Shown here one piece after another: positions 1 through 35,669 of a DNA stretch of 35,669 bases. Numbering within the stretch: the first letter of the stretch is position 1; every line of letters starts with the position of its first letter. Source of the stretch: Promethearchaeota archaeon Loki_b32 (GTDB lineage Archaea > Asgardarchaeota > Lokiarchaeia > Sigyniarchaeales > SOKP01); the NCBI GenBank assembly GCA_005223125.1, contig NJBH01000037.1, positions 1 to 35,669 of the forward strand, read 5' to 3'. Under the pieces are notes generated by a model. That model had not been told where the DNA came from, made no database searches, and was given only the letters and a program-made list of their open reading frames with translations. Made by a program: the position numbers and the translations under genes.

Positions 1-822
1 CACAGTATATTCATTCTCTATCGTATCATAGAATATTTCATCTCCAATATTAACACCCCATTCCACATCATCTGTGATATCATAGTCAAATACTTGTTTC
101 ATTGAAGCATTAATTAACAATGGACCATCACCCATTTCAACCTTCAAATATGCTTTTCCATAATTCATGGTTCCATTATCATAATAATACCCCTCAGAGA
201 AAAATCCATCTGTGGAATTGGAAAAGTAAATCATGTTCGTATTCGTATCATTTGTAAAATCATCGAACTTGTTATAAGCCCCCATTTGTGATGCAGGATA
301 ATACATTGTTTCATTAATAATCGGTGCTAGAATATCCACTTCTACATTATTTGAACCATTAATTGGTAGCAAAAAGGGCATTCCATTCCTACCTGCTCTG
401 ATTCTATGTTTTATTGAGTCCGTGTTATTATATCCAAATAGAGCTAATTCTTGATTTGAATATTCATATGTTTCTAACTCTCCTTTAGTGACATTATAAT
501 AATATTGTGTTGCATTCACTTGCGAAAATTCATTTACACCAAGCCAATCAATAGTGACATCTTCAATAGATGTAATATTATAGATCCAAATATCTCTAAA
601 CATCATAGTCACTTCACCAGTAGAAGCATTTGTAATAATAAATTCTCCTTCGAAATACAAATGATCTCCTACATCAACCTCCCAATGCCATGCATTTTCC
701 GGATCTGATTCTGGTATTGCTGGTCCAGCACGAATAGGAGCAATTAGTGTACTTAGTGTCATTGTAGTAGTCAATAGAATTAGGAAAATAACAAAAAGTC
801 TCTTATTTCTTTTTGACATCAT
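1..822 (-). CDS. Secreted, sequon-rich protein (5' part; runs off left edge)
   Basis: The frame stays open from an ATG at 822 (or the adjacent ATG at 819) down to base 1, giving 274 codons with no stop, so the C-terminus lies outside the window. The first ~32 residues are a signal peptide: MMSKRNKRL, then a hydrophobic stretch (FVIFLILLTT...), then APIRAG as a likely cleavage region. The rest is hydrophilic and rich in Asn, Tyr and acidic residues. It holds at least ten N-x-S/T sequons (NAS, NIT, NAT, NVT, NNT, NGS, NET, NDT, NST, NGT), which suggests an exported, N-glycosylated surface protein. No family was recognised. A near-palindrome lies upstream at 868-887. Exported status is well supported; function is unknown. 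Confidence 0.8.
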   Translation of the reverse strand, partial: MMSKRNKRLFVIFLILLTTTMTLSTLIAPIRAGPAIPESDPENAWHWEVDVGDHLYFEGEFIITNASTGEVTMMFRDIWIYNITSIEDVTIDWLGVNEFSQVNATQYYYNVTKGELETYEYSNQELALFGYNNTDSIKHRIRAGRNGMPFLLPINGSNNVEVDILAPIINETMYYPASQMGAYNKFDDFTNDTNTNMIYFSNSTDGFFSEGYYYDNGTMNYGKAYLKVEMGDGPLLINASMKQVFDYDITDDVEWGVNIGDEIFYDTIENEYTV

Positions 823-867
823 CAAATTTAACACTTATTTAATTTTTATTGACAAATTTGTTATATT

Positions 868-887
868 CTTATTTATCAATAGATAAG
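868..887. promoter_or_regulatory. Near-palindromic site upstream of secreted protein gene
   Basis: CTTATTTAT-CA-ATAGATAAG has 9-bp arms with one G.T mismatch and lies 46 bp upstream of the ATG at 822. A second palindrome, ACAAATTTGT, lies just downstream at about 852-861. In DNA this AT-rich such symmetry can arise by chance, so an operator role is only a possibility. Confidence 0.25.
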
Positions 888-989
888 ATTAAACAAATAG
901 TAGCAGATTGCATTTTTATATTTATGTTCTTTTAAAGTAAAAAAATAGGACAGTTATTTTTAAGATTGAGACTTAACATATATTGAGAT

Positions 990-1724
990 TTAAGATGATA
1001 AAATACCTAATAATTCCTCTAATGAGTTAATTAACAAATCTGGTTGACAATATTTAAGTATCTCTCTTTTACTAACACCACTTGCTACTCCTATTGTCCA
1101 AAATCCAGCCTCTCGACCAGCAGTAATGTCTGATGGCATATCACCTATCATCAAGAATTCATCTCTACGCCGATTCTCATAGTTTTCCAAGGCAGGTTGA
1201 AGTGCCATAGGATCTGGTTTTTGAACGGGAATTTTATCACTTCCATAAACACCTTTAAAAATTTTATCGATGCCCTCTTTTTCCAAATGTTCAATTATCG
1301 TTTCAGTTTTATTATGAGAAACAATAAAAAGATCACAAGATTTAGCGAGTTTTTCTAAAAGAGGTTTGAATTCTGGGAAAAAAGAAGCATCTTTAGCATA
1401 TTCAAGATATTTACCAAATATTTTTAAAGCAATTCTTAACTTTCTAAAATAAGTTAAATCTTTGAGAGCCGTAATATGTTTGAATATTTCATATGATTCA
1501 AGCAATACTTTAGGCAATGGATACCCTTGAATAGTTTCTAACAGCGCTCCAATTTCTTGGATAGTGGTTTCCATGTCAACGTTGATATTCTTTTCAACCA
1601 AAACTTCCTCAATTGATTTTTCGAGTATTTCTCTTATATCAAGAAGAGTTCCATCAAAATCAAAAATGATTCCTCTAAGAGAACCAGATTGAAGTAGTTT
1701 TGTCAGTTGACTTTCTCTACTCAT
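990..1724 (-). CDS. HAD-superfamily phosphatase (phosphoglycolate phosphatase-like)
   Basis: A 244-residue soluble HAD hydrolase with all four signature motifs. Motif I is DFDGTLLD near residues 21-28, where the first Asp is the nucleophile and the second the acid/base. Motif II is the Ser of IVSHN. Motif III is the Lys of VQKPDP. Motif IV is GDMPSD, which binds Mg. An alpha-helical cap lies between motifs I and II, and the length fits the Gph/PpaX-like group. These enzymes remove phosphate from small phospho-metabolites such as 2-phosphoglycolate; the substrate cannot be read here. The gene stands about 50 bp downstream of the membrane protein at 1775-2458 on the same strand, so it may be co-transcribed with it. 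Confidence 0.85.
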   Translation of the reverse strand: MSRESQLTKLLQSGSLRGIIFDFDGTLLDIREILEKSIEEVLVEKNINVDMETTIQEIGALLETIQGYPLPKVLLESYEIFKHITALKDLTYFRKLRIALKIFGKYLEYAKDASFFPEFKPLLEKLAKSCDLFIVSHNKTETIIEHLEKEGIDKIFKGVYGSDKIPVQKPDPMALQPALENYENRRRDEFLMIGDMPSDITAGREAGFWTIGVASGVSKREILKYCQPDLLINSLEELLGILSS

Positions 1725-1774
1725 ATTGTTTATTTAAAAAGCTTGAAGAGTTAAAAAGATATTGTTGAATTGAT

Positions 1775-2458
1775 TCAAGAGAAAGATTGTCTCAAAGCGC
1801 CATAACCTTGAATTATGCCACAGATGAGTAAAGTATATATCATTATTTTTTGTCCAATTACTGATATAAGCAATTTAATTTGGAAATTGGCGTTTTGAAC
1901 TGATGAGAAAGATATGAAATATATTCCTAAAATAATAATGGAAATCACTAGTATTTTTGCATAGAATTTTGGATAATTTATATCTTGATATATCACTATA
2001 GAATACAAAATCAATGAGATAAAAATAGAACCAAATCCAAATAGAACTAATAAATCATGTAAGTCCCCTATAAGATCAGAGGGAGTAAATGCAGTTCCAA
2101 CATAACAAACCCCTGTAAATATTCCAAAAATAGATCCTGTTATACTAATTCTTTTCAGTTTCCTAGTTTTAAAAAAGAACTTTGGGAATGCAATGAAGAA
2201 TGGGATTTGCGATAAACCCCATAAAGATAAAGCAATTGTAAATAACACAAAAGATTCCTTATTTGAAACCCCTGAATGGGCTACAGATCTCCCCAAATCA
2301 CTAAAATAATTATACCAAAATAAATAAGAGGGAGAAGAGGGATCTGAATAAGTTCCTCCCTTATAGAAAAACATTGCCACTATAGTCAGAATAATAAATT
2401 GGAAGGACCCAAAAATAACAATAATAAAAGTCCAGTATTTCCAATTTTTTAGAATCAT
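1775..2458 (-). CDS. DUF998-like multi-pass membrane protein
   Basis: A 227-residue integral membrane protein with about six hydrophobic segments (around residues 9-31, 72-94, 105-125, 138-158, 170-187 and 195-217). The first extracellular loop carries NYFSDLGRS, which resembles the N-(Y/F)-x-S-D-L-G motif of DUF998/FRAG1-like proteins. That family is widespread in archaea and has no settled function. There is no signal peptide beyond the first membrane segment. It may be co-transcribed with the HAD phosphatase downstream. The family assignment comes from the loop motif and topology and is moderately sure. Confidence 0.6.
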   Translation of the reverse strand: MILKNWKYWTFIIVIFGSFQFIILTIVAMFFYKGGTYSDPSSPSYLFWYNYFSDLGRSVAHSGVSNKESFVLFTIALSLWGLSQIPFFIAFPKFFFKTRKLKRISITGSIFGIFTGVCYVGTAFTPSDLIGDLHDLLVLFGFGSIFISLILYSIVIYQDINYPKFYAKILVISIIILGIYFISFSSVQNANFQIKLLISVIGQKIMIYTLLICGIIQGYGALRQSFS

Positions 2459-2567
2459 ATAGTAGTTATAATAATCTATTTTGAAATTTAAATGATTATT
2501 GAATGGATAATGGATAAGCTAAAAACTAAGAAAGAATTTATTTTTGTAATTAGTGGATATTTGCAAA

Positions 2568-2640
2568 TCTCGCGCCTCGAGCACGTTCTAATCACTTATG
2601 GTACATAAAGACCTTTCCAGATTATCTAAGTAACCGTAAG
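2568..2640. other. Unexplained GC-rich island between genes
   Basis: This ~70-bp stretch is clearly richer in G+C than the surrounding spacers. It contains CTCG-CGCCT-CGAG (a short hairpin) and TTATG-GTA-CATAA (another). No open frame, tRNA fold or C/D-box pattern was found. It lies upstream of the membrane protein gene and just past the 5' side of nothing else obvious, so it could be a small RNA or a gene remnant. Confidence 0.25.
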
Positions 2641-2670
2641 GCTCTTATTCCATTTATATTTTAAGCAAAA

Positions 2671-3741
2671 TCATTTTTGAAATAATTTAGAATGAGATTT
2701 GAGATAGATCCGATTTCTCGAATCTACTAATTGTAAACTTCCCCATGAGTCAAATAAAGTTTCAGTTTTTCCTAAAATTAAAATTCCATTTTCATTCAAT
2801 CGATTTTCAATGATTTTTAAAAATTTATGTCGATTTTCTCGATTGAAATAAATCAAAAGATACCTACAGAAGATTATATCATACCTATAGGGCATTTTGT
2901 GACCCTTTGTAACATCTTCTTCGACAAATTCAATTTTATTCTTGATATTTTCTTTTATTACATTGGTGTGCCCAAAATGGGTTTTTTGTTTTGAAAAGTA
3001 CTTATTTTCGTAATAATCTGAAATTTCCTTCATTGAATCATCCGTATAGATCCCAATTTTTGCTTTTTTAATTGCTTCGGGAGCGATATCAGATGCTACG
3101 ATCCTATATTTGGGAAATCTTGGAACTTGAGTCTCAAGATTATCTAATATCATTGCTAATGAATATGGTTCTTCTCCAGTTGCACATGGACATGACCATA
3201 TATTAATACAATTATCTGTACTTTTCACACCCTTCATTTTTTTATAATATGAGAGTTGGTTGAGAAAAATAAATATATCCACATAGAATCTCGATGGTTT
3301 TTCAGTTAAATGCCGATTTCTATGGAAATTTTTAACTGCGTTAGATTTGGTGCGAAATTTAACCAATTTTGAAGACTCTGGTCTTATATTACTTTTTATA
3401 TCCTTTCTGCTAACTCTTAAGCCCTGAATGAATAAATCTTGAAATAATTCGAACACATCATAATCTCGAAAAAAGAACGTGTAATTTATAGTAAATCCAT
3501 CTATGAATTTTTTCACTTCTTCGTTATTTGATGAAATAAAATCGTAATATTGGTTAAGAGTTTTACACGGGACCCTAATCATTCGAGATTTTATACGTTT
3601 TTCTATAAATGTTTTATTATAATACTCAAAATTTAACCCCGTCTTTTTTCTTAATAAATGAATTAATGAGTTATACGATTTTTCATCAACAGGAATATTT
3701 TCAATAAGATTATCTTTATTTAAATTTGAATCAAAGCTCAT
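2671..3741 (-). CDS. CheR-type SAM-dependent methyltransferase
   Basis: A 356-residue protein with the two-domain layout of CheR, which methylates glutamates of chemoreceptors using S-adenosylmethionine. The N-terminal helical domain (about 20-105) ends in TINYTFFFRDYDVF, matching the conserved T-x-F-F-R-D of CheR. The SAM-binding domain starts at WSCPCATGEEPYSLAMIL (about 182-199) and continues with IIFCRYLLIYF (about 289-299) and ILGKTE. Residues ~105-175 form a basic, low-homology insertion not usual in ~280-residue CheR proteins. No receptor, CheA, CheW, CheY or CheB gene is in the window, so the target is unknown. The methyltransferase call is firm; a chemotaxis role is not shown. Confidence 0.85.
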   Translation of the reverse strand: MSFDSNLNKDNLIENIPVDEKSYNSLIHLLRKKTGLNFEYYNKTFIEKRIKSRMIRVPCKTLNQYYDFISSNNEEVKKFIDGFTINYTFFFRDYDVFELFQDLFIQGLRVSRKDIKSNIRPESSKLVKFRTKSNAVKNFHRNRHLTEKPSRFYVDIFIFLNQLSYYKKMKGVKSTDNCINIWSCPCATGEEPYSLAMILDNLETQVPRFPKYRIVASDIAPEAIKKAKIGIYTDDSMKEISDYYENKYFSKQKTHFGHTNVIKENIKNKIEFVEEDVTKGHKMPYRYDIIFCRYLLIYFNRENRHKFLKIIENRLNENGILILGKTETLFDSWGSLQLVDSRNRIYLKSHSKLFQK

Positions 3742-3845
3742 AAATTTATCAATATTTTTGTAAACAACAGTGAATTGCTAATTTCCAATTTTACATTTCC
3801 ATAATAAACTTCATTAATTTATATCTTATTAGATAGAAAAAGTTG

Positions 3846-3855
3846 AAAAAAAAAA
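3846..3855 (-). terminator. Oligo-T tract downstream of GTPase-RHH gene
   Basis: Ten A on the plus strand are ten T in the transcribed minus-strand RNA, 30-39 bp after the stop of the GTPase gene ending at 3885. Archaeal RNA polymerase commonly terminates at such T-runs. Confidence 0.5.
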
Positions 3856-3884
3856 GTTAAACTTAATAAAACGCTATTAAATTC

Positions 3885-4838
3885 TTATTTTTTTAATCTT
3901 TCCAATAACTCTCGAATTTTAATTAATTCGTCTAAGCGTAATTTGTCTACTTTTATTTTATTTGAATTATCAATCTTAGATGAAGTCCCAATCGATTTTA
4001 TTTTTTCCCATATTGCTGTACGAATAAATGCTGATTGAGTTTGATGAGAAAGTTGAGCGTATTTTTTAATAACGGCTAATTCTTCTTCATCTACTAAAAA
4101 TTTAACTTGCTGGGTTTTTTTCAACGCTTCCTTAACTTTTTGTAATTCTTCCAAACGATAAAGCTTTTCTCTCTCTCTCTTTTTTAAAACAGCGTTATCG
4201 ATTTCTTTTAAATACTTTCCTTCAATATGTGATGGTATGGCTCTTTGTTTAATTTCTTTAAAAACTCTAGCCCTGGTATTAGGTGATCTCTGTTTACCGT
4301 AGAAAGATTTCAAATAAACTATTTGTTGAATTAAATTAGGATTTTCCTCCTCCAATTCTCTAATATTTTCTGTTGAAGTCTCAATATATCCTAATAAACC
4401 CTCTTTTCTTACAAATTCACGATATTTTTTTCTATCTATTTTTTCTTGGTTTTCAATTGCATCAAGCTTGTTTCCTATTAACAGAAGAGGTGCCCTATTT
4501 AGATTTATTTGCCACCAAATGTTTTTGAGACAATTTGTATGATATTCAAATGTTTCTGGTCGCGATAAATCAAAAACAAAGAAAATTGCTGATGCCCCAC
4601 TAGCATATAAATGATGGAAGGATTCAAATTGTTTATTATGAATAAAATCCCAAAATTGAAATTTATAATCCTTTCCTTTGAATTTTATTTGCTTTATAAA
4701 AAAATTTACTCCCATTTTTACTGTTCTATGTTCTTCGAAAACCTTTTCAGCATAATGTTCCATTATAGTTGTTTTTCCAACTCCAGATGCTCCAAGAACT
4801 ATAATTTTAAAGATATCTTCAAAGTGTTCTTCACTCAT
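3885..4838 (-). CDS. Small GTPase with degenerate G3, fused to a ribbon-helix-helix domain
   Basis: A 317-residue protein. Residues 9-175 are a Ras/Rab-like G domain: P-loop GASGVGKT (16-23), switch I Thr in RTVKMGV, NKLD (123-126) and ETS (153-155). The G3 motif, normally WDxxGQ, reads WDFIHN (63-68), so both the conserved Gly and the catalytic Gln are gone. Residues 200-243 are a charged, coiled-coil-like linker. Residues 245-282 read like an Arc/CopG ribbon-helix-helix: a short strand (VKFLVDEEEL), a helix, and TQSAFIRTAIWEKI. A last helix follows (297-317). The start at 4838 has a good ribosome site (GGAGGA, ~8 bp upstream). I infer a nucleotide-locked or hydrolysis-poor GTPase that binds DNA; paired operator-like sites sit upstream of its own gene. 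Confidence 0.8.
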   Translation of the reverse strand: MSEEHFEDIFKIIVLGASGVGKTTIMEHYAEKVFEEHRTVKMGVNFFIKQIKFKGKDYKFQFWDFIHNKQFESFHHLYASGASAIFFVFDLSRPETFEYHTNCLKNIWWQINLNRAPLLLIGNKLDAIENQEKIDRKKYREFVRKEGLLGYIETSTENIRELEEENPNLIQQIVYLKSFYGKQRSPNTRARVFKEIKQRAIPSHIEGKYLKEIDNAVLKKREREKLYRLEELQKVKEALKKTQQVKFLVDEEELAVIKKYAQLSHQTQSAFIRTAIWEKIKSIGTSSKIDNSNKIKVDKLRLDELIKIRELLERLKK

Positions 4839-4878
4839 TATCTTAATCCTCCAATTTTATATTAAATAAAATATTATA

Positions 4879-4949
4879 TGTACTGATTATGTACCTATAA
4901 TTTAATTAAGAATCATTACTATATAAATTTATGTACCGAATAAGTACAT
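4879..4949. promoter_or_regulatory. Two GTAC-N7-GTAC sites upstream of the GTPase-RHH gene
   Basis: Site 1 is TGTAC-TGATTAT-GTAC (4879-4894). Site 2 is ATGTAC-CGAATAA-GTACAT (4931-4949), with perfect 6-bp arms. Their centres (4887 and 4940) are 53 bp apart, close to five helical turns. A TATA-like stretch (about 4915-4930) lies between them on the strand read into the GTPase gene, whose ATG is at 4838. Paired inverted sites on one helix face are typical of RHH repressors, and the gene encodes an RHH domain, so autoregulation is plausible. Confidence 0.5.
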
Positions 4950-5054
4950 ATGATTACTGTATCAAAAAAAACCTTTTAACCTTTTTAAATATAACTTTTG
5001 ATAGTTTTCTAATATTAAACATAATGGATTCTGTAATTAGAATAAAAAAGAGCA

Positions 5055-7415
5055 TTAAATTGAAGCGTGCTCCGTTCTTCTTATTATTTCATCCTGCAAA
5101 TCGGAACCTAAATTAATGAAATAATCACTATATCCCGCTACTCGTACAATTAAGTTTCGATATAGTTCAGGGTTAATCTGAGCAGCCCGTAAAGTATCTG
5201 CTGAAACAACATTAAATTGAATATGATGTCCATTCATTTTGAAATATACTCTTATCATATGAACCAATTTATCAATTTTCTCTTGATCTGAAAAAAAATG
5301 AGGTGCAAATTTTTGATTCAATAAGGTTCCTCCTGTTCTTAAATGATCAATTTTTCCAGCTGATTTAATCACAGCAGTTGGACCATTAATATCCATTCCT
5401 TGAACTGGAGAGATGCCTTCCGATAAAGGTGTATAGGCTTTACGCCCATCTGGAGTGGCACCTGTTACTTGACCGAAGTAAATATGAACAGTTGTAGGAA
5501 GTAGATTAATTCGATGTACTCCACCTTTAGTATTAGGTCGATTATTAATTGCATTATAAACAATTTCAAAAACTTGAGCAGTTATTAAATCAGCATAGTC
5601 ATTATCATTCCCGTATTTAGGAGTTTTATAGATTAGTTTTTGGTGAATAATATCATTTCCATCAAAATTATTATCTAAAGATTTTATTAGATCTTCTATA
5701 GATATAATATTTTTATCAAACACATTATATTTTAAAGAAGTTAGACAATCTGTGATGCTACCCATTCCCACAATTTGTATATAAGAAGTGTTATATTTTG
5801 CTCCACCATCATTATAATCCTTTCCATTTTTAATACAGTCTTCAATTAATATTGATAAGAATGGAGCGGGATTTTGAGCCCAAATACGTTCAATTATTTG
5901 ATTCCCCTTGATTTTAATGTCTACAAAATGCTTCACTTGCTTAGTATAAGCTTCAAAGAAACCATCAAAAGTTTCAAAAGTCGTAGGATCACCAGTTTCC
6001 AATCCAATTTGCTTTTTTGTTAGAGGATCGAAACCGTTATGAAGCGTTATTTCAAGAATTTTCACTAAGTTAAAATATCCTGTAAGAATATACGCTTCTT
6101 TCCCAAATGCACCAGATTCAACACATCCACTTGCTCCAGCATTGTATGCATCTATCAATGACTTTCCTTGCCTAGTTAATTCTTCAATAATGGCATCAGT
6201 GTTAAAAATTGAAGGTTGTCCAAAACCAGTTTTAATTATTTCAAGAGCTCGTTTTAAAAATTTATCTGGAGTTTTTTCACTGATTTGAACATTACTACTT
6301 GGTTGTAAAATCCGCATTTCTTCAATTACATCCAAGAGTATATAAGACATCTCATTAACTCCATTAGAACCGTCCTCTTTCAACCCTCCTATATTTATAT
6401 TACAAAAATCAGTATATGTATTGCTTTCTTCTGCTGTAACACCAACTTTGGGAGGGGCAGGTTGATTGTTAAATTTCACCCAAAAAGCTTGCAGTAATTC
6501 ATGTGCTTCTTCCCTTGTCATTTCACCATTAGCTATATCTTTTTTGTAGAATGGATATAAGTGCTGATCTAAGCGTCCTGGATTGAAAGAATCCCAGGTA
6601 TTATACTCCGTTATAACACCTAAATGAATGAACCAATAATGTTGGAGTGCCTCCCAAAAGGTTCTTGGTGCTCGTGAAGGAATATAAGTACAAATTTCTG
6701 ATATTTTCTCTAACTCTTTTTTTCTAATTGGGTCTAATTCCTTGGTAGCCAAGTGTATAGCTTCTTGTGCATGACGTTCTGCAAAAGAAATAATTGCATC
6801 TGCAGCGATATTCATCGCAGTTAACTGCTCTCTCTTATTAAATGCCTCAGGATCATTATAAAAATCTAATTTTTCTATACTTTCTTTTATTTCTTTCTTA
6901 AAATCTAAAAATCCCTTATTCCATATGTTTTTCCCACCAACTGTATGTCCAGGAGCTCTCTGTTCCATAAATTCTGTGAAAATTCCTGCTTCATATGCAT
7001 CAATCCATTCATCATCAACTTTAGAAAAAATTTTATCGCGAATAGACCTTCCTTTCCAATAAGGAATAATTATATCTTTTGTTTTTTGTCTTGTTTCCTC
7101 AGATACTTTAAAGGAAATTTTATCACGAGCATTTAAAATGTCTAAATCTTGTAAGCTGTGGCAACATACTTCTGGATATGTTGGAGTTGCCTTTGGTTCT
7201 GGACCACGTTCACCAACAATTAATTCCCCTTCATTAATGCAAATCTTTTTGTTTTCCATGAGATGCTTAAAAGCTTTTGCTCTTGCAATAGGAGCAGAAA
7301 ATTTATGAGCTGCACCATTTTTATAAAATTCTGTCAATAAAAGGGCACGTTCTAGTGAAAGATAAGGGATCAACCCTCGACTTTGAGTTCTCAATTTTTT
7401 AATTCTATCATTCAT
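5055..7415 (-). CDS. Glycyl radical enzyme, trans-4-hydroxy-L-proline dehydratase (HypD)-like
   Basis: A 786-residue glycyl radical enzyme. The thiyl-radical Cys and adjacent Glu are in SGCVESGAFGKE (C431, E433). The glycyl radical site is RVAGYSDYF (G761) near the C-terminus. Other conserved stretches are FTEFMEQRAPGHTV (146-159), WDSFNPGRLDQHL (D275) and TGYFN (Y447). From memory these line up, at a constant offset of 3-4, with Clostridioides HypD D278, C434, E436, Y450, H160 and G765, and long stretches are near-identical. HypD removes water from trans-4-hydroxyproline to give pyrroline-5-carboxylate and needs a radical-SAM activase. Neither an activase nor a P5C reductase gene is in the window. 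It is the last gene of a probable three-gene operon. A related amino-acid or polyol dehydratase remains possible. Confidence 0.85.
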   Translation of the reverse strand: MNDRIKKLRTQSRGLIPYLSLERALLLTEFYKNGAAHKFSAPIARAKAFKHLMENKKICINEGELIVGERGPEPKATPTYPEVCCHSLQDLDILNARDKISFKVSEETRQKTKDIIIPYWKGRSIRDKIFSKVDDEWIDAYEAGIFTEFMEQRAPGHTVGGKNIWNKGFLDFKKEIKESIEKLDFYNDPEAFNKREQLTAMNIAADAIISFAERHAQEAIHLATKELDPIRKKELEKISEICTYIPSRAPRTFWEALQHYWFIHLGVITEYNTWDSFNPGRLDQHLYPFYKKDIANGEMTREEAHELLQAFWVKFNNQPAPPKVGVTAEESNTYTDFCNINIGGLKEDGSNGVNEMSYILLDVIEEMRILQPSSNVQISEKTPDKFLKRALEIIKTGFGQPSIFNTDAIIEELTRQGKSLIDAYNAGASGCVESGAFGKEAYILTGYFNLVKILEITLHNGFDPLTKKQIGLETGDPTTFETFDGFFEAYTKQVKHFVDIKIKGNQIIERIWAQNPAPFLSILIEDCIKNGKDYNDGGAKYNTSYIQIVGMGSITDCLTSLKYNVFDKNIISIEDLIKSLDNNFDGNDIIHQKLIYKTPKYGNDNDYADLITAQVFEIVYNAINNRPNTKGGVHRINLLPTTVHIYFGQVTGATPDGRKAYTPLSEGISPVQGMDINGPTAVIKSAGKIDHLRTGGTLLNQKFAPHFFSDQEKIDKLVHMIRVYFKMNGHHIQFNVVSADTLRAAQINPELYRNLIVRVAGYSDYFINLGSDLQDEIIRRTEHASI

Positions 7416-7461
7416 ATTTTCTAGCCTTCTATTGACACATTGATTAGGATTGTTAATATTA

Positions 7462-7650
7462 TTAAAAAACTATCTTAATCTCTAAATGTTGAGCAATTTC
7501 AGCTTCTTCAGGTGTAAACATTATTTTTATGTATTCCTTAAAGGCTTCAGAAATTTTTCCATTTTCATCGATTGGAATATCATTTGGATATTCTCTCATC
7601 TTTTTCAATATTACTTCATAAGGATCTTCAATTTCCGTTAAAATTCTCAC
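7462..7650 (-). CDS. 62-residue protein, looks like an isolated N-terminal domain
   Basis: A 62-codon frame between the acyl-CoA ligase (16 bp upstream) and the glycyl radical enzyme (46 bp downstream), all on the minus strand. The sequence is acidic and helical. It contains FKEYIKIMFTPEEAEIAQHLEI, which reminds me of the start of longer anaerobe proteins in which a small helical domain precedes 4Fe-4S ferredoxin motifs. Here the frame stops just after that point (...IKIVF) and no cysteine is present, so it may be a truncated remnant or a small stand-alone partner. The ligase stop and this gene's ATG are close enough for translational coupling. Function unknown. Confidence 0.5.
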   Translation of the reverse strand: MRILTEIEDPYEVILKKMREYPNDIPIDENGKISEAFKEYIKIMFTPEEAEIAQHLEIKIVF

Positions 7651-7666
7651 CTAATCTATATATTTC

Positions 7667-9355
7667 TTATCCACTACTCTCTTTTTCAGCTTTTTTAGCT
7701 TCTTTATCTCTAATTATTCGCCTTAAGACTTTTCCAACGGCACTTTTTGGTAAAGAACGTACAAATTTTACTATTCTTGGATATTTATAAGCCGCCATTT
7801 GCTCTCTAGACCAATAGATTATTTCTTGTTCAGTGATTTTTCCTTTATATTCTTTCTTAAGAATAATATGTGCCATAATATTTTCACCTCTTTCTGGGTC
7901 CTTAATACCAATTACAGCACATTCTTGAATCGCAGGATGTTCATATAAAACTTCCTCAATCTCTCTCGGGTAAACACTATGCCCCTTATACTTTATCATA
8001 TCTTTAATCCTATCGATTAAGAAAATATAACCTTCCTCATCCATTTTTGCAAAATCACCTGTCCGTAGCCACCTAAAGCCCCCGGCTTCAAAAAACACCT
8101 TTTTATTCTCTTCTGGTCGATTATGATATCCCACCATAACCTGAGGACCTGCGACAACTAACTCTCCAGATTCTCCAATAGGTAAAAAATTAAGATTCTC
8201 ATCAATAATCCCACATAAAGTACTCGCAACAGGGACACCACAACTCCCGAGCTTTTTTTTTGCCCAAGGAGGACTATTTGTGACTGTTGGACTAGTTTCA
8301 CTTAGCCCATAACCTTCTCCTAAAGGAAATCCTGTTTTTCTTTCCCATTCTTTAGCAATTTCGATGGGCATTGCTGAAGCTCCTACATTTGTATATTTCA
8401 AGCAAGAAAAATCCACATCTTTACTTAGTGGCGAGTTTAACAGATGAATAAACATCGTCGGTACTCCTAATAGTGTATTTGGTTTTTTTTCCTTAATTGT
8501 TTCAATAATCCGAGGAATATCAAATGTAGGAAAAATGAATCCTTTTCCCCCTGTCATAGGACCTTGTATAAGTTCACATGTTTGTCCATAGATATGATAC
8601 CAGGGAAGAATACAAATATTTACAAGATCTCCCTTAATGTAAGCTTCTTTCATGTAATTTGATATCTGCTGCATTTGGAGTATATTAGCAACTATATTAT
8701 GATGAGATAAACATGCCCCTTTGGGATCTCCTGTTGTTCCTCCTGTATACTGTATTACCGCGATATCTTCTTTAGGATTGATATTAACTTTGAAAGCTGT
8801 AAGTGTTTCTGGATTCTGTTCTAATAATGTATTGTAATGAATAATTTTGGTGGTTTCAGGCACATCAGGAATCTCACCGGCAACATTAACAATTATAATT
8901 TTCTCCAATGCCAGTTGATCTTCAACTTTCTTAAATTCCTTGATAAACCTATCAATCATAATTAAATATTTTGCACCAGAATCTTTAATTTGATATGCCA
9001 TTTCTCTTCCTGCAAATAGAGGACTTATGGCAGTTAACGTTGTTCCAAGCCCTAAGGCAGCAAAATAACAAATACTAAAGTGTGGGGAATTTGGTAACCA
9101 TAGAGATATAACGTCTCCTTTTTTTACACCTAATTTTAGAAGCCCTTGTGCTAATCTTCTTGTTAAATTATCCATCTCTTTAAATGTAAACTCTCTACCA
9201 AAATAGTCTATGCTTACTTTATCGCCATATTCTTTAGCTCCTTTCTCGAATAGGTCAATTAACGACAGGTCTTCTGGAATATCAATTTCTAATGTAATTC
9301 CCTCTGGTAAATAATCCTTCCAAGTTCTGTTTTTAATATAATCTGGGAGTTCCAT
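7667..9355 (-). CDS. AMP-forming acyl-CoA synthetase (fatty-acid CoA ligase-like)
   Basis: A 562-residue member of the ANL adenylating family. Visible motifs are the phosphate loop YTGGTTGDPKGACLSHHN (about 203-220), the A5 motif GYGLSETSPTVTNSP, the A7/A8 hinge TGDFAKMDEEGYIFLIDRIKDMIKYKGHSVYPREIEEVL, and the A10 lysine in SAVGKVLRR near the C-terminus. It converts a carboxylic acid, ATP and CoA to acyl-CoA, AMP and PPi in the cytosol. Overall form fits medium/long-chain fatty acyl-CoA ligases, but chain length or an aromatic acid cannot be told. It heads the probable operon with the 62-residue protein and the glycyl radical enzyme. An acyl-CoA dehydrogenase and a crotonase elsewhere in the window fit an acyl-CoA-based metabolism. 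Confidence 0.9.
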   Translation of the reverse strand: MELPDYIKNRTWKDYLPEGITLEIDIPEDLSLIDLFEKGAKEYGDKVSIDYFGREFTFKEMDNLTRRLAQGLLKLGVKKGDVISLWLPNSPHFSICYFAALGLGTTLTAISPLFAGREMAYQIKDSGAKYLIMIDRFIKEFKKVEDQLALEKIIIVNVAGEIPDVPETTKIIHYNTLLEQNPETLTAFKVNINPKEDIAVIQYTGGTTGDPKGACLSHHNIVANILQMQQISNYMKEAYIKGDLVNICILPWYHIYGQTCELIQGPMTGGKGFIFPTFDIPRIIETIKEKKPNTLLGVPTMFIHLLNSPLSKDVDFSCLKYTNVGASAMPIEIAKEWERKTGFPLGEGYGLSETSPTVTNSPPWAKKKLGSCGVPVASTLCGIIDENLNFLPIGESGELVVAGPQVMVGYHNRPEENKKVFFEAGGFRWLRTGDFAKMDEEGYIFLIDRIKDMIKYKGHSVYPREIEEVLYEHPAIQECAVIGIKDPERGENIMAHIILKKEYKGKITEQEIIYWSREQMAAYKYPRIVKFVRSLPKSAVGKVLRRIIRDKEAKKAEKESSG

Positions 9356-9540
9356 TTTTATTATCTCTTTAAAAATTTATTTTATTAATTAATGAATTTA
9401 GTATAAAAATTAAAATTTTCAATTCTCACATTATTATCTCTACTTTACAAATTATTTTTTAATGATTTATAATTATAAATTCAAGTATCTTTGATAAACT
9501 CAAAATAATTATTCTAATTTTAAATTATAGGTTTAAGATT

Positions 9541-11154
9541 TTGAAATCACAAAATGAATTAGGAGTTCCAGTTCCGGCAAATAAACCTCTAGTAGTTCGG
9601 ACTATTAAACAAGTTACCAGGGAACAACGTGAATATGTACTTAAAAAAACAGAATACAGTATGTTTTCTTTTCCCGCAGATTTAATCTTTGTAGATTTTT
9701 TATCTGATTCTGGCTCTGGAACAATGACGGATTTTCAATGGGCTGCTTTATTCCATGGAGATGAATCTTATGGGCGCAATAAAGGATATTATGTTCTTTT
9801 GGATGCGATTAGAGATACCTTCGAAAGAGGCGATACTCCAAATAGATCTATTAATTTAATTCTTTCTGGTGAAACAGATGTAAATAAATTAATGGATGAA
9901 CTTTACGTAACTTCATTTGAGGGTGGTTTTGTAAATGGAGGAACTCATCAGTTAACCCGTCCTAATGCTTTCATTGTTCCACAAGGACGATGTGCTGAAC
10001 ATTTACTCTTCTCAACTATTGCTCCTATCTTAAAACAGAAAAATAAAGATATTATTAATTATATTCCAAATAACGGACACTTTGATACGACTGAAGCTAA
10101 TATCGTTGCTAATGGTATTCAAGCAGTAAACTTATTCTCAACAAATTTAATGGATGACTTTCCTTATGATGAAATGGATAAGAGAAATCCATTTAAAGGT
10201 AATATGGATCTTAAAGGACTTGAAGATCTGATTAAAGAAAAGGGTGTAGATTCTATTCCATTAATTTATGTTACAATTACAAATAATACGGCAGCAGGTC
10301 AACCGGTTTCAATGAAAAATATAAAAGAAGTTCATAAAATTGCAAAGAAATATGATATTCCTTTTTTCTTCGACGCTTGTCGCTTCAGTGAGAATGCAAA
10401 CTTTATAAAAGAATTCGAAGAAGGGTATAGAAATCGATCTATCCTAAGTATTGTGCAAGAAATGTTCTCATATGTTGATGGTTTTACAATTAGTTTCAAA
10501 AAAGATGGATTAGCTAATATAGGAGGGGGATTTTTCTTTCGAGATAAAGGTGTTTTTCATAAAAAATTTTCCATTGATGAGGATATTGGGATTAAATTGA
10601 AAGAAAAACAGATTTTAACTTTTGGAAATGATTCATACGGCGGAATGAGTGGCAGAGACATAATGGCTTTGGCTGCAGGGCTTTATGAAGTTGTAAAAGA
10701 ACCCTATCTCTATGAAAGAAAAATTCAAGTTAGGGAATTCGCTAGAAAGCTTGCTCAAAATGGTATTCCCATTCTGCTTCCCGCAGGGGGTCATGCGGTG
10801 TATATTGATATGGATAAATTTTTTGAGGGAACAGATATGAAGATCGATGATTTTGGAGGTGTTGGTTTTACTATTGAACTTCTGAAGCATTATGGTATTA
10901 GATCTGTTGAATTAGGACCCTTTTGTTTTGAATGGGATAAGAAAACACCTGAACAACAGAAGGGGATCCTGAATTTAGTCCGCCTTGCAATGCCTCGAAA
11001 TGTCTATAGCGCTTCACATATCGATTATGCTGTAGCCGCTATTACAGAACTTTATCACAATAAAGAAAAAATTCCAAAAGTGAAAATCTCGCGAGGAGCA
11101 GAATTACGATTGAGACATTTTCAAACAGGACTTCAACCAATCTATAAAAATTAG
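9541..11154 (+). CDS. Tryptophanase / tyrosine phenol-lyase family enzyme
   Basis: A 537-residue PLP enzyme of the beta-eliminating lyase family, which cleaves tryptophan to indole, or tyrosine to phenol, plus pyruvate and ammonia. Family landmarks in order: LSDSGSGTMTDFQWAAL, HGDESYGR, VPQGRCAEH, NGHFDTT, TNNTAAGQPVSM, FFDACRFSENA (PLP Asp), TISFKKDGLANIGGG (PLP lysine K321), YGGMSGRD, PAGGHAV, GIRSVELG and MPRNVYSASH. The EMFSYVDG and KKDGLANIGG stretches look nearer to tyrosine phenol-lyase, but substrate choice is open. It is about 65 residues longer than E. coli TnaA, mostly from an insertion at residues ~97-140. No in-frame ATG exists before 9661, so the start is TTG at 9541 with AGGT about 9 bp upstream; it keeps the conserved N-terminus. 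Confidence 0.88.
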   Translation: MKSQNELGVPVPANKPLVVRTIKQVTREQREYVLKKTEYSMFSFPADLIFVDFLSDSGSGTMTDFQWAALFHGDESYGRNKGYYVLLDAIRDTFERGDTPNRSINLILSGETDVNKLMDELYVTSFEGGFVNGGTHQLTRPNAFIVPQGRCAEHLLFSTIAPILKQKNKDIINYIPNNGHFDTTEANIVANGIQAVNLFSTNLMDDFPYDEMDKRNPFKGNMDLKGLEDLIKEKGVDSIPLIYVTITNNTAAGQPVSMKNIKEVHKIAKKYDIPFFFDACRFSENANFIKEFEEGYRNRSILSIVQEMFSYVDGFTISFKKDGLANIGGGFFFRDKGVFHKKFSIDEDIGIKLKEKQILTFGNDSYGGMSGRDIMALAAGLYEVVKEPYLYERKIQVREFARKLAQNGIPILLPAGGHAVYIDMDKFFEGTDMKIDDFGGVGFTIELLKHYGIRSVELGPFCFEWDKKTPEQQKGILNLVRLAMPRNVYSASHIDYAVAAITELYHNKEKIPKVKISRGAELRLRHFQTGLQPIYKN

Positions 11155-11305
11155 TAGAAAAACAAGTGTAATTGTTGAATTATATTTAAGTTTTTAACAA
11201 AATTGTAGAATCTGATTTCTTTTTTAGAATTAATTAAGTATAAGACGAAATTCAGACTGATTAAGTACTTCCTATTTAAAAAATTTAAGAAATCTGTTAG
11301 AAAAT

Positions 11306-11605
11306 TTAGATATCTAACATTCTTAATCTCTGGGAAATATTCTTTCTTCTGAGAATCTTCATGAAATCGTCTTTCCTTTGCTGAAGTCGAGTCAGAAATG
11401 AATCAAGCTTATCAAAATTATTAAAAAAATACTCTCTACCGTCAGCCATAATCTTCACGCCTTTTTTATCGTTTTCAATAACCGCGTAAATTCCTCCTAC
11501 TTCAGAATCGTGTTTAATAAAGACTTTTTCTGTTCCAGGTAGTTTTTCATTTCCTTTTTTGGCCCAGAAATTATTTTTCAATAAATATGATCGATACATA
11601 CTCAT
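11306..11605 (-). CDS. Small basic protein of unknown function
   Basis: A 99-residue frame from ATG at 11605; a GTG at 11617 in the same frame is a less likely start, because the GAGGT at about 11619-11623 abuts it but sits about 13 bp before the ATG. The protein is basic, with a central beta-rich part (VFIKHDSEVGGIYAVIENDKK and KIMADGREYFF) followed by helices ending in arginine-rich RRKNISQRLRML. It has no membrane segment or cysteine pair. No family was recognised. It faces the tryptophanase-family gene across a 150-bp convergent spacer. It looks coding from its codon pattern and ribosome site, but with moderate confidence. Confidence 0.55.
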   Translation of the reverse strand: MSMYRSYLLKNNFWAKKGNEKLPGTEKVFIKHDSEVGGIYAVIENDKKGVKIMADGREYFFNNFDKLDSFLTRLQQRKDDFMKILRRKNISQRLRMLDI

Positions 11606-11617
11606 TTTTCCACACAC

Positions 11618-11920
11618 TACCTCTTTTATTTAATTATGATGAGTCATCGAGATATGCTTATTAGACATATATTTATGACCATCGGCATATAGTTCCTAGT
11701 AATATAAAATAAATAAATCGATTATAACATCATATAATATGTAAGGAACATATCACGCAGATATTATACGATTTTTACTTTATACTCCACAAGAAACATA
11801 GTTTCCAAAAACACTTATAAATCATTAAGTAAAAAGTTCAGTACTATTTCCTATATAAAATTTACTTGGGGTTGATGTGAAAAAATTTCAATTGGACAAC
11901 TTATTTTTTAAAAATAAAAA
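11618..11920. other. 303-bp intergenic region
   Basis: No open frame or RNA gene is visible. It holds a palindrome GATGA-G-TCATC at 11638-11648, just upstream of the small gene starting at 11605. It also holds a widely spaced inverted pair GTTCCT (11692-11697) and AGGAAC (11744-11749). Neither is strong evidence of a site in DNA this AT-rich. The right part is the 3' flank of the crotonase gene ending at 11921. Confidence 0.4.
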
Positions 11921-12712
11921 TTAGGGGTATTTAGAATATAATTCCTGGATAAAATCATCAAGTTCCTTCATTGTCTTTTTCTTTGTAGAATAAGCAACCA
12001 TTGCACATTCGTCTTCTAAATCAAAACATGCTTTAATATAGGCTTTATTCATGATTGTTAGCATTGATTTCATAAGAAATAAGAACTCTGTTTGATATTT
12101 AGTTAATTGTTTTGCAAATGAAAGTGTTTCAGCCTCTAATTGATCAAGTGGAAAAATTCTTACAGGAAAATTAATGTTTTTCAGTTCTTCTACTCCAATT
12201 TTATCTGTTGTAAAAAGAAGATTTTTGGCATAACTTAACCCAAATGCCATTAACGGTAAGAATGTGGCTCCTGTCTGTGGAAATATTGAAATAGCTATTT
12301 CTGGTAATTTTAGATACAGTTCTTCTTTAGGTCTATCAGCAAAAACCCTAAAATCAGAAGCAAGTATCATTAAAGCTCCAAAACCAATGGCAATACCTTG
12401 AATTTGAGTAATTATTGGTTTTTTCATTAAAACTATAGTTTCATTTACTTTTCGACCCCATTCTATTATTTTAGCAGCATTTTCATGAGAACTTTGTACC
12501 TCTTTTAGGTCATATCCACCAGAAAAGAATTTGTCCCCTATACTTTTTACAATAATACATTTCACTTTCTCATCTCTGTCAGCATTAATTAAACTTTCAT
12601 GCATTGATCTTAGCATTGAAAAATTACACGCATTTGCCTTATCTGGTCTATTTATTGTAATTGTAGCGATTCGCCCTTTTGTATTATATAGAATTAAATC
12701 TTGGATACTCAT
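11921..12712 (-). CDS. Enoyl-CoA hydratase/isomerase (crotonase) family protein
   Basis: A 263-residue crotonase-fold protein that binds acyl-CoA thioesters. The oxyanion-hole regions are SGGYDLKEV (64-72) and IQGIAIGFGALMILASDF (104-121). Of the two glutamates used by classical hydratases (rat E144 and E164), the second is kept in LPEIAI (E138). The first is Leu (L114 in GFGAL). One-glutamate crotonases include delta3-delta2 enoyl-CoA isomerases, so an isomerase or another CoA-thioester reaction is likelier than plain hydration. The gene stands alone on its strand with no beta-oxidation neighbour nearby. Family firm, reaction uncertain. Confidence 0.85.
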   Translation of the reverse strand: MSIQDLILYNTKGRIATITINRPDKANACNFSMLRSMHESLINADRDEKVKCIIVKSIGDKFFSGGYDLKEVQSSHENAAKIIEWGRKVNETIVLMKKPIITQIQGIAIGFGALMILASDFRVFADRPKEELYLKLPEIAISIFPQTGATFLPLMAFGLSYAKNLLFTTDKIGVEELKNINFPVRIFPLDQLEAETLSFAKQLTKYQTEFLFLMKSMLTIMNKAYIKACFDLEDECAMVAYSTKKKTMKELDDFIQELYSKYP

Positions 12713-12893
12713 AAGATCTTTAACATTAACTATAATTTAAAATATATTGAATTTTCAGATATTAAAGAAGATAAGATTGTCTTACTAAATTGTTAATCTA
12801 GATATTTTGATAATTTTATTAAATCGGATAACTTATTACATAAATATCACGATATTTTAATAAAAATACCTAAAAAACCAATTAAAAAAAATC

Positions 12894-13826
12894 ATGAGAA
12901 TCAGACTATTTGATGAAGTTCTTGATAAAAATAGAGTTATAGATGTTTTGGATAAATTCCTTAAGGACATAAATCCAGCATTTAAGATTAATGGAGAACA
13001 GTTTTATTCTTCAATCGCAGTGTTGGGAGATCAAACTGATCTTTCACGAGATAGCTTAGTTGTGGAAGATAACAATGGTAAACTAATAGGTTTTACTGGA
13101 TTACTAAAATCTTCTAAGCAGGATTTCTGGCAGTTACAAATTGGAATACTACCAGAATATTTCAAGTCAAATTTTACTTTGAATTTGTTTGAATCTATTC
13201 TACAATTGGCAAAAGAACAAAATGCTCCAGATATCCGCTTTACAATAAGTAAGTATTTATTCACAGATTCTCTTCTTAAAGAAAAGTTCAAGGAAATGGG
13301 ATTAAAACCAGTTCACTATGATTTTTGGATGAGTTTGAATAAGATCGACTCAATTCCAACATTCAAAGATCCATCAGGCATCACTTTTCAGAATCAAAAG
13401 GAAATAAGCGATGTAAACGGTTATCTTACAGTATTAAATGATGCTTTTAACAAACATTTTGATTTTAGACCTTTAACAGAAGAAGAATTCAGATTAGTTT
13501 TCGAGAAAAAGTGGAAAGAAGATGATACTGCAAATTGGTTTGCTTTCGAAGGAAATAAACTTATTGGGATTTGCACTTTAACAATCAATCCAGAGCTAAG
13601 CCATATTGGAATAATAGATGTATTAGGAGTTCTTCATGAAAATCATCACCGTGGAATTGGTAGTTCTTTATTAGGACATGGGATTCAATCACTTATTGAG
13701 AAGGGTTGTACAACCATTGAATTAGGTGTTGAGGCTACTAATGAAAAAGCACTAACACTCTACAAAAAGTTTGGATTTAATGAAGTCGAATCGCGAACAC
13801 TGATTTTTTATACAATTAAGGTATAA
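12894..13826 (+). CDS. GNAT acetyltransferase with two GNAT-like halves
   Basis: A 310-residue protein. The C-terminal half (about 165-310) is a clear GNAT domain: the acetyl-CoA pyrophosphate loop is HENHHRGIGSSLLGHGI (motif A), followed by ELGVEATNEKALTLYKKFGFNEVESRTLIFY (motif B). The N-terminal half (about 45-160) has the GNAT strand pattern (DSLVVEDNNGKLIGFTGL...WQLQIGILPEY) but lacks a good R/Q-x-x-G-x-G/A loop, so it is probably a non-catalytic tandem copy. The substrate is unknown; such proteins acetylate small amines, antibiotics or protein N-termini. The start ATG at 12894 has no clear ribosome site, and the gene is not in an obvious operon. Confidence 0.82.
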   Translation: MRIRLFDEVLDKNRVIDVLDKFLKDINPAFKINGEQFYSSIAVLGDQTDLSRDSLVVEDNNGKLIGFTGLLKSSKQDFWQLQIGILPEYFKSNFTLNLFESILQLAKEQNAPDIRFTISKYLFTDSLLKEKFKEMGLKPVHYDFWMSLNKIDSIPTFKDPSGITFQNQKEISDVNGYLTVLNDAFNKHFDFRPLTEEEFRLVFEKKWKEDDTANWFAFEGNKLIGICTLTINPELSHIGIIDVLGVLHENHHRGIGSSLLGHGIQSLIEKGCTTIELGVEATNEKALTLYKKFGFNEVESRTLIFYTIKV

Positions 13827-14176
13827 TTTTTCATATCAAATATTCTTTTTTATAATTTATTTTGTTTTTAATCCCTCTGGAATATTGATTGGATAATTGC
13901 TCAATCATCTTATTAATATAGATATGTAGATATTATGAGAGTTTTAATTATATGATCATTAAATAAATCTTATCATTACATAGAAACAAGTGAATACTAA
14001 AGTACAAAAAAGTTAAAAGAATTTCAGAACCTGATCAAAGATGTTTGTATTAGTATAACGGAAAAGTTCTGAAATGAATGGTTTAAAATATATTAATGGA
14101 TAAATATATAATTGCAAGTGCAAGGGAGAAATATTAAATTTTCAGCACGTAAGGGTTGAGGTGGTATAGGCTAAGA
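13827..14176. other. 350-bp intergenic region with a 10-bp perfect inverted repeat
   Basis: No convincing open frame. The region contains ATTTCAGAAC (14021-14030) and its exact reverse complement GTTCTGAAAT (14066-14075), separated by 35 bases. A transcript would form a stem-loop. A TATA-like AT stretch (about 14083-14110) and GAGGTGG (14158-14164) precede the small gene at 14177. The repeat could be a small RNA, the arms of a lost element or a regulatory hairpin. Confidence 0.4.
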
Positions 14177-14476
14177 ATGATCTCCGAAGTAGAGTTTTTT
14201 AATGAAATTTTTGAGGATTTTCTCTGTAGAGACAATCAGGTACATGAAAACGAATTATGGAAGTCTCATTCAATAATAAAACTAATGCATAATTCAGATG
14301 AATTCGAAGATAAAAAACTTGTAGAAGAAGGCCTGAAAATAATCATCAATTTGTACAGGTTTAAAGAGTGTGGAGATCTATTAGATTCTTATGAAATAGA
14401 AAGTCAATTTGTTAACGAATTACCAGAATCAGAAAAAACTCTACTTAACTCAATTTTACAGGCAGAATTTATTTAA
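14177..14476 (+). CDS. Small acidic helical protein of unknown function
   Basis: A 99-residue frame starting at ATG 14177, with GAGGTGG about 12 bp upstream; a TTG at 14156 would add seven residues but lies inside or before that ribosome site. The protein is acidic and predicted mostly helical (EVEFFNEIFEDFLCR, KKLVEEGLKIIINLYRF, ESEKTLLNSILQAEF). It has no membrane segment and no metal motif. No family was recognised. Its 3' end overlaps the convergent PUA gene by 8 bp. Confidence 0.6.
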   Translation: MISEVEFFNEIFEDFLCRDNQVHENELWKSHSIIKLMHNSDEFEDKKLVEEGLKIIINLYRFKECGDLLDSYEIESQFVNELPESEKTLLNSILQAEFI

Positions 14477-14975
14477 ACTGCTTTTCAAATTCCCAGACAG
14501 AATCTTGGATTGTGTGAAGATTCTTTATTACTTTTCCAGAGCTTTTTGCTTCCATCTCAGGAGCATCAAACATTGCTTTTCCGATAGCTAAAGCTCTATT
14601 TTTTGTCTCTTCTATGATACTCACGATATCTCCCTTCTTAATAGAAGGATCTATTTTAGTTATACCTGGTCGCATTACATCTGCACCATTTGTAACACAA
14701 CGAATAGCTCCAAAATCAACAACAATAGTTTTCATTTCTACTTGATTTTTTAATAGTAAGGTTAAAACTGGAATATACCCCTCTTTAGACTTCCATAGTT
14801 TCAACACATTATTAATTGCATATAAAGTATCTCCTGCTTCTGTTTCTATAACTTCAACATTACTCTTTGTTGGAAATATCTGATCAACAAATTTCTGATC
14901 ATAATGTTTTAAGATTTCGGCTTTCAAGGGTCTTAACTCTGTCTTCTTTATAAAATGTCTATGTTTGATTTTCAT
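14469..14975 (-). CDS. Archaeal PUA-domain RNA-binding protein (MCT-1-like)
   Basis: A 168-residue protein with an N-terminal pre-PUA part (1-80) and a C-terminal PUA domain (about 82-158). The PUA signature is TIVVDFGAIRCVTNGADVMRPGI, followed by IKKGDIVSIIEETKNRALAIGKAMF. The length and layout match the archaeal protein group related to eukaryotic MCTS1 and the N-terminus of eIF2D. Those factors act on the small ribosomal subunit in recycling and re-initiation. The gene ends by overlapping the convergent 99-residue gene by 8 bp. A tRNA-guanine transglycosylase-type PUA protein is less likely, because no enzyme domain is present. Confidence 0.88.
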   Translation of the reverse strand: MKIKHRHFIKKTELRPLKAEILKHYDQKFVDQIFPTKSNVEVIETEAGDTLYAINNVLKLWKSKEGYIPVLTLLLKNQVEMKTIVVDFGAIRCVTNGADVMRPGITKIDPSIKKGDIVSIIEETKNRALAIGKAMFDAPEMEAKSSGKVIKNLHTIQDSVWEFEKQFK

Positions 14976-15129
14976 AAGTTAAAATAAAAATAAAATTTAA
15001 GAATATTAAAATTTGGCATTTTAAGAAATAACTTCATTTCTGATTTACTGAGGTAAATGTATTACTAAATTTCACATAATATATCAAAATGAAAAGAAAA
15101 ATTATGAAAAAGATTAGTGAAATTATCTC

Positions 15130-15460
15130 TCAATAATAACCTATATTTGGTGAAATGTAATCGAAAGATAATATAAAATTCGTGTCAAGATAAAAACTAA
15201 GAGCTCCTAATAATGTTATAATAATTCCACATTTTAACGCATTGGAAAAATCTAAATGGAGAATTTTTATAGTTGAATATACAGTTAATCCAAAGAGAAA
15301 AATATTGACGGGAACGAACCTAATTGGATTCCATAAAAGCAGGGGGGTACATTCCACCTTCAGCTCGAAAACAGAATTTCATCAAAAATCTTGTTATCAT
15401 ATCTATAATACCAAAACCAACGTAGAGTATAGCAATTATTTTTATTTTAATTCGATTCAA
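15130..15460 (-). pseudogene. Small membrane protein gene with a frameshift at a C6 run
   Basis: Two overlapping frames together make one plausible ~110-residue membrane protein. The 5' frame starts at TTG 15460 and encodes a hydrophobic segment (IKIIAILYVGFGIIDMITRF) before stopping at a TAG soon after the run. The 3' frame carries on with WNPIRFVPVNIFLFGLTVYS and NALKCGIIITLLGALSFYLD and ends at 15130. They meet at six C (minus strand) at 15342-15347; removing one C joins them. This may be a sequencing slip in a homopolymer, a real +1 frameshift site or a dead gene. The last 75 codons alone, from ATG 15357, are also an intact frame. No family was recognised. Confidence 0.55.
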
Positions 15461-15553
15461 ATTATGATTTCTCTCTCTTAATATTCTTAATCTTTAGTAT
15501 AGATACTCTTGAATTTAAAATTTTTACATTTTTGAAAATTTTATAAAGACTAT

Positions 15554-15576
15554 GAACATATCTTATATGTATGTTC
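15554..15576. promoter_or_regulatory. Palindrome in the promoter of the 2H phosphoesterase gene
   Basis: GAACATA (15554-15560) and TATGTTC (15570-15576) are perfect inverted arms around 9 bases, 46 bp before the ATG at 15622. A TATA-like ATTTTATAAA lies just upstream at about 15537-15546, so the palindrome falls where transcription would start. This is an operator position. Confidence 0.35.
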
Positions 15577-15621
15577 TAATTCTTACATAAATATCATTAA
15601 TTGAATTCCCAAAAAATCTTG

Positions 15622-16170
15622 ATGAGTAAAGTCTTTACGTCAGCTGTGGTGATTATCCCTCCTGAAGAAAAATGGGCGCTCATCCAAGAAATTCGTGAAA
15701 AATATGACCGCCAAATCAACAGATGGATGCCTCACATAACTTTATTATATCCTTTTAGACCTGAAACTGAATATTTAACACTTGAGAAAGAATTTTTAGA
15801 GATATGTAAAAATATTAATCCTTTTGAAATTAATCTAAAAGAATTTAAATATTTTAACCACGGAAAACAACAATACACATTATGGTTCAATCCAGAACCA
15901 GTTGTATTGATTAAAAATTTACAAACAACCATTCTTGAAATAGTACCAGATTGTAATGATGTAAATAAATACAAACATGGGTTTAGACCACATTTAAGTG
16001 TAGGTCAAATTCAAGGTAAAAACAAGCTTTTAGAAATCATAAAGAATTTACAAGATAATCTACATGAAATTCATTTTCTCTTAAATGATATATTCTTTAT
16101 TGCTCGTGAAAAAAGTAAAACTTCACAATTTGAAATAAAAAAACGAATTCAACTAAAAACAAATGAATAG
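15622..16170 (+). CDS. 2'-5' RNA ligase-like 2H phosphoesterase
   Basis: A 182-residue protein with the two catalytic H-x-(T/S) motifs of the 2H superfamily: HITLLYPF about 34 residues in, and RPHLSVGQI about 120 residues in. This group includes LigT/ThpR-like RNA 2'-3' cyclic phosphodiesterases and 2'-5' RNA ligases. Its members act on tRNA-splicing ends, cyclic nucleotides or ADP-ribose products. The start is taken as ATG 15622; a TTG at 15601 in frame would add seven residues without homology. The gene is a single unit with its own promoter-like region. Substrate unknown. Confidence 0.85.
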   Translation: MSKVFTSAVVIIPPEEKWALIQEIREKYDRQINRWMPHITLLYPFRPETEYLTLEKEFLEICKNINPFEINLKEFKYFNHGKQQYTLWFNPEPVVLIKNLQTTILEIVPDCNDVNKYKHGFRPHLSVGQIQGKNKLLEIIKNLQDNLHEIHFLLNDIFFIAREKSKTSQFEIKKRIQLKTNE

Positions 16171-16323
16171 ATTCAAAAGAAAGGGAATTTAATCAAATAA
16201 AATGCTAAAAAACTCTAGCAATAATTTATAACTATAAATTTTCTTTAGAATTATTAGACAAAAATTAAATTTCTATTGTATAAATTTTAAGTATTTTAAT
16301 ATATTGAAACAATAGTGGATTAA

Positions 16324-17259
16324 ATGGTAAAAGAAAATAATAAAACAATGTATTTTAAAGATATTAGTTTTTCTGAATCATTTGAAATCTATGAAATAAA
16401 AGCATTAGTTGATGAATTATTTTCTTTAGATTCTTTACCCGACGATTCTTGGTCTTGTACTTGCCCTCAATGGGCATCTGGACAACAAGAATGTATCCAT
16501 ATAAAGCAATATAAGCAACATAACTTCGATCCTACTTGGCTTCCAGATTTTCCAGATTATAACGATCCTTATATAGATGTTGACTTAGTAAAATTGGGAA
16601 AGAAAGGGGGAACATTTAAAAATTTTGTGGAAGAATATCCAAGATGGGTAATAGAATTTATTCTTAAAAATAATTTAGAAATGGGTTATACAAAAATGGA
16701 GTTAGCTAAAAGTTTAAGAACCACCGATTTCAAGATTGGAAAACTACTTTGGTTGTTAGGAGATTATCACCAACAAGTAAATCAGATGATGAATAAAAGG
16801 ATTTTATCAATCATAGATGAGAATAAAGCTGAAGAATTAATATTCTGGGATAGTCAGATTCTTTCACTTCCCGAATCCATTGGAAATTTTACTAGTGTAA
16901 GGAAGATAGATTTGAGTGGGAATAAATTAACAGGACTTCCCGATTCTATAGGAGATCTTCCTTTACTTGAAATATTGAATTTAAATAATAATTCAATAGA
17001 AAAAATTCCTAAATCTTTGGGAAATTTAAAGAATTTAAAGGAACTACACTTAGTAAATAATAGATTAACCACTCTTCCCAACTCGGTTGGTAATTTGGCT
17101 TCTCTTGAAATTTTAGATTTAAGTTGGAATTATATGTTAGGGTACTTAGGGGAATCAATTTTTAAACTCCCTAGATTAAAAAAATTAATTTTAGAAAATA
17201 CTCCTTTAGAGAAATCAAAATATAAATCCATAGAGGAATTGATTGATTCTCATAAATAA
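16324..17259 (+). CDS. SWIM zinc-finger plus leucine-rich-repeat protein
   Basis: A 311-residue protein. Near the N-terminus CTCPQWASGQQECIHI gives C45-x-C47-x9-C57-x-H59, the C-x-C-x(n)-C-x-H pattern of a SWIM zinc finger (DNA- or protein-binding). Residues ~100-165 look helical, with MGYTKMELAKSLRTTDFKIGKLL resembling a helix-turn-helix. Residues ~170-292 are about five leucine-rich repeats of 23 residues with the LPxSIGNLxxLxxLxLxxN consensus of eukaryote-like plant/Roco repeats. The gene lies 81 bp before a Rab/Ras-like GTPase on the same strand, an arrangement suggestive of an LRR-GTPase partnership. No signal peptide, so it is cytosolic. The domain reading is strong; the role is unknown. 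Confidence 0.82.
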   Translation: MVKENNKTMYFKDISFSESFEIYEIKALVDELFSLDSLPDDSWSCTCPQWASGQQECIHIKQYKQHNFDPTWLPDFPDYNDPYIDVDLVKLGKKGGTFKNFVEEYPRWVIEFILKNNLEMGYTKMELAKSLRTTDFKIGKLLWLLGDYHQQVNQMMNKRILSIIDENKAEELIFWDSQILSLPESIGNFTSVRKIDLSGNKLTGLPDSIGDLPLLEILNLNNNSIEKIPKSLGNLKNLKELHLVNNRLTTLPNSVGNLASLEILDLSWNYMLGYLGESIFKLPRLKKLILENTPLEKSKYKSIEELIDSHK

Positions 17260-17340
17260 TAATTAAAATTTTTATATCCGAATTTCATTTATATATTAAT
17301 TAAAAACTGAAAAACTGTAAAAAGAATTTCTATAAGAATC

Positions 17341-17949
17341 ATGTCAAATGATAAAAAAGAAGGAAAATTAGTGTTCCACCAACGGACTGAGATGATCTTC
17401 AAAATCATTGTTATTGGAGACCCTGCTGTCGGTAAAACAAGCCTTTTGACAAATTTCTGTGGTGATAAGTTTAATTACGAATACATACCGACGGTTGGTG
17501 TAAATATAACAAAGGAGCCCGTCACTATAAAGGATGATATGGGTAAAGATTCTACAGTGAATCTTATGATTTGGGATATAGCGGGACAATGCAATTGAGG
17601 CTTCCTCCTTAGCGTCAACCCACAGTTCTATATGCTACATCGCCCTTACTTTAACGGTGCTGATGGAATGATATTAGTTTATGATATTACACGTTCGAGT
17701 TCATTCTCAAACATAAACAATTGGTGGAGTACTTCAATAAAATATGGGCTTAGCGCTATCCCTCGCATCCTAATCGGCAACAAAATAGATTTAAAAGATG
17801 ATCGGAAGATAATCCTTCCAATGGCGGAACATTTAAGTGAAAAAATTAGCGCACCTTTTTTTGAAACATCCGCAGTAACGGGAGAAAATGTGAAATCAAT
17901 CTTTCAAAAAATAGCAGAATTAGCTTTACGTTCAAAATTAGAGGAATAA
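17341..17949 (+). CDS. Rab/Ras-like small GTPase interrupted by a 30-nt in-frame insertion
   Basis: Two open segments in the same frame (17341-17598 and 17632-17949) together encode a complete ~190-residue Ras-superfamily GTPase. The first has the P-loop GDPAVGKTS, switch I YIPTVGVN and G3 WDIAGQ. The second has FNGADGMILVYDITR, NKID and ETSAVTG. Removing bases 17590-17619 gives WDIAGQ-PQFYMLHRPYF, exactly the Rab switch II pattern. As written, the frame reads CN-stop (TGA 17596-17598) right after GQ. The ATG at 17632 lacks a ribosome site and would make half a G domain. Both halves are otherwise intact, which argues against long-standing decay. There is no C-terminal prenylation Cys. Nearby SWIM-LRR and longin-GTPase genes suggest a signalling cluster. 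Confidence 0.8.
17590..17619 (+). other. Structured 30-nt insertion with stop codon; candidate BHB-type intron or bypass element
   Basis: The 30 bases are 50% G+C against ~30% around them and split codons between GGA-CAA (Gly-Gln) and CCA-CAG (Pro-Gln). They fold: GAGG (17597-17600) pairs with CCTC (17604-17607), and GC (17591-17592) with GC (17612-17613). At the base, GAC (17585-17587) pairs with GTC (17614-17616), leaving AAT (17588-17590) as a 3-nt bulge. ATATAG (17576-17581) pairs with CTATAT (17628-17633) further out. Cutting that bulge after its second base falls exactly at the inferred 5' junction, as in archaeal bulge-helix-bulge introns. The 3' bulge is not canonical. Confidence 0.5.
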
Positions 17950-18058
17950 CTTATTCTTTTTCATTATCTATTTATAACTCATTATTTACTTATTAGTTAT
18001 TTAAAAAATCTTGGGATTTAAATAGAAAATATTATACATTTCATTGATCACTATTTAC

Positions 18059-18073
18059 CTCTTTTCAAAAGAG
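18059..18073. terminator. Hairpin between convergent genes
   Basis: CTCTTTT-C-AAAAGAG is a perfect 7-bp inverted repeat in the 174-bp spacer between the GTPase gene (ends 17949) and the coiled-coil gene (ends 18124). The position suits a bidirectional transcript end, but archaeal termination usually relies on T-runs, so this is tentative. Confidence 0.3.
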
Positions 18074-18123
18074 AGAATAATGAGGAGATAATATTCCATT
18101 GATTTCATCTACCTTCTCTCTAA

Positions 18124-18735
18124 TTATCCTTTTACAGATAACTTATTAATCCAAAATGTAATTTTTTCTTTAAGCTCGTTTTTTACGTCATCAGCAAGGG
18201 TTTCGAAACTATTTAATTTACTTGCAAAATGACCGATTTCATAGAGGATCCTATGACCTCCGGTGAAAACGAATATATCTTCTTTAATATTTCTTAAACT
18301 TTCAACAACTGGTTGAGGATCGTCATTTTCTGCGATATAGCTTACCAAAGTGTTAAATTGTTCAATTATCGCCTCTTTTTTATCAGTGGCAGATGTATCT
18401 CGTTCAACTGTTTCTCTATTAGCTTCTTTAGAGTGAAATGAAATATCTGATCTTTGAATTAAAGATCTAATTAATTCAAGTTCTTCTTCAAGAATTTTTT
18501 GATTTTCAATAACATTCGTCAATTGAGGTGTTAATGATTTAATATCGAGTGTTGCTTTACTTAACTCATCGATTTTATCAGTAAGTACATTTATTTTCAA
18601 GTTAGTTTGACCCATTTTCGTAATAATATCGAGCCCAAATTTTTCGAGGATCGAGGCAAATTTATCTATTTTTTCATCAGCTTCTTTGATAAATTTAATG
18701 GTATCCTCTTTATCTAAATCATCAGTGTCTCCCAT
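18124..18735 (-). CDS. Coiled-coil protein of unknown function
   Basis: A 203-residue soluble, acidic protein. Residues ~10-100 have long heptad-like helices (EADEKIDKFASILEKFGLDIITK, LTDKIDELSKATLDIKSL, NQKILEEELELIRSLIQR), then a polar linker (~100-120). A second helical domain (~122-200) follows with VVESLRNIKEDIFVFTGGHRILYEIGHFASKL. No catalytic motif was recognised. It is divergently arranged from the longin-GTPase gene across a 202-bp spacer that contains a palindrome. This makes it a candidate effector or regulator of the neighbouring GTPases, by position only. The ATG at 18735 has a GGGGAA-like site upstream. Confidence 0.65.
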   Translation of the reverse strand: MGDTDDLDKEDTIKFIKEADEKIDKFASILEKFGLDIITKMGQTNLKINVLTDKIDELSKATLDIKSLTPQLTNVIENQKILEEELELIRSLIQRSDISFHSKEANRETVERDTSATDKKEAIIEQFNTLVSYIAENDDPQPVVESLRNIKEDIFVFTGGHRILYEIGHFASKLNSFETLADDVKNELKEKITFWINKLSVKG

Positions 18736-18903
18736 TGATTTTCCCCTTTAAAGTATTTATTTAATGAGATAATATGATATAAATCAAATAATCTTTACAA
18801 AAATTATTTTGCATTAAAAATTATTATTTAATTAATAATACTATACAGTTCTTATAATATTAGGTTCTTACAAAAAACTTCTTAAGTAAAAAAAATAACT
18901 TGA

Positions 18904-18920
18904 ATTCATTAGTAATGAAT
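18904..18920. promoter_or_regulatory. 17-bp palindrome before the longin-GTPase gene
   Basis: ATTCATTA-G-TAATGAAT is perfectly symmetric and ends 17 bp before the ATG at 18938, in the spacer shared with the divergent coiled-coil gene. Short direct repeats GTTCTTA lie upstream (about 18848-18873). The site may be an operator for one or both genes. Confidence 0.35.
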
Positions 18921-18937
18921 AAAAAGTCATCCTCGAA

Positions 18938-19807
18938 ATGATTCAATATATTAACGTGCTAACGAGAGACGGTAAATCGCTTTTATTTAGAAATTATGGA
19001 AGTTCTGATGTAGATAGAGATTTATTAGCAGGATTTTTAAGCGCATTTTCTGGTTTTATGAAGGAGATTAGTCAAAGTGATATTAAGAGTACAGCAACAG
19101 AGGATTTTAAGTATTATTACACTATTATTGATACAATTATCATTGTAGTATGCACAGATTTAGAAGATGATGATGCTACGATTAATTCGAAAATTTTAAG
19201 CATTAGAACAAAATTCATTGAGAAATATGGGAAAATCCTTGAGGATGGTAGTTGGGGGGGAAATCGTAGTATTTTTACTGATTTCGAAAAAGAATTAGAT
19301 GATATTATTTTAGGGGCAATTAAAGTTTCTATTGTTGGATTTGGTGGTGTTGGAAAAACCACTTTAACAAAATTGATATGCGGAAAAGATGTAAATCTTG
19401 AATATGTTCCAACAATAACAGCCGATATTGCTGCTTATGACGGAGATGAATTTGAAAGGTCGATAACATTATGGGATTTTGCCGGGCAAGCTCAATTCAG
19501 ATCCTTATGGAAAAGTTTGCTCCAGGGAACTGATATTACATTACTTGTGGTTGATTCTACCTATGAAAATATTAACAATTCGAAGGAAATAATTCATGAG
19601 ATATTAGATAAATTTTTTCAAGATAAATTAGTAATTGGGATTGCTAATAAACAAGACTTACAAAATAGACTAACACCAGAATTTTGTGAAAAAATTTTAT
19701 CCAGTGAACAACGTGTTATTAAGACTCATGGGATGATCGCTATTGAACCTATGTATCGAGAAAAGATATTAGCAATTTTAAAAGAAGCTATAAAAGAAAT
19801 TTCTTAA
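18938..19807 (+). CDS. Longin-like domain fused to an Arf/Ras-like GTPase
   Basis: A 289-residue protein. Residues 1-123 have the strand-helix layout of a longin domain (IQYINVLTRDGKSLLFRNY, DLLAGFLSAFSGFMKEI, YYYTIIDTIIIVVCTD, then a helix), like those of eukaryotic SNAREs, adaptor subunits and the SRP receptor alpha subunit. Residues 127-289 are a G domain: P-loop GFGGVGKT (134-141), switch I Thr in YVPTITADI, G3 WDFAGQAQF (catalytic Gln184 kept) and NKQD (237-240). The G5 motif is not obvious. The ATG at 18938 has no ribosome site, so the transcript may be leaderless. The phosphohexomutase gene follows at 41 bp. A roadblock-like rather than longin N-domain is possible; both belong to related folds. 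Confidence 0.8.
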   Translation: MIQYINVLTRDGKSLLFRNYGSSDVDRDLLAGFLSAFSGFMKEISQSDIKSTATEDFKYYYTIIDTIIIVVCTDLEDDDATINSKILSIRTKFIEKYGKILEDGSWGGNRSIFTDFEKELDDIILGAIKVSIVGFGGVGKTTLTKLICGKDVNLEYVPTITADIAAYDGDEFERSITLWDFAGQAQFRSLWKSLLQGTDITLLVVDSTYENINNSKEIIHEILDKFFQDKLVIGIANKQDLQNRLTPEFCEKILSSEQRVIKTHGMIAIEPMYREKILAILKEAIKEIS

Positions 19808-19848
19808 ATTTTCTATTTAAATAACAAATTGATTTAGATCTATTTAGG

Positions 19849-21606
19849 GTGAGCAATCTGTTTGATTTTGATATGGAAGATATTGGATTGGAAAAGTTAG
19901 AAGAAGATATACAAATTTTAAAATTACCTGAATTAACGGAAAATGAAAAAAATATTATTAATCCTATTGTAGCACCAACGTCAGGTTTACGAATTCAAAT
20001 CCTTGATGTTTCCATAAAGGATGATAAAGAGAAATACATATTAACTAAAAGAAAGTTCTATTTATTTCTTAGAGTGTTTAAAGCTATTAGCCAACAATTT
20101 AAAGAAAGGAAGAACAATCAAAATTTGAAAATTCTAATAGTTACTGATAATCGACCAACAAAAGAGGTTTTATTACAATATTGTTCTCAGATTTTTACAT
20201 ATGATGGATATGAAGTCTATTATCAACAGGATGAAGAGGGAAAATCAAGGATCTCTGCCCCCTATGGAGCAGCATCAGTCGCCTTATATGAAGATATTAA
20301 CCTTATCATTGTTTTAACAGCAAGCCACAATGATTTATCTTGGAATGGAATGAAAGTGTATTTTGATTACCCAATCCCTCTCTCTGGAGATTTATTTAAG
20401 AATATATCAAGGAAAGCTTTAGAACTCAAAGAAATTAGATTAAAACCAGCAAAACATATTACTATAGAAGCAGAAAAGAAAAATAATGATTATGTTGTTA
20501 ATCTATTATCAAAAACTCTTGAAATTAAGAGTATAAAGGGAAAAAATATAGTTATTTGGCCATATTTAGGGAAAGCTCGAGGTATTGTTAATTTATTTAA
20601 ACATTACGGGGCTAACGTTACACTCGTCGAGGAAGAACTGAATCCTCCTAATCCTATAAAGAATTTGCAGGAAATAAAATTACAAAAGATAATGAATCAA
20701 GCTAATTCAAATATTGCGCTTTTACTGGACGCTGATAGGGATAGGATTGTATTATATGTAAAACAGAATGGAGAATATTTCACATATATACCTAATGAGA
20801 TCTATAGCGCTATGCACAATATTTTAGCAAAAGAATATGGTAAAAAAGTTATTAATGTTAGAACAATTCCTAGCGATTTACGAGGAGATGATACAAGTTT
20901 TATTAACATCCTGACTGGAGTTGGTTATAAACATTTAGGTGTTATTATGTATTTTCTCCTTGGTATTGAAGTAGATCAATCTAAAATTGACACTGCTATT
21001 CTGTATGTTGAAGATGAGGATAAAAATTTAATAAAAATTAACAATGCTGCCCCTTTAAGACAACAAATAATTAAATTAATGAAAAAGCAGAATTTAGAGA
21101 AAGAATCATTCTTAATGGTATTTTGGGAAGAAAGTGGTGGACACACTCTAAATATTTTGGATGTTTCTAAAAATAGTGAGACAGATGAATACGATTTTAG
21201 TACTGATTTTGCAATTATTGCTGATAAGTACCCTGTTCCAGCATTAGTTTTAATAACAGAACTTATATGTAGGGGCTCAGTTATTTCTGAATCAATTGAT
21301 TGGACTATAAAAGGTATTAACCGCACAATTCCAGCTGTAGATGAAGAAAAGATCAAAATAATGAAGAATTTTGAGGTAAATGATGGAAAAAAGATTACTA
21401 TTAATGAAAAGAACTATGAAGTCCATGCTTTATCAGATAATAACGATATGATTGATATTTATCAAATTAAGAGTAAAGATTCAACACTTTATTTCCGGCC
21501 AAGTGGAACAGGACCAGATGTTAGATTTTATATTTTTGGTAATGTAAAGACTCATCTAGAAGAAATACATAAACTAATGGAATACATTAAGAATAAATTC
21601 AAATAG
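19849..21606 (+). CDS. Alpha-D-phosphohexomutase family protein (phosphogluco/mannomutase-like)
   Basis: A 585-residue member of the phosphohexomutase superfamily, which moves phosphate between C1 and C6 of hexose phosphates. The phosphoserine loop is TASHND (S159). The metal loop is DADRDR (D294, D296, D298), a variant of DGDGDR that keeps all three Asp. The sugar-binding loop is EESGGH (427-432). The phosphate-binding loop is RPSGTGPDVR near the C-terminus. Catalytic residues are all present, so it should be active on a glucose-, mannose- or glucosamine-type phosphate. The first ~40 residues are an extra acidic tail. The start is GTG at 19849 next to AGGGTG; ATG 19873 is an alternative. It follows the longin-GTPase gene by 41 bp and is probably co-transcribed. 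Confidence 0.87.
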   Translation: MSNLFDFDMEDIGLEKLEEDIQILKLPELTENEKNIINPIVAPTSGLRIQILDVSIKDDKEKYILTKRKFYLFLRVFKAISQQFKERKNNQNLKILIVTDNRPTKEVLLQYCSQIFTYDGYEVYYQQDEEGKSRISAPYGAASVALYEDINLIIVLTASHNDLSWNGMKVYFDYPIPLSGDLFKNISRKALELKEIRLKPAKHITIEAEKKNNDYVVNLLSKTLEIKSIKGKNIVIWPYLGKARGIVNLFKHYGANVTLVEEELNPPNPIKNLQEIKLQKIMNQANSNIALLLDADRDRIVLYVKQNGEYFTYIPNEIYSAMHNILAKEYGKKVINVRTIPSDLRGDDTSFINILTGVGYKHLGVIMYFLLGIEVDQSKIDTAILYVEDEDKNLIKINNAAPLRQQIIKLMKKQNLEKESFLMVFWEESGGHTLNILDVSKNSETDEYDFSTDFAIIADKYPVPALVLITELICRGSVISESIDWTIKGINRTIPAVDEEKIKIMKNFEVNDGKKITINEKNYEVHALSDNNDMIDIYQIKSKDSTLYFRPSGTGPDVRFYIFGNVKTHLEEIHKLMEYIKNKFK

Positions 21607-21756
21607 ATTCTATTGGTACTATACACAGCTATCCTTTTCTTTTAGATTGTTATACTTTCACTGAAATAACCTATAAATGAACTTTTCATTGAATTAGTGT
21701 GTAAGATTTTGGATACAGCATTAAGTTTAAATAATATAAGAAAAATATCTTAATTG

Positions 21757-21778
21757 GACATGTAAACATATGACATAT
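21757..21778. promoter_or_regulatory. Operator-like element, padR promoter copy
   Basis: GACATGT-N8-GACATAT, ending 33 bp before the padR ATG at 21812. The same 22-bp pattern with identical spacing recurs at 22448-22469 before the permease gene. The repetition, position and linked regulator gene point to a PadR binding site used for autoregulation. Confidence 0.6.
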
Positions 21779-21811
21779 ATTATTGTTTAAAAATCATTAA
21801 ATTTGTTAAAA

Positions 21812-22405
21812 ATGAGTATTGAGAAAAAAAAAGACGATACAAAATTTGTTGAATCTATTGAGCAATCAATGAAAAGTGGTTATATCAGTATGCTTATTTT
21901 ATTAGCTCTTGAAAAAGAACCCGCTAACGGTTATAAGCTAATGAAAATGATATCAGAGGATACTTTTGGTGAATGGCGACCAACTAATTCAACAATGTAT
22001 CCATATCTTTCTAATCTTACAAAAAGAGGATTAATTCAATATAGAACTAAGAAACAAGGTCAAAGAGAAAGCAAAGAATATTCCCTAACACCGAAAGGCA
22101 CAAAAATCTTAAAAAAGTTGGTAAATAAACAGCAAGAAATGAATTTGTCACTATTAAGTATGGTTTCAACTGTCATAGACATTGATAGTCTTCCTAATCA
22201 TCTGCTCGACTTTTTTAGTCAATCTTATCATGAGTATATTCTAATGGGTAAATCTAGTGAAGAAAAGATTGGAATTCTCAGCAGACGCGTTGAAATGCTT
22301 AATTTATTTTTAGATATTATAGGAAAGAATAAAGTTGAAATGGAAAATGAATTAGAAATTCTCAAGAGTAATGAAATGAAGAAAAGTTCATTTTATAATC
22401 ATTAA
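21812..22405 (+). CDS. PadR-family transcriptional regulator
   Basis: A 197-residue protein (ATG 21812; a TTG at 21803 would add three residues). The PadR winged helix occupies about residues 27-105: GYISMLILLALEKEPANGYKLMKMI, then EWRPTNSTMYPYLSNLTKRGLI, then the wing QGQRESKEYSLTPKG. The C-terminal half (~110-190) is helical, as in PadR dimerisation domains. PadR proteins usually repress adjacent membrane-transport or stress genes and respond to a small ligand. Here the gene directly precedes a MacB-like ABC transporter on the same strand, and the same 22-bp element lies before both. Regulation of the export module is therefore likely. Confidence 0.88.
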   Translation: MSIEKKKDDTKFVESIEQSMKSGYISMLILLALEKEPANGYKLMKMISEDTFGEWRPTNSTMYPYLSNLTKRGLIQYRTKKQGQRESKEYSLTPKGTKILKKLVNKQQEMNLSLLSMVSTVIDIDSLPNHLLDFFSQSYHEYILMGKSSEEKIGILSRRVEMLNLFLDIIGKNKVEMENELEILKSNEMKKSSFYNH

Positions 22406-22447
22406 TGTTAATTATTTCTATTTGAAATGAATTTTATTTCTAATTCC

Positions 22448-22469
22448 GACATGTCGAAATTCGACATAT
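22448..22469. promoter_or_regulatory. Operator-like element, transporter promoter copy
   Basis: GACATGT-N8-GACATAT, the same pattern as at 21757-21778. This copy also carries two overlapping palindromes, CGACATGTCG (22447-22456) and ATGTCGA-A-ATTCGACAT-type symmetry (22451-22467). It runs straight into a TATA-like ATATTTAAATA (about 22466-22476), so a bound protein would cover the promoter of the permease gene. Confidence 0.65.
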
Positions 22470-22582
22470 TTAAATATTGTAATGAATAAATTATATTATC
22501 AGTTATTTTGATTTAAAGTATAGCATTATATTTTAAAAAATATGTAAATAGAATGTATTTGATAACAATTTTATAAAAATAG

Positions 22583-22608
22583 GAGATGAGGATTATTTCC
22601 TCATACTC
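22583..22608 (+). other. Leader hairpin before the permease gene
   Basis: ATGAGGA (22586-22592) and TCCTCAT (22598-22604) form a perfect 7-bp stem with a 5-base loop. GAG/CTC extend it past one bulged A. It lies in the presumed 5' leader, about 45 bp before the permease ATG, with A- and T-rich runs after it. It may affect leader stability or early termination. Confidence 0.35.
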
Positions 22609-22650
22609 TTAAATAAAACTTTTTAAAAAAAAAAAAGAGTAAATGAGAAC

Positions 22651-25600
22651 ATGGGTATAATACTAAAGATCGCGCTACGTAATATGAAAAGACGTAAAGT
22701 TCGTTATATTCTAACAACAATTACACTTGTTATTAGTGTTGCGCTGTTTGGAGGAGTAATGATCGTCTCCGACTCATTCAATGTAATGATGTTAGATACC
22801 ATTGATGAACAAATGGGTACGGCAGACATTCTCATTAGATCTGCCAATAGTACTGATGGTTGGTTTGACCCTAATGAAATAAACAGTGAAATCGAAGATG
22901 TAAAACACGTTGTATCAATAGCTTATAGAATTTCTGGCTTTAGCGTTTTTATTAGCGCAACTGATAGCGGAGACTTAGATGATAATAGTACTATAACTGG
23001 GATAAATGGTATTGATCATCTAAACCCAGATGAACGAAAATTAGGTGCGGATCCATTTATACTAGATTCAGTTAGTGATGGAGAATCGATTGAAGAACTT
23101 CTTGAATATGTTGACCCAATTAACAATGATAGCGTTTTGGTTATTTCAGAATCATTAAAAATCCAATTAGGGAAAGATTTTGAAGCAGGTGATAGTGTTT
23201 GGATTTTTCCTGTCAATGGATCATCTCTTGGACATAATCCGTTAAATACAGGAACATGGCTTGAATATACTGTTGTTGCAATTATACGGGATATTGGTGA
23301 AGCTCGTGATTTCGATCCAGAAAATCCATCAGATTCCTCAATGTTTTCACAAGGGCCGGGAATATTTGCAAATATTAATAATACACATGAACTTGTAGAT
23401 GGCACAGAAAATCATACTGGTGAGTTTAATCTGGGTGTTGTCGGTGTTGATGATATATACAGTGTTTCTTATGTTGCTGAAAAAATTGAAAATAATTTAG
23501 AAGCTCTTAATGATGGAAGAGATTGGAAGGTTAATGACTTAAAATCAGACAATTTAGAGATGATAGAAACCACAATGAGTACGATGCGGACTATGTTTTT
23601 GATGTTTGGAATTATTGCATTAGTACTTTCAATTATATTGATGATGAATATCTTTAACATTATTAAAAAAGAACAAGAGTACGAAACAGGCATGTTCCAA
23701 GCAATAGGAGCATCTAAATCTGAAACTTTTAAGATGTTCTTAACCCAAGGGATAGTAATGGGGGTAATTGGAGCGTCAATAGGGACGGTATTTTCCTACT
23801 TTATATCTTATGTAATCTTTTCAGTAACCTTACAGGCTATTCAAAATATTGCAGCTCAAATGGGAGGATTTTCAATTTCAGATTTTACAATTGTTTTATA
23901 TCCAGCAACTCTAATAGTTACATTTGTAATAGGGCTAATTTCTTGTATTATCGCTTCGCTTTACCCTAGCTGGAAAGCAAGTCGTAAACCAATTATTGAA
24001 TGTTTAAATCCTATTGAAGAAAAGTCTAAAAGGGAGAAAAAACATTATTGGAGAAGACTTATTTTCTTTCTTTTAGGAGGATTACTTATTTTCTCTGGGT
24101 TATGGCTCATGTATTCCGCTTCTGGAACTACAGCCGAAATCCAGACAACTCCTGGACCACCTCAAGGAATGATTTTGTCAATGTTTGCCCCAATATTAAT
24201 CATGTTTGGGATCATTTGGTTATTAGCACTTAGCATTAAACCACTTAATAAAGCTTTTGTAATATTGTTTATCCCCTATCTTCGAAAAACAAAATTATTA
24301 ACTGAAAAGAATATCTTAAGGCATCGAAAAAGGACGACCCTTACCTTCACTATGATCGCAATAACAACAAGTTTTCTTATTGGGATGAGTGTAATGATGG
24401 ATTCTATGAGAGCAGGGATATATACTACTGTTAATGACTTTATGGGCGCAGATATTCGAGTATTTACTTTTGGTACACCTAGATCTTTCGAAGATGGACT
24501 TATTAACCAATCAGGAGTAGAGGATGTAATGGGAGCAAGTCATCAAAATGCACAAATCCAAATAGATAGTGATTGGGTTGGGCATAGTTCACTTGATAGC
24601 GAATGGAATGAATCTATAATCATGAATGTATTAGATACCGCAAAAGTTAAAGAACATATGACTAAAACCGTAATAATCTCCCCTTCAACAATGACCCTTA
24701 GTGAAATGATGGATGAAATCGAAATTGGAAACAATATTATAATTGATGAAGATTTTGCTGATGATTATGATGTTAAAGTTGGTGAAAATATTTCCGTCAA
24801 ATTCTCTCTAGGTACAACTTATGCAAATCTCACGGCATTACGTTATAGGGATGATAATAATGCGCATGAAGATACAATTGTAGTAACCATGAATGTTATA
24901 GCAGTTATAAGAAGTATTCAAGGATTTTCAACTGTAGATCTCATGGGATTTCCAAGCGAAGGAAAAACTTATAACATGTTTATCTCTTGGGAGATTTACG
25001 AAGAAATTGCAGATAAGAATCTACCTGGTGGAGGAACTGATATGGTTTTCAGGCAACTAACTCAAACTGGTAATCCTATGTTAGACATAGTTCAATCAAA
25101 TTGGTTTAATTTTTCTAGTATTGAGACTGTTCTTAATAGTATTAGCGGAATTGAATATTATACTACTAGAATGGACTATTATACACCTACATCTTTTAAC
25201 GGTTCAGTAATAGACTACCTAAGTTCAGTTACAGGTATACATATAAATTCAAGCGGAAAACTAAAATCCGATTCGTTTTTTGGAAATAATAGTCTCATAA
25301 GTCAAAAGGACGGATATGATGGAGATACCATGGAAGAACTTCTAAATACATTGCAAAATGTATGTGTAGTTGATGAAACATTCATAAAACTTAATCCTTC
25401 AATAGGAATTGGTGATAACATAACAATTTTTCCACAACAATTCATATTAAGTACTATAAATGCCGGAAATTTTCCCTATATTTCAACAGCTATTCCTTAT
25501 AACAATAATTATACGTCAGTATCAGGTAGTACCGCAAATTTAACTCTCTCTGATGATGTGTATTTATCATTTGTGAGTAATCAATCGTGGCTTACATTTA

Positions 25601-26814
25601 ATATTACGACAAGTCTACAAACACTTCATTTTTATAAGGTTATTAACGTTACAATTGAAACTTCAGTAAATTCTTCCGTTGATAAGCTTGAATTGGAAGC
25701 ACTTAACATTTATACTAATACATTTGAAAAACTGGGTTCTATTAATAATCGTACAGAAGCTAATAACACTTTTGCGTTTGATTTGAATCATTATTATATC
25801 GATTCGATGAATAATATTAAATTAAGAATAGTAGGTCATAATTCCACATATAATAATAACTATAATTTAACTATTGATAGTCTAAAATTTGGAGTAGCTA
25901 GATCAGTTTATTCAAAAGACCCCACAACATGGCCAAAATTTGAAATCATTGGAATAATAGAAGCCCCTACTTTGTATAATACCGAAAAATACGATTGGTA
26001 TGCTGGTTTTGAAACAAGTTTTGATATTAGCGGAAACTCGGTATATATAAGTTATGAAAATGCGAGAAATATTATCTATTCTGATTATAGAGGTTCTAAC
26101 TATTCTAATGATATGGTAACTTCAGTCTTGGTTCACAGTGATCAACCAGAAAACATTGTCACTCATAAAAACTTACTATTACAAAATCTATATTTTATAC
26201 CGGATGTATACTGGTCAATAATAGATCTCAAAACTTTCACTCTTGAAATTAGAACTAATGTTTATGACTGGTTTGCTTGGGTGGAAAAGGGAGTGCATGA
26301 CGAGGATGTGCTAGAAGAAATAATCGACTATATAGAAGATAGAGGTTATCTTATTATATTTGCTTTTACAAGATCTTTTATGAGTTCTATATTCAGAACT
26401 ATGATTAATTTAATTACTTTCATAACAAATGGATTACTTATCTTTTCTATAATAATAGCAATGATTGGGCTGACTCTTCATAGCCTCCTTACTACTATGG
26501 CACGTAGAAGAGAAATAGGGATGCTTAGGTCAATAGGATTAGACAAAAAGGGAGTAATACGATCAATATCTGGGGAAACATTAATCTTAGCTCTTTTAGG
26601 TGTCTTTACGGGTATATTCGCAGGTTTAGTTCAAGGCTCTTTAATGGTGGATACAATGCCCTCAGGTGGATTCCTCACGGTTACTTGGACGATTCCATGG
26701 TTAACTATTGGAATTTTGGTATCAACTGTTTTAATCACTGTAATTCTGAGCTCACGATATCCTGCAAAATGGGCAGCAAACTTGAATATTATAGATGCGG
26801 TGAGAACGAGATAA
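22651..26814 (+). CDS. Very large FtsX/MacB-type ABC transporter permease
   Basis: A 1387-residue permease. It begins with a MacB-like segment (ALRNMKRRKVRYILTTITLVISVALFGGVMIVSDSF, membrane helix ~17-39). A large outer domain (~40-310) follows, then FtsX helices (~315-340, 365-392, 420-445), a second pair (~475-530), and a repeat of the unit starting LTEKNILRHRKRTTLTFTMIAITTSF (~555-587). A second outer domain of ~650 residues, with many N-x-S/T sequons, leads to the last FtsX helices (~1245-1380). It ends with the SRYPAKWAA motif. This is a fusion of two MacB-type halves, each with a periplasm-like domain. Family members export lipids, peptides or drugs or transmit mechanical force. Two ATPase genes follow directly. 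Confidence 0.9.
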   Translation: MGIILKIALRNMKRRKVRYILTTITLVISVALFGGVMIVSDSFNVMMLDTIDEQMGTADILIRSANSTDGWFDPNEINSEIEDVKHVVSIAYRISGFSVFISATDSGDLDDNSTITGINGIDHLNPDERKLGADPFILDSVSDGESIEELLEYVDPINNDSVLVISESLKIQLGKDFEAGDSVWIFPVNGSSLGHNPLNTGTWLEYTVVAIIRDIGEARDFDPENPSDSSMFSQGPGIFANINNTHELVDGTENHTGEFNLGVVGVDDIYSVSYVAEKIENNLEALNDGRDWKVNDLKSDNLEMIETTMSTMRTMFLMFGIIALVLSIILMMNIFNIIKKEQEYETGMFQAIGASKSETFKMFLTQGIVMGVIGASIGTVFSYFISYVIFSVTLQAIQNIAAQMGGFSISDFTIVLYPATLIVTFVIGLISCIIASLYPSWKASRKPIIECLNPIEEKSKREKKHYWRRLIFFLLGGLLIFSGLWLMYSASGTTAEIQTTPGPPQGMILSMFAPILIMFGIIWLLALSIKPLNKAFVILFIPYLRKTKLLTEKNILRHRKRTTLTFTMIAITTSFLIGMSVMMDSMRAGIYTTVNDFMGADIRVFTFGTPRSFEDGLINQSGVEDVMGASHQNAQIQIDSDWVGHSSLDSEWNESIIMNVLDTAKVKEHMTKTVIISPSTMTLSEMMDEIEIGNNIIIDEDFADDYDVKVGENISVKFSLGTTYANLTALRYRDDNNAHEDTIVVTMNVIAVIRSIQGFSTVDLMGFPSEGKTYNMFISWEIYEEIADKNLPGGGTDMVFRQLTQTGNPMLDIVQSNWFNFSSIETVLNSISGIEYYTTRMDYYTPTSFNGSVIDYLSSVTGIHINSSGKLKSDSFFGNNSLISQKDGYDGDTMEELLNTLQNVCVVDETFIKLNPSIGIGDNITIFPQQFILSTINAGNFPYISTAIPYNNNYTSVSGSTANLTLSDDVYLSFVSNQSWLTFNITTSLQTLHFYKVINVTIETSVNSSVDKLELEALNIYTNTFEKLGSINNRTEANNTFAFDLNHYYIDSMNNIKLRIVGHNSTYNNNYNLTIDSLKFGVARSVYSKDPTTWPKFEIIGIIEAPTLYNTEKYDWYAGFETSFDISGNSVYISYENARNIIYSDYRGSNYSNDMVTSVLVHSDQPENIVTHKNLLLQNLYFIPDVYWSIIDLKTFTLEIRTNVYDWFAWVEKGVHDEDVLEEIIDYIEDRGYLIIFAFTRSFMSSIFRTMINLITFITNGLLIFSIIIAMIGLTLHSLLTTMARRREIGMLRSIGLDKKGVIRSISGETLILALLGVFTGIFAGLVQGSLMVDTMPSGGFLTVTWTIPWLTIGILVSTVLITVILSSRYPAKWAANLNIIDAVRTR

Positions 26815-26850
26815 TTTTTTTGAATAACATAAACAAAAAAGGTGTAAAAA

Positions 26851-27654
26851 ATGTCAATTGAAAAGAAAAAAGTGAGGATGAATAAACAACGAAGAGCAAC
26901 GACAAAAGCGGTTAGAATAGATCCTAATATAGTGCTTACTGTACAAGATCTCACCAAAACTTACACAGTGGGTAATTCTACAATCACGGCTCTAAGTAAG
27001 GTCAATCTTACAATCAGAAAAGGCGAATTCATTGCTATTGTAGGTCCATCTGGTTCAGGAAAAACAACATTAATAAATTGTTTAGGCGCTCTTGATTTTC
27101 CAGATTCAGGCAAAATTATATATAATGTCGATGGCAAAGGAATGGGCCTTGATCTAGCTGTAATGACCAATAAACAACAAAAAAAAATCCGATTGCGTAA
27201 GATAGGATTAATTTTTCAATTCTACAATCTTTTCCCAATTCTCACTGCATATGAGAATGTTGAGTTACCAATGATTATCGATAAAAAGGGTCCTAAAGAT
27301 AGAGAAGAAAAAGTTAAATTCCTTTTAAAAAGGATTGGACTCGGAGAACGAATGCATCATCTTCCATCCCAACTATCTGGTGGAGAGCAACAAAGAGTTA
27401 CAATATCGAGAGCTTTAGTGAACGACCCGCTTATAATTCTTGCTGATGAACCCACAGGAGAACTCGATACGGAGACAACAACGAATATAATCAAAATTTT
27501 TCTCGATCTTAAAAATGCTGGAGAATCAATTTTAATGGTTACCCATAATAAAAGAATTGCAAAAACTGCAGATAGGGTTATTATTTTAACTGATGGAGTA
27601 TTTACTCATGAAAGTAAAGGTGGAAAACCTATTGAGGATATTTACAAGCAATAA
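26851..27654 (+). CDS. ABC transporter ATP-binding protein (MacB/LolD type), first copy
   Basis: A 267-residue ATPase with Walker [10 protein letters not shown] (65-73), the Q-loop [10 protein letters not shown], signature [15 protein letters not shown], Walker [14 protein letters not shown] and the switch His in MVTHNK. The [15 protein letters not shown] segment after the Q-loop is typical of ATPases that pair with FtsX/MacB permeases. A basic tail (~1-25) precedes the domain. It lies 36 bp after the permease gene, which lacks an ATPase domain of its own, and 15 bp before a second ATPase, so the two probably form a heterodimer on the two-halved permease. Confidence 0.93.
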
Positions 27655-27669
27655 ACTAGAGGAAAAAAA

Positions 27670-28434
27670 ATGAGAAAAGAGAAAAAGGAAAAAAAACAAG
27701 AAATGGCTTCTCAAGAAACAATTGACTATGAATTGGACCCTAACGCAATAATTCAAACGTTTGATTTAGCTAAAATTTACAATATTACTGAAGGAGTTGA
27801 AATTAGAGCTTTAAACGGAATTAATATTGAGATTAAGAAAGGTGAATTCGTTTCTGTTATGGGTCCTTCTGGTTCTGGAAAGACAACACTTCTTAACATG
27901 ATTGGCGCTCTGGATAATCCTACAACTGGTGCAGTGTATATTAGAGGTACAAATATAGCTTATATGGACGATGCTCAACGTACTAATTTAAGACTTAATG
28001 AAATTGGATTCATTTTTCAGTTTTATAATCTAGTTCCTGTTCTTTCTGCATATGAAAATGTTGAACTGCCAATGATATTTGCTGGTAGATCTAAAGAAGA
28101 ACGAAACCGAAACGTTAAAAAATTTCTTGATATCGTGGGTCTGAGTGAAAAATCAGATCACCTCCCTTCAGAACTTTCAGGTGGAGAACAACAGAGGATT
28201 GCAATTGCTCGAGCATTATGTAATGAACCTTCTATCTTAATTGCTGATGAGCCAACAGGTGAACTTGATACCGTCAAGGGTATGGAGATAATTAGACTAT
28301 TACGAGAATTAAATTTAGAGCTCAATCAAACAATTTTAATGGTAACGCACGATCCGGCAGTGGGCACTCTCGCAGAAAGGATGTTAAAAATGCGAGATGG
28401 CAAAATCATAGAAACTATAACTACTAACAATTAA
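27670..28434 (+). CDS. ABC transporter ATP-binding protein (MacB/LolD type), second copy
   Basis: A 254-residue ATPase with Walker [10 protein letters not shown], the Q-loop FIFQFYNLVP, signature [15 protein letters not shown], Walker [13 protein letters not shown] and the switch His in MVTHDP. It is clearly a paralogue of the ATPase 15 bp upstream and keeps every catalytic motif, so neither partner looks degenerate. The two motifs YNLF/VP and AYENVELPM are shared. It closes the PadR-controlled export operon. A ribosome site (GAGGAAA) lies just before ATG 27670. Confidence 0.93.
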   Translation: MRKEKKEKKQEMASQETIDYELDPNAIIQTFDLAKIYNITEGVEIRALNGINIEIKKGEFVSVMGPSGSGKTTLLNMIGALDNPTTGAVYIRGTNIAYMDDAQRTNLRLNEIGFIFQFYNLVPVLSAYENVELPMIFAGRSKEERNRNVKKFLDIVGLSEKSDHLPSELSGGEQQRIAIARALCNEPSILIADEPTGELDTVKGMEIIRLLRELNLELNQTILMVTHDPAVGTLAERMLKMRDGKIIETITTNN

Positions 28435-28744
28435 GTACATTTTCTGCAACTAATAAATTATAAAAGTTCTGCTCATCTAAATGAAATAAAAAGAGTTCAA
28501 GACTATGTGAATGAGAACTATATTTAGGTAATAATATCCTTTCTAATTAGGAGAAAATTTTAATTCTTTTTCAATCTCAACCGATCTTTAAAATTAATAT
28601 TGAATTTAGGATCTCCTAACTGAATCATATTGAATATATTAATTTTGGTTTTCTATATCAAAGATTTAATTGAGATAAAAAATTTAGACTAATTAATAAA
28701 AATTCTTTCAAATTTTAGTAAATATTATTAGGATTGACGAAAAA
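28435..28744. other. 310-bp intergenic region with a TTAGGA-type palindrome
   Basis: No open frame or RNA gene is visible. TTAGGA-TC-TCCTAA (28606-28619) is a two-sided inverted repeat. Further TTAGGA copies stand at 28547-28552 and 28728-28733, the last just before the acyl-CoA dehydrogenase start. These could be binding sites of a regulator of that gene, but six-base matches in AT-rich DNA are weak evidence. Confidence 0.35.
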
Positions 28745-30004
28745 ATGTTTCAAGAGAAAATTATTGATGATCAAATTCTTGAAAAGATGTCATTGGAAAA
28801 TGTCTTCAAAATCTTTAATGATAATGTTTTTCCAATGCTTAATGAACAAGAACGAGAGTATTGTCAGGAACTACAAGAGTTTTGCTTAGATCTACACCCT
28901 AAAATCGATAAATCAAAAGATGTATATGGTTTACTTCCCGAACTTGGAAAACGTGGATATATCCAACGAGTGAATCCATGGAAAGACTTCAAACCATTTG
29001 GAATGAAAAGAGAAATATTATTAGGCACTCACATCTCGTTGTTAGACCCTCAATTAGAACTAGCACGATTGGCAAGCGGGATATTATGTGGAAATCCTAC
29101 TTTTCATTACTATGAACATGGAGGTGGATCTGATATACCCTTAAAAGTGCAAGATGAGCTTTTATCGGGGCAAAAAATTGGTTGCATTGGTATTACAGAA
29201 CCTGAAAGAGGTTCAGATGCTGTAAATATGACAACTAAATGTACAAAAACAGAAGATGGTGTAATATTTAATGGAGAGAAAGTTTATACAACTAATGGTG
29301 CTGTAGCGGATTATTTTGCCTGTTATGGGGTTTACGATGAAGAAAATCCAAGAGATACTATGGTACAAGCTATTATTGCCCGCGAATTTGGTGTAAAAAC
29401 GGAACGTTTAAAAATTAATTCTGTTCCAAGAGTTCAAATTTGCCATACTATTCTTGATAATGTCTTAGTGCCTCACGATTATATACTTGCAGATGATGGA
29501 CTTGGATATAAAAGACTTTTTGAAGGTTTAGTTCCTGAAAGACTTTCAATAATGGGAAGTGGAGTCGGAATTTGCTGGGCAGGATTAATTTATGGCATTA
29601 TTTATACGAATTTAAGGAAACAATTTGGTAAACCCGTAATCAGATATCAAGGAGTTGGTTACGGATTGGCAGATTTATTAACAAAATGTAATGCTGCCAC
29701 TGCTTTAGCCTTACAGGCCGCGACTGTATATGATGAGAAAATTTTATTTTCAGAAAAACCATCTAAAGAGGCAGAAAAATGGGTTGCTTCAATTTCTTCG
29801 CAAGGGAAGTATTATTTGGCTAAGCTTACCCATGAAGTATGTTATGAAACCCAACAACATATGGGTGGCGTAGCGGTTACAGATAATACTCCTGTTGATG
29901 AGTTGTGTGATGTCAGTAAAATTGAAGAAGTTATAGGTGGGTCAAGAAATATCCAACTTCTTTTAATACAGTCTCAAATTCAGAGATATACTGGATTATT
30001 ATAA
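28745..30004 (+). CDS. Acyl-CoA dehydrogenase family protein
   Basis: A 419-residue flavoenzyme of the acyl-CoA dehydrogenase family. It has CIGITEPERGSDAVNMTTK (FAD/substrate-binding segment, ~147-165), YTTNGAVADYFACYG, LRKQFGKPVIRYQGV (~286-300) and ETQQHMGGVAV. The usual catalytic Glu (MCAD E376, in YEGT) is Gly here (IGGS, G398). A Glu is instead present at E265 in VPERLSI, the place used by isovaleryl- and long-chain acyl-CoA dehydrogenases, so activity is plausible with that base. The substrate is unknown. It stands alone between the export operon and a convergent permease, with a T9 terminator after it. The ligase and crotonase in this window could act on related CoA esters. Confidence 0.88.
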   Translation: MFQEKIIDDQILEKMSLENVFKIFNDNVFPMLNEQEREYCQELQEFCLDLHPKIDKSKDVYGLLPELGKRGYIQRVNPWKDFKPFGMKREILLGTHISLLDPQLELARLASGILCGNPTFHYYEHGGGSDIPLKVQDELLSGQKIGCIGITEPERGSDAVNMTTKCTKTEDGVIFNGEKVYTTNGAVADYFACYGVYDEENPRDTMVQAIIAREFGVKTERLKINSVPRVQICHTILDNVLVPHDYILADDGLGYKRLFEGLVPERLSIMGSGVGICWAGLIYGIIYTNLRKQFGKPVIRYQGVGYGLADLLTKCNAATALALQAATVYDEKILFSEKPSKEAEKWVASISSQGKYYLAKLTHEVCYETQQHMGGVAVTDNTPVDELCDVSKIEEVIGGSRNIQLLLIQSQIQRYTGLL

Positions 30005-30008
30005 TCCA

Positions 30009-30017
30009 TTTTTTTTT
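30009..30017 (+). terminator. Oligo-T tract after the acyl-CoA dehydrogenase gene
   Basis: Nine T begin five bases after the stop codon ending at 30004. This is a typical archaeal transcription stop and separates the gene from the convergent TauE/SafE permease gene. Confidence 0.6.
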
Positions 30018-30075
30018 ATTTTATCTTCATTTATCTAGCTTTCTTCTTCTCAAGTTTGATAACATAATATTAAAT

Positions 30076-30843
30076 TTACAATAAGCTAGCTAAGGTGATA
30101 CTTGATAAGATAATCGATTTTAAACTAATTCCTATGAGAAAGCAGAAGATGATAATCTGAAATTTCTTTACCGGTATTTTAGGTGTAATTTGGTGGCCAA
30201 GTTTGGTCCCAAGAAATATTACCGGAAAAGCAAAAAGGAATATCAAGATTAGCTCATAAGGGAAGATATCTCCAATAAAATAAAATGGGATTCTTGAAAA
30301 TGACAGCATGGTTCCAATTGCCGCAAAGTTTTCAATGAAGCTTTCTCTATAATGCCCTGTCTTTTCTAATAACGCTACATTAATCGGTCCTGCTGCACTA
30401 ATCAGACCAGTTAATAAACCATAAGAAAAACCACCAGCAAAAATAATTGGAGATGTTGTATTAATTTCATTTTTGATTTCGAAATTATCAGGATTTTTCA
30501 AGTATTTAATAAGTTTTAAAGTAGAATACACAAAAATAAAAATCCCAAGAGTTAATTCTATCAATTCAACCTGAATATTTATAATTAGGAAAGTTCCAAG
30601 AATAGTTGCAGGGATTCCTATTGATAGAAATCGAAAAAAATATCCTTTATCTAAAAAGTTTCTATATTTGATAAAATTCAGCAATGCAGGAAAGGTTCCC
30701 CAAATATTAACTAATATTACTGCATTTCTAATTCCTATTATTGGCGTTATAATAGGTATGAGGATTAAAGCATCTCCAAATCCAATTATACCATAAACCA
30801 TACTTGAAAAGAATATTGCAACTAACGATATATAAATAATCAA
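30076..30843 (-). CDS. TauE/SafE-family membrane transporter
   Basis: A 255-residue multi-pass membrane protein of the TSUP family, which moves sulfur compounds or small organic anions such as sulfite, sulfoacetate or taurine. It has the two internal repeats of the family: the first with GIIGFGDALILIPIITPIIGIRNAV (~18-42), the second with GGFSYGLLTGLISAAGPINVALL (~137-160). About eight membrane helices are visible. The start at 30843 gives a first helix directly (MIIYISLVAIFFSSMVYG). No sulfur gene adjoins it, so the cargo is unknown. Confidence 0.85.
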   Translation of the reverse strand: MIIYISLVAIFFSSMVYGIIGFGDALILIPIITPIIGIRNAVILVNIWGTFPALLNFIKYRNFLDKGYFFRFLSIGIPATILGTFLIINIQVELIELTLGIFIFVYSTLKLIKYLKNPDNFEIKNEINTTSPIIFAGGFSYGLLTGLISAAGPINVALLEKTGHYRESFIENFAAIGTMLSFSRIPFYFIGDIFPYELILIFLFAFPVIFLGTKLGHQITPKIPVKKFQIIIFCFLIGISLKSIILSSITLASLL

Positions 30844-31075
30844 ATCCCTAAATTTCCTATTCTATAATTTATACTGATCTTGACTCTATAGATAAATGAG
30901 TGATAAAGATATAAGATTAGAGTTAAAGAATGATAATAAAATTTTTGAAGATTAGAATAATGTATTAGTATTCATTATTAATTCATTTTTGAGGCGTTTT
31001 TTTTCCTTTTTCCAATTAGATAGATAAATGTTCTTTTCTGTTAATAAATCAAAAAATTAATATATTTTAAAATTA

Positions 31076-31091
31076 TGTATACTAGTATACA
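31076..31091. promoter_or_regulatory. Perfect 16-bp palindrome, VapBC-type operator
   Basis: TGTATACT-AGTATACA is fully symmetric and lies 24-39 bp before the antitoxin start at 31115, directly after an AT-rich TATA-like stretch (about 31055-31072). Antitoxins with ribbon-helix-helix-like ends repress their own promoters through such sites. Confidence 0.65.
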
Positions 31092-31114
31092 AAGATACAA
31101 AAAATGTGACTTTT

Positions 31115-31390
31115 ATGAGCACGGTTAGGGTTGATAAAAAACATTTAAAATTGTTGGATAAATTGATTTCTCATTTAACTTTACGAGGAAATAAAATAAG
31201 CAAGAAGAACCTTGTAGCAAAACTGATTGAGGATGCAATGATAGCTGAAGGTCTTGAAGAAAATGAAGTTTCATATTCCATAACAGATGATCACGCATGG
31301 AAAGGATTGGACGATGTTTTTGAGTTAGGTATTGAAGATTTATCGGAAAAAGTCGATGAAATTTTATATCAGTTAAATGGGGAAGAATAA
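31115..31390 (+). CDS. Antitoxin-like protein of a VapBC-type pair
   Basis: A 91-residue protein starting at ATG 31115 (a GTG at 31106 would add three residues). The N-terminal part STVRVDKKHLKLLDKLISHL...ISKKNLVAKLIEDAMIAEG reads as a strand followed by two helices, the ribbon-helix-helix pattern, though with an extended middle. The acidic C-terminus (LDDVFELGIEDLSEKVDEIL) would wrap the basic toxin. It ends one base before the PIN toxin start, and a 16-bp palindrome lies upstream. The pairing with a PIN gene is the main support. Confidence 0.72.
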   Translation: MSTVRVDKKHLKLLDKLISHLTLRGNKISKKNLVAKLIEDAMIAEGLEENEVSYSITDDHAWKGLDDVFELGIEDLSEKVDEILYQLNGEE

Positions 31391-31391
31391 A

Positions 31392-31802
31392 ATGGCAGTT
31401 TTTTTAGATACAGGATTTTTATTAGCAGTTAAGAACAAGGATGATAAAAATTTCCAAATTGCTCAATCTTGGATGAGTAGGTTTCTAAAAAATGAATTCG
31501 GGGAGGTATTTACCTCTACATTAGTGTTTAATGAATTGGTGACCTTAGCATTGGTAAGAATAAAACGTCCTGATTTCGCGATAAATTTGGGAAATTATAT
31601 TTTGAAGAGTAGAAAGATAAAGATTATTAGTTTTACGGATGACGATTTTAAGAATTCTTGGGAGACCTTTCAAAAATTTAAAGAAAAAAAATTATCTTTT
31701 ACTGATAGTTCCATTTTAATTCATTGCAAACGTTTAAACTGCAATTTTTTAGCTACCTTTGATAAACACTTTAAAGGTTTAATACCCTCAAATTTAAGTT
31801 GA
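31392..31802 (+). CDS. PIN-domain ribonuclease toxin (VapC-like)
   Basis: A 136-residue PIN domain with all four acidic residues: Asp in AVFLDTGF (D6), Glu in VFNELVTLAL, Asp in LSFTDSSILIH and Asp in ATFDKHFKGL. These bind Mg or Mn and cut RNA; VapC toxins cut tRNA or rRNA. The start is ATG 31392, with GGGGA 8-9 bases upstream inside the antitoxin gene; an ATG at 31377 is less well placed. A one-base gap to the antitoxin shows translational coupling. A non-toxin PIN nuclease is the alternative. Confidence 0.85.
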   Translation: MAVFLDTGFLLAVKNKDDKNFQIAQSWMSRFLKNEFGEVFTSTLVFNELVTLALVRIKRPDFAINLGNYILKSRKIKIISFTDDDFKNSWETFQKFKEKKLSFTDSSILIHCKRLNCNFLATFDKHFKGLIPSNLS

Positions 31803-31868
31803 TCTTACTATTATTAGTAGTTCTTCTTGCAAATAATTAGAATCTCTAAATCCGGTTTCCATAATGTA

Positions 31869-32609
31869 TTAATATTCTTCATTAATTTTTTTCTGAGGGC
31901 TTTTTCTTTTTTTACCAAATAAAATTTTTTGATTTTTTTCAACAAATATTGGTCCAAATCCTGTTAAATTCTCCAATGGACCTATTATTCCTTTAACACG
32001 TCCTGTTCTCGTATATGTTATTTCAGTATGTTTTATTGCCTTAAATACTTCATATGGGGTTTTAAATCTAGCTATTAATGTACTCGCCTTTTTAGACCCA
32101 ATATCTGCTAAACCTTCTATTATAAAAGACCTTCTTTCTTTTTTAGACATTGCTTTAGGAGCTTTTCTTGAAAATATAGGCATGGCATCTTTTACTTGTT
32201 CCCGGTAGGCAATCCTCTCAATAACAATTCCGGTATCTTCCAAATTTCTAGTTGGAATTACAGAGATACCTAATTTATATGAAATAAAAGAGAGTGCTCC
32301 GTAAATCGATGATATTTTCATGCCAGTATTTTCGAATACTTCATTATTTAAACCCTCAAGTAGTAAAATTGGATATTGATAAGTATCTTTTAACCGAAGT
32401 AGTTGTTCAAATAATCTATTATCCATTATTGAAGCTACAAAATCAAAACCTTCTTTTCTCTCTATAGCGACCTCACTACTGACAACAATATCAGCAATGT
32501 CTAGTTGTCTTGATTCATAAGTTATTACATCCTTTTTTTTATCTAATAGAGCCATTAACTTTTGTTCTCTATTATCTACAATTACATGGAGAGGTTTATT
32601 TTGAGTCAT
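31869..32609 (-). CDS. xpf: Archaeal XPF/ERCC4-type structure-specific nuclease
   Basis: A 246-residue short-form archaeal XPF without helicase. The ERCC4 nuclease domain (about 7-140) has VDNRE (11-15), D37, and the catalytic ERKEGFD (E50, R51, K52 and D56), matching the GDx(n)ERKx3D signature. The C-terminal part has a helix-hairpin-helix, IEGLADIGSKKASTLIARFKTPYEVFKAI, typical of the (HhH)2 DNA-binding domain. It cuts branched DNA such as 3' flaps and fork structures in repair. The basic tail (KKRKSPQKK) follows NQKILFG, loosely like a PCNA-binding motif, which I do not claim. It is a single gene, convergent with the VapBC-like pair. Confidence 0.9.
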   Translation of the reverse strand: MTQNKPLHVIVDNREQKLMALLDKKKDVITYESRQLDIADIVVSSEVAIERKEGFDFVASIMDNRLFEQLLRLKDTYQYPILLLEGLNNEVFENTGMKISSIYGALSFISYKLGISVIPTRNLEDTGIVIERIAYREQVKDAMPIFSRKAPKAMSKKERRSFIIEGLADIGSKKASTLIARFKTPYEVFKAIKHTEITYTRTGRVKGIIGPLENLTGFGPIFVEKNQKILFGKKRKSPQKKINEEY

Positions 32610-32747
32610 CCTACTATTTTAAAATTAACATCCTCAGTTTTAAATATTTCATGTCTCTGTTATTAAACTATAAATTAAAAATTTAAAAATAAAAAACTTG
32701 CAGAGTTTGATTATTAAAAATATGGTAAAAAAATATATAACAACTAT

Positions 32748-34163
32748 TTATTCATTTAAAAGTCTATATTTTTTAAGTCCTTCTCTCATATCTGCTTGAA
32801 ATGGTCCTGGTGTTCCTTCTATAAACGCTTCAACAATATCTTTATTTTCTACAATTTCTGAAACTCTCTTTTTGGCTTTCTCTTCTGCGAGTGAAGCGAT
32901 TGCCATCCTTGCCATTTGTTGAAACTGAGGTGGTGATAATTTTATTAATTCATTGAAAATTCTTTCAGTCTCGGGATTCCAATTTAACCCGCTTGTTTTC
33001 TTCTCCTTAGGCTCAGCGGAAGTAACTCCAAACTCGCGACTTGTTATAATATCATTCATATAATTCTTTATTGAATCTACATATCGGGTAGATTCTTCCT
33101 TATCTAGAAGAACTGCCTTATTTGCCCATTCCTCACAATAATCACATTCATAACACATAGCTATACAATTCTGCTTCTTGAAAAAGTCTATAAACCCGTT
33201 CAATTTGGTATTATCAATGTATAACTTTGATTTAGATTCCTTTCCAAGGGTTTCAGTTAATTTAACATTCGGATCTTTTTGTTCTAACCCGCCAAATGAC
33301 ATAGAGAACCCCTGAATTATGTCAATAAGATTTCCCTCATATTTTCGGGAAGAAAATGCTTTAACAGAATTAGTAATCCATTGAGTAGACATTCGACGGC
33401 CAGCTATTTTAAAATCATCTATACCGATAGCTTCATAATGGGATAGATCCTCAGGGCGAACCCATCTTGCTTTAAGAACTTCTGTAGGGTTTGAAAATTT
33501 AATAATACTACAATTTAATATGCAAGTATCAACATAGTTACGTTCAAATTGTTGAAAAGTTTGAGAAGCATGACCTAGGGTGTTATAATGATAAAGTCTA
33601 AAAGGGCATTGATATAGACATCCATCAGTTAAAAGTACAATAATTTTACATTTTACTGCTTTTTGTATTTGTTCTAATGTCTTGAAATCGCGATTTAGCA
33701 TAACATCTAGAGTGATTTCATCTGCTCCAAGCATTTCATAAAACTTAGCTCTATTCACACTGTTTACGTGAGCAATTGTAGAAACACGAATTTTTAATTT
33801 AGGGAATTGTTCCTTAATGAGCTGGATCAAAAATGGGATAGTTACAGTAACACTATCTGCTCCAATATCACTAATCCATTGTAAATATTTAAGGAGCTCT
33901 TTATGATAATGTTGATCATATTCCATATTATTCATACATGGAGCATTTAATAAATAAGAAAATCCCATTTTTTTCTCATGAAGTTTTCTTATGTACTCTG
34001 CAATGTCTTCTTCTGATACTTTCTTTAATAAAAAAGAGGGGCGACCTCCCCCAACTATTGAATGGTCAGAAACACCATATAAATCAGATACAGGATACTT
34101 AGCTAATTCATCTATAAGACTTAAATCCCAATTTGTAGCTACATGTAATTTTATTGATATCAC
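32748..34163 (-). CDS. U32-family protein with Fe-S-type cysteines and a PCP_red-like C-terminal domain
   Basis: A 471-residue member of the U32 family. The N-terminal part is the U32 barrel: VGGGRPSFLL, NAPCMNN, VSTIAHVNSVNRAKFYEMLGADEITLD and GIDDFKIAGR. Cysteines C182-x3-C186 and C214-x3-C218 fit an Fe-S site. A second group C333-x3-C337-x2-C340-x2-C343 may hold another. Residues ~395-450 (WNPETERIFNELIKLSPPQFQQMAR...) resemble the PCP_red domain at the end of BchB. Several characterised U32 proteins (UbiU, UbiV, RlhA, TrhP) are Fe-S hydroxylation factors using prephenate rather than O2. The SCP2 gene ends 20 bp upstream. The start is a GTG at 34163 lying inside a GGTGAT ribosome-site-like run, so the true start is uncertain. 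Confidence 0.85.
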   Translation of the reverse strand: MISIKLHVATNWDLSLIDELAKYPVSDLYGVSDHSIVGGGRPSFLLKKVSEEDIAEYIRKLHEKKMGFSYLLNAPCMNNMEYDQHYHKELLKYLQWISDIGADSVTVTIPFLIQLIKEQFPKLKIRVSTIAHVNSVNRAKFYEMLGADEITLDVMLNRDFKTLEQIQKAVKCKIIVLLTDGCLYQCPFRLYHYNTLGHASQTFQQFERNYVDTCILNCSIIKFSNPTEVLKARWVRPEDLSHYEAIGIDDFKIAGRRMSTQWITNSVKAFSSRKYEGNLIDIIQGFSMSFGGLEQKDPNVKLTETLGKESKSKLYIDNTKLNGFIDFFKKQNCIAMCYECDYCEEWANKAVLLDKEESTRYVDSIKNYMNDIITSREFGVTSAEPKEKKTSGLNWNPETERIFNELIKLSPPQFQQMARMAIASLAEEKAKKRVSEIVENKDIVEAFIEGTPGPFQADMREGLKKYRLLNE

Positions 34164-34183
34164 CTTTCTGTATGCTTAATCTA

Positions 34184-34573
34184 TTATTTTTGAATAGCTT
34201 TAGCATGAGCTTTGGCATTAAGTGGCAATAACGGCGCACATGCCATAAGCTTAGTAGGATCACCTTCAACATCATATGTTCCAGCCATTGTTGCTTCAAT
34301 CGGATTAGTTTCTCCCGAATTAACTTTTTTAATAGTTTCAAAACTCGTCTTATGAATAATTTTTGGAACATCTGGCCCATTATAATCACCCATTCCCCAA
34401 CTCATCTTATCTTCTTCGATCGATTGCCAATAGTCCATCTCAGGACGATCATTGATTTTGTATTGAAAGACTAAAGGTGCGATAGGTTGTAGTAGAGTTG
34501 GTAAGTCGGGTAGGTCATTATAGGCTTTCATGAAACTATCAAGATATGCTTCCCATTCATCCTTTGTGTCCAT
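34184..34573 (-). CDS. SCP2 sterol/lipid-binding domain protein
   Basis: A 129-residue protein built of one SCP2 domain. The typical pattern is visible: LVFQYKINDRPEMDYWQSI (strand), VPKIIHKTSFETIKKVNSGETNPIEATMAGTYDVEGDPTKLMA (helix, Gly-rich turn, strand, helix). SCP2 folds carry hydrophobic ligands. Bacterial UbiT, an SCP2 protein, works with the U32 proteins UbiU and UbiV in oxygen-independent ubiquinone synthesis. Here the U32 gene follows at 20 bp and an aromatic prenyltransferase gene precedes at 75 bp, so a carrier role for a prenylated intermediate is a reasonable inference. The start at 34573 has a strong GGAGGT about 11 bases upstream. Confidence 0.85.
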   Translation of the reverse strand: MDTKDEWEAYLDSFMKAYNDLPDLPTLLQPIAPLVFQYKINDRPEMDYWQSIEEDKMSWGMGDYNGPDVPKIIHKTSFETIKKVNSGETNPIEATMAGTYDVEGDPTKLMACAPLLPLNAKAHAKAIQK

Positions 34574-34648
34574 TTTTATGTTCTACCTCCTTTTTTTTTT
34601 AATTATATTATTTTTATTTACCATTTTTAGATCGTTATTAATTAAAAT

Positions 34649-35623
34649 TTATTTATAAGATTCAAGTCCAGCTTTAGCACCCATTAACAAAAAATCAACC
34701 ATGGTTCCATTATAATCATTTTCAATCTTGTAGTAAAGTCCGTTAGGTGTAAAAGTAACACCATATATGAATTTATGAATGTCACTTTGAAATGGAGATC
34801 CTTCAATGAATTTTTTCATCAATGGATGAAAGTGCATAGGAACTTCTTTGGCATCACGACATGCCATCCCAAAGCATAGACGTTCGATCTTTTCTGAATC
34901 CCAACTAAAACTATAATTGAGATGTACTGCATTACAACAATATTCCATCACTTCTTTAGATGCTACTTCAAAATCCAAATCTTCTACAAGCCTTCTGCAA
35001 TTCTCGTAAGTAGCTGTTGATGGATTCTTTAACATGAAATATATGTTGGTTGTATTATGCGAAAAATCAAAAGCGAATAGCGCTAATGTAGTTAATCCAT
35101 GTTTTTTGAAGTAGCTTTCATAGTTTTTAATACTTTCTGGAATGTATTTCATAGAAAAAAGGGGATCGATTGACCCAGGTATGATAAAAGGCCATATCTT
35201 TGAGAACCCTTTTCTCGCATCAATATCAACTCCATAACCCATGATATCAAAAACTTCCAATGCTTCTACTATCATTTTATGAATAGGATGACCATTTTTT
35301 TTGATTAAACCTTCATTAAGAGCAGTAATATACGGATCAGGATTATGGGGTATCATCATTTCTACATATCTTACTGATACATCTCTTCTTTCAACTGGCT
35401 TAGTTGTGGTTCTAATTGAAAGAGATGAACCAGAATAGAATTTTTCATAAGCATTAAGCGCTTTCCATATGGCTTCTTCATTAAAATCAACATCTGTAAG
35501 TTCACATAGTGTTTGAATATCTTTAACCATTTGATTAAGATTATTATTAAGCTTGAAATCAGAATTTACTTTTGGTAAATATAAATCAACATCAACCCCC
35601 AGTGCCTTTAGGTCTTCAATCAT
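34649..35623 (-). CDS. ABBA-fold aromatic prenyltransferase (NphB/CloQ-like)
   Basis: A 324-residue protein that from memory aligns along its length with Streptomyces NphB. Matches include DPYITALNEGLIKKNGHPI, FSKIWPF (NphB FKKTYAF), IPESIKNYESYFKKHGL, NTTNIYFML, SWDSEKIERLCFG (NphB NWETGKIDRLCF) and YGVTFTPNGLYYKIENDY. Diphosphate contacts appear kept: K142 (NphB K119), R248 (R228) and K299 (K284). D81 sits at the Mg-binding D62. The family attaches isoprenyl groups to aromatic rings and is soluble. The ATG at 35623 has no ribosome site and the frame is open without another start to base 35669, encoding VVALFEVTPPAFQTT before it, so the protein may begin outside the window. It heads the SCP2/U32 operon. 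Confidence 0.85.
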   Translation of the reverse strand: MIEDLKALGVDVDLYLPKVNSDFKLNNNLNQMVKDIQTLCELTDVDFNEEAIWKALNAYEKFYSGSSLSIRTTTKPVERRDVSVRYVEMMIPHNPDPYITALNEGLIKKNGHPIHKMIVEALEVFDIMGYGVDIDARKGFSKIWPFIIPGSIDPLFSMKYIPESIKNYESYFKKHGLTTLALFAFDFSHNTTNIYFMLKNPSTATYENCRRLVEDLDFEVASKEVMEYCCNAVHLNYSFSWDSEKIERLCFGMACRDAKEVPMHFHPLMKKFIEGSPFQSDIHKFIYGVTFTPNGLYYKIENDYNGTMVDFLLMGAKAGLESYK

Positions 35624-35669
35624 TGTTGTTTGAAAAGCTGGTGGTGTGACTTCAAACAGCGCAACAACG

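Follow-up and report, generated by a model that had tools for sequence, protein, structure and literature searches.

The gene for a Ras/Rab-like small GTPase in the DNA that we analyzed (hereafter the window, a stretch of 35,669 nucleotides corresponding to contig C63 of a Lokiarchaeal genome of 4.13 Mb) carries a 30-nt interruption at positions 17590–17619 of the forward strand. Comparison with related genomes indicates that this insert is very likely an archaeal bulge-helix-bulge (BHB) pre-mRNA intron that is removed by the tRNA-splicing machinery. Such an intron was the first alternative put forward in a sequence-only reading of the window, and it is the best supported of the explanations offered there. 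The BHB view is strengthened by a second, independent BHB insert in the same gene, by 30-nt introns in tRNA genes and by the presence of a two-subunit splicing endonuclease. Support for the intron in the window comes mainly from its relatives, as the BHB of the window copy is itself weak.

The interrupted GTPase gene and its orthologues

The interrupted gene spans 17341–17949 (forward strand) and encodes 192 aa once the insert is removed. Exon 1 (17341–17589) extends from the start to WDIAGQ and carries the P-loop, switch I, and the start of switch II, while exon 2 (17620–17949) runs from PQFYMLH to the stop. Both exons were delimited by alignment with uninterrupted orthologues, from which the 30 nt are absent. 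In the ORF list of the window, the break is flanked by ORFs 17341–17598 and 17632–17949. The coordinates, frame, internal stop (TGA, 17596–17598), and 50% G+C content that the sequence-only reading had given for the insert were all correct, and the ATATAG/CTATAT pair that it described is present at 17576–17581/17628–17633. Excision of 17590–17619 does restore switch II, as had been claimed, with a product (WDIAGQ/PQFYMLH) identical to that of uninterrupted orthologues. When joined without the insert, the gene matches one full-length Ras domain (E 2e-46); the unjoined halves give two partial Ras matches (E 3.1e-15 and 6.7e-25). The junction peptide of the spliced GTPase would span IWDIAGQPQFYMLHR.

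Orthologues of the GTPase are present in most genomes of the class, and the close relatives of the window gene are from Candidatus Lokiarchaeota MAGs. Comparison of these orthologues, which had been suggested as a check, revealed that uninterrupted genes join exactly at 17589/17620. The gene is uninterrupted in species of the genus with 71–91% protein identity. Internal stops in full-length orthologues were flagged in only three of the 83 class genomes searched: those of the window, LW60_5 (G007, stretch L017), and YT1_007 (G005, stretch L020). The LW60_5 orthologue (87% identity), in an independently assembled genome of another species, is interrupted at the identical base by the same 30-nt insert. 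The YT1_007 orthologue (80%) has a different, unrelated 30-nt insert with a TAG stop in switch I, at TVGV/NITK, which would represent an intron of separate origin. Inserts were present in 3 of about 60 GTPase orthologues, and in this one gene only. Two further internal-stop flags among the 83 genomes, G013:C165 and G040:C150, were partial matches, and the former was rejected as an insert because it is a fragment whose stop is an ordinary one. A search of 65 genomes with the window insert sequence matched the two orthologues and nothing else. In the GTPase gene tree, the window gene groups with that of its closest relative, G018, which is without the insert, a pattern that requires either its loss or its gain more than once.

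BHB structure, tRNA introns and splicing enzymes

The borders of the inserts were scored against the BHB rule (4-bp central helix, 3-nt bulges, and a cut after base 2 of each bulge) at the frame-restoring register. In the window, the exon strand of the central helix (GGAC, 17584–17587) pairs with the intron strand (GTCA, 17614–17617) through three pairs and a G.A. The 5' bulge (AA^T, 17588–17590) has its predicted cut at 17589/17590, the frame-restoring junction, and the 3' bulge (AC^C, 17618–17620) at 17619/17620. An intron hairpin, GAGG-CTT-CCTC (17597–17607), forms in both the free and the BHB-constrained folds. The outer exon–exon helix, GCG (17581–17583) with CAC (17621–17623), contains one C.A mismatch in the window and is perfect in LW60_5 (GCG/CGC). 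The short exon–intron helix and the 3-nt bulges are present at the junction first described, but the outer helix is broken. Because of that break, the window score of 16 is only moderately unusual (P about 0.004–0.006), and a wrong register scores 17. The LW60_5 BHB at the same register, GCG GGAC AA^T GCAA...TTGC GTCA AT^C CGC, scores 26 and is clearly exceptional (P 5e-5 to 8e-5). The YT1_007 insert, GCGT TA^C AAGTTAGA...GCGT AA^A, has a 4-bp central helix and an 8-bp intron hairpin and scores 23 (P 0.0015 over 7 equivalent registers). Shuffling of the introns gave P values of 7.5e-4 for LW60_5 and 3e-3 for YT1_007. In both of these genes, the BHB cutting rule at the frame-restoring register yields the ancestral protein.

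The claim that the insert is structured is a weak one, as its region in the window does not fold better than shuffled sequences (z -1.08; 30 of 200 shuffles fold at least as well). In both the window and LW60_5, the BHB fold is 5–7 kcal/mol less stable than a fold with a 3x3 internal loop. We rejected this minimum-energy fold as the recognition motif, and the BHB register is preferred, since cuts in the 3x3 loops would replace a conserved Gln by a different residue, which would be His if the cuts fell after base 2. The corresponding gap for proposed tRNA introns of the genus was 0–10 kcal/mol, and in most of those tested the BHB is likewise not the minimum-energy fold.

About half of the tRNA genes in these genomes carry introns, which form a +30 length class. 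In the five genomes analyzed (G000, G005, G007, G008, and G012; e.g., L190 1–102 and L204 1–102), tRNA gene lengths were mainly 71–75, 81–89, and 101–107 nt, with none at 91–99 nt. Intron length was measured by matching the spliced tRNA to an intronless relative at 82% identity or more, and 11 of the 12 introns measurable in this way were 30 nt, the remaining one being 28 nt. These 30-nt introns occur at several tRNA positions. The gene for tRNA-Gly(GCC), for example, is intronless in the window genome, whereas its G012 counterpart is interrupted in the T arm and its G005 counterpart at 37/38, in both cases by 30 nt. This is the same behavior across species as that of the GTPase gene.

The search for a tRNA-splicing endonuclease that had been proposed earlier recovered two PF01974 subunits, alpha (catalytic) and beta (structural). 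The catalytic subunit (L206, 675–1283) is closest to the Aeropyrum type, with best matches to PDB 3p1z/3ajv (Aeropyrum). By alignment, it has a Lys at the K44 position (Aeropyrum numbering) of the specificity loop, that is, a crenarchaeal-type loop Lys. Both the two-subunit type of endonuclease and this loop Lys are linked to broad specificity. The genome also encodes an RtcB ligase. We hypothesize that the alpha and beta subunits would cut each 3-nt bulge between its second and third bases, at 17589/17590 and 17619/17620, and that RtcB would join the exons to give WDIAGQ-PQF, as it would for the numerous 30-nt introns in the tRNA genes of these genomes.

Frequency of inserts and alternative explanations

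Further inserts of this kind were sought in several ways. In a homology-free scan, in which clusters of in-frame stops were scored for BHB, the LW60_5 and YT1_007 inserts ranked 1st and 2nd of 53 sites. They were also 1st and 2nd of 397 in a scan of 2 Mb once two antisense-shadow ORFs were dropped, these shadows being the rejected sites that had scored above the two GTPase inserts. The site ranked next, G007_C13:117677 (score 22), resembles a normal boundary between genes. Homology scans covering about 2 Mb of sequence, drawn from several genomes within the genus, singled out just the three inserts in the GTPase gene; apart from a 77-nt gap described below, the remaining gaps were antisense ORFs, gene ends, or plain protein indels. 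No further such insert was found among about 612 gene instances compared with cross-genome homologues. Internal stops were absent from the search lists for other clear Ras genes of the window genome, bar one weak 55-aa fragment, and none was seen among the matches listed for ABC domains of three genomes or flagged in cbf5 of the genus (19 genomes). Stops flagged at G013:C42 and G010:C116 were, together with G013:C165, normal gene ends or a fragment; a stop was also flagged at G001:C107. The background rate of such inserts is about zero, and mRNA introns of this kind are rare.

Two other loci were noted during these comparisons. At about 191333 of G005:C83 (minus strand), a 77-nt gap splits an ORF that is continuous in its G007 homologue, likely a case of two genes versus one. 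In G012:C1, in the orthologue of window 19849–21606, a stop replaces a Trp codon inside an otherwise aligned ORF, which may be due to sequencing error or recoding.

That 3 of about 60 orthologues are affected, in one gene only, and that the window BHB is imperfect would be compatible with the inserts being recent or tolerated disruptions, with no full-length protein made in these species. Selection on the gene makes this improbable. Between the window and LW60_5 GTPases, dN was 0.086 and dS 1.59 (dN/dS 0.054), with per-half ratios of 0.054 for exon 1 and 0.049 for exon 2. Both halves are under strong purifying selection and synonymous sites are saturated. A test for a pseudogene found neither relaxed selection (dN/dS 0.054) nor further lesions, and substitutions at columns invariant elsewhere were as few in the interrupted GTPases as in intronless orthologues. 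The insert is itself conserved, based on its identity of 24/30 (80%) between the two species in comparison to 25/56 (45%) at 4-fold sites. In addition, the length of each insert is an exact multiple of three, and its removal is clean. The recent disabling insertion considered in the sequence-only reading is therefore rejected, as a second species also has the insert even though synonymous sites are saturated between the two, and purifying selection acts on either half of the gene.

Programmed bypassing, in which the ribosome would hop over the gap, is a slightly poorer candidate still. The segment bypassed in phage T4 gene 60 is, like the GTPase insert, short and structured, and its stop codon lies close to the take-off site. 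In both the window and LW60_5, the TGA is immediately preceded by a conserved AAT codon and the resume codon by AAC/AAT, and in YT1_007 a 30-nt hop from GTT to GTA would go from valine to valine. However, unlike in T4 gene 60, the 30-nt hop that would restore the frame in the window and in LW60_5 pairs a CAA take-off with an AAC/AAT landing, codons that do not match. The AAT hop would add CN to switch II, residues found in no intact orthologue, and has no YT1_007 counterpart. Bypassing also leaves unexplained the BHB registers and the 30-nt length shared with tRNA introns. Readthrough of the TGA, another earlier suggestion, would add 10 residues to switch II.

It is very unlikely that the two ORFs, of 85 and 105 aa, give separate translation products that then reassemble. 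An ATG (17632) is present 4 codons into exon 2; however, a start there would lose PQFY of switch II, the YT1_007 gene is split elsewhere, and BHB structure is present in both inserts. An assembly or sequencing artefact is the least credible explanation. The named insert-bearing relatives are known from metagenome assemblies, but two species that were assembled separately, and whose flanks have diverged, have the same insert, and hundreds of other gene instances are without similar inserts.

Known introns and biological significance

The closest parallel to the proposed BHB intron is provided by the pre-mRNA introns of crenarchaeal cbf5, which are 16–44 bp with BHB or relaxed BHB borders, depend on a hetero-oligomeric splicing endonuclease, and show patchy gain and loss; a 2009 paper states that cbf5 was at that time the only gene with confirmed archaeal pre-mRNA splicing (PMC2738675). 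The GTPase insert is likewise a short intron candidate in a protein gene, within that size range at 30 nt, with a hetero-oligomeric endonuclease, a patchy distribution, and BHB-type borders that are clear in the two relatives and weak in the window. It differs in being in a Rab-like GTPase gene of an Asgard host, with two independent sites in one gene and a length that matches a 30-nt tRNA intron class, and its splicing is predicted from sequence. Among Asgard archaea, Atabeyarchaeia and Freyarchaeia have many tRNA introns at non-canonical positions, as described in one report (PMC11291895). The tRNA introns in our genomes are similar in their unusual positions, and the same BHB cutting rule fits; here, in contrast, such introns would also be in an mRNA, and clustering at 30 nt was not found in the passages of that report consulted here. 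We found no report of mRNA BHB introns in Asgard archaea in the openly licensed, non-preprint literature. The kind of intron is thus known from crenarchaeal cbf5, the gene is new, and the finding is apparently novel for Asgard archaea.

We tentatively raise the possibility that a class of BHB introns with a fixed length of 30 nt is spreading in these Lokiarchaea, at many tRNA positions and occasionally into protein genes. If so, a single gene would acquire introns at sites that vary from species to species, and intron gain would be ongoing among relatives of eukaryotes, perhaps via a route such as reverse splicing and reverse transcription.

Asgard archaea are relatives of eukaryotes, and this kind of mRNA intron is rare. 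If the GTPase intron is confirmed, it would mean that gene finders truncate such genes, that intron gain and loss inside one genus are directly testable, and that the tRNA-splicing enzyme would serve the mRNAs of eukaryote-signature GTPases.
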